Below are positions 1 to 64,000 of a stretch of DNA of 64,000 nucleotides, one piece after another. The stretch is taken from NCBI RefSeq assembly GCF_003350205.1, contig NZ_QLLC01000014.1, positions 1-64,000 on the forward strand, in the 5' to 3' direction. Within the stretch, counting starts at the first letter, position 1. The number at the start of each line of letters is the position of its first letter. A program made the position numbers and the translations under genes. Below the pieces are notes generated by a model. The model worked only from the letters and a program-made list of their open reading frames with translations. It had not been told where the DNA came from and ran no database searches. Source of the stretch: Brevundimonas bullata. GTDB taxonomy: Bacteria > Pseudomonadota > Alphaproteobacteria > Caulobacterales > Caulobacteraceae.

Positions 1-60
1 ATCCTCATCCGTCCAGCGACGTCGCCGCTCCGGACCTGTCAGGAGGGTGATCTGGCTCAT
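1..60 (-). mobile_element. tnpA: IS66-type transposase accessory protein TnpA, N-terminal 20 codons (cut by window edge)
   Basis: Read on the minus strand from an ATG at 58-60, the frame is open to the window edge. It starts MSQITLLTGPERRRRWTDED, the usual opening of the IS66 family small accessory protein (OrfA/TnpA), in which an arginine-rich stretch precedes the helix-turn-helix. The rest of the element lies outside the window to the left. I could not find a convincing IS66 terminal inverted repeat between the start codon and position 449, so the element's right boundary is unknown. The family call rests on 20 residues only; a related OrfA family is possible. Confidence 0.6.
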
Positions 61-449
61 CCGCTCTCACGCCTGCTCTTATGACCGGTCTTAAGACCGC
101 ACTTAAGAGTCCAGGATCGCCGATGGGCTCAGCCGAACAAGGCGGCCTTCACCGGAGGGGTACGGGCATCCCTCAAGCGCGTGGTCATAGTTGCCTAGTC
201 AATATTGCTATTTTCTCGCATGGCTGGAGTGCTTCACCACTTGCAGCAATCGACACCCCTCACGGTCAGCATGCTGATTACGTTGCAAAATCACCTAGCC
301 GGCTACGCCCCACCGTGATCGAAGCTGAGCCGCTCTTCTCATCCATGGATTTTGAGGAGAGGAACTGACCAGAGACAAGCCACGCGCCAAGCGGGCGCAT
401 TTTAACCTAGTTAAGTGCTCATCTAACCAAGGTTCGGCAGGGTGATGTT
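61..449. other. Intergenic stretch with two CTTAAG palindromes and a TTAACCTAGTTAA motif
   Basis: No convincing gene. It is less GC-rich than the rest of the window. A perfect 14-bp palindrome, CGGTCTTAAGACCG, lies at 86-99 just upstream of the IS66-type gene, and a second CTTAAG follows at 102-107. A near-palindrome TTAACCTAGTTAA lies at 402-414, upstream of the small gene at 450. A 95-codon frame at 81-368 has no recognisable protein features and I do not accept it. Confidence 0.4.
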
Positions 450-713
450 ATGGAAGAGGAAAGCAGCATCCTCAACGATCCGAGCTTCCGCCTAGGGACG
501 CTCGTCGGTCGGTTGCAGGCCATCAGGGATATGATGGCCCTCTTCGCCATCGGCGAAGCGGCTGACGACGACTTGGATGGCCAGATGAAAGACATCGTCC
601 GCCGCCAAGCCGCTATCGCCCTCTGGCTTGAACAGGCGGAGACCGAATGCGACGTGAAGTGGGAAGGATTGCTTTCAGAACTGCGTGAGCAGGAAGGCGA
701 GGACGGCGCCTGA
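450..713 (+). CDS. Small hypothetical acidic protein, 87 aa
   Basis: I do not recognise this protein. It is acidic, has no signal peptide or membrane segment, and is predicted to be mostly helical, with an amphipathic stretch in the middle (residues about 15-70). A GGGTG-type ribosome binding site lies about 7 bases before the ATG. A small orphan gene next to an insertion-sequence edge fits an accessory region. The composition (balanced Asp/Glu/Leu/Ala and no arginine-rich shadow pattern) favours a real gene. Confidence 0.5.
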   Translation: MEEESSILNDPSFRLGTLVGRLQAIRDMMALFAIGEAADDDLDGQMKDIVRRQAAIALWLEQAETECDVKWEGLLSELREQEGEDGA

Positions 714-1457
714 CGCCTGCCCCACCAGCGCCGTGTGGCAGTCCTCCTTGGATCTACAAAGAAGATACTCCTGGAGGGAGCCGCTAAAGGCTTCAGCCTA
801 CGACCGGGGCGCCGAGGATGGACACTACATCCCGCGCCAGGATCAGCAAGACGATCGCACCACCATGCTGGTCAGGTGTGGAACAGGAGGCGGTTTGAGG
901 CTGAGGAGCTTCTCCTCCGCTACAGTTGGCGACGCGCTTTTTCCTGACAAGCAACCAGACGCAATATGGACTTCACTGGGTTTCAGGGCGTTTCATCAAA
1001 TATCATCCAACCCTGATGATAAGCCGCTTTCTACTACTCGCCTCAGGATCGTTCAGTGAGTCAGGCAATTGGAGCCCAAGATCGGTAGCTAAAGGGCCCG
1101 GACACCAGCGCAACTGCGAGGGTGCGGCCAATGGGAGAAGGACCCCCTCGGGATCGGGTCCTGCGTCACGAGGAAACCTGCGCGATCAGAGGAGCCTTGG
1201 ATGACCCGTCGGTGCTGACCTGCGCCAGCAACGCTCGGCGGAACAGTCAGCGTGTCTACGTCAGTCGTTCGGTCGGGATCGCCATCAAGCTGCTGCTCCT
1301 CACCCTTCTTCGTTCAGAGAGGAACATCGCGGGGGCTACCCGCATTTCGGTCTAGCTCTGACCGCCCTGCACGGGGGTTCCTGACAGGAAGCTCTATGAT
1401 CCGGCCCCCCTTCAGAATGCCCCCCTCCGCACTGCGACATGAGGTTGGCGAGATGAC
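714..1457. other. Gene-poor stretch of about 740 bp
   Basis: Several overlapping frames of 70-124 codons exist on the plus strand (for example 685-1059), but none resembles a known protein or has a good ribosome binding site, and they conflict with one another. I see no RNA gene. A GGAAC at 1321-1325 followed by TT after 19 bases vaguely resembles a stress promoter for the exonuclease gene, but its -10 is poor. The stretch may hold decayed mobile-element sequence. Confidence 0.3.
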
Positions 1458-2252
1458 ATGAAGATCGCGACCTATAACGTGAACGGCGTGAACGGGCGGC
1501 TTCCCGTTCTACTGCAGTGGCTCGAAACTGCGCGACCCGACGTCGTCTGCCTCCAGGAGCTCAAGGCCCAGCAGACGAACTTTCCCGCAGCGGCAATCCG
1601 AGACGCAGGCTATGACGCGATCTGGCTGGGCCAGAAGAGCTGGAACGGCGTGGCCATTCTGGCTCGTGACGTCACAATCCACGAGACCCGCCGAGGTTTG
1701 CCGGGCGATCCCGACCTCTCGCAGAGCCGCTACATCGAGGCGGCGGTCAACGGGGTGCTTGTGGGCTGCCTCTACCTCCCGAATGGGAACCCCGCTCCGG
1801 GCCCCAAATTCGACTACAAGCTTCGCTGGTTCGAGGCCTTGACGGCCCACGCCGCGAGCCTGATGGCGAGCGGGGCTCCCGTGGTGCTTGCCGGCGACTA
1901 CAACGTCATGCCGACCGACTTGGACGTCTACAAACCTGAGCGCTGGAAGGGTGACGCCCTCTTCCGTCCGGAGGTTCGAAACGCCTACGCGAGTCTGCTG
2001 GATCAGGGATGGACTGACGCCCTGCGCGCCCTGCATCCAGACGAGAAAATCTACACATTCTGGGATTACTTCCGGAATGGCTTTTCGCGGGACGCCGGAC
2101 TGAGAATCGACCACCTCCTCCTCAGCCCGTCCCTCCGAAACCGGCTTCGCGAAGCTGAGGTTGACCGCCACGTCAGAGGCTGGGCGAAGACCAGCGATCA
2201 CGCCCCGGTCTGGATTCAGCTGGAGGACTTGCCGTCGCCCGCCTTCAGATGA
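1458..2252 (+). CDS. xth: Exodeoxyribonuclease III / AP endonuclease (Xth family)
   Basis: A 264-aa cytoplasmic Mg2+-dependent enzyme of base excision repair. It cleaves DNA 5' of abasic sites and has 3'-5' exonuclease and 3'-phosphatase activity. The endonuclease/exonuclease/phosphatase fold spans the whole protein. Visible catalytic motifs are N7 in TYNVNG, E34 in CLQELKA, Y107 in LYLPNGN, D147 and N149 in GDYN, D218 in RIDHLL and the C-terminal D247-H248 pair in SDHAPV. Length matches the family. The 3' end overlaps the end of a small convergent gene. Alphaproteobacteria often carry more than one Xth-like enzyme, so this may be a paralogue rather than the main one. Confidence 0.93.
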   Translation: MKIATYNVNGVNGRLPVLLQWLETARPDVVCLQELKAQQTNFPAAAIRDAGYDAIWLGQKSWNGVAILARDVTIHETRRGLPGDPDLSQSRYIEAAVNGVLVGCLYLPNGNPAPGPKFDYKLRWFEALTAHAASLMASGAPVVLAGDYNVMPTDLDVYKPERWKGDALFRPEVRNAYASLLDQGWTDALRALHPDEKIYTFWDYFRNGFSRDAGLRIDHLLLSPSLRNRLREAEVDRHVRGWAKTSDHAPVWIQLEDLPSPAFR

Positions 2253-2449
2253 AGGTCCTTTCTCAGATCCGCAAGGAACCTGCCGGTGACCGTCATATTC
2301 GGGCTCTGGGCGAGCCTGGCGTCGGCCTCAAGAAGAATGAGTTGAACCTCGTCCGAATCCAGCACCCCTTTCTCCACCAGCTTGTCGAGCAGGGTGAGCT
2401 GGAAGGCGATGCCAGCCAGCGCGCTAGCGCCTGATTCCTGAGCGTTCGT
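2216..2449 (-). CDS. Small protein (77 aa) with an apparent ACG start codon
   Basis: The minus strand is open from 2461 down to a TGA at 2216-2218, and its 3' end overlaps the end of xth by 37 bp. The frame contains no ATG, GTG or TTG at its 5' end. An ACG at 2447-2449 follows an AAAGGA ribosome binding site with 6-base spacing, which is ideal. From there the product would be 77 residues. The body looks like real protein: LTLLDKLVEKGVLDSDEV is a typical amphipathic helical segment. I do not recognise the family. Either ACG is used as a rare start, or an ATG to ACG mutation has silenced the gene. Confidence 0.5.
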   Translation of the reverse strand, partial: TNAQESGASALAGIAFQLTLLDKLVEKGVLDSDEVQLILLEADARLAQSPNMTVTGRFLADLRKDLHLKAGDGKSSS

Positions 2450-2575
2450 GGCGAGTCCTTTTCAAAAAGAGTGTGACTCGGAATGGCCTAAGGACCGGGC
2501 TGTTCTTCGTGCCGCCTGCCGAACATTCGACCGCCCGTGCACACGAAAGCCGTCCCCCTGCTCCCTGACCCCGCA

Positions 2576-2608
2576 TGAAAAAGGCCCTCCGTCTTGCGAC
2601 GGAGGGCC
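2576..2608 (-). terminator. Rho-independent terminator of the stress-protein operon
   Basis: An 11-bp perfect stem, GGCCCTCCGTC (2583-2593) with GACGGAGGGCC (2598-2608), and a 4-base loop. On the minus strand the hairpin is followed by a run of five T (the A run at 2578-2582 on the plus strand). It lies about 70 bp downstream of the stop of the minus-strand gene at 2678-3322. Confidence 0.85.
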
Positions 2609-2677
2609 GAGAGATCTTCATGAAGCGCATCACCACTCTATCAGATCATCCCGATAGCATTCTCGCGGTTACGGCGA

Positions 2678-3322
2678 TTAGCGATATCGAGCCCGTTCCT
2701 GTTCGATCTGGTCGGTCGTCCAGGGCTGAGCCGCCGGGTCGAAGGTGGACCAGCCGCCTTCACGGTAGGCCCCGACGCGCGCCTGAGAATCGAAGCCCCG
2801 ACGGTCGTTGAGGATGGTCTCGATACGCACCCGCTCGGATTCGTCCGCCTTCACGCTCACCAACGTGCCGCCACGACGAACGCCTTCGGCATAGACATGG
2901 GCTTCTTCGTCGGAGTGACCCGCCTCCTTCAACGCTCCTAGCAAGCCGCCGGCGGTTCCGCCGACAGCTGCGCCCGCCACCGCCGCCACCGCGGTCGAAG
3001 CAAGCCAACCGGCCGCCACAACGGGGCCAAGTCCGGGGATCGCCAACATGCCGAGGCCAGCGAGCACTCCGGCGCCCGCGCCCAGAACACCGCCGGTCGC
3101 AGCGCCCTTGCCGGCGCCTTCAGCGATATCGTTCTCACCGTCTCCGTTCAGATCTCCAAGCTTGCGGTCGTCTGCGTGACGATGACCCTCGTGCCAGTTG
3201 TCTGCGTTGTTCGAAATCAAGCTGATCTTGTGATGATCAAAGCCGGCGGCTTCCAAGGCGGAAACAGCCTCAAGCGCCTGGGTGTGCGTGTCGAATAGTC
3301 GAGTGACCGTAGCCATGTGCAT
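2678..3322 (-). CDS. General stress protein with glycine-rich membrane-like core (YflT/DUF1269-type N-terminus)
   Basis: A 214-aa protein of unknown biochemical role. Residues about 3-40 (VTRLFDTHTQALEAVSALEAAG) match the general stress protein 17M-like (YflT) domain. A central Gly/Ala-rich hydrophobic stretch (about 70-135) resembles glycine-zipper membrane segments. A C-terminal region repeats the ferredoxin-like stress domain pattern (GGTLVSVKADESERVRIETIL). It lies 21 bp downstream of the lipoprotein gene, so the two are probably one operon driven by the GGAAC promoter near 3734-3758. It ends in a strong terminator. Proteins of this kind are often induced by osmotic or desiccation stress. 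Confidence 0.75.
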   Translation of the reverse strand: MHMATVTRLFDTHTQALEAVSALEAAGFDHHKISLISNNADNWHEGHRHADDRKLGDLNGDGENDIAEGAGKGAATGGVLGAGAGVLAGLGMLAIPGLGPVVAAGWLASTAVAAVAGAAVGGTAGGLLGALKEAGHSDEEAHVYAEGVRRGGTLVSVKADESERVRIETILNDRRGFDSQARVGAYREGGWSTFDPAAQPWTTDQIEQERARYR

Positions 3323-3343
3323 TTCCTTGAAACTGAAGTGATT

Positions 3344-3700
3344 CTAGCGAGTCGAAGGGGCGGCGCTGACGACACCCTTGTAATCGACGGAGACCTGGCT
3401 CTCCGCCCCGTCCTTGGTGGCGACCGCCGTCCAGATTCCCGACGAGTCCTGGCTCAGGGGCCCGACACCCGTGTAACCCTGCTTCTCGATGGCCGAGCGC
3501 GCCTGGGCTTCGGTAAAGGAGTTGGCGCCCGGAGTGAGGCTCGCGTCGGCGGGGTTCGAGGACATGTCGACCGCCGGATTGCGCGGCGCATCGGATTCAG
3601 AAACCACCGGGCCTTCGACCCTACCCTCGTCCGCCGAATTGTCGCTGCAGGCTGTCAGCAGAAGCGCTGCCGCCGCTAGGGCGTAGATGGCTCTCGTCAT
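3344..3700 (-). CDS. Small secreted lipoprotein, 118 aa
   Basis: Begins with a classic lipoprotein signal peptide: MTR, a hydrophobic stretch and lipobox LLTAC (Cys18). The mature part is short, Ser/Asp-rich at first, then a compact C-terminal domain of about 65 residues (FTEAQARSAIEKQGYTGVG onward) ending with VSVDYKGVV. This looks like a small PepSY-like or SmpA/BamE-like fold, which I cannot assign with confidence. The ATG at 3698-3700 is chosen because AAGGAAATCAC precedes it; longer frames to 3994 lack such a site. First gene of a two-gene operon with the stress protein. Confidence 0.75.
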   Translation of the reverse strand: MTRAIYALAAAALLLTACSDNSADEGRVEGPVVSESDAPRNPAVDMSSNPADASLTPGANSFTEAQARSAIEKQGYTGVGPLSQDSSGIWTAVATKDGAESQVSVDYKGVVSAAPSTR

Positions 3701-3733
3701 GTGATTTCCTTTCAGGGAGACTGTCCGGAAAAG

Positions 3734-3758
3734 AAGCTGCTCTCCGGCTCGGGGTTCC
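3734..3758 (-). promoter_or_regulatory. Putative EcfG (SigT)-type stress promoter for the lipoprotein-stress protein operon
   Basis: On the minus strand GGAAC (3754-3758) is followed after 18 bases by TT (3734-3735), the spacing known for EcfG/RpoE2 promoters (GGAAC-N18-19-TT). The -10 is GCTT rather than the preferred CGTT, so this is the weakest of the four such sites. It lies 34 bp upstream of the lipoprotein ATG. Confidence 0.4.
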
Positions 3759-4061
3759 GCTGACGGGCTCACAATTCCGCCGAACCCCCGTGCCTCGGGC
3801 CTCATTGCAAAACGGCAGGGTCCGCTCCTGTTCGATCCGGTCCCGACAACCCGATTCATATCCTCAAACAGGGGGAGCCGGCTAAGGTCTCTTGGGTCCG
3901 GTTCCGGACAGAGGGTGTCGACCTTCCCAGGGTCAGAGACCCAGATGAGGGCAGCCAGAGGAAGCGCTCCGGTGGTTAGACACTGCGACTTCATGCGGGC
4001 TGCCGATCAGCCCCGCGGCTGCCGCTTCAGGTTCGGCGCGCTGATCAACAACAAAGACTGT

Positions 4062-4781
4062 CTAGACCGGCTCGCGGCTGAGCCGGAGATAGGTGGGATC
4101 GAACTCCGCCAGATGAACCAAGCGGTCCCAGTCCAGGAACCGAACCGATCGACTGCTCCAGTCGATCAACCCCTCCTCGCGCAGCTGGGCCACACATCGA
4201 TTAACGTGAACGGTCGAAAGGCCGAGCACATCCGCGAGGATCGCCTGGCTCAGCGGAAGAGTCATCTTGCCCCCGCCCGCCCTGTGAACCACCTCCAGGC
4301 GGAGATACAACTCGCATAAAAGATGGGCCAGACGACCGGTCGCAGCCCGACGACCGAGACCCGCCAGCCATTGGCGATGCACGGCGGCGTCGATCAGGGT
4401 ATCCATCCACAGTAGACGAGTCAGGTGCGGCTGGGTCTCGGTCACCTCACGGAGCGCTTCATGCGGGCAGTAGGCGACGGTGCAGTCCGTCAGCGCCGCT
4501 ACGCCATGGTCCATGGGGCTCATCAGCAGACTGTGGAGGTCGACGAAATCGCCGGGAACATTCAGCTCCGTGATCTGGCGCGCGCCGTCCATGAGCACGA
4601 CGTACCGGGCTGCGAAACCGTCCAGCAAAAGCGTGCTGTGTTGGGGTGAGGCGTGCTGGCGTACGATGTCGTCTCCGCCCTTGACCATCGTCGGCGGCGC
4701 GAGGATGCCGCCAAGCACTGCTTTCTCTTCGGCGGACAGCTGGTTTCGTCTCGAGAGCTTTTCTACCAGAGGCCCCGTCAA
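4062..4781 (-). CDS. Crp/Fnr family transcriptional regulator
   Basis: A 239-aa one-component regulator with an N-terminal cyclic-nucleotide-binding-like beta-barrel (about residues 25-125) and a C-terminal winged helix-turn-helix (about 170-225; LSQAILADVLGLSTVHVNRCVAQLREEGLI). The recognition helix STVHVNRC is typical of the alphaproteobacterial branch that lacks the FNR iron-sulfur cysteines and the cAMP-binding residues of Crp; its signal is unknown. I choose the TTG at 4779-4781 because GAGGAG stands 6 bases before it and because the putative stress promoter lies only 34 bp further upstream. The longer frame to 4916 would start upstream of that promoter. Confidence 0.85.
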   Translation of the reverse strand: MTGPLVEKLSRRNQLSAEEKAVLGGILAPPTMVKGGDDIVRQHASPQHSTLLLDGFAARYVVLMDGARQITELNVPGDFVDLHSLLMSPMDHGVAALTDCTVAYCPHEALREVTETQPHLTRLLWMDTLIDAAVHRQWLAGLGRRAATGRLAHLLCELYLRLEVVHRAGGGKMTLPLSQAILADVLGLSTVHVNRCVAQLREEGLIDWSSRSVRFLDWDRLVHLAEFDPTYLRLSREPV

Positions 4782-4814
4782 GATCCGCTCCTCGTTATTG
4801 TAACGCTCCGAGAG

Positions 4815-4839
4815 AACCGTCCGCCGCGGGGCTGGTTCC
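4815..4839 (-). promoter_or_regulatory. Putative EcfG (SigT)-type stress promoter for the Crp/Fnr regulator
   Basis: On the minus strand GGAAC (4835-4839), N18, TT (4815-4816), with GGTT at the -10. Transcription would start near 4808, giving a leader of about 27 bases before the TTG start with its GAGGAG ribosome binding site. Promoter and start choice support each other. Confidence 0.5.
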
Positions 4840-5219
4840 GCCGCTCGTGATCGAGTCAGCCTGGTAAGGCCCGCCTTCCTCTCTTGCCACGGCGGCTCCG
4901 AAGCCAAGCGCGTCATCCTCGAAGATGCGCGCCTTCAGGACGGTTCGACTGGACCCCAGACGCCGCTTCACCAGAGCGCCCCCCAGACGGCATGTCCTCG
5001 GCGGCCACGGTTTCGGCACGCATCACGCCGGCCCCCGGCCGCTGTAGCGACCGTTGTGGCCAGCCATGACGGTTCCCTTCCCTCGCCCGCCACGTTCCCA
5101 AGGGACGCCTGCCCGACACCACTCCGTCGTGGCCGCCATCAACTGAACGCGAGTCTCCTAACCCATGTGAATGGCGGCCTTCGGGCAAACCGCCACACTA
5201 CGGGGCTCAGGAGTACGAC
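4840..5219. other. Divergent intergenic region between two Crp/Fnr-type regulators
   Basis: About 380 bp without a credible gene. Only arginine/proline-rich shadow frames are present. It should hold the control region of the plus-strand regulator at 5220; a GGAG-like ribosome binding site is found close to that ATG (ctcaggagtacgac). I could not identify a clear -35/-10 pair or a Crp-type palindrome. Confidence 0.3.
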
Positions 5220-6080
5220 ATGAAGACCATGATCCAGCTTATGAATCTCCGCGACCTGCCTTCCCGATCGCACCTTGAAATCCAAGACCACCCGGTCTTC
5301 CAGGCCCTGCCGCCCCTCGCCCAGGATCGGGCCATGGAACGAGGGCAGCTCAAGGTGCTCGCTGCGGGAGAGGACGTTCCCGATGATGACGGGCTCTATT
5401 TTATCCTGACCGGCGTCTTGGGCCTGTTTCCTGGCCGCCAGCGCATCTGCGTCTCCATCGTCGTGTCCGGATCTGTTCATGGTTGGGATCAGGCGCTGGA
5501 CGCTTGTGGGCCGCTGGCGACGGCCCGGGCTATTGTCGAAACTCTGGTCTGTCGCGTACCGGCCGAGAGCGTGGTGGGGTGCCTCGGCCGCGACTGGCTG
5601 ACACGTCTCGTGGCGCGTCAGGCGCCGACGCGCCTGCACTTCCTGGCCGCTGAGGCGGTGTGCAACGCCTCACACCTAGTGACGGATCGACTGGCCAAGT
5701 GGCTGGTACGGCTTCACTGCGGCGCCCACGGCGCCGCGCTTCGTCTCACACAGGCCGATTTCGCCGCGATGCTGGGCGTCCAGCGAACAAGCGTAAATGC
5801 GGCGGCGGGCCGACTGCAGGAGCAGGGCTTGGTGCGCTTTGGACGAGGAAAGGTCCAGGTCGTTGATCTGGAGGGGCTGCGCCAAGCCTCGTGCGGTTGC
5901 GGAGAGGCGCCGAGGCGCGCCGAAAACCTGAGACTCGTCCAGTCGACGCCGCTCGCTGAACCCTCATCCTGGGATGCCGCCCAAACCCCTTCATCTCAGT
6001 TGCAAGCAGGGCGGGCGCCGCCCTTTCCTGATCCCGCTGACCTCGCCGCTGGGACGCCGGCATCAACCGCTTCTTGCTGA
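5220..6080 (+). CDS. Crp/Fnr-like regulator with a cysteine-bearing C-terminal tail
   Basis: A 286-aa protein. The N-terminal half (about 20-130) is a divergent cyclic-nucleotide-binding-like barrel. The helix-turn-helix at about 175-215 (LTQADFAAMLGVQRTSVNAAAGRLQEQGLV) is clear. The typical family length is about 230-250 aa; here a further 55-60 residues follow the DNA-binding domain. They begin with a CGCGEAP motif and then become Pro/Ser/Ala-rich and probably disordered. The Cys-Gly-Cys could bind a metal or be redox-active, but that is inference. It is divergent from another Crp/Fnr regulator, so the pair may cross-regulate. Confidence 0.8.
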   Translation: MKTMIQLMNLRDLPSRSHLEIQDHPVFQALPPLAQDRAMERGQLKVLAAGEDVPDDDGLYFILTGVLGLFPGRQRICVSIVVSGSVHGWDQALDACGPLATARAIVETLVCRVPAESVVGCLGRDWLTRLVARQAPTRLHFLAAEAVCNASHLVTDRLAKWLVRLHCGAHGAALRLTQADFAAMLGVQRTSVNAAAGRLQEQGLVRFGRGKVQVVDLEGLRQASCGCGEAPRRAENLRLVQSTPLAEPSSWDAAQTPSSQLQAGRAPPFPDPADLAAGTPASTASC

Positions 6081-6392
6081 GCCGGGCTCCGGCCTAGCAT
6101 AGCAAGGCCCCACTGGGGCTTCACTGCGGGCATGAAGGTTTCGCCCGACCCGGCGACAACGGGCGACATCGGCGGCGTCCATCTTGCGCAGGCCATGTTC
6201 CCTGAGCCAGATTCCGATCTTTCCTTTGAGCGATCCGAGGACAACTCACCTCCCGGCCTGGCTTTCCCGGCTCACGCCGGTCGCCGCTAAGGGCCTGTGG
6301 CGCCGATCCGACTGCGGCCTTGATGTTGGGCCGCGCTGCAGGGGCGGGAACCATGCAGACCGCGAGGCGCTGGCTTCAGTCATGGATAGCGG
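6081..6392. other. Intergenic, nothing recognised
   Basis: About 310 bp with no convincing gene on either strand and no clear hairpin. A GGAACC at about 6348 has no suitably spaced -10. It probably holds the promoter of the DUF4126 gene. Confidence 0.3.
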
Positions 6393-6890
6393 ATGGAGAA
6401 ATCAGTGAACTGGAGCCCCCTGCTGATCGGACTCGTCGCCGGACAGCGCTCAATGACGCCGCTTGCGGCTGTGGCCATGGCAGCCCGCTCAGGCGGCCTG
6501 GTGCGGGACAACGGCGCCCCGGGAGTCATGAGACGCCCTTCTGTCGTGATAGGGGCAAGCATCCTAGCCGTCGGCGAGCTGCTGGGCGACAAGATGCGCT
6601 CGGCGCCTGACCGCACAGTTCCCCCCGGCCTGGCCGCGAGACTTGTGTCGGGCGCGCTCGCCGGCGCGGCCCTGGCGCCTCATGCCCGGCGGCTCCAGGC
6701 GGGAGCCCTGGGCGCTGTCGGCGCCGTCGTCGGCGGATATGTCGGGCTAGCGGTTCGTAAACGCGCCTTACGCCGTTTCGGGCAGACGAGGAGCGGTCTG
6801 GTCGAGGACGCTCTGACGCTTGGGGCCACGACCCTGATCATGCGCGCCGACCGGCGTCAGTCTTCGCGCCGACCCGCGGTCGCAATTTAA
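6393..6890 (+). CDS. DUF4126-type small membrane protein
   Basis: 165 aa with the family-typical opening (LLIGLVAGQRSMTPLAAVAMA) and three or four hydrophobic, Gly/Ala-rich helices (about 8-30, 45-62, 80-98 and 105-125), then a basic C-terminal tail. It probably sits in the inner membrane; its function is unknown. Members often occur next to stress or oxidoreductase genes. An in-frame GTG 15 bp downstream of the chosen ATG is an alternative start. Confidence 0.7.
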   Translation: MEKSVNWSPLLIGLVAGQRSMTPLAAVAMAARSGGLVRDNGAPGVMRRPSVVIGASILAVGELLGDKMRSAPDRTVPPGLAARLVSGALAGAALAPHARRLQAGALGAVGAVVGGYVGLAVRKRALRRFGQTRSGLVEDALTLGATTLIMRADRRQSSRRPAVAI

Positions 6891-6949
6891 AAAGGGCGGC
6901 CCTCCGCGAGAAAGCCCGCCCAATATTCCAACAAACAGGAGAAGCCGAC

Positions 6950-7135
6950 ATGAGCGACCCCAAGCAGAGCGAAGGCCGAAAAGCCAACGCCGCAACTCCC
7001 GGCGGCCGTCCCGACGGTTCGACGTCCGAGGCCGCGGTGAAGCGCACCGGGCTCAAGTCCCGGCGCGCGGCCGGTCCCGACGGCCCGGACGCCACAGTGA
7101 TCGGCGATACCTTCAAGGCCAAGCCCAAACCCTAG
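6950..7135 (+). CDS. Small hydrophilic hypothetical protein, 61 aa
   Basis: I do not recognise it. It is very hydrophilic and Lys/Pro/Gly/Asp-rich (MSDPKQSEGRKANAATP), likely disordered. An excellent ribosome binding site (ACAGGAG) stands before the ATG, which is the main reason to accept it. Small disordered proteins like this are common in stress-linked regions of the group. Confidence 0.55.
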   Translation: MSDPKQSEGRKANAATPGGRPDGSTSEAAVKRTGLKSRRAAGPDGPDATVIGDTFKAKPKP

Positions 7136-7340
7136 CGCGATGCCTGCCCGACGGGCGGATGCCCGTCTCAATCCCGTACGACCCCGCGTTTCGCCAAGGT
7201 GCGGATATGAGCATCGAGCAGGCGAGCGGCGACCTCCCGTGCAAAAGCGCGTTGCGCCTCGGCTGCATCGAGGATCAGGCGATCACCTTACGCTCGGCGG
7301 TAGGAAAGACGAAACAGGACCTTCTGGCCACGCCGTGAGC

Positions 7341-7705
7341 CCCCTCCTCTTGTTCGCCGTCGCCGTCATAGAGGGGGATGCCCCGGATCGAGCCCTCGAC
7401 CAGTTCGACGCCCTCGAGCGTCATGCCCTGGGCCGCCCGCAGTAGGGCGCTGTTGTAGGAGCCCGAGGGCAGCAGGCCGCGCCTCGAGGGGAAGACCGCG
7501 TGGACAATCCATCTCGTCGGTCGCCAGTCGAGCAACAGGTCGATCAATCGACCGGCCTCCAGATCCCCCGCCACCGCCACGGTCGGCAACAGGACAACGC
7601 AAGCCCCTGAAGCGCCCCCTCGTGCAGCATATGCAAGTCATCGGTCACCAGACGCGGCGCATGGCGCACAGCCCTCAGGCTGCCCGACAGTCCAACCAGA
7701 CGCAT
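7341..7705 (-). pseudogene. Scrambled pseudogene: FMN reductase interrupted by a LysR effector-domain segment
   Basis: Reading the minus strand from an ATG at 7703-7705: MRLVGLSGSLR is the start of an NADPH-dependent FMN reductase. From 7672 to about 7464 the protein instead becomes a LysR effector-domain C-terminus (RLVTDDLHMLHEGALQG, then LLPTVAVAGDLEAGR, then HAVFPSRRGLLPS). From 7463 to about 7341 it returns to FMN reductase (GSYNSALLRAAQGM, then GIPLYDGD). The two reductase pieces join perfectly if the LysR piece is removed. A one-base deletion near 7588-7598 also breaks the frame inside the LysR part. The reductase then stops matching after about 50 residues, well short of the usual 180. 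Not expected to make a working protein. Confidence 0.75.
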
Positions 7706-7820
7706 CAATCGTTCGTTCTTTGCCTGGCTGCTGCTGGACTTGGTGGTCGAGGGTTGCGCGGCTCAGCACCTGCATGGGGAGATTTCCGTCCCCCGCTGCA
7801 TCCCGCCCCCCAGAGGCGGT

Positions 7821-7918
7821 CATGCCGTCCCTGTGCGCCAGGGCCCAGATGTGATCGCGGTGGGCCGGGCCGAAGTCCAGGCTACGCCAATCGGCCAGGT
7901 TCGCCTGACCGACGCCGG
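7821..7918 (-). pseudogene. LysR effector-domain remnant (upstream piece)
   Basis: Directly downstream of the DUF7662 gene on the minus strand, the frame reads LADWRSLDFGPAHRDHIWAL and then HRDG. In LysR effector domains this segment normally lies immediately before the part found at 7464-7672. Here they are separated by about 115 bp plus the first 11 codons of an FMN reductase. The DNA-binding half of the regulator is missing. Confidence 0.6.
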
Positions 7919-7924
7919 GCGATC

Positions 7925-8206
7925 TCAGTCCGCCCGAGCGTCCGACGCCGAAGGGCTCCGCGACGCCGCGCGCACGAAGCGCACGCGTTCGGTTTTCAGT
8001 TCCGGCTCGGGAACGTATCCCGCCTGGGCGAATGCGCGCTGCTGCGGCGGGGCTGAAGGCGCATCCTCGGCCCGCCACCACTTCGGGTCGGTCGACGCCT
8101 TTGGCAGAAGCCCGCCCACGATCCGTTCGATATCGCGAAAGCTCAGCTCGACTTCCGCCGTCTTCTGGCGGCGCAGGTAGCGAGCAAGAGGCTCATACTT
8201 CGCCAT
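7925..8206 (-). CDS. DUF7662-type small protein, 93 aa
   Basis: The start (MAKYEPLARYLRRQ), the middle (LSFRDIERIVGGLLPKAS, then WWRAED) and the end (AGYVPEPELKTERVRFVR) follow the DUF7662 pattern: PL..YL, then an IE..LG..LP helix, a WW motif and a final V.F.R strand. Function is unknown; similar domains often sit with restriction-like or mobile genes. The ATG at 8204-8206 has a strong AGGAG site (GGTGACAGGAGAAGGG). The last 15 residues (SRSPSASDARAD) look like a read-through tail, and the stop lies just before the LysR remnant, so the original C-terminus may have been lost. Confidence 0.7.
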   Translation of the reverse strand: MAKYEPLARYLRRQKTAEVELSFRDIERIVGGLLPKASTDPKWWRAEDAPSAPPQQRAFAQAGYVPEPELKTERVRFVRAASRSPSASDARAD

Positions 8207-8509
8207 GTCGACCCTTCTCCTGTCACCGTGCCCCGACGACCCGCCTGCACAGTTCAAGCGGGCGTCCATACGGGACGCCGCCCCGTGAGAGAAGGCCGCA
8301 CAGGCGATTCTCAACTGGACGCCGAACGTGAATGCGACCCGACGCCTCCGCCGCAAAGGGGGGCAATGGACGGGGAATGGCCGGGCCGCGCCTCCCCGAA
8401 GCTGAGGAGTGGACGAAACCCCGCAACATCATTTCGTGATCGCAGCCGGCGCCACGATCCGCGCGCCTTGTGGCGGTGCTGGCCCAAGCCTGCCGCTCAG
8501 TCGGTCGCC
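8207..8509. other. Intergenic region upstream of the DUF7662 gene
   Basis: About 300 bp between two minus-strand genes. No credible gene, hairpin terminator or GGAAC stress motif was found. It presumably holds the DUF7662 promoter. Confidence 0.3.
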
Positions 8510-9487
8510 CTAAGGTCGGAACAGCACCTTGCCGGCCTTACCAGACGCGAGAGAGGCCTCCACCGCGCGCGACGCCTCGTCGAGCCCGAATACGGCCTCG
8601 ACCGGCAATTCGAGCTGACCGCTGGCGACGCGTGTCAGAAGCTCGCCGATAAGACGGCGGCGCTGATCGGACGGCATGGCCGCCGACACCTTGGTGCCCC
8701 AGAAGCCCTTGAGCGTGAGCTGCTTGAAAATCACCGCGCCGGAGGGAATTTCCATGGCCGCGCCGGTCATGGAGCCGAACGACACCAGCAATCCGTTTTC
8801 GCCGAGCAGGTCCGCCAGATCGCCGCTCGATGTTCCGCCGATGGAGTCCACCGCCGCCTTGATCGGCGCCTCTCCATGAAGGGCGCGGACCTGGTCTTTC
8901 CAGTCCGGCGTCGCCGTGGAAACCACATGGTCGATGCCCAGAGCCCCCAGCTCAGCCACGCCAGCGTCGCGCCGGACTAAGTTGATTGTGTTGACGCCCC
9001 GCCCCTTCGCCAGCATGGCTAGGGTTTTGCCGACCGCGCCGTTCGCCGCGTTCTGGATGATCCAGTCGCCCCCGGCCACGCTCAGGACCTCCAGAAGGGA
9101 GATGGCGCTGAAAGGCATGGCGATCAGTTGCGCCGCCGCTTCGTCGCTGACAGCATCCGGCACGGGAACCAGACCGCCCGGCGAAGCCAGGAAGTACTCG
9201 GCCCAGCTGCCGTGCACCCCCGCGACGGCGATCCGCTGCCCCAACAAAGCGGCGTCCACACCCTCCCCGACGGCCTCGACGACGCCGACCGCCTCGCTGC
9301 CGCCGATGGCGGGCAAGGGCGGTTTGTAGCCGTAGCTGCCGCGGATGGTCCAAAGGTCATGATTGTGGATCGGCGACAGCGTCGTGCGGATGCGGACCTT
9401 GCCAGGGCCAGGTTCAGGCGTTGGCAGGTCCGCCAGATGGAGGAGTTCGGCCGGTTCGCCGAAGCTGTCGTGGATCAGGCTGCGCAT
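8510..9487 (-). CDS. Zinc-free medium-chain oxidoreductase (quinone oxidoreductase / enoyl reductase-like)
   Basis: About 325 aa from the ATG at 9485-9487 (GGAAAGAG upstream). N-terminal GroES-like domain (about 1-120; NHDLWTIRGSYGYKPPLPAIGGSEAVG) and a Rossmann NADPH-binding domain (about 120-270; NAANGAVGKTLAMLAK, in which AxGxxG is replaced by ANGAVG). The catalytic-zinc ligands of alcohol dehydrogenases are absent, so it should act on quinones or enoyl compounds with NADPH. A longer upstream frame to 9625 lacks a ribosome binding site. The family is broad and the true substrate cannot be told from sequence. Confidence 0.85.
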   Translation of the reverse strand: MRSLIHDSFGEPAELLHLADLPTPEPGPGKVRIRTTLSPIHNHDLWTIRGSYGYKPPLPAIGGSEAVGVVEAVGEGVDAALLGQRIAVAGVHGSWAEYFLASPGGLVPVPDAVSDEAAAQLIAMPFSAISLLEVLSVAGGDWIIQNAANGAVGKTLAMLAKGRGVNTINLVRRDAGVAELGALGIDHVVSTATPDWKDQVRALHGEAPIKAAVDSIGGTSSGDLADLLGENGLLVSFGSMTGAAMEIPSGAVIFKQLTLKGFWGTKVSAAMPSDQRRRLIGELLTRVASGQLELPVEAVFGLDEASRAVEASLASGKAGKVLFRP

Positions 9488-9712
9488 TCGGTCTCTTTCC
9501 ACCCGTCGCCCGGCCCTGGCCGATGACGAGTTCATCAGGTTGAGGCTTGAGATGGGGCTCCACCGTGCGTCTGCAATGTTCCCCTCAATCCCCCCGGCGT
9601 TTTCTCCGGGTTTTGTTCGCGTCATCGTGGATGGCGGACACCAGGGGAATGAACAAGGTCCATCGCCCCTTCATGGCTTGCGCCATGACGTACAGACTTC
9701 TACATTGCATCC

Positions 9713-10144
9713 ATGGCTATGCAGGACGCCGCCCTCAGATCCCTCGACCCGGTCCCGCCCTTGCGGGATCCGCAGGAGCGCAGGCGCATGTCCGCCCCGG
9801 CCCTCAAGCTCTTCTTCAAGGCGGCGGCCCTATGGGGTCTGACGGTCGATCAGAAGCGCGCCGTTCTCGGCGACATCTCACGCCAGACTGAACACAATTG
9901 GCGCAACGGTGACGCCACCACGCTGACACGCGACCAACTCGAACGCATCTCCCTCGTCCTGGGCATCCTGAAGGGCCTGAGGCTCATCTTCGTCGAAGAC
10001 CAGGCTGGCGTCCGGTGGCTGAAGGCGGAGAACCGCGACCACCCCTTCAACGGCCGTTCGCCGCTTGAGCGCATGACCGATGGCGGTATTTCCGACCTCT
10101 ACGACGTCCGGCGCTACCTCGACGCTTGGCGGGGCGTGCGTTGA
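9713..10144 (+). CDS. Antitoxin of an Xre-RES toxin-antitoxin module (MbcA/ParS/Xre, DUF2384)
   Basis: 143 aa. An Xre-like N-terminal DNA-binding part (about 30-80; FFKAAALWGLTVDQKRAVLGD, then TEHNWRNG) and a C-terminal DUF2384 antitoxin domain (about 80-143; LERISLVLGILKGLRLIF, then WLKAENRDHPFNGRSPLERM, then VRRYLDAWRGVR). It should bind and neutralise the RES protein and repress its own promoter. The stop overlaps the toxin start region. There is no strong ribosome binding site at the ATG; a second ATG six bases downstream is possible. Confidence 0.88.
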   Translation: MAMQDAALRSLDPVPPLRDPQERRRMSAPALKLFFKAAALWGLTVDQKRAVLGDISRQTEHNWRNGDATTLTRDQLERISLVLGILKGLRLIFVEDQAGVRWLKAENRDHPFNGRSPLERMTDGGISDLYDVRRYLDAWRGVR

Positions 10145-10845
10145 CCACGCCGCCGCAGCGGCGTTTCACGTCCCGTACCCACCGCCTGGTCAACAGCCGC
10201 TTTCCAACAACCGGCGTCTTCGACGACATCGCCGAGAACGAGGAAGAGCTCCGCGTCGCCTTCCAGCTCGAGGAGATGACCAACGGCCGCCTCCTCGCCA
10301 TGGCGCGCCTGCAGATGATGCCGCCGGGCTCACTAGCTGCAGGGCCGACCGCCACGCTCGCCAACGCCGCCTTCCTCCACGCTTCCGAGAGCGGCGGGCG
10401 TTTCAATGGGCCCGACCTCGGAGCCTGGTACTGCGCAACGGACATCGAGACGGCTATCGAAGAGACCCTCCACCACAACGGCAGACGGCTTCGACTGTCG
10501 GCCGGGGGCTTTCCCAACCGCATCCAGCTGAGAGAACTTGTCGTCCATCTGGACCTGGATCTGGCGGATCTGCGCGGGCTGCAGGCGGAACGTGCGGAGC
10601 TCTACGATCCCGACGACTATCGCGCCTCCCAGGCCTTCGCCGCCGATATTCGCTGGCCTGGCGACCCGGACGGCGTCGATGGCCTCGTCTATGACAGCGT
10701 GCGCCGTCCAGGCGGCGTGAACGCCTGCATTTTCCGCCCGGGCGCCCTGCCCCTGCCCATCCTCCAGGGCGGGCACTACGAATACGTCTGGGATGCGAAG
10801 GGTCAGGTCGAGGTGATCATGCTGACCGGCGTCAATCGAGCCTAG
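10126..10845 (+). CDS. RES domain toxin (NAD+-degrading type)
   Basis: 239 aa. The RES domain takes up about residues 60-225, with the hallmark residues visible: Arg in GGRFNGPD, Glu in TAIEETLHH and Ser in VYDSVRRPGGVNACIF. Characterised RES toxins deplete NAD+ and stop growth. Two TTG codons can start it: 10126 (19 bp inside the antitoxin gene) or 10141, whose last two bases form part of the antitoxin stop codon; the second would be a classic coupled start. Located between an oxidoreductase and a phage-type integrase, as expected for a mobile stabilisation module. Confidence 0.88.
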   Translation: MAGRALTTPPQRRFTSRTHRLVNSRFPTTGVFDDIAENEEELRVAFQLEEMTNGRLLAMARLQMMPPGSLAAGPTATLANAAFLHASESGGRFNGPDLGAWYCATDIETAIEETLHHNGRRLRLSAGGFPNRIQLRELVVHLDLDLADLRGLQAERAELYDPDDYRASQAFAADIRWPGDPDGVDGLVYDSVRRPGGVNACIFRPGALPLPILQGGHYEYVWDAKGQVEVIMLTGVNRA

Positions 10846-10859
10846 CCTGACCGCAGCCC

Positions 10860-12119
10860 TCAAGCAGACGCCCGTCTCGGCAGACAGACGCCCGCCGTCA
10901 TTTCGGACAGGCAGTAGTCGGACCAGGCCTCCAGGACCTGGCGCCGCTTGCGCAGGGCGTCGCTCCGCCGATAGGCTCGCTCGGTCTCGTCGCCGACGAC
11001 ATGCGCCAGACACTCCTCGATGGTCTCTCGGGCGTAGTCCGTCTCGTCGCCCGCCCAATCCCGAAACGTCGAGCGCATGCCGTGCGGCGTAAAGCCCGGC
11101 GCCAGATCCCGAAGCATCATGTCCATCGCCATATTGGACATCGGCCCGCCCTTTGGTCCCGGAAAGATGAGCTGGTTGGGTCGCGGGTGGGTCGGATGAA
11201 CCGCCTTCAAAACGTCCAGTGCGCCGGTCGATAGCGGTTGGCGAAAGGCGCGTTCCTTCATGCGGCTCGGGTCGAGCGCCCAGACATCGGCTCTGATCTC
11301 GCCCCAGACCGCCTCCAGGGTCATGGTCTCACGCGCCACGGTGAAGATCGTGAACTCCAGCGCGCGGGCGGACATGCCCTGGCTGGCCGAGAGTCGCTTC
11401 ATGAAGGCCGGAATCTGTTCGTAGGGCATGGCCGGCATGTGGCCGCGCTGGAGCTTGGGGCGCGGCGGCAAGAGGTGGATCAGGTTCCCCTTCCACACAG
11501 CCGGGTTCGGGCCGGTGCGCAGCTTCTTAACCCTGACGTAGTCCAGCACTCTTTCGAGGCGCTCGCGCAGCTTGCCGGCTGACTCCGCCTTGGTCAGCCA
11601 GAGCGGCGTCAGTACGGAGAGAACGGCCTCGACGTCGATCTCATCGACCGGCCAGTGTTTGATCGGCGCGGCGTGGCGCTCGATGGAGCGCATCCAGCCG
11701 GCCTTGGTCTTGCGACCACGCCAGCCGCCTTCCTGGGCTTTCACATAGTCCGTCCAGCACGCCAGCAGTGTGGGCCGCCCCGCGACGCCGGTTCGGACCG
11801 CCGGCCTGTCCATCCCGGTCGAAGGGCTCGCCTCCAGGCTAAGAGCATCGGTGCGGCGTTGTTGCGCCAACGGATCCCTCCCAGCAGCGATGGACTGCTT
11901 GGCCCTGTCGCGGGCGAGACGCGCATCCGCCAGGGACACGTCGAGCATGGACCCGAGACCCATGTCCCTTCGTGCGCCCCCCGACCGGTAGCGATAGATC
12001 CAGCTACGTCCGCCCGTTCGGGCCACGACGAGATAGAGGCCGTCTCCGTCGGAATAGTAGCCCTCGCTCTTGAAGCCACGGACACTTCGATCCGTGAGCT
12101 TGCTGACTTTCAAAGCCAT
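10860..12119 (-). CDS. int: P4-type tyrosine integrase (DUF4102 arm-binding domain)
   Basis: 419 aa. N-terminal DUF4102 arm-type DNA-binding domain (about 1-90; DGDGLYLVVARTGGRSWIYRY), a core-binding domain (about 115-205) and the catalytic domain (about 225-400). Catalytic residues of the tyrosine recombinase fold are present: R263, K288, H346-x-x-R349 in HGMRSTF, H373 in LAHVVG, and the nucleophile Y383 in AYRR. The first box reads VARETMTLEAVW, less canonical than usual (often R.GE). It should insert or excise a genomic island. No tRNA lies next to it in this window, so the attachment site is not evident. The gene looks intact. Confidence 0.93.
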   Translation of the reverse strand: MALKVSKLTDRSVRGFKSEGYYSDGDGLYLVVARTGGRSWIYRYRSGGARRDMGLGSMLDVSLADARLARDRAKQSIAAGRDPLAQQRRTDALSLEASPSTGMDRPAVRTGVAGRPTLLACWTDYVKAQEGGWRGRKTKAGWMRSIERHAAPIKHWPVDEIDVEAVLSVLTPLWLTKAESAGKLRERLERVLDYVRVKKLRTGPNPAVWKGNLIHLLPPRPKLQRGHMPAMPYEQIPAFMKRLSASQGMSARALEFTIFTVARETMTLEAVWGEIRADVWALDPSRMKERAFRQPLSTGALDVLKAVHPTHPRPNQLIFPGPKGGPMSNMAMDMMLRDLAPGFTPHGMRSTFRDWAGDETDYARETIEECLAHVVGDETERAYRRSDALRKRRQVLEAWSDYCLSEMTAGVCLPRRASA

Positions 12120-12190
12120 CGCCGCGCTCGCTGCAAATCATCCAGGAGCCTCGATTCTAGTGGCTCCTAATTTGGTTTGCACCCACCATC

Positions 12191-12214
12191 CTTCCCATCC
12201 AGCTTCCCATCCAG
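12191..12214. repeat. Tandem direct repeat CTTCCCATCCAG x2
   Basis: Two perfect adjacent 12-bp copies (12191-12202 and 12203-12214), 72-95 bp upstream of the integrase start. Arrangement and size fit arm-type integrase binding sites, but this is inference. Confidence 0.6.
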
Positions 12215-12416
12215 CAGACAAAAACTCGGTGAAATGCCCTGACGCGGTTTGCAGCAGTTTGGAAAAACAGAACACATTGTAGTGAATAAGTTTTTTGACA
12301 CGAAACAGGCTCAGATGAAAAAATCTGGCAATCTATTTCCGGCCTCTACCCGCGGAGCCACTCGGGGGCATTAAGCCCAAGATATCGTCGCGCTTAATCA
12401 TAGTTGGCCCGGGCGG

Positions 12417-12428
12417 CTTCCCATCCAG
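12417..12428. repeat. Third copy of CTTCCCATCCAG
   Basis: A perfect third copy of the 12-bp repeat, about 200 bp from the tandem pair, still within the same non-coding stretch and in the same orientation. Confidence 0.55.
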
Positions 12429-12519
12429 ATTTCTATGCACCTAACACGCGGAACGATTTTCGCGTCTTCGTTGGCATGGCTTTGCACCTTTGAAAGACGG
12501 CGGACGATCACTAGCCCGA

Positions 12520-13965
12520 TCAAGTCAGCCCCGCTTCTGTCCGAGCCATCCTGAGATCCTCGACAAGGGCCATGCGCGCGCGGCGACGCTCCTCAAGATC
12601 AGGCATACGCAAGACAAAGGCCGGATGAAGCGTAAGCAGAGCGCGCGCGCCATCCGGCGTGTCAATCACCGCGCCCCGCTCCGCCATGATGGATGGCTTT
12701 CGCCCCAGCACAGCCAGGCCCGCCGTCGCGCCCAATGCGAGGATCAGCCGGGGCCTAACAAGTCTGCGCTCCTGATCCAGCCACCAGCGGCAGGCCTGGA
12801 CCTCGCCCGCGTTGGGCGTCTTGTGCAGGCGTCGCTTGCCGCGCGGCTCATGCTTGAAGTGCTTGACCGCATTGGTCAGGTAGACCCCTGAGCGATCAAT
12901 GCCCGCTTGGGCGAGGGCGACGTCGAGAACCTGACCTGCTGGCCCGACGAAAGGCTGTCCCGCCAGGTCTTCATGATCGCCCGGCTGCTCGCCGACAATC
13001 ATCAGCCGCGCCTCGCGCGGTCCCTGTCCGCAAACGCCTTGGGTCGCATCCCGCCAGAGAGGACAGCGCCGGCAGTTCTGCAGGCCTCGCTCCAGGTCCG
13101 TCGGGTCCGCAGCGACCAGGTCATCGGTCGAGGTCCGATCAACCGTCGGTGGGCGCAGGCGCTGAAACTTCTCATTTGGCAGAGACGAAGGTTCAGAGAC
13201 CATGATCTCGGTGCGGGCCGCCGCCGAGGCCACCAGTCCCGGGATCAGAGAAGCCTCGGGCAGGTTCTTCCAATACCGTTTCGGCATCTCCGACTGCATC
13301 ATGCGCGTGCGCAGACGCGCAGGATTGAAGGTCGAAGCGTAGTAGGTGCGCCAGAAATCCTCGACCTCGTCCTCCTGCGGAGCCTCCTCTTGTCGTCCCG
13401 GCGGCCCGAAGGTCAGGGCGTCTCCGTCCCAGTGGGCGGTCCCATCCGGCGTCAGGATCGACCACTGCATGGTGCTGAACCGCCGTGCGAAAAAGGGCGC
13501 CGTCTTTTCCAGCACGCGATGCGCCGGCTCGAACCAGGCGACCCAGCGCTCGCCGTCCGCATCCCTCGTTTCGCGAAAACGAACGAAGGCCTTCATCTTG
13601 TGCGCCGCGCGGTGGACGTTCTTCACCCGCTCGGCCGCCGCTGCGACATCGGGATCGGACACCACCCGCATCAGATCGGGCTCGTCCCGCAGCCGCCACA
13701 GCAGCCGATACATCAGGTCGAACCGATCCGGGGCGCGGTGCAGGATCAGGTCGCCCGCCGTTTCCATGAAGGCCCGGGGGACGACGAAAGCATCGTCCAC
13801 GGCGGTTGCGCCAGCCGCTCCATCAACGTCGAAAAGCCCGTCCTGACCAGATCCCGCCGTGACAAAGCGTACGCTGGCGGGCTCGACGCCGGCAGTGCGC
13901 AAACGGCGCGCAGCCGCCTTCCATCCGGCGAAATCCGTCTCACTCGCCAGGACAATGGTGCGCAT
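12520..13965 (-). CDS. udgX: UdgX family uracil-DNA binding protein (DUF4130-UDG fusion)
   Basis: 481 aa. N-terminal DUF4130 domain (about 1-250) of the kind that partners the radical SAM protein encoded just upstream, then a family-4-like uracil-DNA glycosylase domain (about 285-475) with 4Fe-4S cysteines starting at CRRCPLW and motif GEQPGDHEDLAGQPF. The insertion KRRLHKTP is the diagnostic R-loop of UdgX, whose His forms a covalent bond with the abasic sugar after uracil removal. It acts on uracil-containing DNA in the cytoplasm. The gene start overlaps the upstream stop by one base (TGATG), so the two are translationally coupled. Confidence 0.93.
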   Translation of the reverse strand: MRTIVLASETDFAGWKAAARRLRTAGVEPASVRFVTAGSGQDGLFDVDGAAGATAVDDAFVVPRAFMETAGDLILHRAPDRFDLMYRLLWRLRDEPDLMRVVSDPDVAAAAERVKNVHRAAHKMKAFVRFRETRDADGERWVAWFEPAHRVLEKTAPFFARRFSTMQWSILTPDGTAHWDGDALTFGPPGRQEEAPQEDEVEDFWRTYYASTFNPARLRTRMMQSEMPKRYWKNLPEASLIPGLVASAAARTEIMVSEPSSLPNEKFQRLRPPTVDRTSTDDLVAADPTDLERGLQNCRRCPLWRDATQGVCGQGPREARLMIVGEQPGDHEDLAGQPFVGPAGQVLDVALAQAGIDRSGVYLTNAVKHFKHEPRGKRRLHKTPNAGEVQACRWWLDQERRLVRPRLILALGATAGLAVLGRKPSIMAERGAVIDTPDGARALLTLHPAFVLRMPDLEERRRARMALVEDLRMARTEAGLT

Positions 13966-15206
13966 CAGAACAGGCTCAACTGTTCCGGGGCCCGCTGCGG
14001 CGCCAGCCGCGCGCGCAGGTGCTCCGCATCCGTCAAACCGCCCGGCGTCCAGTCCAGTGCGACGATCCAGGGTCGCACCTTGTCGATCGACCGCGTCAAC
14101 CGCGCCACATCCTCCAGCCGCAAGGTGCGATAGCGCCGGACCGACAGGATGCGATCCACCGCCTTCACCCCCAGCCCCGGCACGCGCAAAAGGTCTTCGC
14201 GCGCGGCCAGATTGACGTCGGTGGGGAAAATGTCGCGTCGCTTCAACGCCCAGGCCAGCTTGGGATCGACCGCCAGATCCAGCATCCCGTCTGACGCGCC
14301 CTCCCCGATCTCGGGCGCGGTGAAGCCGTAGAAGCGCATCAGCCAGTCGGCCTGATAAAGCCGATGCTCCCGCATCAGCGGCGGTTTCGACAACGGCAGG
14401 ACGCTGGAGCTGTCGGGAATGGGGCTGAAGGCCGAATAATAGACGCGGCGCAGGCCATAGCCGCCATACAGAGAGGCGCTGCGGTCCAGGATTTCCGTGT
14501 CCGGAGCCCCGTCCGCGCCGACGATCAACTGCGTCGACTGACCGGCCGGCGCGAAGGCCGGCGGACGATGCCGGTCGCGCTTCTCCGGCTTGGCCGCTTC
14601 CAGCCTCAACCGCACCTGCCCCATGGTCTTGCGGATCAGGCGGGCGTCCTTCTCGGGCGCCAGTCGCCCCAAGGCCTCGTCGCGCGGCAGCTCGATATTG
14701 GCCGACAGCCTGTCGGCGTAACGCCCCGCCAGCGCCACCAGCCGCTCATCCGCTTCCGGGATCAGCTTCAAATGGATATAGCCGCGAAAGTCATGGTCCT
14801 CGCGTAGGCGACGCGCGACCTCGACCAGTTGCTCCATCGTATAGTCGCCCGAGCGCACGACGCCGGACGACAGGAACAGCCCCTCGATATAGTTGCGCTT
14901 GTAGAAGGCCAGGGTCAGATCGACGACCTCGTCCACCGTGAATCGCGCCCGCTCGACGTTCGAGGACGAGCGGTTGATGCAATAGACGCAGTCATAGATG
15001 CAGAAATTGGTCAGCAGGATCTTCAACAGGCTGACGCACCGCCCGTCCGGCGTATAGGCGTGGCAGATGCCCATGCTCTCCGTCGAGCCCACGCCCTTGC
15101 CGTCGAGGGAGTTGCGCTTAGGCGCGCCGGACGACGCGCACGACGCATCATACTTGGCCGCATCGGACAGGATGGAGAGCTTTCGCCGAAGTTCGATACG
15201 CGCCAT
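13965..15206 (-). CDS. Putative DNA modification/repair radical SAM protein
   Basis: 413 aa. The CxxxCxxC cluster (C69, C73, C76 in FCIYDCVYC) marks a radical SAM enzyme that binds 4Fe-4S and S-adenosylmethionine. A helix-hairpin-helix near 340-360 (LLRVPGLGVKAVDRIL) suggests DNA binding. Both features, plus the neighbouring DUF4130-UdgX gene, match the widespread but biochemically uncharacterised family annotated as a putative DNA modification/repair radical SAM protein. It is the first gene of the pair and is divergent from the ligase-associated exonuclease gene, about 125 bp away. Confidence 0.9.
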   Translation of the reverse strand: MARIELRRKLSILSDAAKYDASCASSGAPKRNSLDGKGVGSTESMGICHAYTPDGRCVSLLKILLTNFCIYDCVYCINRSSSNVERARFTVDEVVDLTLAFYKRNYIEGLFLSSGVVRSGDYTMEQLVEVARRLREDHDFRGYIHLKLIPEADERLVALAGRYADRLSANIELPRDEALGRLAPEKDARLIRKTMGQVRLRLEAAKPEKRDRHRPPAFAPAGQSTQLIVGADGAPDTEILDRSASLYGGYGLRRVYYSAFSPIPDSSSVLPLSKPPLMREHRLYQADWLMRFYGFTAPEIGEGASDGMLDLAVDPKLAWALKRRDIFPTDVNLAAREDLLRVPGLGVKAVDRILSVRRYRTLRLEDVARLTRSIDKVRPWIVALDWTPGGLTDAEHLRARLAPQRAPEQLSLF

Positions 15207-15330
15207 CCGTTCATGATATGTTCCTTGATCCGAAAGGTCCAGCGTGACCGTATGATGGGGACGACGGCGGAACCCTGACCTTCATGGCTCCGTTTCCCTG
15301 CCCTGTTCAGGGCCGGGCCCTGATATCCGA

Positions 15331-16377
15331 ATGGCCTTGAAAGCGACCCTCACGCGCATGTCCCTGCCCGATCACGGTTTCGCCTCGGTCCTGCGACCAA
15401 CGCCTGGCGGCCTATGGTGCCCGGAAGGCGACTTCTACATCGACCCGCCGCGCCCCGTAGCTCGAGCCGTCATCACGCACGGTCACGCCGACCATGCGCG
15501 AGCGGGGCACGGCGCTGTCCTGGCCACGCCCGAGACCCTGGCCATCATGGGCGAGCGCTACGGTGCCGACTTCGCGGGTCGGACACAAGCTCTGACCTAT
15601 GGCGAACGGCTCAAGGTGGGCGGCGTCGAGGTGTCGCTGGCCCCCGCCGGCCACGTGCTCGGCTCAGCCCAGGCCACGGTGCGCCACGGGGGTCTGACCA
15701 TCACCGCCTCGGGTGACTACAAGCGTCGCCGCGACCCGACCTGCGCCGCCTTCGAACCCGTGCCCAGCGACGTCTTCATCACTGAGGCCACCTTTGGCCT
15801 GCCGGTCTTTCGCCATCCCCCGGACACGCAGGAGATCGGTCGCCTGCTGCGTTCGGTCCAGCAATTCCCGGAACGCGCCCATCTGGTCGGGGCCTATGCA
15901 CTCGGCAAGGCGCAACGAGTGATCCGCCTGCTGCGCGAGGCGGGCTATGACGAGACCATCTATGTGCATGGGGCGCTTGAACGCCTCAATCGGCTCTATG
16001 AGCATTTCGGCGTCGATCTGGGACCGCTGGCCCCGGCGACCGGATCAAAGGCCGACTTCGCCGGGCGCATCGTCATCGCGCCGCCCTCCGCCATCGCCGA
16101 CCGCTGCAGCCGTCGCTTCCCCGATCCGGTCACGGCCTTCGCCTCGGGCTGGATGAGCGTGCGGGCGCGTGTGCGCCAGCGCGGCGTCGAACTGCCGCTG
16201 ATCCTGTCCGACCACGCCGACTGGGACGAACTGACCGCCACCCTGACCGAGCTGTCGCCGCAGGAAATCTGGATCACCCACGGCCGCGACGACGCCCTGC
16301 GCCGCTGGGCCGAACTGGAGGGACTGACGGCTCGCGCCCTGCACCTGGTCGGCTATGAAGACGAGGATGACGACTAA
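15331..16377 (+). CDS. Ligase-associated DNA exonuclease (metallo-beta-lactamase fold)
   Basis: 348 aa. MBL-fold nuclease with the metal site H50-x-H52-x-D54-H55 (THGHADHA), a later H in GHVLGSAQ, D in SGDYKRR and a final H in LSDHADWD, plus beta-CASP-like features. The family is always found with the DNA ligase that follows, whose ATG overlaps this gene's stop codon by one base. It is thought to trim DNA ends before ligation. An in-frame ATG nine codons downstream (15358) is an alternative start and closer to the usual N-terminus. Confidence 0.9.
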   Translation: MALKATLTRMSLPDHGFASVLRPTPGGLWCPEGDFYIDPPRPVARAVITHGHADHARAGHGAVLATPETLAIMGERYGADFAGRTQALTYGERLKVGGVEVSLAPAGHVLGSAQATVRHGGLTITASGDYKRRRDPTCAAFEPVPSDVFITEATFGLPVFRHPPDTQEIGRLLRSVQQFPERAHLVGAYALGKAQRVIRLLREAGYDETIYVHGALERLNRLYEHFGVDLGPLAPATGSKADFAGRIVIAPPSAIADRCSRRFPDPVTAFASGWMSVRARVRQRGVELPLILSDHADWDELTATLTELSPQEIWITHGRDDALRRWAELEGLTARALHLVGYEDEDDD

Positions 16378-17981
16378 TGCGCGCCTTCGCCGCCCTGCTG
16401 GATCGGTTGTCGTTCACGGCGTCGCGCAACGCCAAGCTGCGACTGATCCGCGACCACCTAGCCGATGCGCCCGATCCCGACCGGGGCTGGGCCCTGGCGG
16501 CTCTGACCGGCGCCCTGTCCTTCACCGCCGCCAAGCCCGCCATGATCCGTCAGGCGGTCGAGGCCCGCGTCGATGCCGAGCTGTTCCGCCTGTCCTATGA
16601 CTATGTCGGCGACCTGGCGGAGACCGCCGCCCTGATCTGGCCGGCCCGACACGGCGCCAACCGCGAGCCGGAACTATCCGAGGTCATCGACACTCTGAAC
16701 ACGGCCAAGCGCGGCGAGGTTCAGGGCCTGTTGGAAGGCTGGCTCGACGCCCTGGACGCCGACGGCCGCTGGGCCTTGCTGAAGTTGGTGACGGGCGGTT
16801 TGCGCGTCGGCGTCTCGGCGCGGCTGGCCTGGCAGGCGGCGGCGGACTTCGGCGGCGTCGAGGTCGCCGACATACAAGAGGTCTGGCACGCTCAGACCCC
16901 GCCCTACGCCGACCTCCTGGCCTGGCTGGACGGCAAGACCGAGCGCCCCTCGGCCATGGCCCATGGCCGCTTTCGTCCCGTCATGCTGGCCCAGCCCATC
17001 GACGAGGCCATCGACCTGCCCCGCCTCGACCCCGCCGCCTACGCCGCCGAATGGAAATGGGACGGCATCCGAGTTCAGGCCGTCAGCGAAGGCGGCGTGA
17101 AACGCCTCTACAGCCGCACCGGCGAGGACGTGTCCGGCGCCTTTCCCGATGTCCTTGCGGCCCTGAACTATGAAGGCGCCATCGACGGCGAGCTTCTGGT
17201 GCTACGCGATGGTCGGGTCGCCCCCTTCGGCGACCTGCAACAAAGGCTGAACCGCAAGACTGCCGAAGCCAAGCTGATCGCCAGCCATCCGGCGGGCATA
17301 CGCGCCTACGACCTGCTGGCCGCCGAGGGCGAGGACCTGCGCGCCCTGCCCTTCGCCGAGCGCCGCGCGCGGCTGGAGGCCTTCGTCGCCGCCATCGGCT
17401 CAGACCGCATTGACCTGTCGCCCCTGGTGCCGTTCGAGACCTGGAAGGGGCTGGCCGCCCGGCGCGCCGAACCGCCGCCCGGCGATCCGCAGTCCGCAGA
17501 GGGCCTGATGCTGAAACGGCTGGACAGCGTGTATGAGGCGGGTCGCCCCAAGGGGCCGTGGTTCAAATGGAAGCGCGATCCGCACCTGATCGACGCCGTG
17601 CTGATGTACGCCCAGCGCGGCCACGGCAAGCGGTCCAGCTTCTATTCCGACTACACCTTCGGCGTCTGGACCGAGGACGCCGACGGAATCCACGTGCTGA
17701 CCCCGGTCGGCAAGGCCTACTTCGGCTTCACCGACGAGGAACTGAAACAGCTCGACAAGTTCGTGCGCGACCACACCGTCGAGCGCTTCGGCCCCGTCCG
17801 CTCCGTCACCGCTACCCGTGAGTTCGGGCTAGTGCTGGAGGTCGCCTTCGAAGGCCTGCAGAGATCCAAACGCCACAAGTCCGGCGTCGCCATGCGTTTT
17901 CCTCGCATCAGCCGCATCCGCTGGGACAAGCCGGCCAAGGAGGCCGACGAATTGGCCACGCTCGAACGGATGCTGGACTAG
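16377..17981 (+). CDS. ATP-dependent DNA ligase, cisplatin-damage/LigC-type ligase-associated family
   Basis: 534 aa. N-terminal DNA-binding domain (about 1-190), adenylation domain with nucleophile K227 in WKWDGIR (KxDG motif), motif IV EG.LM.KR (AEGLMLKR near 380) and OB fold with WFKWKRD (motif V) near 400 and beyond. It seals nicks with ATP in contrast to the essential NAD-dependent LigA. Members are linked to survival after cross-linking damage. Co-translated with the MBL exonuclease; helicase and PdeM partners follow after one gene on the opposite strand. Confidence 0.92.
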   Translation: MRAFAALLDRLSFTASRNAKLRLIRDHLADAPDPDRGWALAALTGALSFTAAKPAMIRQAVEARVDAELFRLSYDYVGDLAETAALIWPARHGANREPELSEVIDTLNTAKRGEVQGLLEGWLDALDADGRWALLKLVTGGLRVGVSARLAWQAAADFGGVEVADIQEVWHAQTPPYADLLAWLDGKTERPSAMAHGRFRPVMLAQPIDEAIDLPRLDPAAYAAEWKWDGIRVQAVSEGGVKRLYSRTGEDVSGAFPDVLAALNYEGAIDGELLVLRDGRVAPFGDLQQRLNRKTAEAKLIASHPAGIRAYDLLAAEGEDLRALPFAERRARLEAFVAAIGSDRIDLSPLVPFETWKGLAARRAEPPPGDPQSAEGLMLKRLDSVYEAGRPKGPWFKWKRDPHLIDAVLMYAQRGHGKRSSFYSDYTFGVWTEDADGIHVLTPVGKAYFGFTDEELKQLDKFVRDHTVERFGPVRSVTATREFGLVLEVAFEGLQRSKRHKSGVAMRFPRISRIRWDKPAKEADELATLERMLD

Positions 17982-18006
17982 CCGCGCTTCCTGCCCCGCC
18001 CTGAGG

Positions 18007-19221
18007 TCAGCGACGATAGAGGTCGGCGTCTGGGTCTTTCCCGCCCCTCAGTGCGGCCGCGACCACCTGGCTGGCAATCACCGAATAGGTGATGCCGTTG
18101 CCGCCGAACCCCATGACCGCCCAGGCGTGATCCAAACCCTCTACCGGCGCGATATGGGGCAGTCCCGTAGCGCTTTCGCCAAAGGCACCCGCCCAGACAT
18201 AGTCGACCTCCACCTCTACCTTGGGCAGAAGCTGCTTAACCTTGGCCAGGATTCGGTCGCGCTTTTCACGCATCAGCGCTGGGTCGGCATGCGCGGTCGC
18301 GGAGGCTTCGTCTTCGCCGCCGACGATCAGCCGCCCGTCCCGACTGGTGCGCATATAGAGGTAAGGATCGGCCCCTTCCCAGACCATGGTCTCGCGCAGC
18401 CAGAGCGGAAGGTTTGCTCCGGGCTTGGAAGCCAGCGCCCAGGTCGAGATCACATCGGAATCCGGCGCAGACACGCCCTCCGGTCGCTCATAGCCGCAGC
18501 AGAAGACGACCGCCGACGCCCGAACAGCCGGACCCTCTTCAGTCAGCAGCGTGACCCCGTCCGGGTCGGACGCCGCCTGCATGACCTTGACCGGCGAATA
18601 GATCCGCGCGCCCCGTTCTGCCGCACGCCGAAGCAAGCCGGCCGCCAGCTGGGCGGGATCGGCGCTGGCCGAGCCCCCGCTCAGAATGGCCCCCGTCCGC
18701 TCGACGCCAAACTGGTCGCCCAGTTCAGCCGCCGTCAGGAACTGGCTGTCCAACCCGATCGCCGCCCGCGCCTCGGCCTCCGCCTCCAGCGCTCGCCGCC
18801 CATAGGCGTCGCCAGCCAGATAGAGGGCCTTGCGGCCCTGAAAGCCGCATCGAATCTGCTCGTCCGCCACGATACGCCCCAGATCGTCCACCGCCCTTCG
18901 GGACCGCAGATAGGCCCGGCGGGCGTCGGCCTGCCCGATTTTCTTGGCCAGCGCCGTCAACGGCAGGTCGATCTCCCACTGCAGGAGCGCGGTTGAGGCG
19001 ACGGTCGAACCCATCATCGGCGGGCGGCGATCCAGAACCGCCACCTCATGATCCCGCGACAACTCATGGGCCATCAGCGCACCGCTGATCCCGGCGCCGA
19101 CAATAGCGACATCGACCGAAATCGCCTGCTTCAAGGGGCGAACGGGCACGCCAAGGAAAGCACTGTCGGCCCATAGGGAGCGGCCACTTCTCAGGTCACG
19201 TTTCCGGGTCAATCCCGCCAT
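18007..19221 (-). CDS. FAD-dependent oxidoreductase (DAO family)
   Basis: 404 aa. An N-terminal Rossmann motif (VAIVGAGISGALMAHEL, about 37-53) binds FAD; the C-terminal part (FGGNGITYSVIASQVV) is the second FAD-contacting stretch of D-amino-acid-oxidase-like proteins. Substrate is likely an amine or amino acid, but cannot be told. It lies on the opposite strand between the ligase and the helicase of the ligase-associated set, and its start is divergent from the helicase gene. In other genomes those two are often adjacent, so this gene looks like an insertion. Confidence 0.88.
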   Translation of the reverse strand: MAGLTRKRDLRSGRSLWADSAFLGVPVRPLKQAISVDVAIVGAGISGALMAHELSRDHEVAVLDRRPPMMGSTVASTALLQWEIDLPLTALAKKIGQADARRAYLRSRRAVDDLGRIVADEQIRCGFQGRKALYLAGDAYGRRALEAEAEARAAIGLDSQFLTAAELGDQFGVERTGAILSGGSASADPAQLAAGLLRRAAERGARIYSPVKVMQAASDPDGVTLLTEEGPAVRASAVVFCCGYERPEGVSAPDSDVISTWALASKPGANLPLWLRETMVWEGADPYLYMRTSRDGRLIVGGEDEASATAHADPALMREKRDRILAKVKQLLPKVEVEVDYVWAGAFGESATGLPHIAPVEGLDHAWAVMGFGGNGITYSVIASQVVAAALRGGKDPDADLYRR

Positions 19222-19377
19222 TTGGCCTTCCCTCCAAGCCTCGCTTTGAGACCGGACGACGGAACGCGCCTTGTGGCCGGGGGGTTGCTCTCGTCCAGGC
19301 CTTGGCGCGGCCTGACCTCAGGCTCGACATCCGATGCAGAGGTGAAACAGAACAAGAACGCACCTATATTCGACTTC

Positions 19378-21840
19378 ATGCCTTTGGGACCTCCACGCTT
19401 GGACACCTGCGACCTCGCCTCCGACGGGCTCCCGCCCCGCTTCCATGACTGGTTCTCCAGTCGCGGTTGGTCGGCGCGCGCGCATCAGTTGGCCATGATC
19501 GATAAGGCCCAGACCGGCGCTGACGTGCTGCTGATCGCCCCGACCGGCGGCGGCAAGACCTTGGCTGGTTTCCTGCCCAGTCTGATCGACCTGGCAGAGC
19601 GCGGGCCGCGCAACGGGCCCAAGGCCCTGCACACCCTCTATATCTCGCCGCTCAAGGCCCTGGCCGTGGATGTGGAACGCAACCTGCTGACACCCGTGCG
19701 CGAGATGGACCTGCCGATCGTGGTCGAATCCCGGACCGGCGACACCGGCCAGGCCCGCCGCCAGCGCCAGCGGATCGCCCCGCCCGACATCCTGCTGACC
19801 ACCCCGGAACAACTGGCTCTCTTTTGCGCCTGGGAAGGGGCGCGCGACTATTTCGAGAACCTGCGCTGCGTGGTGATCGACGAGATCCACGCCATCTACG
19901 GCTCAAAGCGCGGCGACCTGCTGGCGCTCGGCCTCGCCCGTTTGCGAAGCTTTTCGCCCCATCTGCGCTGCGTCGGCCTGTCGGCGACCGTGAACGACCC
20001 GGCCCTTGTCAGGCGCTGGCTGTCGGACCGAGGCGACGACATCGTCCATGGTCAGGCAGGCGCGCCGGCGCAGGTCGAGGTTCTGCTGTCCGAAAACCGC
20101 GTGCCCTGGGCCGGCCACACCGCCCAGCACGCCATGGCCGAGGTCTATGAGACCATCAAGACGGCGCGCACGGCCCTGGTCTTCGTCAACACCCGCTGGC
20201 AGGCGGAGTTCGCCTTTCAGGAGCTATGGCGGCTGAATGAGGACAACCTGCCGATCGCCCTTCATCACGGCAGCCTGTCCGCCGAACAGCGCCGCAAGGT
20301 GGAAGCCGCGATGTCGCGCCAGGAACTGCGCGCCGTGGTCTGCACCTCGACGCTGGATCTGGGCATCGACTGGGGCGCGGTTGATCTGGTCATCCAGCTT
20401 GCAGCCCCCAAGGGCGCCTCGCGACTGGTGCAGCGGATCGGACGGGCCAACCATAGACTGGACGAGGCTTCCCGCGCGGTTCTTGTGCCCGCCAGCCGGT
20501 TCGAGATGCTGGAGTGCCAGGCGGCGGTGGAAGCGGTGGCGGAAAACGCGCTCGACGGCGATCCGCCCAGGACCGGGGCGCGCGACGTCCTGGCCCAGCA
20601 CATCATGGGCTGCGCCTGTTCCGAGCCCTTCGACCTGGTGGAGCTATACGAAGAGGTGCGCCGGGCCGCACCCTATGCAGGACTTTCCAGGGAGGCCTTT
20701 GAGCAGGTCGTCGATTTCGTCTCGACGGGCGGCTACGCGCTCAGAAGCTATGATCGCTTCCGACGGATAATTCGCGGTCGCGACGGCCGCTGGCGTGTAC
20801 TCAATGAAGAGACAGCAAGACGGCATCGGATGAATGTCGGCGTCATCGTCACGGCCCAGACCCTCAACATCCGCCTGCCTGGCCGCCACGGGTCTGGTCG
20901 CAAGATCGGTCAGGCCGAGGAGTGGTATTTCGAACAGCTGACCCCAGGCGACAGCTTCCTGTTTGCAGGCGAGATATGGCGCTTCGAAGGAGTCAGGGGG
21001 ACGGACGCCATCGTCACCCGTTCGACCGAAAAAGAGCCCAGGGTTCCTAGCTGGGGCGGTTCAAAATTCGCGCTGTCCACCTTCCTGGCCAAGCGCGTTC
21101 GTCGGATGATGAGCGACGAAACCTCATGGTCCCGCCTGCCGCCCGACGTCTGCGAGTGGCTGTACGCGCAAAAGGCGCACTCCAGCCTGCCCGGCGAAGA
21201 TGATCTTCTGGTCGAGACCTTCAGCCGGGGCAAACGCCACTACATGGTCTGCTATCCGTTCGAGGGGCGACTGGCGCACGCCACACTGGCCATGCTGATC
21301 ACGCGTCGGCTGGACCGCGCCGGGGTCGGGCCGATCGGCTATCTGGCCAACGACTACGCCCTGTGCGTCTGGTCCCTGCGGCCAATGGACAGCCTCGATT
21401 TCGACGCCCTGTTCCAGCAGGACATGCTGGGGGACGATCTGGAAGCCTGGCTGGACGAGAGTTTCATGGTGAAACGCGCCTTCAAGGAATGCGCCCTGAT
21501 CAGCGGCCTGATCGAGCGCCGCATGCCGGGGCATGAGAAGAATGGTCGACAGGTGACGTTCTCCGCCGACCTGATCTACGACACCCTGCGTCGGCACGAT
21601 CCCGATCATCTTCTCTTGTCCTGCGCCCGCGAGGACGCGGCGCGCGGCCTTCTGGATCTGGCGCGTTTGGGTGAGCTGCTGGCCCGCATCTCAGGCCGGA
21701 TCAGTGTCGAGCGGCTCCGGCATGTTTCACCCTTCGCCGTGCCTCTGTTGATGGAGATCGGCAAGGAGCGTGCGCCCGGAACCTCGGCCGCGGACATGAT
21801 GCTGGAAGACGCGACTCTGATCGACGAGGCCATGTCTTGA
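19378..21840 (+). CDS. Ligase-associated DNA damage response DEXH-box helicase (Lhr-Core type)
   Basis: About 820 aa from the ATG at 19378. Superfamily 2 helicase: Walker A APTGGGKT near the start, DEIH box in VIDEIHAIYG, motif III LSATV, motif VI QRIGRANHR, then the winged-helix and Lhr-type C-terminal domains. It translocates 3'-5' on single-stranded DNA. A longer frame from a TTG at 19222 exists, but that region is the divergent promoter and its composition looks non-coding. No strong ribosome binding site precedes the ATG. It overlaps pdeM by four bases (TTGA). Confidence 0.9.
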   Translation: MPLGPPRLDTCDLASDGLPPRFHDWFSSRGWSARAHQLAMIDKAQTGADVLLIAPTGGGKTLAGFLPSLIDLAERGPRNGPKALHTLYISPLKALAVDVERNLLTPVREMDLPIVVESRTGDTGQARRQRQRIAPPDILLTTPEQLALFCAWEGARDYFENLRCVVIDEIHAIYGSKRGDLLALGLARLRSFSPHLRCVGLSATVNDPALVRRWLSDRGDDIVHGQAGAPAQVEVLLSENRVPWAGHTAQHAMAEVYETIKTARTALVFVNTRWQAEFAFQELWRLNEDNLPIALHHGSLSAEQRRKVEAAMSRQELRAVVCTSTLDLGIDWGAVDLVIQLAAPKGASRLVQRIGRANHRLDEASRAVLVPASRFEMLECQAAVEAVAENALDGDPPRTGARDVLAQHIMGCACSEPFDLVELYEEVRRAAPYAGLSREAFEQVVDFVSTGGYALRSYDRFRRIIRGRDGRWRVLNEETARRHRMNVGVIVTAQTLNIRLPGRHGSGRKIGQAEEWYFEQLTPGDSFLFAGEIWRFEGVRGTDAIVTRSTEKEPRVPSWGGSKFALSTFLAKRVRRMMSDETSWSRLPPDVCEWLYAQKAHSSLPGEDDLLVETFSRGKRHYMVCYPFEGRLAHATLAMLITRRLDRAGVGPIGYLANDYALCVWSLRPMDSLDFDALFQQDMLGDDLEAWLDESFMVKRAFKECALISGLIERRMPGHEKNGRQVTFSADLIYDTLRRHDPDHLLLSCAREDAARGLLDLARLGELLARISGRISVERLRHVSPFAVPLLMEIGKERAPGTSAADMMLEDATLIDEAMS

Positions 21841-22559
21841 GCGTCGCAAAGCTGGAGGCCGAGGACGGCGCCTTCGCCACCCGCCTGGCCGGGGCTGACG
21901 TCGTGTTTCGCGTGTCGGGCGCCCTCTGGTTGCCGGGGGAGCGCATGCTGGTGGTCGCCGACCTGCACCTCGAAAAGGGATCGGCCTACGCCGCGCGCGG
22001 GCAGCTCCTGCCGCCCTACGACACGCGCGAGACCCTGAACCGGCTGGAGCATGAGGTCGCGACTCTCGCCCCGCGATCCGTCGTCCTGCTCGGCGACACT
22101 CTCCATGACCACGGCGCATCAGCGCGTATCGTCTCGGATGAGCGCGCGCGCCTCGCCGCTCTGGCTGAGAGGCTCAGACTGATCTGGGTCGCCGGCAATC
22201 ATGATCCCGATGGTGCGGGGGACCTGGGCGGCGAGACCGCGCAGGTGGTCGAGGTCGCCGGGCTATCGCTACGCCACGAGCCCTCTCCCGGCCCCGCCGA
22301 TGGCGAGGTGTCGGGACACCTGCACCCCTGCGCCCGCATCAGCGGCCCGGCAGGAAGCATTCGCCGTCGCTGCTTTGCCTCCGACGGAAGGCGCCTGATT
22401 CTGCCCGCCTTCGGCGCCTATGCCGGAGGACTTAATCTGCGAGACCCCGCATTCACTGGCCTTTTTCGCGCGCCCCCGACCGGCTACCTGCTGGCTCGGC
22501 GCGTCGCGGCCGTCTCCTATGAGAAGATGCGGCCTGATCAACGATCCATGGTTGGTTGA
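21837..22559 (+). CDS. pdeM: Ligase-associated DNA damage response endonuclease PdeM
   Basis: 240 aa metallophosphoesterase with all calcineurin-like motifs: DLH in VADLHLEKG, GDTLHD, GNHD in WVAGNHDPD, and GHLHP. Mn2+-dependent phosphodiesterase/endonuclease activity has been shown for relatives. The TTG start overlaps the helicase TGA (TTGA), so it is translationally coupled to the helicase. Confidence 0.92.
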   Translation: MSVAKLEAEDGAFATRLAGADVVFRVSGALWLPGERMLVVADLHLEKGSAYAARGQLLPPYDTRETLNRLEHEVATLAPRSVVLLGDTLHDHGASARIVSDERARLAALAERLRLIWVAGNHDPDGAGDLGGETAQVVEVAGLSLRHEPSPGPADGEVSGHLHPCARISGPAGSIRRRCFASDGRRLILPAFGAYAGGLNLRDPAFTGLFRAPPTGYLLARRVAAVSYEKMRPDQRSMVG

Positions 22560-22580
22560 TCAAAACCACCACTCTCGTCC

Positions 22581-24362
22581 TTAGACGTGCAGAGGCCAGA
22601 ACAGCAGGATCAGCGGCGGTCCGGCCAGAAGCACCAGAAGGCTAAGCGGCGCGCCCAATCTCGGATAGTCGGAGAACCTGTAGCCGCCCGGCCCCATCAC
22701 CAGAGTGTTGCACTGATGTCCGATGGGGGTGAGGAAATCACAGGCCGCTCCCACCGCCACCGCCATCAGGAAGGGATCGGGATTGAACCCGAGTTGCCTG
22801 GCCAGGGTGGCCCCGATCGGCGCGACGATCAGGACCGTCGCCGCATTGTTCAGGAAGGGGGTCACCGCCATTGAGGCCAACATGACCCCGCCAATCGCCA
22901 GCACCCCGGGCAGGCCGCTGAAGACATGTCTCAACAGACCCGCGATCAGCTCGGAACCGCCGGTCTGCTGGATCGCGTCCGAAACCGGAATCAGGGCGGC
23001 GATGAGGACCAGAAGCGGCCCGTCCAGCGCGGCGTAGGCCTCCCGCATTTTCAGCCCGCCCATAGCCACGATCACCACGGCCGCGCCAAAGAAGGCCACG
23101 GCGACCGGGACGAGGCCGAACCCGACGAGGATCATGGCGATCGCAAGGACGACGGCGGGCAGGAAGCGCTTGCGCCGACTACCCAGTCGCACCTCCCGCT
23201 CAGCCAGGGGCAGCAGATCCAGGGCTTTCAGCGCGGTCGGCAAGCTCTGCTCCGCGCCCTGAAGCAGAAGGATGTCGCCCGACGCCAGTTTGGCGGTCCG
23301 AAGATGCTGGGTCAGTTCATAGCCGCTGCGCGACACGCCGAGGAGGTTGATGCCATGTTGCCCATAGAGGTCGGACTGCCGAACGGACTGACCCTGCAAA
23401 GGCGAGTTGCGGCCGACGACAGCTTCGATGACCGCAATCTCCTCTGAGGCGCTCTCCGTGGCGATGGGCCGGTTCTCCCAGACCAACTTCAGACGCGCCG
23501 TAGCCAGAAAGGCTTCTAGCCCCTGCTGTTCGCCTGCGACGAGCAGGATGTCCCCCGCCTTGACGACCACGTTCCCACGGGGGTTCGGTCGGCGCCTGCC
23601 GTTGCGGATCAGCGCCATGATCCGGACCTCTCCCTCCCCGCATCTCATCAGGGCTGACACCGTCATGGACCCGGGCGCCCAGTCGTCCGGAGCGCTGACC
23701 TCGGTGACGTAGGCGTTCTCATCAAGAGCCGCGTTCATCACAGCGGCGCTGTGGCGCTCCCTGGGCAGCAGGCGATAGCCGAACGCGAGAAAGGCCAGGG
23801 CGATGGCCGTCAGGCCGAGACCGACTGGCGCAAAATCATACATGCCGAACGACTGGCCCACGACCTCCTGGCGCACCTGGGCGACGATGATGTTCGGCGC
23901 TGTCCCGACCAACGTCACCATTCCTCCCGCCATGGCCCCGAAGGCCATTGGCATCAGCAGTCGCGAGGGCGCTGACCCGGTGCGGCGAGCCACCTGCAGG
24001 GCCACCGGCATCATGATCGCCAGTGCTCCGACGTTCTTGGTGGCCATGGACAGCAGGGTGACGACCCCGGTCAGCACCGGAACCTGACTCCGCTCGGTCT
24101 TCAACAACGGCAGAACCCGCCGCATCGCCGCTTCAACAATCCCCGAGCGCGCAAAGGCCGCCGAGACGATCAGAGCACAGGCGATGATGACCGTGACATC
24201 GTTCTTGAACCCGTCAAAGGCGGCCTCTGCCGGAACCACCCCGAGGACGAGGCCCGCCACGAGGGCGACCGCCGCCACCAGATCGTAGCGAAACCGGCCC
24301 CAGATGAAGGCGCCAATCGTCAACGCAATCAGTCCGAACGCCAGCCCTTGTTGTAATGTCAC
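22581..24362 (-). CDS. SLC13-type anion/sodium symporter with two RCK_C (TrkA-C) domains
   Basis: 593 aa inner-membrane permease. About five transmembrane helices (1-190), a cytoplasmic insert with two TrkA-C-like domains (about 210-380), then five to six more helices. Conserved TAPNI (GTAPNIIV near 150) and a second re-entrant motif NNAAT near 510 are typical of citrate/divalent-anion transporters (CitMHS/DASS superfamily). The substrate may be sulfate, a dicarboxylate or citrate; the sequence does not decide. Convergent with pdeM, 21 bp away. Confidence 0.85.
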   Translation of the reverse strand: MTLQQGLAFGLIALTIGAFIWGRFRYDLVAAVALVAGLVLGVVPAEAAFDGFKNDVTVIIACALIVSAAFARSGIVEAAMRRVLPLLKTERSQVPVLTGVVTLLSMATKNVGALAIMMPVALQVARRTGSAPSRLLMPMAFGAMAGGMVTLVGTAPNIIVAQVRQEVVGQSFGMYDFAPVGLGLTAIALAFLAFGYRLLPRERHSAAVMNAALDENAYVTEVSAPDDWAPGSMTVSALMRCGEGEVRIMALIRNGRRRPNPRGNVVVKAGDILLVAGEQQGLEAFLATARLKLVWENRPIATESASEEIAVIEAVVGRNSPLQGQSVRQSDLYGQHGINLLGVSRSGYELTQHLRTAKLASGDILLLQGAEQSLPTALKALDLLPLAEREVRLGSRRKRFLPAVVLAIAMILVGFGLVPVAVAFFGAAVVIVAMGGLKMREAYAALDGPLLVLIAALIPVSDAIQQTGGSELIAGLLRHVFSGLPGVLAIGGVMLASMAVTPFLNNAATVLIVAPIGATLARQLGFNPDPFLMAVAVGAACDFLTPIGHQCNTLVMGPGGYRFSDYPRLGAPLSLLVLLAGPPLILLFWPLHV

Positions 24363-24459
24363 GTGTCGCCGCCCCCTCAGTTTCGTCAGTCAACGTCGCG
24401 GCGGCACAATCGATGCCGACTTACCATTCGGGAGCGACCGCCCTCCCGGCGCAAGGACA

Positions 24460-25083
24460 TCACGCCTTGAGGCGGATCTTCTTTTCGACCTCGACGGCCG
24501 CCTTCTCTTCCTTTTTCCGTCTGTTGAAGACGGTGCGCATGTGGCGGAGATCAGCCGGGCTCAATGCCTTTTCAGCCGCGACAAACTGCTCCTGCTCTTC
24601 CTCCCGGATGTGATGGAGGTATTCTTCTCGCAGGGCGGCGAAGCGCCGTATCCAGCCCGGAGAGGCCATGTCCCGCGCGGCCAGATCCGCCAGGAGGTCA
24701 TCGATCTCCTTGTGCTCGGCGACGGCGTGGCGCGCGAAATCCGTCGTGGCGGGATTTCTCAGCACGCTGGACCACAGCGCCTGCTCCTCGGCGGCCGCGT
24801 GAGCCTTCAGTTCATGAACCAGTTCGTCGAAGAGACGCACGCGGTCGGGAGACTTCCCCTCTGTCTCCTCCATCATGGCCAGAAGCGCACGGTGGCGATC
24901 ATGGTCCTCGACCAGCCGACCGAAGATATCGGGATCACCCCGGAACTTGGTGGCCGGCGTGCTGCCGATGCGCGCGGCGAGATCAGGCGCGACGGAACGC
25001 GCCTTCGCCACGGCTTCAGCCTTGGCCTTTTCAGGCGCCATGGGCTGCGCCCGTTTCTCGCTCGCCGAAACCGATTTCTGCAT
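24460..25083 (-). CDS. Hemerythrin-like HHE domain protein
   Basis: 207 aa. Disordered Lys/Ala-rich N-terminus (about 1-45), then an HHE four-helix bundle (about 55-180) with iron-ligand candidates in VEDHDRHRALL, LKAHAAAEEQALW, AVAEHKEIDDLL and YLHHIREEEQEQF. Proteins of this type bind a di-iron site and respond to oxygen, nitric oxide or iron stress. A basic C-terminal tail follows. The ATG at 25081-25083 has an outstanding GGAGGAG site. A GGAAC-N18-TT promoter lies upstream, suggesting general-stress control. The longer frame to 25506 is a shadow of the kinase gene. Confidence 0.85.
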   Translation of the reverse strand: MQKSVSASEKRAQPMAPEKAKAEAVAKARSVAPDLAARIGSTPATKFRGDPDIFGRLVEDHDRHRALLAMMEETEGKSPDRVRLFDELVHELKAHAAAEEQALWSSVLRNPATTDFARHAVAEHKEIDDLLADLAARDMASPGWIRRFAALREEYLHHIREEEQEQFVAAEKALSPADLRHMRTVFNRRKKEEKAAVEVEKKIRLKA

Positions 25084-25146
25084 GCCCTGCTCCTCCAAAG
25101 CGTCGACCGGCCAGCGGCAGGCGACAAGCTCTACATTCGCAGTACG

Positions 25147-25171
25147 AACCTTCGACTTCTCAGCTGGTTCC
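25147..25171 (-). promoter_or_regulatory. Putative EcfG (SigT)-type promoter for the hemerythrin-like gene
   Basis: On the minus strand GGAAC (25167-25171), 18 bases, TT (25147-25148), with GGTT at the -10, in the 125-bp gap between the kinase stop and the hemerythrin start. Confidence 0.55.
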
Positions 25172-25207
25172 CGAGTGCATGAAAGCAAACTGAACGCCGC
25201 AGAGCCC

Positions 25208-26347
25208 CTAGCCGACGACCGGGAACCAGACCGTGAACCGACTGCCCGATCCCGGCCCGTTGCTTTCCAACTCGACGGCGCCCTCATGCATTTCGACGAG
25301 TTCGCGAACCAGGGCGAGGCCGATCCCGAGACCTTCGCGCGATCGGTCGTCAGGCCCCTTGGACTGGGTGAACAGCTCGAAGACGCGGACCTGCATCTCT
25401 TCCGGCACGCCGACCCCGTTGTCAGCGACATCGATCCGCACACGATCCTCGACCCTGTTGGCCGACACCTGGATGCGGCCTTCCGACGGCGTGTACTTGG
25501 CGGCATTGGTCAGCAGATTGCTCACCACCTGGGACAGACGCGTGAAGTCGCCGTCGAGCCAGATCGGCGCCCCCGGCATGTCGACCGTCAGGTCGTGGCG
25601 CCCTGCATCGATCTTGGGCCGACTGGTGTCGACCGCCGAGTCGATGATGCTCTGCACAGTCACCCGCTCGCGCTTCAGCGAGATCTTGCCCTGGTCGATG
25701 CGGGCGACGTCCAGCAGATCCTCGATCAACCGCGAAAGATGATGGGCCTGGACCTCCATCCGCGCGTGGATCAGGGCGCTGCGTTCGGGATCGGTCTGCC
25801 GCTCAAGCAATTGCAGCCCCGCCCTGAAGGCCATGACGGGATTGCGCAGCTCGTGCCCCAGCATGGCGATGAAGTCGTTCTTGCGGCGGTCGGCGGCGCT
25901 GAGGGCGGCCGCATAGGCCTTGAGTTCGTCTCGATGCGAGAGGATCTCCTGCCTCTGGCGGTACAGCTCGATGAAGACGTTCGCCTTGCTCTTCAGGATG
26001 TCCGTCTCGACAGGTTTCTGGATGAAATCCACCGCCCCGGCCTCATAGCCCCTGAATCGGCGCTGCTGGTCGGCGCTGCCGGCCGTGACGAAGATGATCG
26101 GAATGTGCCGCGCATTGGCGTTGCCGCGCATGAACTCAGCGAGCTGAAAACCGTCCATGCCCGGCATCTGGACATCCACCAGGGCGAGGGCGAAGTCATG
26201 CACCAGCAGAAGTTCCAGAGCCTCATCGCCGGAGCGGGCCTTGAGACAGACCACGCCGTCACGCTTCAGGAGAGCTTCCAGAGCGAGCAGGTTCTCCTCG
26301 AGATCGTCCACAAGCAGGAGATGGATCGGCTTCTCCGGGCTAGTCAT
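25208..26347 (-). CDS. Receiver-histidine kinase (hybrid with N-terminal receiver)
   Basis: 379 aa, no membrane segment. Receiver domain at about 8-125 with phospho-acceptor Asp near 58 in ALVDVQMPGMDG; HisKA domain with phospho-His near 165 in MLGHELRNP; HATPase domain (about 250-378) with N box NAAKYTP, G1 DNGVGV, G2 GLGIGLAL. The order receiver-then-kinase suggests the kinase is controlled by an upstream phosphodonor, probably the large hybrid kinase in the same operon. Its start overlaps cheB by four bases. Confidence 0.92.
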   Translation of the reverse strand: MTSPEKPIHLLLVDDLEENLLALEALLKRDGVVCLKARSGDEALELLLVHDFALALVDVQMPGMDGFQLAEFMRGNANARHIPIIFVTAGSADQQRRFRGYEAGAVDFIQKPVETDILKSKANVFIELYRQRQEILSHRDELKAYAAALSAADRRKNDFIAMLGHELRNPVMAFRAGLQLLERQTDPERSALIHARMEVQAHHLSRLIEDLLDVARIDQGKISLKRERVTVQSIIDSAVDTSRPKIDAGRHDLTVDMPGAPIWLDGDFTRLSQVVSNLLTNAAKYTPSEGRIQVSANRVEDRVRIDVADNGVGVPEEMQVRVFELFTQSKGPDDRSREGLGIGLALVRELVEMHEGAVELESNGPGSGSRFTVWFPVVG

Positions 26348-26919
26348 GCTTGTCCAAGGCCTTTCAGAACTTCGGGAATGCGCGCGAGCGACATCACTTG
26401 TGCGGCCGGGCAGGCGCGAAGGGCGGCCTCCGGCATAGGGCGGGCATAGGCGGAGGCAGGGTCTTCGACGAATGTCAGACCGCCAGCGGCGGCGACCGCC
26501 TTCAATCCCGCCGCCCCATCCTCATTGGCGCCGGTCAGAACCAGGCCGACCAGCCCCGCGCCATAGGCGTCGGCGGCGCTTTCGAACAGGACGTCGATGG
26601 AAGGGCGGGAGTAGTTGACCAACTCGTCAGACGAGAGGGCCAGAGCGCCGTCCGCCTCGACCAGAAGGTGATAATCGGAAGGGGCGAAATAGACCACGCC
26701 CGGCTGCGTCGGCTCCTTGTCCTCCGCCTCCTTGACGGTCAGCGCGCATTTGGACGCGAACAGGGGCGCCAGCACATTGCTGCGGTCGGCGGGCACGTGC
26801 AGGACGATCAGGACCGGCAAGGGAAAGTCGGCGGGCAGCTCCGGCAGGATGGCGAGCAGGGCCTGCACCCCTCCGGCCGAGGCGCCGATCACGAGGGCTC
26901 GGGCAGGATCAGGGGTCAT
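26344..26919 (-). CDS. cheB: CheB-type methylesterase domain protein (no receiver)
   Basis: 191 aa: only the catalytic half of CheB. The Ser-His-Asp triad is visible: S14 in GASAGGVQA, H in VLHVPADRSN (near 40) and D in TGANEDGAAGL (near 133). The usual N-terminal receiver is missing, so control must come from elsewhere. Lies between cheR and a receiver-kinase gene with four-base overlaps on both sides. No chemoreceptor or CheA/CheW gene is near, so it may serve a chemosensory-like stress pathway rather than flagellar chemotaxis. Confidence 0.9.
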   Translation of the reverse strand: MTPDPARALVIGASAGGVQALLAILPELPADFPLPVLIVLHVPADRSNVLAPLFASKCALTVKEAEDKEPTQPGVVYFAPSDYHLLVEADGALALSSDELVNYSRPSIDVLFESAADAYGAGLVGLVLTGANEDGAAGLKAVAAAGGLTFVEDPASAYARPMPEAALRACPAAQVMSLARIPEVLKGLGQA

Positions 26920-27764
26920 GGCTCGCGCCTGCGATAGATCTTCTCTTCCGGGACGAAGTCGGCAAAGGCGCCGGCGTGCCGCGAGAAGCGCAAGCTCTCC
27001 TTGGAACCGATGCCCAGGAAGCCGTTGCGAGCCAGCGAGTCCTTGAATAGGCCGACGGCGCGATCCTGCAGCGGGCGATCAAAGTAGATCATCACATTGC
27101 GGCATGAGATCAGCTGCATCTCGCCGAAGACGGCATCCGACACCAGGCTATGGTCCGAAAAGACGACATTGGCCCTCAGGGACTTGTCGAACACCGCCCG
27201 ACCGTAGTCGGCCGTGTAGTAGTCCGACAGCGAGGTGCGACCGCCTGACTTCTGGTGATTTTCGGTGAACTTTCGGATGCGATCCAGCGAATAGACGCCG
27301 GCCTCCGCCGCCCGCAGCGCGTCAGGATTGATATCCGTGGCGTAGAACATCGTCCGGTCGAACAGGCCCTCCTCACGGAACAGGATGGCGAGCGAATAGA
27401 CCTCTTCGCCGGCGCTGCATCCCGCGATCCACACCTTCAGGGAAGGATAGGTTCTCAGATGCGGCAGCACCTGCTCTCGCAGAGCCCGGAAATAGGCGGG
27501 GTCACGAAACATTTCGCTGACCTGGACCGTCAGGAAACCCAAAAGCTGCGGCAACATCTCCGGGTCGTGCAGGACGCGCTCCTGAAGCGCCGTCAGACTC
27601 GGCAGCCCGAAATGGGTGCGCGCCTGGAGCAGGCGGCGCTTGATCGAGGCTCGCGCATAATGACGGAAGTCATAGTGATAACGCTGGAACAACGCCTCCA
27701 GCAGCAGCTGGATCTCTATGTCTTCCACCTCGTGGGGGGCGACCGGACTCAACGCGGCATCCAT
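26916..27764 (-). CDS. cheR: CheR-type protein-glutamate methyltransferase
   Basis: 282 aa. N-terminal CheR domain (about 10-75) and SAM-binding domain (about 80-275) with WIAGCSAGEEVYSLAI (the GC.SGEE-like motif), ATDINPDALRAAEAG and SCRNVMIYFD. Methylates glutamates of receptor proteins with SAM. It overlaps the end of the giant kinase gene by 16 bp and cheB by four, so the four genes are certainly one operon. Confidence 0.92.
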   Translation of the reverse strand: MDAALSPVAPHEVEDIEIQLLLEALFQRYHYDFRHYARASIKRRLLQARTHFGLPSLTALQERVLHDPEMLPQLLGFLTVQVSEMFRDPAYFRALREQVLPHLRTYPSLKVWIAGCSAGEEVYSLAILFREEGLFDRTMFYATDINPDALRAAEAGVYSLDRIRKFTENHQKSGGRTSLSDYYTADYGRAVFDKSLRANVVFSDHSLVSDAVFGEMQLISCRNVMIYFDRPLQDRAVGLFKDSLARNGFLGIGSKESLRFSRHAGAFADFVPEEKIYRRREP

Positions 27765-30700
27765 ACGCGTACGAGCGACAGCAGCTTGTCCACATCCAGG
27801 GGTTTGGCCATGTAGTCGTTGGCCCCCGCCGCAATACAGCGCTCCTGATCGTCTGGCATGGCCTTGGCCGTCAGCATCAGCACCGGCAGGTCGCGCCAGC
27901 GCGGGTCCTTTCTCAGCTCTCGCGTGGCGGTCAGGCCGTCCATGACGGGCATCATGACGTCCATCAAGACCAGGTCGATGGATTGCGCCGGATCTTCAGC
28001 AGACCGTTCCAGCCGCTCAATGGCCTCCTTGCCGTTGCGCGCGATCTCGATGCGGGCGCCGCGCGGTTCCAGCACATTGGTCAGGGAGTAGATGTTGCGC
28101 ACATCATCCTCGACGATGAGAATCTTCCGCCCTTCCAGCACGGCGTCGCGGTGGCGGGCCTTGCGGATCATCTTCTGCTGCTCGGGCGGCAGTTCCGACA
28201 CCACCTGGTGCAGGAAGAGGGAGACCTCGTCCAGCAGCCGTTCAGGCGATTTAGCGCCCTTGATGATGATGGAGCTGGAATAGCGGCGTAGCTGCTGCTC
28301 GTGTTCCGGGGACAGGTCGCGGCCGGTATAGACGATGACTGGCGGGTAGCCCTGCCCGCTCTCGCGGCTGAGCGTCTCCAGCAGAGAGAATCCCGACGCG
28401 TCCGGCAGGGTCAGGTCCAGCACCATGCAATCAAAAGTCTGGCTCTTGAGTTGCTGCAGACATTCCGCCGCTGTCCCGACGCCGACCGTCTCCACATCCC
28501 TGGATTCAAGCAGCTTGCTGACCGCCTCGCGCTGAACCACGTCGTCCTCGACGATGAGGACACGACGCATCGTCCGCGTCAGCTTTTCCTCCAGCGAACG
28601 AAGCACATCGGCCAGGGCCTCGCGCGCCACCGGCTTCATCACATAGCCGATCGCTCCGAGCGACAGGGCGGTCTGGCTGTGATCGTCGGCAGAGACGACA
28701 TGGATAGGAATATGGCGTGTCTCGTCGTCGCGCTTGAGCACGTCCAGCACCGTGAGGCCGGACTGGTCCGGCAAACCGATGTCGAGCACCACGGCGTTGG
28801 GGCGATAGCGCTTGGCCAGCTTCACGGCCTCCTCCGCCGTGCCTGCCAGAATGCACTGGAACCCCATCTCCCGGGACAGGTCGCGGACAATGGCGGCGAA
28901 GCGGTCGTCGTCCTCCACCACCAGGAGCAGGCGACGCGCCCCCGCCAGATGATCGCGATCGTCATCCAGGGTCCGGGCCAAGGGCCTGGCTTCCGCCGCA
29001 ACGGGCGTTGAAGCCGGCGAAGCCGCAGCGGGCGATCCGGTCGGCGCCTCTCGCGGCGCCACGCGCGCGGCGTCATAGGTGCGCGGCAGGGTCAGGGTGA
29101 AGACGCTGCCCTCGCCCGGCCGGCTTTCTAGGCGGATACGCCCCCCGAGCAGACGGGCGAGTTCGCGTGAGATGGACAGGCCCAGGCCAGTCCCGCCGTA
29201 GCGCCGGCTGATGGTGCCGTCCGCCTGCTGGAAGGCCTCAAACACGCCTTTCTGCTGGTCCGGGGCGATGCCGATGCCCGTATCCGAAACGGCGAAAGCC
29301 ACTTCATCAGAACCGACGGCCGAAACTGACAGCGTCACCTTGCCCTTCTCGGTGAACTTGAAGGCGTTCGACAGAAGGTTCTTCAGGATCTGCTCAAGCC
29401 TTTGGCGATCCGTCTCAAGCACGTCATCGCCAGATCCCAGGTCGATCTCGAAGGTGAGGCCGCGCTCGTCAGCCACCGGCTGGAACGTCTGCCGGATGTC
29501 GTCGCCCAGGCGTTGCAAGGACACCGCCTCAGGGCGCGCCTGAATATGGCCGGCCTCGATCTTGGACAGGTCGAGGATGTCGTTGATCAGGGTCAGCAGA
29601 TCATTGCCCGAGGACTGGATCGTGCGCGCGTACTTGACCTGCTCCTCCGACAGGGTCTCGTCGGGATTGTCAGCCAGCAGTTTCGACAGGATCAGAAGCG
29701 AGTTGAGCGGCGTGCGCAGCTCATGGGACATGTTGGCGAGGAAGTCGGACTTGTACTGGCTGGCCTGCTCCAGCTCTCGCGCCTTGAGCTCCAAGGCCGC
29801 CGATCCGCGCTCCAGATCATCGCGCTGGGTTTCCAGCACCTGAGCCTGCTCCTCGAGCTGGCTGTTGGTCTGTTCCAGTTCCGCCTGCTGCTGTTCCAGA
29901 CGCACCTGGGATTCCTTGAGGGCGCGTCCCTGCTCTTCCAGTTCCTCGTTCGAGACGCGAAGCTCTTCGCTCTGGACCTGAAGCTCCTCGGACTGGCGCT
30001 GGGTCTCCTCCAGCATGTCCTGCAGTCGGGCCCGATAGCGGGCCGACCGCAAGCCCGTGCCGATCAGCGGCGCCGTCTCCTCCAGCAGCGCCATGAGGCG
30101 ATCATCGGGGAGACGCAGGAAGCCGAGTTCGAGCACGGCGTTGATCTCGCCGTCAGCCCGGCCCGGAGCGATGACGAGGTGTCGGGGTTTGTCGCGTCCC
30201 AGCGCCGAGCCGATCGTCAGATAGCCCTCAGGCACGTCCGACACCGTCAACGCGCGCCCTTCGGCGGCGACCTGCCCCAACAGGCCTTCGCGCGGACCGA
30301 AACGCGCCGGGATCGGCGCGTCGGCCGGAACGCCGAGCGCGGCGACTCGCCGAAATACGCCGCCCTCTCCCTTGAAGAGGGCCGCCGCCTGAACATCGGC
30401 ATACCGCGCCAGATAGGCGAGAATGCTGTCGGCCAGTTGCTCGACCGACTGGTCGCCCATCATGGCGTCCGCCAGACCGACCTGGCCCTTGTGAATCCAC
30501 TCCTGTCGGGCCCTTTGACGGGCGCTGCGCCGGATGAGGGCGTAGATGGCCAGGGTCAGGGCGGCGCCAAGGAGGCCGGAGAGGACCCCGCTGATCAAGG
30601 CAGTGGTGTAAGCGGCGTCCATTTCCTCGAGGCGCGCGAGGCGGAGCTTCTGCTCCTCCTGCCTCATCAGGTTCACCTCGGCCCTGATGGCGTCCATCTC

Positions 30701-31168
30701 CGCCTTGCCGCGATCCGTGTTCATCCTGGCCACGGCAGCCTGTAAGCCTTCGGCGCGGCGCGTCTGGATCGTGGCGTCCAGCTCGGTCATCTTCGCGTCG
30801 ACGTGTCTGCGAACCTGCCGCACATGGGCCTGCTGCACCGGATTGTCCTGGGTCAGAACGGCCACATCCTCCAGGCGGCGGCTCACGGCCGCCGAAGCCA
30901 GCTCGTAGGGCTGAAGATAAAGAGGATTGCCGGTGAGTAGATATCCTCGCTGTCCGGTCTCGGCGTCCTGAACCGTTCCCAGGAGTTCGTCGACGGCGAC
31001 GATGACCTTATGCGTGTGAATGATCTGCTGGTTGTTCGCCCGCAGAACCTGGACGTTGAACCAGGCCACCGTGCTCGTCGCGAGGAAAAAGGCCAGAACC
31101 AGACCCAGCCCGATTGTGGACAAGGCTTCGGCCCTCGAGCCCGGAGACGGGCGACGGAACGACTTCAT
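27749..31168 (-). CDS. Giant hybrid histidine kinase: CHASE3-GAF-coiled coil-HisKA-HATPase-three receivers
   Basis: About 1139 aa. N-terminal membrane anchor (about 14-38), extracellular CHASE3-type sensor (about 40-185; TGQRGYLLTG), second membrane segment (about 190-215), GAF domain (about 225-375), Glu/Gln-rich coiled coil (about 380-475), HisKA with His in MSHELRTPLNS near 480, HATPase (about 590-710), then three receivers (about 770-885, 890-1005, 1020-1139) with Asp in VVLDIGLPDQSG, MVLDLTLPDASG and VLMDVMMPVMDG. The ATG at 31166-31168 is preferred over the upstream start at 31228. The architecture resembles kinases that gate general stress or chemosensory phosphorelays. Its coding partners cheR, cheB and the receiver-kinase overlap it. 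Confidence 0.93.
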   Translation of the reverse strand: MKSFRRPSPGSRAEALSTIGLGLVLAFFLATSTVAWFNVQVLRANNQQIIHTHKVIVAVDELLGTVQDAETGQRGYLLTGNPLYLQPYELASAAVSRRLEDVAVLTQDNPVQQAHVRQVRRHVDAKMTELDATIQTRRAEGLQAAVARMNTDRGKAEMDAIRAEVNLMRQEEQKLRLARLEEMDAAYTTALISGVLSGLLGAALTLAIYALIRRSARQRARQEWIHKGQVGLADAMMGDQSVEQLADSILAYLARYADVQAAALFKGEGGVFRRVAALGVPADAPIPARFGPREGLLGQVAAEGRALTVSDVPEGYLTIGSALGRDKPRHLVIAPGRADGEINAVLELGFLRLPDDRLMALLEETAPLIGTGLRSARYRARLQDMLEETQRQSEELQVQSEELRVSNEELEEQGRALKESQVRLEQQQAELEQTNSQLEEQAQVLETQRDDLERGSAALELKARELEQASQYKSDFLANMSHELRTPLNSLLILSKLLADNPDETLSEEQVKYARTIQSSGNDLLTLINDILDLSKIEAGHIQARPEAVSLQRLGDDIRQTFQPVADERGLTFEIDLGSGDDVLETDRQRLEQILKNLLSNAFKFTEKGKVTLSVSAVGSDEVAFAVSDTGIGIAPDQQKGVFEAFQQADGTISRRYGGTGLGLSISRELARLLGGRIRLESRPGEGSVFTLTLPRTYDAARVAPREAPTGSPAAASPASTPVAAEARPLARTLDDDRDHLAGARRLLLVVEDDDRFAAIVRDLSREMGFQCILAGTAEEAVKLAKRYRPNAVVLDIGLPDQSGLTVLDVLKRDDETRHIPIHVVSADDHSQTALSLGAIGYVMKPVAREALADVLRSLEEKLTRTMRRVLIVEDDVVQREAVSKLLESRDVETVGVGTAAECLQQLKSQTFDCMVLDLTLPDASGFSLLETLSRESGQGYPPVIVYTGRDLSPEHEQQLRRYSSSIIIKGAKSPERLLDEVSLFLHQVVSELPPEQQKMIRKARHRDAVLEGRKILIVEDDVRNIYSLTNVLEPRGARIEIARNGKEAIERLERSAEDPAQSIDLVLMDVMMPVMDGLTATRELRKDPRWRDLPVLMLTAKAMPDDQERCIAAGANDYMAKPLDVDKLLSLVRVWMPR

Positions 31169-31376
31169 CAGCAGTCTGACCTCAGGTGAACGACGAAAGC
31201 CTTCCTGCCTAGAGGTCGCAGCCGCCAACGCAATAACCTGTGTTGGTTTTTCTCAAGCCACGCCGGTCCTTTCCGCGCTCGCTCCTTCCTGCGCCCCGCC
31301 GACGCCCGCCCAAAAGCGTTACGACAGCAGCGATGCATCTGCGCCGATAAGACGTCGGCTCAATCGGGCGAGATGA

Positions 31377-31401
31377 GGAACCCTTCGGCTGCAAAGTCGT
31401 T
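31377..31401 (+). promoter_or_regulatory. Strong EcfG (SigT)-type stress promoter
   Basis: GGAAC (31377-31381), 16 bases, CGTT (31398-31401): an exact match to the EcfG consensus used by SigT in Caulobacter and RpoE2 in Sinorhizobium. The start of transcription would be near 31408, only about 20 bases before the GTG of the small gene. Confidence 0.7.
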
Positions 31402-31427
31402 TGAGGCCGCAACTTTAGGAAAGTCGC

Positions 31428-31679
31428 GTGATTTCATACTATTGCATCGTTAACATGCCCGGCGTCCCGGCGCGGGAAATCCGAGTCCTGGACGCCAGAG
31501 ACGACGCCTCGGCGCGTAAGGCCTTAGATCCCGTCATGGCCGAGTGGTTCGGCTTCTCTACCCTCTGCCTCTATCATGGCGAACGCCTGATCGAAGTGCG
31601 CAGCAATCCCGATCTCGGCTTCCCGTCCGAGCCCCTCATGCCGTCCCTGATGCAGGAAGGGCTGGACGTCGCTGCGTGA
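31428..31679 (+). CDS. Small stress-regulated protein, 83 aa, unknown function
   Basis: I do not recognise the family. The protein is soluble, acidic in the second half, with a beta-rich opening (MISYYCIVNMPGVP) and a WFGFSTLCLYHGERLIEVRS core. The GTG start has an AGGA site 8 bases upstream. The near-perfect stress promoter directly in front strongly suggests it is a member of the general stress regulon. Divergent from the giant kinase gene. Confidence 0.7.
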   Translation: MISYYCIVNMPGVPAREIRVLDARDDASARKALDPVMAEWFGFSTLCLYHGERLIEVRSNPDLGFPSEPLMPSLMQEGLDVAA

Positions 31680-31718
31680 CGCCCGCCCTTCCCGCATCAA
31701 GCCCGTTGGACAAGATGA

Positions 31719-33803
31719 TCAGGCCAAGGTTCGTACGGCTGGCTCCCGCGCCCACTGACGCGTGCGGGCCGGCGGCAGGAAGTCCGCTGCCTTCGCCGCA
31801 GACAGGTCGACGACTCCCTCGTCAGGCGTGATTCCCGCTCGGTCCAGAAGCGGTCGAGCCTCCGACGTATGGCCGATGGCCTTGAGATGACCGAAGGCGT
31901 CCCGAAGGAAGTCCACAGCCGCCGCCTCGTTCAGGAGTTGGGCGCATCCCTCGTCTGACAGGACGACCGCGACCGCATCGAAGAGCACCGAAGGGCTTCC
32001 CGCCAACTGGCCGTCGACGGCCAGCGTGGAGCCGTCAGCCAGCGTCGCTCCGCCGACCTTGGGCGCGACGATAAACACCGCCCCACCGTCGCCTTCCACC
32101 GCCTTGCGGACGCCCGCGACCACGGCGCCGTCAGACCCGTCAGCCACCAGGATCGCGACCTTGCGGCCCTTCAGCGTGTCCGGATATTTGCCGACGATCC
32201 TGAGGGCGGGCGACGGCTCCAGATCGATCGGATCGACCGCGGGTTTCGCGGCCTGGGGCAGCGGCAGGTTCAGCCCGTTCGCCACCCGTTTCGCCAGGTC
32301 TTCATCGACATTACGCAGATTGGCCACGACCCGGTTTCGCACATGGTCGAGGGACACCTTCGAGAGCTCGAACACGATGGCGCTGGCCAAATGGGCCTGC
32401 TCGATCTCGGTCTGCGAACGGAAGAAAAGCCGCGCCTGGCTGTAGTGGTCGGCGAAACTCTCAGCGCGCAGCCGGACCTTCTCGCCCTCCATCGTCACGG
32501 CGGCGGTGCGGAAGCCGCCCTGCGGGTCCTCGCGCGGCCCGCCCTCCTCGCCCGCCTCGGCCAGACTGTTGGGTTCATAGTTGGCGCGTCCCTTGAAGAC
32601 CTGAGTCTGCATGTGGCCGTCGCGCTGGAAGTTCTGGAAGGGACAGCCCTTGGCCTGGTTGATCGGGATCTGGTGGAAATTGACCGTTCCCAGACGCGAC
32701 AACTGCGTGTCCTGGTAGGAGAAAAGCCGGCCTTGCAGCAGGGGATCTTCCGAGAAGTCGATGCCGGGCACGATGTTGGTCGGCAGGAAGGCGGCCTGTT
32801 CGGTTTCAGCGAAGAAGTTGTCCGGGTTGCGATTCAGCACCATGCGGCCAATGACCCGAAGCGGGTGCGTCTCCTCGGGGATCAGCTTGGTCGCGTCGAG
32901 AATATCAAACGGCAGGGCGTCCGCCTCGGCCTGGCTCAAGAGCTGAACCGCGAACTCCCACTCCGGGAAATCGCCCTGATCGATGGCCTCGAACAGATCG
33001 CGGCGGTGGTAATCCGGGTCGGCGCCGGCGATCTTGACCGCCTCGTCCCAGCAGGTCGACTGGGTGCCCAGCTTCGGGCGCCAGTGGAACTTGACGAAGG
33101 TCGCCTCGCCCTTGGCGTTGATCAGCCGGAAGGTGTTGACCCCGAACCCCTCGATCATGCGCAGAGACCGCGGAATCGCCCGGTCGGACATGGCCCACAT
33201 CACCATGTGCGTGCTTTCGGGCATCAGGCTGATGAAGTCCCAGAAGGTGTCATGAGCGCTGGCCGCCTGAGGATAGCCGCGGTCCGCCTCCATCTTCACC
33301 GCATGGATCAAGTCCGGGAACTTGATCGCGTCCTGGATGAAGAAGACGGGGATGTTGTTGCCCACCAAATCCCAGTTGCCTTCGGTCGTGTAGAACTTCA
33401 CGGCGAAGCCGCGCACGTCGCGCGGCGTGTCCACCGACCCCGCGCCCCCGGCCACCGTCGAAAAGCGCGTGAAGACCTCGGTCTTCTTTCCGACCTCAGT
33501 CAGGATTTTGGCCGTTGTGTAGTCTTCCAGACTCTCGGTCAGTTCAAAGAAGCCATGGGCGGCCGATCCCCGCGCGTGGACGATGCGCTCTGGAATGCGC
33601 TCATGGTCGAAGTGCTGGATCTTTTCGCGCAGCACGAAATCCTCGAGCAGGGTCGAGCCGCGGCGGCCGGCCTTCAGCGAGTTCTGATCGTCGCTGACCG
33701 GCACGCCATGGTTCGTCGTAAGGCGCGTGTCAGGCGTAGAGGCGGTCTGATGAAGTTCGCCGCCCCCACCGGGGCGGGCGTCTGCTACGGGCGGCTTGGG
33801 CAT
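31719..33803 (-). CDS. katE: Large-subunit catalase (HPII / KatE type)
   Basis: 694 aa heme enzyme that dismutates hydrogen peroxide. Catalytic His in [12 protein letters not shown] (near 76), Asn in [14 protein letters not shown], heme-ligand Tyr in [14 protein letters not shown] (near 369). The C-terminal flavodoxin/GATase1-like domain (about 545-690; [15 protein letters not shown]) places it in clade 2, the stationary-phase/stress type. A GAAGGAAACACC site precedes the ATG. Its upstream gap holds an outer-membrane-protein remnant; I found no GGAAC motif there. Confidence 0.95.
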
Positions 33804-33959
33804 GGTGTTTCCTTCAGTCGGGTTTGTCTGTGATGGGCTGAAATCGCGGGAGCGGGGCCAACGCCGCGAAAGGCTTCATGTCGTTCTTCCTCGTGAAACA
33901 ACGACGAGGGGGATTGAGCGTTGCACCAGCAGTGCGGCCGAGGCGGCGCCCGCTCCGGA

Positions 33960-34395
33960 TTGCGCGCCGGTGGGGCGTTCCAGAGACAGACTGACGACCA
34001 AGGTCCACATGGCGCCAGGACGCGCCCAGGTAGGCCGACAGGTTTCTCTGTTCGATCTCATCCCAGTTCAGGGCAAATAGGCCGCCGCCGGTTTCGGTGA
34101 AGCCGTCCAGCGTGATGTTGCGGGCGTCCAGTCGCGCAGAAGGCATCGGCCGGACGTCCTCTGGCGTAGACCGCACCGGGCAAGGTGACAGTCGAGGACA
34201 AGACCCAGATAGGCGAAAGGGTTCGGTCACGAACGGCAACGCCTTCACAGTCGCATCGCCCTGACGGCGCCAATCGACCCAGCCGGAGGTCCATAGGCCG
34301 ACGAAAGCGCCAGCGCCGGTCTCTGGCTGAGCGGAGGCCGCGTTCAGGCGATCATCGCTTTCCTGCCGTTGCGTAGCCTGGAATTCGTCTGCGGG
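33960..34395 (-). pseudogene. Remnant of an outer-membrane (autotransporter-like) protein
   Basis: Minus-strand reading from about 34395 looks like coding sequence: RQESDDRLNAASAQPETG, then FVGLWTSGWVDWRRQGDATV. After a garbled stretch near 34150-34210 it resumes as ITLDGFTETGGGLFALNWDE, then NLSAYLGASW, which resembles autotransporter beta-barrel strands. The beginning is cut off by a stop, there is no start codon with a ribosome binding site, and the end runs into the catalase promoter region. The family call rests on pattern only. Confidence 0.4.
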
Positions 34396-34501
34396 TCCTG
34401 TTCAACAGAGCACTGTACCGCTTCACCGCAGTTTTTTGATCCGTTCCCCGAACCGGGCCATCTTCTACGACGAGCCTCTCATTTCGACATGCGGGCCTCG
34501 G

Positions 34502-34518
34502 CTTAAGCTCCACTTAAG
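34502..34518. promoter_or_regulatory. CTTAAG-N5-CTTAAG direct repeat (PmrA/OmpR-family type box)
   Basis: Two perfect CTTAAG half-sites (34502-34507 and 34513-34518) with an 11-bp period; the match extends to CTTAAGCTC in both copies. This is the layout of PmrA-type boxes bound by OmpR-family response regulators. It lies 22 bp upstream of the dsbD start, so it probably controls the three redox genes. Confidence 0.5.
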
Positions 34519-34540
34519 CTCTCGCCGCCAGCAGTCAGAG

Positions 34541-36424
34541 ATGAGTTTCTTGCAACGCCTATCCTTCGCCTGCCTCGCTGCCCTTGTCTTTGCGTTTCCT
34601 GCGTCAGCTCAAATTGAGACGCCGCTGTCGCCGGACGAGGCCTTTGCCTTGACCGTAGCGCGAGAGGCTGACGGCGATCTGAGCTTCGTCTGGGCCATCA
34701 CGCCAGGCTACTATCTGTATCGCGAACACACCGCCGCCGCCGTCGCCCAGAGCGCCGCGCCTCTGCCCCTTGATCTGGCCAAGGGCCGATCCAAGGACGA
34801 TCCAGACTTCGGAGTGGTCGACATCTGGCGGGACATCGGTCGCGCCGTCATGTCTGCGGACACCTTGGCCCAGGCCGGCGCGCCGTCGTCGATCAGCATT
34901 ACCTACCAAGGCTGCCTGGAAGACTCGATCTGCTATCCGCCCACAACCCGAACGGTGACCGTCCCTGCTCGCCCCCAGGCCCACATCGACAACCCTAAAG
35001 CCGACGCCGAGCCTCCCCGGGCCGCCCTTATGGCCGTCGCCCCCGACGCCTTGGTCGTTTCTCCCACTGCCAATTCCGTGATGTCTGCCGCAGCGACCGC
35101 CTCGGCTGCTCTGCCGATGAAAGCCAAGGACGACAGCTTCGTAGGACGACTGGCGCTAAAAGGCGGCGCGGCCTGGGTGTTGGCGGCCTTCTTCGGCTTC
35201 GGCGTCCTGCTGGCCTTCACCCCTTGCGTCTTGCCCATGTACCCCATTCTGGCCGGCGTCATTGGGCGCGGCGCCGATGATCGTGGGTCACGGCGCGGTC
35301 TGGTCTTGTCGATCGCCTATGTCCTGGGTCTGTCCAGCGCCCTGGCCCTGCTGGGCCTGGCCGCCGCCTGGTCAGGCCAGAACCTGCAGATGGCCTTGCA
35401 GTCGGCGTGGGCGGTCGGCGCCGTGGCTGTCATCTTTGTCGTCCTGGCGATCTCGACCTTCGGCGCCTTCACATTGCAACTGCCTTCCGCCTGGACCAGC
35501 CGTCTGTCGCGCGACGACGGCCATGGGCGCCGCACCCTACTGTCCGCGGCGGGATTGGGCTTCGTTTCGGCCCTGATCGTCGGCCCCTGCGTCACCGCCC
35601 CTCTGGCGGGCGCCCTGCTCTATATCGCCCAGACCGGCGACATCCTGCTCGGTGCGGCGGCCCTGTTCTTCCTGGGACTGGGCAAGGGCCTGCCTCTGAT
35701 CGCGTTCGGTACGGCCGGCGCACGGTTCCTGCCCAAGGCCGGCCCGTGGATGGACCGGGTCAAGATGGTGTTCGGCTTCGTCTTTCTGGCCATGGCCTGG
35801 TGGCTGGCCAGCCGTACTCTGCCACCCGCCGCCACGCTTGCGCTCGGGGCTGCACTGGCCCTGGCTCTGGCCGCAGCGCTTGGCCTGTTCAGTCCAGCCA
35901 CCACTAGGCTATCGAGCCGCTTCGGCCGCGCGGCAGGTCTGGCGGCGGCGACCTGGGGCGTCCTGCTTCTGGGCGGCCTCAGCCTAGGGGCCGTCGATCC
36001 CTGGCGTCCCCTGGCGCCCCTGACGCGCTCTTCCCCGACAGCCGCCATCGCCGCACAGCCAGCCGCCGTCGTCGTGGATCAGCCAGGGCTGGATCGCGCC
36101 CTGGCGGCGGCCTCCGCGCGACAACGCCCGGCCCTCGTCTATTTCACCGCCGACTGGTGCGTCAGCTGCAGGGTGATGGAACGGCAGGTGTTCCAGAATC
36201 AGGACGTCGTCGCCCGCCTGGCCGAAGTCGATCTGATCCAGGTCGACCTCACCCGCAGCACGCCCGAGACCCGCGCCATGATGAAACGCTACCTCGTGGC
36301 GGGGCCGCCGACCTTGATCTTCATGTCCCGCTCCGCCACCGAGGCGCCGGATACGCGTCTGGTCGGCGAAACCTCGGTCCAGCCTATGCTGGACGCCCTG
36401 AAACGTGCCGGAGCCGCCGCGTGA
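34541..36424 (+). CDS. dsbD: Protein-disulfide reductase DsbD/ScsB-like
   Basis: 627 aa from the ATG at 34541. Signal peptide (about 1-24, ending FPASAQ), periplasmic DsbD-alpha domain (about 25-190; CLEDSICYPP carries its redox cysteines), eight-helix CcdA-like membrane domain (about 220-470; FTPCVLPMYPI and GPCVTAPLAG supply the membrane cysteines) and a C-terminal thioredoxin domain with active site CVSC in FTADWCVSCRVME. It moves electrons from cytoplasmic thioredoxin to the periplasm. Its two partner genes suggest a copper/oxidative stress (Scs) role. A longer frame from 34436 lacks a signal peptide at its start. Confidence 0.92.
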   Translation: MSFLQRLSFACLAALVFAFPASAQIETPLSPDEAFALTVAREADGDLSFVWAITPGYYLYREHTAAAVAQSAAPLPLDLAKGRSKDDPDFGVVDIWRDIGRAVMSADTLAQAGAPSSISITYQGCLEDSICYPPTTRTVTVPARPQAHIDNPKADAEPPRAALMAVAPDALVVSPTANSVMSAAATASAALPMKAKDDSFVGRLALKGGAAWVLAAFFGFGVLLAFTPCVLPMYPILAGVIGRGADDRGSRRGLVLSIAYVLGLSSALALLGLAAAWSGQNLQMALQSAWAVGAVAVIFVVLAISTFGAFTLQLPSAWTSRLSRDDGHGRRTLLSAAGLGFVSALIVGPCVTAPLAGALLYIAQTGDILLGAAALFFLGLGKGLPLIAFGTAGARFLPKAGPWMDRVKMVFGFVFLAMAWWLASRTLPPAATLALGAALALALAAALGLFSPATTRLSSRFGRAAGLAAATWGVLLLGGLSLGAVDPWRPLAPLTRSSPTAAIAAQPAAVVVDQPGLDRALAAASARQRPALVYFTADWCVSCRVMERQVFQNQDVVARLAEVDLIQVDLTRSTPETRAMMKRYLVAGPPTLIFMSRSATEAPDTRLVGETSVQPMLDALKRAGAAA

Positions 36425-37245
36425 ACACCATCGTCCTCGGCCCTCTGATCTTGTCGGGCGAACGGTTCGCCATTCTAGCGGGCGTCTTTGTTTTTCTGAT
36501 CGGGACAGGTCTGCTGGCCAGCCGCGTCAGCCAGCGCTTCAACCTGTGGAGCACCGTGCTGGTCATCGGCGGTCTGGCCGCCGCAAGATTGGCCCACGTC
36601 ATCGCTCACTGGGACTCTTTCAGCGACGCCCCCTTGCGCGCCTTGGCGGTATGGCAGGGCGGGTTCATCTGGCTGTGGGTCCTGCCGGTCGCCGGCCTGA
36701 CGCTGTTCTTCCTTTTGCGCACCACGCAAGAACGCCTCTGGGCCGTTGCGCCGCTGTCGGCGGCGGCCTTGGTCTTCACCATGACCTATCAACTGGCGTC
36801 AGCGACTGAGCCCCTGCCGCCTCCCGCCCTGACTCTGACCGCCGTCAACGGCCCGGCGGTCGATCTGGCGTCGTTGGATGGGCGACCGACCGTCATCAAC
36901 CTGTGGGCCACCTGGTGCGCCCCCTGCCGACGAGAGATGCCCGCTCTACTGCAAGCCGAGCGGGACCATCCCGATGTCCGCTTCCTCCTGATCAATCAGG
37001 GCGAGAGCGAAGAGGCCGTACGCGCCTTCCTTGAGCGTGAGGACCTCCGCTTCGACCACCTGCTGCTCGACCCCGCCATGGCGACCCAGCGCCATTATCG
37101 CACGGTGGGCATCCCCGTGACGCTCTTCCTTCACGTCGACGGCCGATTGTCCCAGGCCCATACAGGCGAAATCGCGCCCGAACGGATCGCTGCGGAAATC
37201 GCGCGGCTGAACCGATCTTCTTCTCTGACGGAGTCCCACCCATGA
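36421..37245 (+). CDS. Membrane-anchored TlpA-like thioredoxin with prolipoprotein transferase-like N-terminus
   Basis: 274 aa from a GTG that overlaps the dsbD stop (GTGA). Three to four N-terminal helices (about 8-125; AARLAHVIAHWDSF recalls the Lgt-like domain of this subfamily) anchor a periplasmic thioredoxin fold (about 135-265) with active site CAPC in WATWCAPCRREM and the cis-Pro in VGIPVTLFL. Likely reduced by the DsbD-like protein encoded upstream. Its end overlaps the next gene by four bases (ATGA). Confidence 0.88.
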   Translation: MNTIVLGPLILSGERFAILAGVFVFLIGTGLLASRVSQRFNLWSTVLVIGGLAAARLAHVIAHWDSFSDAPLRALAVWQGGFIWLWVLPVAGLTLFFLLRTTQERLWAVAPLSAAALVFTMTYQLASATEPLPPPALTLTAVNGPAVDLASLDGRPTVINLWATWCAPCRREMPALLQAERDHPDVRFLLINQGESEEAVRAFLEREDLRFDHLLLDPAMATQRHYRTVGIPVTLFLHVDGRLSQAHTGEIAPERIAAEIARLNRSSSLTESHP

Positions 37246-37916
37246 CGCGCCCCCTCCTGCCCGCTCTCGCCGCTGTCCTGGCGCTGGCCGGCTGCGGCCC
37301 CGCGGAAGCCAGAGACGCAAACGACCTGGCCTCGGATGCAATTGCAGCGACGTCGGGCCTGATCGGGTTCAACGATCTGATCCGCGACCCAGGCGTACCC
37401 TTCCTGGGCAGCGAGAACGCGGACGTCGTTATCGTCGGCTACGTCGATTACAACTGCGGCTACTGCAAGAAGATGCAGCCCGTGGTCGACGCCGTCATGA
37501 AGGCCGATCCCAAGGTCCGCGTCCTTTACAAGGACTGGCCCATCTTCGGCGCCGTCTCCCAGACCGCCGCCCGCACCGCATTGGCGGCCGGCTATCAGGG
37601 CAAGTACGAAGCGGTCCATAACGTCTTCATGCAGTCCCCCGGGCGCATCACCAGCGACGCCGATATCCAGCGCCTGGCCCAGCAGGCGGGCGTCGACATG
37701 ACCCGCCTGGAACGCGATCTTTCAGAACATCGCACAGCGATCGACGCCGTCCTGAGCCGCAACGGGCGCGAGGCTCGGGCTCTGGCGCTGCAAGGCACCC
37801 CCGCCTTCGTCATCAACGGCCGCCTGATCCCGGGCGGCATGCCGAAAGCCTACCTGGAAGCCGTCATCGCACGTGTCCGCACCGAACAGCCCCTTGGCGG
37901 CGGGACCACCCCATAA
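37242..37916 (+). CDS. DsbA/ScsC-like thiol-disulfide lipoprotein
   Basis: 224 aa. Signal peptide with lipobox LALAGC (Cys18), so it is probably a lipoprotein. Thioredoxin-like fold with helical insert (about 60-215); active site CGYC in YVDYNCGYCKKM and cis-Pro in LQGTPAFVING. Last of three overlapping genes; together they resemble the Scs (suppressor of copper sensitivity) trio, in which ScsB keeps ScsC reduced. Isomerase rather than oxidase function would fit, but that is inference. Confidence 0.9.
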   Translation: MTRPLLPALAAVLALAGCGPAEARDANDLASDAIAATSGLIGFNDLIRDPGVPFLGSENADVVIVGYVDYNCGYCKKMQPVVDAVMKADPKVRVLYKDWPIFGAVSQTAARTALAAGYQGKYEAVHNVFMQSPGRITSDADIQRLAQQAGVDMTRLERDLSEHRTAIDAVLSRNGREARALALQGTPAFVINGRLIPGGMPKAYLEAVIARVRTEQPLGGGTTP

Positions 37917-37967
37917 ACGACGACAGCCGCACATTCCCTCGCCCGCTGACGCAGGCCGGAAGCAACC

Positions 37968-38300
37968 TCAGCCGGGCCTGGGACTGAAGTGCTTCTCGAA
38001 CTTGCCGGTTTCCTGCTCATAGTCGGCTCGGTCGGCGGGCGGTTCGCCCTTGACCGTGATGTTGGGCCATAGCCTGGCATAGTCCGTGTTGATCTTCAGC
38101 CACTTGCCGTCGGGTTCGTCTTCGCTGTCGGGCTTGATGGCGTCAACGGGACATTCCGGCTCGCAGACGCCGCAATCAATGCAGTCGTCGGGCGAAATGA
38201 CCAGAAAGTTTTCACCCTCGTAGAAGCAGTCCACGGGGCAGACTTCGACGCAGTCCATGAACTTGCATTTCACGCAGGCGTCGGTGACGAGATAGGTCAC
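37968..38300 (-). CDS. fdxA: Seven-iron ferredoxin FdxA
   Basis: 110 aa. Binds 3Fe-4S and 4Fe-4S clusters: cysteines in [18 protein letters not shown] and [14 protein letters not shown]. Small electron carrier of the cytoplasm. Located next to the sulfate activation genes and near ferredoxin-NADP reductase, it may feed electrons to the sulfite reductase encoded further right. Confidence 0.95.
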
Positions 38301-38326
38301 GAGAGAAATCCAGTCTTGGCGGCGGC

Positions 38327-40177
38327 CTAGAGCCAGCCGCGCTCTTCCAGAAGGCGACGCACCGCATCCGCCGCCAGCGACGGCGCCAGTTGCTCCGTCG
38401 CGACGGTCAAATCAGGCGCAGTCGGGATCTCATAGGGTGCGGCGACCCCGGTGAATTCAGCGATCATCCCGGCCGAAGCCCGGGCGTAGAGACCCTTCGG
38501 ATCACGCGCCCGGCAGCTTTCCAGAGAGGCCTCGACAAAGACCTCGACGAAGCCCTCGTCGTCGAACAATGCCCTGACGGCGTCGCGATCCGCCTGACGC
38601 GGCGAGATCAGGGCGCAGATGGCGATGACGCCGGTGTGCGCGAACAGCCGCGCCGCCTCCCCTGTCCGCCGCACGTTCTCGGCCCGGTCGGCGTCGGAAA
38701 ACCCGAGATCGCGATTGAGGCCGTGGCGCAGGTTGTCCCCGTCCAGCAGCACCGTCCGGCAACCGCGTCCATGTAGCCTCTGTTGCAGCGCCTGAGCCAC
38801 GGTGGACTTGCCCGCGCCCGACAGGCCGGTCAGCCAGACCACGCCACCACGATGGCCGCTCAGCCGTTCGTGGGCCTCGCGCGAAACGGCGGCGGGACTT
38901 TGATGGATGTGAGCCGCCTGTCCCGACACGCCTGTCACCACCCCCGCCGCAACTGTGACGCCGGAGGCCCGGTCGATCAGCACAAAGGCGCCTTGGGTCG
39001 GGTCCTGCCGGAAGGGGTCCACTGCGGCTGGCGACGGCAGGGTCAGCCAACCATCCGCCAGTTCGTTGGGCGTCAGCGCCGCCATGGCATCGGCCAGGGT
39101 CAGGCGGGCCGGCAGGGTTCGGGCGCCCAGCTTGACCTGATAGCGACGCCCAGGATCAAACGGCTGCTCCCCCATCCACAGCAAGCGGACATCCAGGCGG
39201 TCGGACGCAGCGGGGCGGTCATCGACCGGCGCCAGGACATCGCCGCGCGCCACGTCCACCGCCTCGGCCAGCACCAACGTCACGGCGTCGCCGGCACGAG
39301 CGGTTGAAACCTCCCTGTCGCCTGACAGAATGCGCGCCAGCGTCGCTGTCTGACCGCCGGGGCAGACCGCCAGAACATCGCCCACCCTCACCTCGCCCGA
39401 GGCGATGGTCCCGGCATAGCCCCGGAAGTCGGCATGAGGCCGGTTCACATACTGCACCGACAGGCGGAACGACCGCGCAACGCCGGTTTCCGCGACCGGC
39501 AGGTCTTCCAGCGCCTCAATCAGGCTGGGGCCGTCGTACCAGGGCGTGGCGGCGGACCGCGCTGTCAGGTTGTCGCCCCGTCGCGCGCTGACCGGAATCG
39601 CCGTCACCGAGCGGAAACCCAGATCGGCGACCAGTTCGGCGTAGGCGTCACGGATACGCTCAAACGCCGCTGGATCATCCGCGATCAAGTCGATCTTGTT
39701 CACCGCCAGAATGACGTGGCGAATGCCGAACAGAGCGACGATGCGACTGTGGCGCGCCGTCTGGGCCGTAACGCCCTTGACCGCATCCACCAGCACGACC
39801 GCTGCTTCGCAGGTCGAGGCGCCGGTGGCCATGTTGCGCGTATATTGCTCATGCCCCGGCGTATCGGCGACGATGAAGCTTCGGCGCGGCGTCGACATAT
39901 AACGATAGGCCACGTCGATGGTGATGCCCTGCTCGCGCTCGGCCTCCAGCCCGTCCAGCAGCAGGGCGTAGTCAAGGTTCGCCCCGTCGGTGCCGAACCG
40001 GCGCGAGTCGCGCTCCAGCGTCGCCAGCTGGTCCTCCGGCACCTGGCCCGTCTCGAACAGCAGCCGCCCGATCAGGGTGGACTTGCCGTCGTCCACGGAG
40101 CCGCAGGTCAGAAAGCGCAGCAGATCGCGTTCCGCCCGCTGGCCCTGCGGCGGGAAAGCCGTCGCGGCGCCGTCCAT
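38327..40177 (-). CDS. cysNC: Bifunctional sulfate adenylyltransferase subunit 1 / APS kinase (CysN-CysC)
   Basis: 616 aa. N-terminal GTPase CysN (about 1-420) with P loop [21 protein letters not shown] and NKIDL; C-terminal APS kinase (about 440-616) with P loop [12 protein letters not shown]. CysN uses GTP hydrolysis to drive APS formation with CysD; CysC phosphorylates APS to PAPS. The downstream reductase is of the APS/PAPS type with CC and CxxC cysteines, so APS could be used directly and PAPS might serve other sulfotransfer. The start codon overlaps the cysD stop by one base. Confidence 0.95.
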
Positions 40178-41121
40178 CAGAAATAGCCCTCGCGCTTCTT
40201 GCGCTCCATCGAAGCGGTCTCGTCAGCGTCGATCAGCCGCCCCTGGCGCTCGGATTGCCTACTGGTGCGCAGTTCGCGGATGACAGCGTCCAGGCTGTCG
40301 GCCTCGGACTCCACCGCCGCGCTCAGTGGATAGCAGCCCAGAGATCTGAAACGGACGCGGCGCAGTTCGGGCGTCTCGCCCTCCCTCAACGGCAGCCGTT
40401 CGTCGTCCCGCACGATCAAGGCGCCGCCTCGCACCACCACGGGGCGCAAGGCCGAAAAATACAGCGGCACGACCGGGATGCCCTCCGCCTGGGTGTATTC
40501 CCACACATCCAGCTCGGTCCAGTTCGACAGGGGGAAGACGCGCAGGCTCTCTCCCGGTCCCAGGTTGGAATTCCACAGCCGCCACAGCTCCGGCCGCTGA
40601 CGACGCGGGTCCCAGCTGTGGTCCGCGCCCCGGAACGAGAAGATGCGCTCCTTGGCCCGCGATTTCTCCTCATCGCGCCGGGCGCCGCCGATGGCGACGT
40701 CAAAGCCGTGCAGGTCCAGCGCCTGTTTCAGGGCGTCGGTCTTCATCGCCTGGGTGTGGGCCGAGGACCCCGAGGTGATCGGGCTGATGCCGCGCGCCAG
40801 GGCCTCGTGGTTGGTGTGGACCAGCAACCGCGCGCCATAGAGGCCCGCCACATGGTCGCGATGGGTGATCATGTCCCGAAACTTCCACGTCGTATCCACG
40901 TGCAGCAGCGGGAACGGCGGCGAGCCCGGATAGAAGGCCTTGGCCGCCAGGTGCAGCAGGACGCCGGAATCCTTGCCGATCGAATACATCATGACCGGGT
41001 TGCGCGCCGTCGCCGCCACCTCGCGCAGGATCTCGATCGCCTCGGCTTCCAACTGGCGCAGATGCGGGGGCAGGACGCGACGCGCGGTGGCGTCTCTCTG
41101 CTTTTCGACGGTCGCCTGCAT
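40177..41121 (-). CDS. cysD: Sulfate adenylyltransferase subunit 2 (CysD)
   Basis: 314 aa PP-loop ATP pyrophosphatase. Makes APS from ATP and sulfate together with CysN. PP-loop [13 protein letters not shown] (S-G-K-D-S) near 47, and the C-terminal R-rich region ([15 protein letters not shown]) of the CysD family. About 110 bp of upstream sequence separates it from the ferredoxin-NADP reductase gene; I saw no obvious CysB-type or SahR-type operator there. Confidence 0.95.
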
Positions 41122-41229
41122 AGGCTGCGGTCCTCACTGGTCGTCTCTAACGAGGGATATTTGAAGCGTGGAGGGCCGGTCCGCGTCGAACGATATGATC
41201 TCGCGCCGGCCGATAGAAAAACTGCGCGG

Positions 41230-42054
41230 TCAGCCGACGAAGGCGCGTTCCAGCACATAGTCGCCGGGTTCGGCGTTTGAGCCTTCGCTCAGCCCATGGC
41301 TTTCCAGCAGGGCCGCAACCTCGCGGATCATGGCCGTCGAACCGCACAGCATGACGCGGTCAGACGCCGGATCGAAGCGGCGCTCGAGTCCAAGATCGTC
41401 GAAGAAGGCGCCGCTGCGGATGCGGTCGGTAATCCGGCCCGGACGCTCAAACGCCTCACGCGTCACGGTCGGATAATAGGTCAGCCGCCCCTGCGCGACC
41501 TCGCCGACCAGCGGGTCGTCGAACAGCTCGGCCTGCAGAAAGTCGCGATAGGCCAGGTCCGCGACCTGACGCACCGTATGCGTGACCACCACCTGCTCGA
41601 ACCGTTCATAGGTTTCAGGATCGCGCGTCACGCTCAGCCAGGGCGCCAGGCCTGTGCCGGTGCCGATCAGGAAAAGGCGACGCCCCGCCTTGAGCGCATC
41701 CAGCACCAGGGTCCCGGTCGGCTTATTGCCCAGCAAGACCTCGTCGCCCGGCCGGATATCGACCAGACGCGACGTCAGCGGCCCGTCCTCCACGCGGATC
41801 GAGAAGAACTCCAACTCATCCGACCACGACGGGCTGGCGATGGAATAGGCCCGCAGCGTCGGCTTGCCCGCCCCGTCCAGCGACGGCAGGCCGATCATGA
41901 CGAACTCGCCCGAGCGGAAACGGAAATCCTCGGGCCGGTCGATGGCGAAGCTGAACAGATGATCGGTCCAGCGCCGCACCGAGCGCACCCGCTGCGGGGT
42001 CCACGGCGCGGGCGCCGCGACATGGGCACGTTCCAGAACTGCGACTTCGCTCAC
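41230..42054 (-). CDS. fpr: Ferredoxin-NADP(+) reductase
   Basis: 274 aa. FAD-binding barrel (about 15-115; RAYSIASPSW binds FAD) and NADP-binding domain (about 120-270; LIGTGTGLAPWLS and MLCGSTAMI). Ends with YVLERAFVG, the C-terminal tail typical of bacterial Fpr. Starts with GTG behind a near-consensus AGGAGG site. It can reduce the ferredoxin encoded nearby for the sulfite reductase; it also has general redox-stress roles in other bacteria. Confidence 0.93.
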   Translation of the reverse strand: MSEVAVLERAHVAAPAPWTPQRVRSVRRWTDHLFSFAIDRPEDFRFRSGEFVMIGLPSLDGAGKPTLRAYSIASPSWSDELEFFSIRVEDGPLTSRLVDIRPGDEVLLGNKPTGTLVLDALKAGRRLFLIGTGTGLAPWLSVTRDPETYERFEQVVVTHTVRQVADLAYRDFLQAELFDDPLVGEVAQGRLTYYPTVTREAFERPGRITDRIRSGAFFDDLGLERRFDPASDRVMLCGSTAMIREVAALLESHGLSEGSNAEPGDYVLERAFVG

Positions 42055-42154
42055 GACCGACCTCCTGTGTGAAGGCCTTCGACATAGGGCAGGCGGCGTC
42101 AGCGGAGGAAACGATCAATCCTGTTTTGAGCGTGCAGAAAATCTGCGAACGATT

Positions 42155-43084
42155 TCAGAGCTGGTCCAGATTGTTATCGTAGTCGATGGCCTGCTTCTTC
42201 AGCCAGGCGACGAAGGCCTTGGTTCCCGGCGACACAGGACGGTCCCTCGGCAGCACCACGAAATAGGCGAAGCCCAGCACCTGACTGCCGTCCGGGAAGG
42301 GCGCGACCAAACGCCCGGTGGCTAGGTCCGCCTGGGCTAGGGTCCGCTTGGCCAGGGCGACGCCGCGCCCCGCCGCCGCCGCCTCGATCAGCAGGCTGGA
42401 CTGGTCAAACCGCGAGCCGCGCCGGGCGTCGGCATGGCTGGCGTGCCGGGCCTTCAGCCACATGGCCCAGTCGGGCCGTGAGGCGTCGCCGTCCTCCGAC
42501 ATGTCATGCAGCAAGGTATGCCGGGTCAGGTCTTCGGCGGTGCGGATCGGATGCGGCGCGGCCATCAGGGCGGGCGAGCAGACAGGGATCACCGTCTCGG
42601 TCAGCAGGCGCTCGACCACATGACCCGGATAGTCGCCGGGGCCATAGCGGATGGCCAGATCGACCTTGCCCTTGCCCACCGTCACCGGCTCCATGTCCGC
42701 CGAAATCCACACCTCGATGTCCGGGTGGGCGGCGTGGAAGTCGTCCATGCGCGGCATCAGCCATTTGGACGCAAAGGACGGCGCCACGCTGATCGCCACC
42801 GTCCGGTTCAACGGCGGCTCACGCAGAATGGCCGAGGCGTCCATCAGCCGTTCGAACCCTTCGCGCAGCAGAGGCGTCGCCGCCCGGCCCAGTTCCGTCA
42901 GCTGCAACCCGCGCGCTTCCCGCGTGAACAGCGGCCCGCCGATGATCTCTTCCAGCAGGCGGATTTGTTGGCTGACGGCCCCCGGCGTCACCGACAGCTC
43001 GGCCGCCGTCCGCGAGAAGTTGAGGTGCCGCGACGCGCTTTCAAAAGCACGCAGGGCGTTGAGGGGCAAAAGCGGTCGAATCAT
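42155..43084 (-). CDS. LysR family regulator (GcvA-like)
   Basis: 309 aa. N-terminal helix-turn-helix (about 5-65; FSRTAAELSVTPGAVSQQIRLLEE) and a periplasmic-binding-like effector domain (about 90-300). The opening PLLPLNALRAFESASRHLNF is typical of the GcvA subgroup. It is divergent from cysG with 131 bp between them, so control of the sulfur operon is plausible, but the subgroup usually regulates glycine or beta-lactamase genes rather than sulfur genes. Confidence 0.88.
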   Translation of the reverse strand: MIRPLLPLNALRAFESASRHLNFSRTAAELSVTPGAVSQQIRLLEEIIGGPLFTREARGLQLTELGRAATPLLREGFERLMDASAILREPPLNRTVAISVAPSFASKWLMPRMDDFHAAHPDIEVWISADMEPVTVGKGKVDLAIRYGPGDYPGHVVERLLTETVIPVCSPALMAAPHPIRTAEDLTRHTLLHDMSEDGDASRPDWAMWLKARHASHADARRGSRFDQSSLLIEAAAAGRGVALAKRTLAQADLATGRLVAPFPDGSQVLGFAYFVVLPRDRPVSPGTKAFVAWLKKQAIDYDNNLDQL

Positions 43085-43215
43085 GCGCTTGCAGAAAACC
43101 TATCAGGGCGTCGGAGACAATCTGGTTTGTGGAAGGATCGTGCACGACGGATGCTGAATGTCGAGCCGCCACGCAAACATGAGGGCGGAAGACAGCAGAT
43201 CATGGAACAAGGCCG

Positions 43216-44619
43216 ATGCGCGTCTTTCTGGCATCCATCCCCCTGGAAGGGGCGAAAGTCGTCGTCGTCGGCGGGGGTGAACCCGCCCTGGCGAAGCTGC
43301 GCCTGTTCCTGAACAGCCCCGCCGACCTCGTCTGGTTCACGCCGGACGGCGCGCCCGCCGCGCTGGAAACGCCGCCCGCCGCCCCGACGCCCAACGCCCG
43401 CCTTCCCGACGCCGCCGATCTGCGCGGCGCCCGAATGGTCTTCATCGCCCTGAGCGATATCGCCCTGGCCCGCCGCATCGCCGAGGCCGCGCGCAAGGCC
43501 GGCGCCCAGGCCAACATCGTCGACCAGCCCGCCTTCAGCGACTTCCACACCCCCGCCCTGATCGACCGCGACGACGTGGTCGTGGGCGTGGCCACTGGCG
43601 GGAACGCCCCCATCCTGGCCCGCGATCTGCGCTCACGGATCGAAGCCGTCCTGCCGCAGGGGGTGGCCTCGGTCGCCCAGCTGGCGGGCGAACTGCGCGG
43701 CGCGGTCAAGGACGCGATCCCCGACTTCCTCGCGCGCCGCCGCTTCTGGGAGAAGGCCTTCCGCAGTCCCGCCGCAGACCTGGCCGCCGACGGCCGCATG
43801 GCCGAGGCCCGCCGCGAGATGGTCCGGCTGCTGAACGTCGCCTCCGCGCCCCGTGATGAGGCCGATCAAGGCATCGTCCATATCGTCGGCGCCGGTCCCG
43901 GCGATCCCGAGTTGCTGACCCTCAAGGCCCTGCGCGCGCTTCAGGACGCCGACGTCATCATCCACGACAAGCTGGTCTCGGCCGAGGTGCTGGACCGCGC
44001 CCGCCGTGACGCCCGGCGCATCTACGTCGGCAAGACGCGTGGCGACCATTCGGTGCCGCAGGACCAGATCGAACAGCTGATAATCGAGGAAGCCCGCGCC
44101 GGCCACCGTGTCGTGCGCCTGAAAGGCGGCGACCCCTTCGTATTCGGACGCGGCGGCGAGGAGCTGGAGGCCGTGCGCGCCGCCGGGATCGAGGCCATCG
44201 TCGTGCCGGGCGTCACCGCCGCTCTCGCCTGCGCCGCCTCGACCGGCCTGCCCCTGACCCACCGCGATCACGCCCAGGCCGTGACCTTCGTCACCGGCCA
44301 GCCCAAGCCGGGCGGGCAAGCCGCCGACTGGGCTCGGCTGGCGGCGCCGAACCATACGCTGGCCGTCTATATGGGCGCGGGCCAAGCCGCTGAGATCGCG
44401 TCGAACCTGATCGCCGCCGGTCGTGACGGCGCCACCCCCGTCGCCGTTGTCGAGAACGGCAGCCGCCCGGATCAGCGCACGCTCAAGGGACGGCTCGACG
44501 ATCTGGCCGCCCTGGTCGCACGCATGGATCTGACCGGCCCCGCCCTGCTGTTCATCGGCGAAACCGCCGCCCTGGCCGTCGCCAGCGATGAGCGCGCCCT
44601 GATCGAGGCCGCCGCATGA
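43216..44619 (+). CDS. cysG: Siroheme synthase CysG
   Basis: 467 aa trifunctional enzyme. N-terminal dehydrogenase/ferrochelatase part (about 1-205; VVVVGGGEPALAKLRL is the NAD site) and C-terminal uroporphyrinogen-III C-methyltransferase (about 215-450; VHIVGAGPGDPELLTLKA, GDPFVFGRGGEE, VVPGVTAALA). Makes siroheme for the sulfite reductase two genes downstream. First gene of the plus-strand sulfur operon; its stop overlaps the DUF2849 start by four bases. Confidence 0.94.
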   Translation: MRVFLASIPLEGAKVVVVGGGEPALAKLRLFLNSPADLVWFTPDGAPAALETPPAAPTPNARLPDAADLRGARMVFIALSDIALARRIAEAARKAGAQANIVDQPAFSDFHTPALIDRDDVVVGVATGGNAPILARDLRSRIEAVLPQGVASVAQLAGELRGAVKDAIPDFLARRRFWEKAFRSPAADLAADGRMAEARREMVRLLNVASAPRDEADQGIVHIVGAGPGDPELLTLKALRALQDADVIIHDKLVSAEVLDRARRDARRIYVGKTRGDHSVPQDQIEQLIIEEARAGHRVVRLKGGDPFVFGRGGEELEAVRAAGIEAIVVPGVTAALACAASTGLPLTHRDHAQAVTFVTGQPKPGGQAADWARLAAPNHTLAVYMGAGQAAEIASNLIAAGRDGATPVAVVENGSRPDQRTLKGRLDDLAALVARMDLTGPALLFIGETAALAVASDERALIEAAA

Positions 44620-44903
44620 AGCTGCTGACCGCCAACCGCCTGAACGACGGCCGCGTCATCTATCTGGGCGAGGCTGACGCCGCCGTGGAAGCCATCGACG
44701 CCGCTCGCATTCTGGACGCGGACGCCGCCGAGGCCGCTCTGACTCTGGCCCAGTCTCGACCGGCCGTCTTCGTCAATCCGTATCTGATCGAGGTCGAGGA
44801 CCGCGCGCCCTCGGGCCGCGACCGGCTGAAGGAGCGCATCCGCTCGGTCGGCCCCACCGTCGGCCACAGCCTCGACTTCGCCGCTCGAAACGAGACCCCC
44901 TGA
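44616..44903 (+). CDS. DUF2849 protein
   Basis: 95 aa, no membrane segment. Matches DUF2849 (opening LTANRLNDGRVIYLG, then ARPAVFVNPYLIEV-like core), a small family found almost only between cysG and the sulfite reductase in alphaproteobacteria. Function unknown; likely an accessory or subunit-like factor of sulfite reduction. Overlaps cysG by four bases and cysI by one. Confidence 0.88.
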   Translation: MKLLTANRLNDGRVIYLGEADAAVEAIDAARILDADAAEAALTLAQSRPAVFVNPYLIEVEDRAPSGRDRLKERIRSVGPTVGHSLDFAARNETP

Positions 44904-46570
44904 TGTACCGCTATGACGAGTTCGACGCCGCCCTGGTCCGCGAGCGGATTGCGGAGTTCAGCGATCAGGTCGACCGCCGCAGCAGCGGCGCGCTGACCGA
45001 GGACGAGTTCAAGCCGCTGCGGCTGATGAACGGCGTCTATCTGCAACTGCACGCCTATATGCTGCGCGTCGCCGTTCCCTATGGCGTGATCAGCAGCCGC
45101 CAGATGCGTCGGCTGGCCCATGTGGCCCGCACCTATGACAAGGGCTACGGCCACTTCACCACCCGCACCAACATCCAGTTCAACTGGCCCGCGCTGCAAG
45201 ATCTGCCCGCCATCCTCAGCGATCTGGCCGAGGTCGAGATGCACGCCATCCAGACCTCCGGCAACTGCATCCGCAACGTCACGACCGACGTCTTCGCCGG
45301 CGTCGCCGCCGACGAGATCGAGGACCCGCGCCCCTGGTGCGAGATTGTCCGCCAGTGGTCGACCATCCACCCGGAATTCTCCTTCCTGCCTCGCAAGTTC
45401 AAAATCGCCATCGTCGGCGCGCCCAAGGATCGGGCGGCGGTCCGCACCCATGATGTCGGCCTGCAGATCGTGCGCGGCGAGGACGGCCAAACAGCGTTCC
45501 GCGTCTTCGTCGGCGGCGGTCAGGGTCGTCTGCCCCACATCGCGCAAGAGATCGCACCCGCGGTGCCGGGTCAGTCCCTGCTGGCCTACCTGACCGCCAT
45601 CCTGCGCGCCTACAATCTGCTGGGGCGGCGCGACAACATCCACAAGGCGCGGATCAAGATTCTGGTCGCCGCCATCGGCATCGACGCCTTCCGCGACGAG
45701 GTTGAGCGCCAGTTCGCCATACTTCGTCAGGAAGACCTGCGCATCCCCGACGAGGAGCTGGCCCGCATCCAGGCCTATTTCACGCCGCCGCCGTTCGCAG
45801 ACCTGCCCGCCACCAGCCCCGCCTATGACGCCGCTCGCCGCCTGAACCCCGAGTTCGCCCGCTTCACACGGTCTAACCTGCGCGAGCACAAGCAGGCCGG
45901 CTATGGCGCCGTCATCGTCTCGCTGAAACCCATCGGCGGCGTCCCCGGCGACATCACGGCAGCTCAGATGGATGTCGTCGCCGATCTGGCCGCACGCTTT
46001 TCGTTCCACGAGGTTCGTGCCTCGTACGAACAGAATCTGGTCCTGCCCCACGTCCGGTTGGAGGACGTCCACGCGGTCTGGAGCCGACTGCGCGAAGCCG
46101 GCCTGGCCACGGCCAACGCCGACCTGGCGACCGACATCATCGCCTGCCCCGGCCTCGACTATTGCAGCCTGGCCAACGCCCGCTCCATCCCCGTGGCCCA
46201 GGCCCTGTCGCACCAACTGGCCGACGCCGCCCTGCTGGAAAAACTCGGCCCGGTGCGCATCAACATCAGCGGCTGCATCAACGCCTGCGGCCACCACCAT
46301 GTCGGCCACATCGGCGTCCTCGGCGTCGATCGAAAGGGCGAGGAATACTATCAGATCACCGTCGGCGGCTCGCCAGACGAACAGGCGGCGCTAGGCGAGA
46401 TCGTCGGCCGCAGCCTTCCCGCAGAAGAGGTCGCCCCCGCCATCGCCCGCGCCCTGGATCGCTATCTGGAGATCCGCAACGACGGCGAGCTGTTCATCGA
46501 CACGGTCCGCCGCCTGGGCGCCGATCCCTTCCGCACCGCCATCTATGAGCTGACCGATGCAGCTGCTTGA
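44903..46570 (+). CDS. cysI: Assimilatory sulfite (nitrite/sulfite) reductase
   Basis: 555 aa. Two ferredoxin-like/half domains repeated (about 50-230 and 300-520). The siroheme/4Fe-4S cysteines are at about 414-420 (ACPGLDYCSLA) and 457-461 (GCINACGHHH). Six-electron reduction of sulfite to sulfide; a ferredoxin-dependent donor is likely because no flavoprotein CysJ is encoded here while fdxA and fpr are. The stop lies inside the next gene (14-bp overlap). Confidence 0.93.
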   Translation: MYRYDEFDAALVRERIAEFSDQVDRRSSGALTEDEFKPLRLMNGVYLQLHAYMLRVAVPYGVISSRQMRRLAHVARTYDKGYGHFTTRTNIQFNWPALQDLPAILSDLAEVEMHAIQTSGNCIRNVTTDVFAGVAADEIEDPRPWCEIVRQWSTIHPEFSFLPRKFKIAIVGAPKDRAAVRTHDVGLQIVRGEDGQTAFRVFVGGGQGRLPHIAQEIAPAVPGQSLLAYLTAILRAYNLLGRRDNIHKARIKILVAAIGIDAFRDEVERQFAILRQEDLRIPDEELARIQAYFTPPPFADLPATSPAYDAARRLNPEFARFTRSNLREHKQAGYGAVIVSLKPIGGVPGDITAAQMDVVADLAARFSFHEVRASYEQNLVLPHVRLEDVHAVWSRLREAGLATANADLATDIIACPGLDYCSLANARSIPVAQALSHQLADAALLEKLGPVRINISGCINACGHHHVGHIGVLGVDRKGEEYYQITVGGSPDEQAALGEIVGRSLPAEEVAPAIARALDRYLEIRNDGELFIDTVRRLGADPFRTAIYELTDAAA

Positions 46571-47621
46571 GCAAGTCCAGGACGGGGTCCGCCTGAGCGT
46601 TTCCACGCCCGAGGAAGACGTCCGCGCGGCGGCGACGGCCAACGACAGCCTGATTCTGGAGTTCGAGGCCTTTCGCGACGGGCGCGGCTTCTCGCTGGCG
46701 GCGGTCCTGCGAGGCCTAGGCTATCGCGGTCGCCTGATCGCCGCCGGCAAGGTCCTGCCCGATCAGGCCCGGCACCTGCGCCGCTGCGGCTTCGACGCGG
46801 TCGAGCTGTCGCCCGGCGCAGACCCCGCGCCGTGGCGGCGCATGGATCAGGTGTTCAGCGCCGCCTATCAGCCCGCGTCCGGCGACGACCGACTGGTCTG
46901 GCGTCAGCGCCACACCAACCCCGACGCCGCCCTGGCCGCCCGCCTCAACGCCCAATGGGGCCAGGCCGCCGCCGAAGACCTGCTGCGCGCGGTTCTGGAC
47001 CCTGCCCTGGAGCGCAAGGCCGCCGTCATATCCTCCTTCGGCGCCGAGGCGGCGGTCCTGCTGCATCTGATCTCGCGCGTCCGGCCCGACCTGCCCGTCG
47101 TCTTCCTCGAAACCGGCCAGCACTTCTTCCAGACCCTGGCCTATCGCCGCGAACTGACGGAACGACTGGGCCTGACCGATGTGCGGGACATCAAGCCCGA
47201 GGCCGCCGCCCTGTCCAAGGCCGACCCGCGCGGCGACCTGTGGCGCAGTGCGCCCGACGCCTGCTGCACCATTCGCAAGGTCCAGCCGCTGGCGCAAGCG
47301 CTGGCCGGTTTCGACACCCGCATCACCGGCCGCAAACGCTATCAGAACAGCCACCGCGCCGCGCTCGAACCGTTCGAGGCCGCCGACGGCGTCCTGACCG
47401 TCAACCCGCTCGCCGCCTGGTCAGCCGATCAGACCGAGACCTGGCTGCGCGACCACCAACTGCCGCGTCATCCGCTGGTCGAGCAGGGCTACCCCTCCAT
47501 CGGCTGCTGGCCCTGCACCCGCGCCGTGGAAACAGGCGAGAACGCCCGAGACGGCCGCTGGGCCGGTCAGGAGAAGACCGAGTGCGGCATCCACGAACGG
47601 GCGCTGGCCCCGGCCTGTTGA
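46557..47621 (+). CDS. cysH: DUF934 - APS/PAPS reductase fusion (CysH)
   Basis: 354 aa. Residues about 1-115 are a DUF934 domain (LRGLGYRGRLIAAGKVLPDQ, then RRCGFDAVEL), normally a separate small protein encoded between sulfite reductase and CysH. Residues about 130-354 are CysH with PP-loop-like SFGAEAAVLLHL, the paired cysteines in DACCTIRK (near 235), CxxC in GCWPCTR (near 317) and ECGIH (near 343). The four cysteines bind 4Fe-4S, which identifies an APS-type reductase. The fused form is uncommon and implies that DUF934 works physically with CysH. Confidence 0.9.
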   Translation: MQLLEQVQDGVRLSVSTPEEDVRAAATANDSLILEFEAFRDGRGFSLAAVLRGLGYRGRLIAAGKVLPDQARHLRRCGFDAVELSPGADPAPWRRMDQVFSAAYQPASGDDRLVWRQRHTNPDAALAARLNAQWGQAAAEDLLRAVLDPALERKAAVISSFGAEAAVLLHLISRVRPDLPVVFLETGQHFFQTLAYRRELTERLGLTDVRDIKPEAAALSKADPRGDLWRSAPDACCTIRKVQPLAQALAGFDTRITGRKRYQNSHRAALEPFEAADGVLTVNPLAAWSADQTETWLRDHQLPRHPLVEQGYPSIGCWPCTRAVETGENARDGRWAGQEKTECGIHERALAPAC

Positions 47622-47675
47622 CGCTCGTTTCACACATCGCCGGCCCCTTCCCAAGACCTGATCCAGAGACATCCC

Positions 47676-48695
47676 TTGTCCATCGCCAGCATCATCAACC
47701 TCATCGGCGACACGCCGCTCATCCGCCTGAATCGCCTGTCGGACGCCACCGGCTGCGAGATCTTAGGCAAGGCGGAGTTCCTGAACCCCGGCCAGTCCAT
47801 CAAGGACCGCGCCGCCCTATCCATCGTGCAAAAGGCCAAGGCCTCGGGCGCGTTGCGGCCCGGCGGGGTCATCGTGGAAGGCACAGCGGGCAATACCGGC
47901 ATCGGCCTAGCCCTGGTGGGCGCGGCGCTGGGCCACCGCGTGGTCATCGTCATGCCGCGCACCCAGTCCGAAGAGAAGAAGCTGGCCATCCGCGCCCTGG
48001 GCGCACGGCTGATCGAGGTGGACGCCGCCCCCTTCTCCAGCCCCAACCACTTCGTCCACTACTCCGAAGAAGTGGCGCGCAAGCTGAACCTGACCGAGCC
48101 CCACGGCGCCTTCTGGGCCAATCAGTTCGACAACATCGCCAACCGCGCCGCCCACTATGAAGGCACCGCCGCCGAGATATGGGAACAGACCCAGGGCAAG
48201 GTCGACGCTTTCGTCAGCGCCGTCGGCAGCGGCGGCACGCTGGCCGGCGTCGGCGCCTTCCTGCGCGAACACAACCCGGCGGTGAAGATCGCCCTGGCCG
48301 ACCCGGCGGGCGCCGCGCTGTTCAACTGGTTCACCCAGGGTCAGATGACCGGCGAGGGCAGCTCGATCACCGAGGGCATCGGCGTGGCCCGCATCACCGG
48401 CAACCTCGAAGGCTTCACCCCAGACTTCGCCTATCGGATCGAAGACGCTGAATTCCTGCCCATTCTGTTCGATCTGGTGTCGCACGAGGGTCTGTCGCTC
48501 GGCGGCTCCTCAGGGGTCAATCTGGCGAGCGCCGTGCGGCTGGCGCGCGACCTGGGACCGGGCAAGACCATCGTCACCGTCCTGTGCGATCCCGGCACGC
48601 GCTACGCCTCGCGCCTGTTCAACGCGGAGTTCCTGCGCAGCAAGGGGCTGCCGACCCCGCACTGGGTCAAGGATGATGTGCGCGTGTCGGCGTGA
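47676..48695 (+). CDS. cysK: Cysteine synthase A
   Basis: 339 aa PLP enzyme: O-acetylserine plus sulfide to cysteine. PLP lysine in [10 protein letters not shown] (near 44), the TAGNTG phosphate/substrate loop (near 71), and the [13 protein letters not shown]-phosphate loop. It starts from a TTG; no better start is in frame. The stop overlaps the next gene region. It lies 54 bp after cysH and is likely in the same operon. Confidence 0.94.
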
Positions 48696-48709
48696 TGGGG
48701 GGCTTGACC

Positions 48710-49720
48710 ATGGACCGTCGCGGCCTTCTGCTCGGCGCCGGAGGCTTGGCCCTCAGCGGCTGCGCCCAGCCCAAGGGCGCCCAGGCCGCCCTGCTCAACG
48801 TCTCCTATGACCCGACGCGTGAGTTCTACCGCGCCTATAACGAAGCCTTCCTCGCCCGTTGGCGCGACGACGGCGGCGCGTCCTTTGCGGTTGAACAGTC
48901 TCACGGCGGCTCCGGCAAGCAGGCCCGCGCCGTCATCGACGGCCTGCCGGGCGACGTCGTCACCCTGGCCCTGGCCTCCGACATCGACGAGATCGCCGCG
49001 CGCGGCCTGATCGCCGCCGACTGGCAGACCCGTCTGCCGAACAACGCCTCGCCCTACACCTCGACCATCGTCTTCCTGGTGCGCAAGGGGAACCCCAAGG
49101 CCATTCACGACTGGCCCGATCTGCTCAAACCCGGCGTCGAAGTCATAACCCCCAATCCCAAGACCTCCGGCGGCGCACGCTGGAACTATCTGGCGGCCTG
49201 GGCCGACGCCCTGCGGCGTCCGGGCGGGACGGAGCCATCGGCGCAAGCCTTCGTCACCGAACTGTTCCGCCGCGTGCCGGTGCTCGACACCGGCGCGCGC
49301 GGGTCGACTACCACCTTCGTCCAGCGCGGCATCGGCGACGTCCTGCTGACGTGGGAGAACGAAGCCTTCCTCGCCGCCCGTGAACTGGGACCGGACAAGG
49401 TCGACATCATCGCCCCGCCCTTCTCCATCCTGGCCGAACCGCCGGTGGCCGTGGTTGACAGCGTCTTGGACCGCAAGGGCACGCGCGACCGCGCCCAAGC
49501 CTACCTGAGCCAACTCTACGACGAACCGGCTCAGGTTCTGGCCGCCCAACACTTCTATCGCCCGCGCAACCCGGTCGTGGCTGCCCGCTTCGCTGACCGG
49601 TTCCCTCAGATCCGCATGGTCGCCATCTCCGACTTCGGCGGCTGGAGCGCGGCTCAGAAGCGCCACTTCGCCGACGGCGGCGTCTTCGACCATATCCATC
49701 AACCCGGCCAACGACCGTGA
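48710..49720 (+). CDS. sbp: Sulfate ABC transporter substrate-binding protein
   Basis: 336 aa. Signal sequence with a lipobox-like LALSGC after [12 protein letters not shown], so probably a lipoprotein; a GGGGGG ribosome site 7 bases before the ATG at 48710 decides the start (an earlier GTG/ATG at 48692 is possible). The periplasmic fold binds sulfate/thiosulfate ([48 protein letters not shown]). The stop overlaps the cysT start by four bases. Confidence 0.93.
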
Positions 49721-50562
49721 CCCGACAGGCCGGTCGACGTGCCTGGAGAACCCCCAGCCCCCTTCCCGGCTTCTCCCTCTCGCTGGGATTTACGGTCGCC
49801 TATCTGTCGCTCTTCGTCCTCATCCCCCTGACCGCCCTGGCGATCCGGCCTTGGGAGAACGGTTTCGACAACGTCATCGCCGCCGTCGCCTCGCCGCGTG
49901 CCCAGGCGGCCCTGAGGCTCAGCTTCATCGCCGCCGCCGTCGCCGCCGCCGTCAATGCGATCATGGGCGGGCTGCTGGCCTGGGTGCTGACCCGCTACGA
50001 CTTCCCCGGCAAGCGGCTGGCCGATGCGGTGATCGACCTGCCCTTCGCCCTGCCGACGGCGGTGGCCGGCATCGCCCTGACCGCCCTCTACGCCCAGAAC
50101 GGACCCATCGGCGGCCTGCTGGCGCCGCTGGGCGTCAAGATCGCCTACACCCCGGTTGGGGTGGTCGTGGCCATGATCTTCGTCGGCCTGCCCTTCGTCG
50201 TCCGCTCCATCCAGCCCGTACTTCAGGACCTGGATCAGGAGGTCGAGGCCGCGGCCGAGACCCTGGGCGCCTCGCCGTTTCAGCGCGCCACGCGCGTCAT
50301 CCTGCCCGCCGTCCTGCCCGCCCTGCTGTCCGGCGTCGGTCTCGCCTTCGCGCGCGGGGTCGGAGAATACGGCTCGGTCATCTTCATCGCCGGCAACATG
50401 CCGCTGCGGTCAGAGATCGCGCCCCTGCTGATCGTCACCCAGCTGGAGCAGTTCGACTATGCCGGGGCCGCGACCATTGGCATGGCCATGCTGATCCTGT
50501 CCTTTCTCATCCTGCTCGGCTTCAACGGTCTGCAAGGCCTGATCGCGAGGCGGGGCGCATGA
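49717..50562 (+). CDS. cysT: Sulfate ABC transporter permease CysT/CysU
   Basis: 281 aa, six membrane helices. EAA loop [18 protein letters not shown] contacts the ATPase. Starts with GTG inside the sbp stop (GTGA). Inner membrane. Confidence 0.93.
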
Positions 50563-51422
50563 CGGCCGAAACCCTGCGGCTCTCAGCGGCTCGCCCCCGC
50601 AACCTCAGCCTCGGTCGCGGCCTGCTCATCGGTCTGGCCCTGCTGTGGCTGACGCTCATCGTGTTGGCCCCGCTCAGCGTCATTCTGGTCGAAGCCCTGC
50701 GAAAAGGCCTGGGCGCCGCCGTCGCCAGTCTGTCCCAGCCCGACGTCTGGGCCGCCGCCCGCCTGACCCTGCTGACCACGGCCATCGCCACACCGTTGAA
50801 CGCCGTCTTCGGCCTGGCCGCCGCCTGGTGCGTCACCCGGTTCGACTTTATCGGCAAGACCCTGCTGATGGCGCTGATCGACTTGCCGCTCTCAGTGTCT
50901 CCGGTCATTTCCGGCCTGGTCTGGGTCCTGCTGTTCGGCGCCTCGGGCTGGTTCGCGCCCTGGCTGAACGCCGCCGGTCTCCAGATCATGTTCACCCCGG
51001 TCGCCATTGTCCTGGCGACGATCCTTGTGACCCTGCCCTATGTCGCGCGCGAACTGATCCCCCTGATGCAGCAACAAGGTTCGGACGAGGAACTGGCCGC
51101 CTTGACGCTCGGCGCCCGCCCCTCCGCCATCTTCCTCTTCATCACCCTGCCGAACGTGCGCTGGGCCCTGCTTTACGGCGTGCTGCTGGCTAACGCGCGC
51201 GCCATGGGCGAGTTCGGGGCCGTCTCGGTCGTGTCCGGGCACATTCGCGGCCTGACCAACACCCTGCCGCTGCACGTCGAGATTCTCTACAACGAGTATG
51301 ACTTCGTCGGCGCCTTCGCGACCGCCGCGCTGCTGGCGGTTCTGGCGCTCCTGACCCTGGTTCTGAAGTCCTTCCTCGAGCACCGCCACGCCGACGACCT
51401 CGCCGCGAGGGGGCGGCGCTGA
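50559..51422 (+). CDS. cysW: Sulfate ABC transporter permease CysW
   Basis: 287 aa, six membrane helices and the EAA-type loop DEELAALTLGARPSAIF. The ATG at 50559 overlaps the cysT stop by four bases; the longer in-frame extension upstream lies inside cysT and is not used. Pairs with CysT. Confidence 0.93.
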   Translation: MTAETLRLSAARPRNLSLGRGLLIGLALLWLTLIVLAPLSVILVEALRKGLGAAVASLSQPDVWAAARLTLLTTAIATPLNAVFGLAAAWCVTRFDFIGKTLLMALIDLPLSVSPVISGLVWVLLFGASGWFAPWLNAAGLQIMFTPVAIVLATILVTLPYVARELIPLMQQQGSDEELAALTLGARPSAIFLFITLPNVRWALLYGVLLANARAMGEFGAVSVVSGHIRGLTNTLPLHVEILYNEYDFVGAFATAALLAVLALLTLVLKSFLEHRHADDLAARGRR

Positions 51423-51423
51423 C

Positions 51424-52473
51424 ATGACCCTCGACATTCAGTCCATCACCCGCGCCTATGACGGCCTGCCCGCCCTGGACAACGTCAGCCTGACCGTCCG
51501 AGACGGCGAGTTCCTGGCCCTGCTCGGCCCTTCCGGCTCGGGCAAGACCACGCTTCTACGCATCATGGCCGGGCTGGACCGCCCCTCCGCCGGACAGGTC
51601 CGGTTCAACGGCGAGGACTTCCTGGCCCTCAGCCCGCGCGAGCGCCGCGTCGGCATGGTGTTCCAAAGCTACGCCCTGTTCCGCCACATGACGGTGGCCG
51701 ACAACATCGCCTTCGGCCTGAAGGTCCGCCCGCGCGGATCACGCCCAGCTCGCGCCGAAATCGCCGAGCGCGTCCACGACCTGCTGCGGCTGATCCAGTT
51801 GGAAGGTTACGACGCCCGCTACCCCAGCCAGCTTTCCGGCGGCCAGCGCCAGCGCGTGGCCCTGGCCCGCGCCCTGGCCATCGAACCGCGCCTGCTGCTG
51901 CTGGACGAGCCCTTTGGCGCCCTGGACGCCCGCGTCCGCCGCGACCTGCGTCGCTGGCTGCGTCAGGTCCATGAGCAGACCGGCGTGACGACCGTCCTCG
52001 TCACCCACGATCAGGAAGAGGCGCTGGAGCTGGCGGACCGCGTCGTCATCCTGCGTCAGGGCAAGGTCGAGCAGGTCGACACGCCCCAGGCCCTCTACGA
52101 CCGCCCCGCCTCGGCCTTCGTCCACGACTTCCTCGGCGAAGGCCTCCAGCTTCAGGCCACGGTGGCGCGCGGCGAGGTCATGTCCAGCGACTGGCGCGCC
52201 CCCTCCGACGCCCCCACCGGCGACGCCTTCCTCTGCATCCGCCCCGAAGATCTGGAGGCGAGCGACACGGGCCTGTTCGGCGTGGTCATATCCAGCCTGC
52301 GACGCGGTGACAGGGCGCGCGTCGCCGTGTCCCTGCATGGCCGCAGACTGGAGCTGGACCGCGCCGTCGGCGACCCGCTCACAATCCTCGCTCCCGGAGA
52401 GCCGGTCCGCCTTCACCCCCGCCGTTTTCACGTCCTCGCCGAGCGCGGAGACACCCTGACGAAAAGCGCATGA
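51424..52473 (+). CDS. cysA: Sulfate ABC transporter ATPase CysA
   Basis: 349 aa. Walker [12 protein letters not shown] (near 39), signature [15 protein letters not shown], Walker [14 protein letters not shown]-loop [11 protein letters not shown], and a C-terminal TOBE domain (about 240-345). Energises sulfate uptake. One base separates it from cysW. A truncated FAD gene begins at its stop codon. Confidence 0.94.
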
Positions 52474-52553
52474 GCGGACCGCCTGTCGCCGTCATCGGCG
52501 CGGGTTTCAGCTGCCTGCTGAGCGTTAGCGATCAATCGTCCTCAGTTTTTTGA
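52470..52553 (+). pseudogene. 27-codon stump of an FAD/NAD-binding gene
   Basis: An ATG overlapping the cysA stop (ATGA) opens the frame [14 protein letters not shown] followed by CLLS, then 9 unrelated residues and TGA at 52551-52553. VIGAGFSG is the first strand and glycine loop of Rossmann FAD proteins; a complete FAD/NAD(P)-binding gene at this operon position is common in relatives (known in general, not shown here). After the glycine loop the sequence is lost and reading runs into the end of the popA-like gene. I see this as a deletion remnant. Confidence 0.6.
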
Positions 52554-53861
52554 CAGGTCAGCCGAGGCCCGTTCCAGAACGGCTGCGGGCGTTTCGCCGT
52601 CCAGCATCTCGGCCACGCCGACGTCAAACTCGACCACGAAGGGCGAGCGATCCTTGCCGGCGTCGAAGGCGGTGCAGGCGATGACCGCCGAAATTCGTTC
52701 GGCCGCCAGACGCGCCGCCCTTGCCCCCGTCGCCGGCAGCACTAGGGCGAACAGCTCAGGCCCGAGACGCGCCGCCGTGTCCTCGACCCGCACCAGGCGT
52801 GACACCATGGCGCCAATCTGCGGCATCGCGCGGTCAAGCCAGCCTCCGCTACGGGCCTGAGCCACCGGCTCGCGCTCAGCCACCCTCAGGACGCATACAG
52901 ACAGGGCGCGATTGCGCGACCGGGCGCCCTCGGCCACTCGGCCCAGGTGCGCCGCGAACAGGTCCCGAGTGAACAGTCCCGTGGCGCTGTCCATCAGGTC
53001 CGAGCCGCGCACGGAATCGAGCGCGCGTCGGATCGCCTGACGGCGACGATGATTGCGCGCAAGGGCTAGAACCCGTTCTGCGGTCTCGTCTTCCGGCGTC
53101 TCGGCGGCGGCGACGTCGGCAAAGCCACGACGGAAGAGATCTTCCAGTTCGACCTCGGCCGCGCCGCGCAAATAAAGGACCAGCGGGATATGATAGAGGC
53201 GGGTGTTCCGCTTCATCCCCGACGCGATCGACAAGGCCGGGGCGTGATCCTGACCGCCCCACAGAACAGCAGCGTCAAACGCCCGCTCGTGCAGATAGTC
53301 AAAGGCGGTATAGGGCGTCGGCGCAGCGACGACCTCGGCGCCGGCGGCCGACAGGGCGTTGGACATGGCCAGGAAGCGACGGTCAGCCGCCCCGGCGGTC
53401 AGGATCTGCAGCGGCGTTTCGCCCAGATCCGGCGCCGTCAACGTCACCCCGTGGGCGGCGAAGGTGGCCTGCCTCAGTCGGAATTCTTCTTCTGCGATGC
53501 CCGCCCGGATCAGCTGCTCCAGCCGCAGGGCGGCCTGCGACGGATGCGGCGGCGACGACATCATCAGGTCCACATCGCCGCCCTCGGCCGCGCTGCTTCC
53601 AATCATGAGGATGGGCAGATAGCGTGGCGCGGCGGCCTTGCGCAGGCGCGCGACAATGTCCTGGCCCTCCAGTCCGCGCGCATCCACGACAGCCGCGTCG
53701 ACCGTCATGTCCTTCAACACCTGTTCGGCAGCGTTCAGGGATCGCCCCGTCAGGGTGGTCCAGCCCAGATGATCCAACCCCTCGCAAAGGGGACCGATCA
53801 GGACGTCATCAACAGCGACGACCAATAGACGCGGATCGGAATCCAAACACTTCTCTCCCAT
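52542..53861 (-). CDS. popA: PopA-like degenerate diguanylate cyclase (REC-REC-GGDEF, c-di-GMP effector)
   Basis: 439 aa. Two receiver-like domains (about 8-125 with Asp in AVVDARG, and about 150-260, degenerate), then a GGDEF fold (about 280-435). The active site reads GPELF instead of GGEEF, so it should not synthesise c-di-GMP; the inhibitory I-site RxxD is intact (RVED, four bases upstream of the motif in the usual RxxD-xxx-R pattern). This matches Caulobacter PopA, which binds c-di-GMP and targets CtrA for ClpXP degradation at S-phase entry. The ATG at 53859-53861 is the best start. Confidence 0.8.
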   Translation of the reverse strand: MGEKCLDSDPRLLVVAVDDVLIGPLCEGLDHLGWTTLTGRSLNAAEQVLKDMTVDAAVVDARGLEGQDIVARLRKAAAPRYLPILMIGSSAAEGGDVDLMMSSPPHPSQAALRLEQLIRAGIAEEEFRLRQATFAAHGVTLTAPDLGETPLQILTAGAADRRFLAMSNALSAAGAEVVAAPTPYTAFDYLHERAFDAAVLWGGQDHAPALSIASGMKRNTRLYHIPLVLYLRGAAEVELEDLFRRGFADVAAAETPEDETAERVLALARNHRRRQAIRRALDSVRGSDLMDSATGLFTRDLFAAHLGRVAEGARSRNRALSVCVLRVAEREPVAQARSGGWLDRAMPQIGAMVSRLVRVEDTAARLGPELFALVLPATGARAARLAAERISAVIACTAFDAGKDRSPFVVEFDVGVAEMLDGETPAAVLERASADLSKN

Positions 53862-54001
53862 GGCCTGGACGGCTCGCCCCCGACGCCGATGCTCCAGGCC
53901 GGGACCATGATACTGATCACGTCGCCGATCTAGCAATGGGGGCCGCAAGAGACAGCGGTGCAAAACCATCGCTGTCTTCGGTGGGTTTCCCCATAGGGCA
54001 A

Positions 54002-54964
54002 ATGAGGTTAATCGGTCGCTTTGACGATGATCGAGGCGAAAGCTTGAATCAGCCCACCTCCCTATTGGCCCAGCCCCTGTTCTGGGGTCGCCTGGCGGTG
54101 CGCGCCTTCGCTCGCAGCTGGGGGCGTGACGTCATGCTCTATACCGGCGGCGTGTCCTTTTTCGCCCTGCTGGCGCTATTCCCCGCCATCGCCATCCTGA
54201 TCGGCTTCTACAAGGCGGTCCTGTCGATCGGTCAGGTCAGCGAGCAGGCGACCGCATTGGCCGATGTTCTGCCGCACGCCGCACGCGCCATCTTCATCAA
54301 TGAAATCGAGCGCCTGGCCCATACCTCGGCGCGCACCGTCTCGGCGCAGAGCGCCCTGGCCCTGGTGATCGGCGGCTACGCCGCACACCGTGGTTTCAAG
54401 GCCTTGCTGGCCGGACTTAATCTGATCCACGACGAAACCGAACCCCACGGCTTCTTCAAGTTCAATCTTCTAGCCGTCTTCGTCGCCCTGTTCGCCTTCG
54501 CCCTGTTCACCGTCGTGTCGGGCGCGGTCGTCACCTCCCGGCTTTTGGAACACACGCAGGATTCCCGAATCCTCGCCTGGCTGACCCTGCCGCTGGATGG
54601 GCTGTGGCCGTCGCTGGGTCTATGGCTGGGGCTGACCATGCTCTATCGCTACGCCATGTCCCACAAGACGCGCGTGGCCTGGACGCCGGCCCTGCTGGGC
54701 GGACTGATGGCGACGGTGATGTCATCGGTCTTCTCGTGGCTCTGCGCCATCTATGTCGAGCAGATCGCCCAGCTCGGGGCCACCTACGGCTCGGTCGGCG
54801 CGGTCGTGGTGCTGCTGATCTGGCTGTCGTGGAACGTCAACGCCATCTTCTATGGCGGCGCCTTCGCCACGGAACTGGAAATCGCCTGGAAGCCCGAAGC
54901 GCCGGAGATTGAAATCAGCGCTTCAGTCGTCAATCTGTCGGAGCGGCGCCAGTCTCGACAGTGA
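54002..54964 (+). CDS. YihY/BrkB-type membrane protein
   Basis: 320 aa, six membrane helices. Family motifs VMLYTGGVSFFALLALFPAIAILIG, the LSW and AFATELEIA region at the end. Function is unknown despite the virulence-factor BrkB annotation. A weak AGGG site precedes the ATG at 54002. Its C-terminus overlaps the TusA-like gene on the other strand by 35 bp. Confidence 0.88.
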   Translation: MRLIGRFDDDRGESLNQPTSLLAQPLFWGRLAVRAFARSWGRDVMLYTGGVSFFALLALFPAIAILIGFYKAVLSIGQVSEQATALADVLPHAARAIFINEIERLAHTSARTVSAQSALALVIGGYAAHRGFKALLAGLNLIHDETEPHGFFKFNLLAVFVALFAFALFTVVSGAVVTSRLLEHTQDSRILAWLTLPLDGLWPSLGLWLGLTMLYRYAMSHKTRVAWTPALLGGLMATVMSSVFSWLCAIYVEQIAQLGATYGSVGAVVVLLIWLSWNVNAIFYGGAFATELEIAWKPEAPEIEISASVVNLSERRQSRQ

Positions 54965-55172
54965 TGCGCAGGACGCCGTCCTGCTCCTCCACCTCGCAGA
55001 CCGTCCCGCCCAGGTCGCCCATCAGATAAGGCACGTCGATCCGCGCCATCGGATCGGTCGCCAACAGGATCAGACGCGCGCCCGGTCTTAGCCCTTCCAT
55101 CGCCTTGCGCAGACGCAGGCTGGGCACCGGACAGCGATGGCCCCGTGCATCAACCACAACCGCCTCGCTCAC
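54930..55172 (-). CDS. tusA: TusA-like sulfurtransferase
   Basis: 80 aa. CPxP motif CPVPSLRLRKAM (Cys14) near the start; ferredoxin-like beta-alpha-beta-alpha-beta-beta fold. Carries persulfide sulfur, for example to tRNA thiolation or molybdenum cofactor synthesis. The start overlaps the CinA gene stop by four bases. Confidence 0.88.
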   Translation of the reverse strand: MSEAVVVDARGHRCPVPSLRLRKAMEGLRPGARLILLATDPMARIDVPYLMGDLGGTVCEVEEQDGVLRITVETGAAPTD

Positions 55173-55663
55173 GCCGAAACCGCCTCCAGCAGAAGGGCCA
55201 GGGCGACGCGGACGCTTTCCAGCCGCACCGCCTCGCGCCCGATATCGCCGAACCGACGCTCGACATAAACGACCGCGCCGCCGGGGCCGGCAGCGGCGAA
55301 ATGCACCAGGCCCGCCGGCTTTTCCTCTGAACCGCCGCCGGGACCCGCGACCCCGGTGATGGAAACGGCCGCCGAGGCGCGCGACCGCTCGACCGCGCCC
55401 GAAGCCATCGCCCTGGCCACAGGTTCCGACACCGCGCCGAATCGCGCCAGCAGATCCTCCGAGACGCCCAGCATCTCGCCCTTGGCCTCATTGCTGTAGG
55501 TGACGAATCCCCGATCAAGCACCGCCGACGATCCCGCAATGGCCGTCAGGGCGCTGGACACCAGGCCGCCAGTGCAGCTTTCAGCCGTGGCGACCATGAC
55601 GCCGGCCTTGAGCGCGGCCTGGATGACGGCTGTGGCTGAGGCTTCGATATCTTGCGGGAACAT
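55169..55663 (-). CDS. pncC: CinA family nicotinamide-nucleotide amidohydrolase (PncC)
   Basis: 164 aa. CinA C-terminal domain only: TAESCTGGLVSSALTAIAGSS, then GFVTYSNEAKGEMLGV, then GVAGPGGGSEEKPAGLVHFA. Converts nicotinamide mononucleotide to nicotinic acid mononucleotide, recycling NMN made by NAD-dependent ligase. Upstream of and overlapping the TusA-like gene. Confidence 0.92.
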   Translation of the reverse strand: MFPQDIEASATAVIQAALKAGVMVATAESCTGGLVSSALTAIAGSSAVLDRGFVTYSNEAKGEMLGVSEDLLARFGAVSEPVARAMASGAVERSRASAAVSITGVAGPGGGSEEKPAGLVHFAAAGPGGAVVYVERRFGDIGREAVRLESVRVALALLLEAVSA

Positions 55664-55748
55664 CGCTATGCGCTCCGTCTACGAGTCGGTCTAAAACTGC
55701 TGGCTAGGGGGCGGGTCAGACGACCACGCCGATACCAGCGGATCGCGA

Positions 55749-58025
55749 ATGACCGATTCCACCATGACGACGGCCGTTCGCAAGGCCGATGCGATAACAC
55801 CCGCCTTGTTCGCCGTCGCCATTTTCACGTCGGCGTCGCTGGTTTTTATCGTCCAGCCCATGGTGACAAAGCTGGTCCTGCCCATGCTCGGCGGCTCGCC
55901 GTCGGTGTGGAACACCTCGATGGTCTTCTTCCAGACGGCGCTGCTGGTCGGCTACGGCTACGCCCACCTGCTACAGCGGGTCCGGTCGTTGAGATGGCAA
56001 GCAGCCATTCACCTGGGCCTGTTGCTGGCCGCCTCATCCTTCCTGCCCTTGCAGATCAGCGGCCTGTTGGGCGAGCCTGATCCCACGGCTCCAACGGCCT
56101 GGCTGTTGGCGACGCTGGCCCTGTCTGTCGGGGCGCCCTTCGCCGTCTTGTCGGCCACCGCCCCCCTGCTTCAGGCCTGGTACGCACGGGTGCGTGCTGG
56201 TCATGCGGACGGCCAGAACCCCTATGTTCTCTACGCCGCTTCCAACCTCGGCAGCTTCCTGGCCCTGCTCGCCTACCCGGCCCTGATCGAACCCTTGATG
56301 TCCCTGTCAGGCCAGCGGACGACCTGGACCGGCGGATACGCTCTGTTCGTCCTGCTGGTGGTCGGCTTGGCCGTGGCGGTCTGGCGTCGGCGGGTTCAGG
56401 ATGCGCCCGAGCCCGCCCCTCTGGCCATCAGCGCCCCGATCCCGTGGCGCGAGAAGGGCATTCTGGTCCTGCTGGCCGCGGCGCCGTCCAGCCTGATGCT
56501 GGGCGTCACCGCCCATCTCTCGACCGACGTGGCCTCAGCCCCCTTCCTGTGGGTCGCGCCGCTGGCCCTCTATCTGCTGACCTTCGTCATCGCCTTCCAG
56601 GCCAGACCGTGGATCAGCCTGCCGACCACGCTGGTGCTTCAGGCGGCGCTCGGCGCCATCGTCGTCAGCCTTGTGGGCATGACGACGGGCCAGTGGCTGT
56701 TTCTGCTGTTGGGACACCTCGCAGCCTTCTTTCTGACGGCCCTGATGTGTCATCAGCGACTGGCCGCGCGACGGCCGGCCCCGGATCGTTTGACCGAGTT
56801 CTATCTTCTGCTGTCGCTGGGCGGCGTCCTCGGCGGGGCCTTCAACGCCCTGATCGCGCCGGTCATTTTCAACGGCGTCTGGGAATATCCGCTGGTCATG
56901 GTTCTGGTCGGACTGGCCCGGCCTTGGGGCGAAGGCGCCTTGTCTCGTCGCGATGTGGTCATCCTGCTCATCGGCGTCGGCGTCGCCATCGCGCCGCCCG
57001 TCATTCTGGAGTTCATGCGGTACAACCCCGACTTCCGCGCCCTGCTCAGCGACCAGGCCCGGCTTCAGGTGGTGCAGTTCATTCTGGGCGGGGCGGCGAT
57101 CTGCGCCTTCCTGGTGCGGGACCGGGCCGTCCTGTTCACCATCATCATCGGGGTCATCACCCTGTCGGCGCACCATGTCGGACGCGGGTATGACTGGAAC
57201 CTGACCGAGCGCAGCTTCTTCGGCGTCATGCGGGTCGCCGTCACGCGCGACGACGGCATGGGCGGAGACGTTCATGTCCTGATGCACGGCACCACCCTGC
57301 ACGGCGCCCAGGCGCGCGCGCCCGGCTTCGCCTGCATGCCGACCATGTACTATGCGACCGCCACCCCGCTGGGGCAGGCCGCACAACGCATCCAGGCCCG
57401 GACGCCCGCCGCCAGGATCGGCGTCGTGGGTCAGGGCTCCGGCGCCATGGCGGCCTATAAACGCGCCGAGGACGAACTGACCTTTTTCGAGATCGACCCC
57501 ATGGTGGACCGCGTGTCGCGCGACCCGTCCTGGTTCACCTATATCTCGCATTGCGCCGATGGCCCGATCCGCACCGTTCTGGGCGACGCCCGCCTGACCA
57601 TGGCGAAGGAAGCGCCCGGCACCTATGACCTGCTGATCATCGACGCCTTCTCGTCGGACGCCGTACCGACGCATCTGCTGACGGTCGAAGCCATTCAGGG
57701 TTATCTGAACCTGCTGAAGCCCGACGGCGTGGTCGTTCTGCACCTGTCCAACCGCAACCTCGAAATCGCCATGCCGGCGGTCGCCGCCGCCCGGCAACTG
57801 GGCGCGGCGGACCTGCATCAGATCTATGTCGAACAGCCCAACGCACCCGAGATGTCAGAGGCCTCGACCGAGGCCCTGGCCATCTCGCCCACGCCCGAAG
57901 GCCTGGCGGACTTCAAGAGCGACGGACGTTGGCGCAAGCTGGGCCCGACCGAGGTGCGCCCCTGGACCGACGACTACGTCAATCTGTTCGGCGCCCTGAT
58001 CAGGCAGATGAAGGGACGCGGCTAG
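55749..58025 (+). CDS. Fused membrane protein / spermidine synthase-like methyltransferase fold
   Basis: 758 aa. About 13 membrane helices (about 12-465) followed by a cytoplasmic spermidine-synthase domain (about 530-750): GVVGQGSGAMAAYKR (nucleotide loop), ELTFFEIDPMV, VLGDARLTM, IIDAFSSDAVP. The family is annotated as fused MFS/spermidine synthase; polyamine synthesis has rarely been shown, and the catalytic Asp environment is DAFSSDA. Ends in a palindromic repeat element. Confidence 0.82.
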   Translation: MTDSTMTTAVRKADAITPALFAVAIFTSASLVFIVQPMVTKLVLPMLGGSPSVWNTSMVFFQTALLVGYGYAHLLQRVRSLRWQAAIHLGLLLAASSFLPLQISGLLGEPDPTAPTAWLLATLALSVGAPFAVLSATAPLLQAWYARVRAGHADGQNPYVLYAASNLGSFLALLAYPALIEPLMSLSGQRTTWTGGYALFVLLVVGLAVAVWRRRVQDAPEPAPLAISAPIPWREKGILVLLAAAPSSLMLGVTAHLSTDVASAPFLWVAPLALYLLTFVIAFQARPWISLPTTLVLQAALGAIVVSLVGMTTGQWLFLLLGHLAAFFLTALMCHQRLAARRPAPDRLTEFYLLLSLGGVLGGAFNALIAPVIFNGVWEYPLVMVLVGLARPWGEGALSRRDVVILLIGVGVAIAPPVILEFMRYNPDFRALLSDQARLQVVQFILGGAAICAFLVRDRAVLFTIIIGVITLSAHHVGRGYDWNLTERSFFGVMRVAVTRDDGMGGDVHVLMHGTTLHGAQARAPGFACMPTMYYATATPLGQAAQRIQARTPAARIGVVGQGSGAMAAYKRAEDELTFFEIDPMVDRVSRDPSWFTYISHCADGPIRTVLGDARLTMAKEAPGTYDLLIIDAFSSDAVPTHLLTVEAIQGYLNLLKPDGVVVLHLSNRNLEIAMPAVAAARQLGAADLHQIYVEQPNAPEMSEASTEALAISPTPEGLADFKSDGRWRKLGPTEVRPWTDDYVNLFGALIRQMKGRG

Positions 58026-58031
58026 GACAGC

Positions 58032-58143
58032 GTCATCCCGGAAGCGGCGCAGCCGCTATCCGGGACCGCAAGAGACGCGGCGTTCAGACCATCGATCCAA
58101 ACCATCGCGTCCTGGGCGGTCCCGGCTCTTCGGCCGGGATGAC
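58032..58143. repeat. Two-hairpin palindromic element with GTCATCCCGG ends
   Basis: 112 bp bounded by GTCATCCCGG (58032-58041) and its reverse complement CCGGGATGAC (58134-58143). The left part folds as CCCGGA-AGCGGC-loop-GCCGCT-ATCCGGG; the right part as CCCGGC-loop-GGCCGGG. This style of intergenic repeat is frequent in alphaproteobacteria. It lies between convergent genes (the fused spermidine synthase and mfd) and may also terminate both transcripts. No second copy is obvious in this window. Confidence 0.65.
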
Positions 58144-58155
58144 GTCTTCTGCTGG

Positions 58156-61100
58156 TTAAGCCGCCCCCGCGACCCGCGCCAGATCGGCGGTGATCCGCTC
58201 GGCCACCTTCAGACGGTCTCCGGGTGTCGGCCATTCGCCCTTCACCACGATCTTCTGATCGGGCCTCAGCTTCCAGAAGGCCTGGTTCTTCTGAATCAGG
58301 CCGACCAGTCCCATCGGATTGGGGAAGCTGTTGTTGCGCAGGGTCAGCACCGCGCCCTTAGGCCCGATATCGATGCGTTCGATGCTGGCCGTGCGACAGT
58401 TGGCCTTGATGCCCACGATCCGTAGAAGCTGCTGCGCCTCGTCCGGCAGCGGACCGAACCTGTCGATCAGTTCAGCCGCCAGGGCTTCGCGATCCTCGCT
58501 GCGTTCGGCGTCCGACAGACGGCGATACAGGCTGAGGCGAACGTTCAGGTCTGGCACGTAAGCTTCTGGAATCAGGACCGCCGCGCCGACATTGATCGAC
58601 GGCGACCAGCCACGGTCAGCCACTTCCTCGCCCTGCTCGCGCAGTTCGGCGACGGCGTCTTCCAGCATCTGCTGATACAGCTCGACCCCGACCTCGCGGA
58701 TATGGCCCGATTGCTCGTCGCCCAGCAGGTTGCCGCCGCCGCGCTGATCCAGATCGTGACTGGCCAACTGGAAGCCGGCGCCCAGATTATCCAGCGATTG
58801 CAGCACCTGCAGACGCTTCTCCGCCGACAAGCTCAGCGGCCGTTTGGGGTCCGTCGTCAGATAGGCGAAGGCCCGCGCCTTGGACCGTCCGATGCGGCCC
58901 CTGATCTGGTGCAACTGGGCCAGGCCGAACATATCGGCGCGATGGACGATCAGGGTGTTGGCCGTCGGAATGTCGATGCCGCTCTCGACAATGGTGGTCG
59001 AGACCAGGACGTCATAGCTGCCGTCGTAGAAGGCGCTCATCACGTCTTCCAACTGGGTCGGTGTCATCTGGCCGTGACCGACGACGAACTTCACCTCGGG
59101 CACCTGCTCGCGCAGGAACTTCTCGATTTCCGGCAGTTCCTTCAGACGCGGCGCGACATAGAAGGCCTGCCCCCCCCGATACTTCTCGCGCAGCAGGGCC
59201 TCGCGCACCAGCACCGGGTCCCACGGCGTGACATAGGTCCGCACCGCCAGACGGTCGACCGGCGGCGTGGCGATGATCGACATCTCGCGGATGCCCGACA
59301 GCGCCATCTGCAAGGTGCGCGGAATGGGCGTGGCCGTCAGGGTCAGCAGGTGAACATCAGCCCGCAGCGACTTCAGCTTCTCCTTGTGCTTGACGCCGAA
59401 GTGCTGCTCCTCGTCGACGATCACCAGGCCCAGATCGCGGAAACCGACCTGTTCGGCCAGCACGGCGTGGGTGCCGACGACGATCTCGAACGTGCCGTCC
59501 TTCAGCCCCGCACGCGTCTCGTTTGCGTCCTTGGCCGTGACCATGCGCGACAGGTGCCGCACCGTGATCGGCCAGCCGGCGAAGCGCTCGCTGAAGGTCT
59601 TGAAGTGCTGACGCGCCAGGAGGGTCGTCGGACAGACGACCGCAACCTGCTGACCTGTCATGGCCACGACAAAGGCGGCGCGCAGCGCCACTTCCGTCTT
59701 GCCGAAGCCGACGTCGCCGCAGATCAGGCGATCCATCGGCGTGCCCTTGCCCAGGTCCTCCAGCACGTCGCCGATGGCGTTCAACTGGTCGTCCGTCTCC
59801 TCATAGGGGAAGCGGGCGCAGAACTCGTCGAACAGGCCGGAGGGCGGCACGATGGCGTCGGACACGCGCATGGCGCGCTTGGCGGCCAGGGCGATCAGGC
59901 CCTCGGCCATGGCGCGCAGACGCTCCTTGGCCTTGGCCTTGCGGCCCTGCCACCCCGCCCCGCCCAGACGGTCCAGCTGAACCCCGTCGGCGTCCGTGCC
60001 GTAGCGAGTCAGAAGATCAATGTTTTCAACCGGCAAATAGAGTTTGCTGTCACCGGCGTAGAGCAGTTCCAGGCAATCGTGCGGCGCCTCTTGAATCTCC
60101 AGCGTCTTCAGGCCCTCATAGCGCCCGATGCCGTGATCCAGGTGGACCACCAGATCGCCCGCCGTCAGGGCCGAGGCCTCGGCCAGGAAGTTGGAGGCCC
60201 GCCGCTTGCGCCGGGGCCGCGCCAGACGGTCGCCCAGGATGTCCGTCTCGGAAATGACCGCCACGTCTTCGGTGACAAAGCCATGCTCGACCGGCAGGAC
60301 GGCGCGCAGATAGATGTCCTTGGGCGAGGCCAGAACATCGGCCCAGTCGCGCACCGGCAGGACGTGTTCCAGGCCGTGATCCGACAGCATGGCCGCCAGA
60401 CGCTCGGACGAGCCCTCGCTCCACGAGGCGAACAGGACCCGCTTGCCGTCGGCCTTCAGCCGCTCGGCGTGCTGGGCCACGGCGGCGAACAGGTTGACGC
60501 TGTCCTGAGTGCGCTCAGCGGCAAAGCTGTGGCCCAGACGCCCGCCGGCGTCCTCGCCGCCCCGCATCGCATCGGCGGCCAGCGGCGACAGGCGGCGCAC
60601 GGCGCGACCGGCCAGGGCGCTGTTCCACTCGACTTCGTCCAGATAGAGGCTCTGCGGCGCGGGTGCGCGATAGGCCGCGCCGCCCTTGCCCTTGGCCGCT
60701 TCCTTGCGCGCCTCATAGGCATCGGTCGTCAGGCTCCAGCGCTCGGCGCGGGCCTGCTCGACCTGACTGTCGAGGAAGACCGGCGCCGTGTCGGGCAGGA
60801 AGTCGAACAGGGTGTCGAGCCGGTCGTAGAAGAGCGGCAGCCAGTGCTCCAGACCCTGACGACGCGCGCCCTCGCTGACCGCAGCGTACATGGGCTCGTC
60901 GCCCGCCGCGCCGAACAGGTTCAGATAGGCGGTGCGGAAGCGCGAGATCGACTCGGCGTCCAGCAGAATTTCTGACACCGGCAGGAGGGCGACCTGCTTC
61001 AACTGCCGGGTCGAGCGCTGGGTCTCGGGATCAAAGGCGCGGATGGATTCCAGCTCGGCCCCGAACAGGTCCAGACGCACCGGCTCCTCGAAGCCCGGCG

Positions 61101-61617
61101 GGAAGACGTCGATGACGCCGCCCCGAATGGCGTATTCGCCGCGTTCCGACACGGTCGAGGCGCGGACATAGCCGTTGGCCGAGACATAGCGTTCCAGCGC
61201 CGCCGTATCCAGGTCACGGCCCACCCGGGCCTCGAACCCGGCCCCGGTGACGGCGTGTCGCGGCGGCGTCCGCTGGGTCACGGCGGCGATGGTAGCGACA
61301 ACCAGCAGCGGTCTGACGTCCGACGGATCGCGCTGGGCCAGACGGGTCAGGGTCGCCATCCGCTGCGCCGCAACCGAAGCGGTCGGGCTCAGACGGTCGT
61401 AAGGCAGACAGTCCCAGGCCGGGTATTCAAGAACTTCAACATCCTTGGCGAAGAAACTCAGCGCCTGAGTGAAATTTCCCGAACGCTGATAATCCCGCGC
61501 CACCAGCAGGCCCACGCCGCCCTGCGCCTTCAGCCGCTCGGCGACGACCAGCGCATCCAGCCCCTCGGGCGCGCCGCCCAGTTCGACGTCACGCCGCGCC
61601 ATCGCCTCACTCATCAA
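58156..61617 (-). CDS. mfd: Transcription-repair coupling factor Mfd
   Basis: 1153 aa ATP-dependent translocase that removes stalled RNA polymerase and recruits UvrA. UvrB-homology region (about 20-340), RNA polymerase interaction domain (about 470-545; [18 protein letters not shown]), helicase motor (about 580-930) with Walker [17 protein letters not shown] and [12 protein letters not shown], and C-terminal D7 domain. The start overlaps the sdhE stop by four bases. Confidence 0.96.
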
Positions 61618-61931
61618 CCGATACCCTTGGCCACTTCCGCCGCAACGTGTTCACGCATGAAGGTCCGGATGCGCGCCAGCATCGGCCCGTCGAACTCGGG
61701 CGGAGTCGGCTCCTTCTCGATGATCCAGGCGTAGAGGTACTGATCCTCTTCATCCAGCAGGGTCTCGAGCTGATCCAGCTCCTCGTCGCTCAGCGTCGGT
61801 CCGACCTGATCGGTGAAGGGGCCCAGCACCATGTCGGCTTCGCGGAAGCCGCGTCGCCAGGCGCGATACGAAATCCGGCCCAGGCGTTGGTGCTTCAGAG
61901 TGTCCTCTGGACGTGCGTCAATTTCGGCCAC
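61614..61931 (-). CDS. sdhE: Succinate dehydrogenase assembly factor SdhE
   Basis: 105 aa. Carries the RGxxE-type motif (WRRGFREADMVLG) and the LDEEDQYLYAWI core of the family. Helps insert FAD covalently into SdhA (flavinylation). It is a little longer than Escherichia coli SdhE at both ends. Divergent from recG with 83 bp between them; co-translated with mfd. Confidence 0.93.
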   Translation of the reverse strand: MAEIDARPEDTLKHQRLGRISYRAWRRGFREADMVLGPFTDQVGPTLSDEELDQLETLLDEEDQYLYAWIIEKEPTPPEFDGPMLARIRTFMREHVAAEVAKGIG

Positions 61932-62014
61932 GCGTTTCCTTGCCCGGTCCGTTCATGTGAAGAGTTGGATCAGATAGCGTTCCCGTTCCGTTTTCGCCAG
62001 CTATGCTGAGGCTA

Positions 62015-64000
62015 ATGCGGCCCGAGATTCTCTTTCCCCTGTTTGCCGACGTCTCCACCCTGAAGGGCGTGGGGCCTCGAAGCGCGCCTCTGGTGCATAA
62101 ACTGGCGGGCCCGCTGGTGCGCGACGTGCTGTTCCTGTCGCCGTCCGGGATTATCCAGCGCCGCCGCACGACCGCCGCCGCCGCCGTTGAGGGCGAGATC
62201 GGCGTCTTCGACGTCCTGATCGACCGGCTGATCCCCCCGCACAAGATCGGCGCGCCGCTGAAGATGCGGGCCTCGGACGACACCGGCTTTGTTCACCTGA
62301 TCTGGTTCGCCGGCTCGCCGCGCCATATCGAGAGCCTGGCCCCGCGCGGCGAGCGGCGGCTGGTCACAGGCAAGGTCGAGCGCTTCAACAACGAGGTGCA
62401 GATCGCCCACCCCGACTACATCCTGCCGCTGGACAAGGCGGACGAGATCCCCCTGTCCGAACCCGTCTATCCGGCGACCCAAGGCCTGACCTCGCGCGTG
62501 GTGAGAAAGCTGGCGCAGGGCGCGCTGGCCGCTGTTCCAGAGCTGGCCGAGTGGCAGGACGCCGCCTGGCTGTCGGCCCGACGCTGGCCCGGCTGGCGCG
62601 CGGCGCTGGAGAGCCTGCACGCACCCACGTCCGAAATGGACCTGACACCTGAGGCCCCCGCGCGTCAGCGTCTGGCCTATGACGAGTTGTTCGCCCACCA
62701 ACTGGCCCTGGCGCGCCGTCGCCGCGCGCGTCAGGTGACGCCGGCCGCACGAATCACGGCGGGCGAGGCCTCGCGGCGGATGCTGGCCGCCCTGCCCTTC
62801 ACCCTGACCGGCGCCCAGGCCCGCGCCATCGAGGAAATCCGCGCCGACCTGGCCTCCGGCGAGCAGATGGGCCGGCTGCTGCAAGGCGACGTGGGTTCGG
62901 GCAAGACCGCCGTCGCGGCCCTGGCCTTGGCCGACGCCGCCTCCAGCGGCTTCCAGTCTGCCCTGATGGCCCCGACTGAAATCCTGTCGCGTCAGCACTA
63001 TCAGCGGCTCGCCCCCATGCTGGCAGACGCCGGGATCACGACCATTCTGCTGACCGGCCGCGACACGCAAGCCGAGCGGCGCAAACGGCTGGCGGCCCTG
63101 GCTTCGGGCGAGGCCCAGGTCGCCATCGGCACCCACGCCCTCTTCCAGGACGCGGTGCAATTCAAACGCCTGGCCCTGGCCGTCATCGACGAGCAGCACC
63201 GCTTCGGCGTCAACGAGCGCCAGCGACTTCAGGCCAAGGGCGACCCGAGCCTCGGCGGCGTCCACCTGTTGACCATGTCGGCCACCCCCATCCCGCGCAC
63301 GCTGGAACTGACCCAGTACGGCGAACTGGAAGTCAGCCGGCTGATGGAAAAGCCGCCGGGCCGCACCCCCGTCGCCACCGCCGTCGTTCCCCTGGTCCGC
63401 ATCGGCGAGGTGGCCAAACGGCTGAAGGCGGCCATCGACAGCGGCGCGCAGGCCTACTGGATCTGCCCTCTGGTGGCCGAGTCCGAAGCCATCGACCTGG
63501 CCGCTGCCGAAGAACGCGCCGCCGACCTGCGCCGCATCCTTCAGGTCGAAGTCGGCCTGGCCCACGGCCAGATGCCGGGCGCCGAGCGCGAGGCGGTGAT
63601 GGCCGAGTTCGCCGAAGGCCGCATCCCGCTTCTGGTCGCCACAACGGTCGTCGAGGTCGGCGTGGACGTGCCCAACGCCTCCATCATGGTCATCGAACAC
63701 GCCGACCGTTTCGGCCTGGCCCAGCTTCACCAGCTGCGTGGCCGCGTCGGACGCGGGGCCAAGTCCAGCGCCTGCATCCTCCTGTACGGCGGACAGGACG
63801 GCGCCCTGGGCGAGACGGCGCGCGAACGTTTGGAGACCTTGCGCCGCACCGAAGACGGCTTCGAGATCGCAGAGGAAGACTTCCGTCTGCGCGGCGGCGG
63901 CGACCCTCTAGGCCTGAAGCAGAGCGGCTTCCCCGCCTATCGCTTCGCCGATCCGATCAAGCACCGCTCGCTGATGCTGGCGGCGTCCGACGACGCCCGC
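62015..64000 (+). CDS. recG: ATP-dependent DNA helicase RecG (3' end beyond the window)
   Basis: Open from the ATG at 62015 to the window edge: 662 codons, about 30-40 short of the usual length. N-terminal wedge/OB domain (about 40-170; STLKGVGPRSAPLVHKL), helicase motor with Walker A LQGDVGSGKTAVA (near 290), DEQHRFGVNERQR, TMSATPIPRT, VVEVGVDVPNAS and the QLRGRVGRG motif VI. It branch-migrates stalled replication forks. It is divergent from sdhE-mfd. Confidence 0.95.
   Translation, partial: MRPEILFPLFADVSTLKGVGPRSAPLVHKLAGPLVRDVLFLSPSGIIQRRRTTAAAAVEGEIGVFDVLIDRLIPPHKIGAPLKMRASDDTGFVHLIWFAGSPRHIESLAPRGERRLVTGKVERFNNEVQIAHPDYILPLDKADEIPLSEPVYPATQGLTSRVVRKLAQGALAAVPELAEWQDAAWLSARRWPGWRAALESLHAPTSEMDLTPEAPARQRLAYDELFAHQLALARRRRARQVTPAARITAGEASRRMLAALPFTLTGAQARAIEEIRADLASGEQMGRLLQGDVGSGKTAVAALALADAASSGFQSALMAPTEILSRQHYQRLAPMLADAGITTILLTGRDTQAERRKRLAALASGEAQVAIGTHALFQDAVQFKRLALAVIDEQHRFGVNERQRLQAKGDPSLGGVHLLTMSATPIPRTLELTQYGELEVSRLMEKPPGRTPVATAVVPLVRIGEVAKRLKAAIDSGAQAYWICPLVAESEAIDLAAAEERAADLRRILQVEVGLAHGQMPGAEREAVMAEFAEGRIPLLVATTVVEVGVDVPNASIMVIEHADRFGLAQLHQLRGRVGRGAKSSACILLYGGQDGALGETARERLETLRRTEDGFEIAEEDFRLRGGGDPLGLKQSGFPAYRFADPIKHRSLMLAASDDAR

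Follow-up and report, generated by a model that had tools for sequence, protein, structure and literature searches.

The window (the whole 64,000-nucleotide stretch of DNA that was analysed) includes a small gene that is probably a stand-alone EcfG-induced unit and that would code for a short-lived, partner-binding small protein with a terminal Ala-Ala protease tag. In the mechanism that we propose, stress would act through PhyR to free EcfG from NepR, and EcfG-RNA polymerase would use the promoter in front of the gene, leaving a leader shorter than 26 nt before the GTG. The product would be a small soluble beta-beta-alpha-beta-beta module, probably binding another protein, and ClpXP (or ClpAP) would read the Ala-Ala end of its loose tail. 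The protein would then accumulate only while EcfG transcription outpaces degradation, and it would be removed after stress. EcfG dependence, protease turnover and partner binding are thus what we infer for this gene, which would be a compact case of double control: EcfG sets the making of the protein and a two-residue tail probably sets its removal. It would also tie a protein family that has no Pfam or NCBIfam model to the general stress response of the Caulobacteraceae, a regulon in which many members are still without a function. The features of the locus are listed in Table 1.

Table 1. Coordinates of the features discussed, numbered from the first nucleotide of the window.
Feature	Position	Strand	Details
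EcfG-type promoter	31377..31401	+	-35 GGAAC 31377-31381, 16-nt spacer, -10 CGTT 31398-31401
Ribosome binding site AGGAAA	31417..31422	+	Read from the sequence
83-amino acid gene, GTG start	31428..31679 (stop codon included)	+	Open reading frame; dN far below dS
Beta-beta-alpha-beta-beta core, codons 4-59	31437..31604	+	AlphaFold2 prediction, pLDDT ~90-95 over most of it
Variable tail, codons 62-83	31611..31676	+	pLDDT 50-68; ends Ala-Ala (codons 31671-31676), putative ClpX-type degradation tag
Hybrid kinase, divergent neighbour	27749-31228	-	CHASE3-GAF-HisKA-HATPase and three receiver domains
Catalase, convergent neighbour	31719..33803	-	PF00199, PF06628, PF18011
EcfG-like site GCAAC-N16-CGTT upstream of the catalase	33900..33924	-	Sole match in the window

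A preliminary description of this DNA had placed the promoter motif about 20 bases upstream of the GTG. The motif, the ribosome binding site and the frame were all found as described, and the distance was only close, with 26 nt separating the -10 CGTT from the GTG. In the close orthologues a comparable purine-rich motif occupies the position of the AGGAAA. Coordinates and domain matches also agreed with the divergence from a giant hybrid kinase and the neighbouring catalase that had been reported; the long convergent catalase gene lies 39 bp from the 83-amino acid gene and was taken as context, outside the unit.

Comparison with the nearest orthologue gave a dN of 0.08 and a dS of 0.42, and comparison with the next one gave values of 0.13 and 0.85. 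This pattern indicates that the 83-codon frame is a real gene under purifying selection. The closest orthologues have the GTG start in common, and the refuting outcome named in the preliminary description, a frame lost from close relatives, was looked for and not seen. Homologues were present in 49 of the 131 Brevundimonas genomes; since the majority had no match, the function is dispensable or replaceable. The closest named relative found was a B. bullata protein with 86% identity. The window's own genome also codes, on contig C10, for a 75% identical paralogue behind the same promoter; a distant relative lies on contig C8 and has no such promoter. This distant relative (G000:C8:39917-40341, L061) is convergent with, and nearly touches, a true DUF6894 gene. 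A profile search of 299 Caulobacteraceae genomes added weak relatives in other genera, a class-wide scan of 385 genomes gave matches in the window's own genome only, and none were found in the plasmids and viral contigs searched. Small YFCYI-type proteins of the Caulobacteraceae aligned with the family at 98.5% probability and have the same predicted order of structural elements. Two proteins of other Caulobacteraceae (L103 and L104, from genomes G251 and G254) have a similar small domain at the N-terminus, and the rest of the protein resembles a response-regulator receiver; for this group the profile match was partial (96% over 43 columns). Three further hits (L056-L058) were excluded from the family as response regulators. 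The genes that adjoin the family copies differ by clade and the neighbourhood therefore says little about function. Several window-type copies lie near DNA-repair genes (Ku, AlkB-like, IMS polymerase, UDG), which is no more than suggestive of what the protein does.

Residues Y4, C6, I7, V8, D26, A29, Y49, G51, E52 and R53 of the protein are conserved. The protein had been described as belonging to no recognisable family, and this held when it was compared with Pfam, NCBIfam and PDB sequences and folds, none of which returned a convincing match. The PHROGs collection gave weak, scattered matches only, the best E-value in sequence searches of solved structures was 0.094, and Foldseek gave best E-values of 0.76 against the PDB and 0.027 against a viral library, none reaching 0.001. 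In VIA-align comparisons the best Z was 6.3, for the phage antitoxin Dmd, followed by AcrIF9 and, lower, by RbcS-like domains, which is too low to assign a family or a function. Kinship with DUF6894 (PF21834), which also consists of small alphaproteobacterial proteins, was considered and rejected. One family member had a weak match to it (E 0.006), but the profile-profile hhalign probability was 1.8%, the conserved motifs differ, and the window protein itself matched nothing in Pfam, DUF6894 included. The product belongs to a previously undescribed, uncharacterised protein family, for which neither Pfam nor NCBIfam has a model. Because no catalytic signature is evident, it probably acts by binding another protein.

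The tail is predicted to be disordered and fast-evolving except at its last two residues, which are near-invariant. Identity averages 30% over the tail columns and 98% over the last two. The C-terminus is Ala-Ala in 50 of 51 proteins and Ala-Gly in the remaining one, while 12 of the 227 other proteins called around these loci (~5%; 242 proteins called minus 15 listed family members) end in Ala-Ala. As looked for in ClpX substrates, the Ala-Ala thus stands at the very end of a segment modeled with low confidence (predicted disordered). The effect that such an ending can have is known from Caulobacter CdnL, which has a half-life of 18 min, or 45 min in the presence of a dominant-negative ClpX, and of about 300-580 min when the Ala-Ala is masked or replaced by Asp-Asp (PMC5324124). 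CdnL resembles the family in being a small protein with a conserved C-terminal Ala-Ala in the same bacterial family (PMC5324124); it differs in being an RNA polymerase-binding protein, and no sequence relation is claimed. Rapid turnover of the 83-amino acid protein is suggested by analogy with it. Together with the EcfG-type promoter, the CdnL case leads us to propose a short-lived stress protein, produced on demand and acting through a partner. In Caulobacter, clearing away stress factors once the stress is over is well established, since Lon removes the EcfG-type factor SigT in the recovery phase (PMC10662116).

A terminal Ala-Ala is by itself not proof of degradation, and what the promoter shows does not depend on the tail. 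Both points would suit a protein that is controlled by EcfG but stable, with the Ala-Ala conserved for a reason unrelated to proteolysis, such as contact with a partner. However, the residues before the Ala-Ala vary in length and in sequence, which fits a tag recognised by its end rather than a shaped contact, and we consider a stable product unlikely. More doubtful still is a role of the Ala-Ala as a docking tail and not just a disposal tag, by which the protein would act as a ClpX competitor or adaptor in stress and shift the turnover of other regulators ending in Ala-Ala, such as CtrA or CdnL. No part of the tail is more conserved than its terminal Ala-Ala, and LarA, a small heat-shock protein of Caulobacter, uses its C-terminal degron to activate Lon (PMC10665427). 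This precedent means that a small protein bearing a degron may also steer its protease, and for that reason the possibility was kept. Nevertheless, ordinary ClpX substrates have the same ending, and the effect on ClpX is proposed by analogy with LarA, which ends differently and acts on Lon. Like LarA, the family consists of small alphaproteobacterial proteins; LarA is induced by stress and its C-terminal end is functional (PMC10665427), and for the family the promoter and the conserved Ala-Ala suggest the same. Compared by their C-terminal endings, the two differ: the Lon degron of LarA ends in V88-H89 and the family in Ala-Ala, and membership of the family in LarA was rejected on these endings. 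If docking were true, an EcfG-made family would redirect ClpXP, as a counterpart of what LarA is for Lon, and during stress this would shift how fast cell-cycle and growth regulators are turned over.

The consensus of EcfG promoters is GGAAC-N16-CGTT with a flexible -10 (PMC7083833). A search for orthologues and for conservation of the promoter, as the preliminary description had suggested, found the exact motif 40-90 nt upstream of 41 of 52 homologous genes, compared with 0.015 expected from dinucleotide shuffles, and these 52 genes are related sequences, so the counts are not independent trials. The exact or a near-consensus motif preceded 51 of the 52 (0.06 expected from the same kind of shuffles), the near-consensus variants being AGTT, CATT, or GCAAC with GGTT, which were allowed only after the sequences had been inspected. 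These variants resemble those of EcfG promoters in Sphingopyxis, in which the -35 is often GCAAC and the -10 tolerates variation (PMC7083833). Across 20 promoter clusters with less than 65% similarity to one another, identity averaged 98% in the nine core columns versus 46% in all others. The spacer was always 16, and the distance between the -10 and the start codon was usually 23-30 nt. In the MDVFYCLI clade the terminal Ala-Ala is retained and the promoter is absent. A second copy in genome G018 (L100, G018:C1:2763512-2763720) is split over two reading frames behind an intact promoter, suggestive of a recently formed pseudogene or of a sequencing error. At four loci (L155, L158, L159 and L162) the gene directly after the family gene, closely spaced or overlapping with it, has the motif LGDSLTAGYG; these genes are GDSL-hydrolase-like as judged by the motif only, and one promoter may serve both genes.

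The motif taken alone is not significant. GGAAC-CGTT with a spacer of N15-17 occurs three times in the 64-kb window, where 1.3 matches are expected, and the exact N16 motif occurs 37 times genome-wide compared with 27 for a reversed control pattern. A lone match is therefore within chance for window and genome, while its position and conservation among the homologues put it far beyond chance. A purely accidental motif, with a frame that is spurious or driven by another promoter, is very improbable, since what speaks for it, the chance level of a single match, is largely contradicted by the motif with its exact 16-nt spacer kept in 51/52 homologues and by purifying selection on the frame.

The same genome has the genes needed for such control. 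NepR was detected with 58.9 bits and has a sigma-like (EcfG-like) open reading frame beside its gene. PhyR was detected by a PhyR_sigma2 match of 84.9 bits (C8:242-406), a further PhyR_sigma2 match was found, and a copy of the GGAAC-N16-CGTT motif lies upstream of PhyR. With these components present, the promoter is most naturally read as one under EcfG control. The gene thus shares with the EcfG (SigT) general stress regulon of the Alphaproteobacteria the same promoter and the known kinds of variant (PMC7083833), together with NepR, an EcfG-like frame and PhyR. It differs from described members of the regulon in that its product is in no described family and its EcfG dependence is predicted from these features. 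The earlier proposal of an EcfG-type gene for an unknown protein gains support from the 20 diverged promoter clusters, from these regulatory genes and from the lack of any convincing family match, and the product is a plausible new stress effector. The paralogue, the terminal Ala-Ala and the EcfG-like site of the catalase went unmentioned in the preliminary description.

The catalase has an EcfG-like site of its own. At least one GCAAC-N16-CGTT match was contained in 25 of 100 shuffles. In B. bullata, too, the catalase is preceded by this site, which on this comparison is conserved. Between the site and the catalase ATG, the window contains a short open reading frame starting with MKP (~33815-33881, minus strand). 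B. bullata has an MKP-starting frame of different length at the same place, and the frame may be a leader peptide or may be due to chance.
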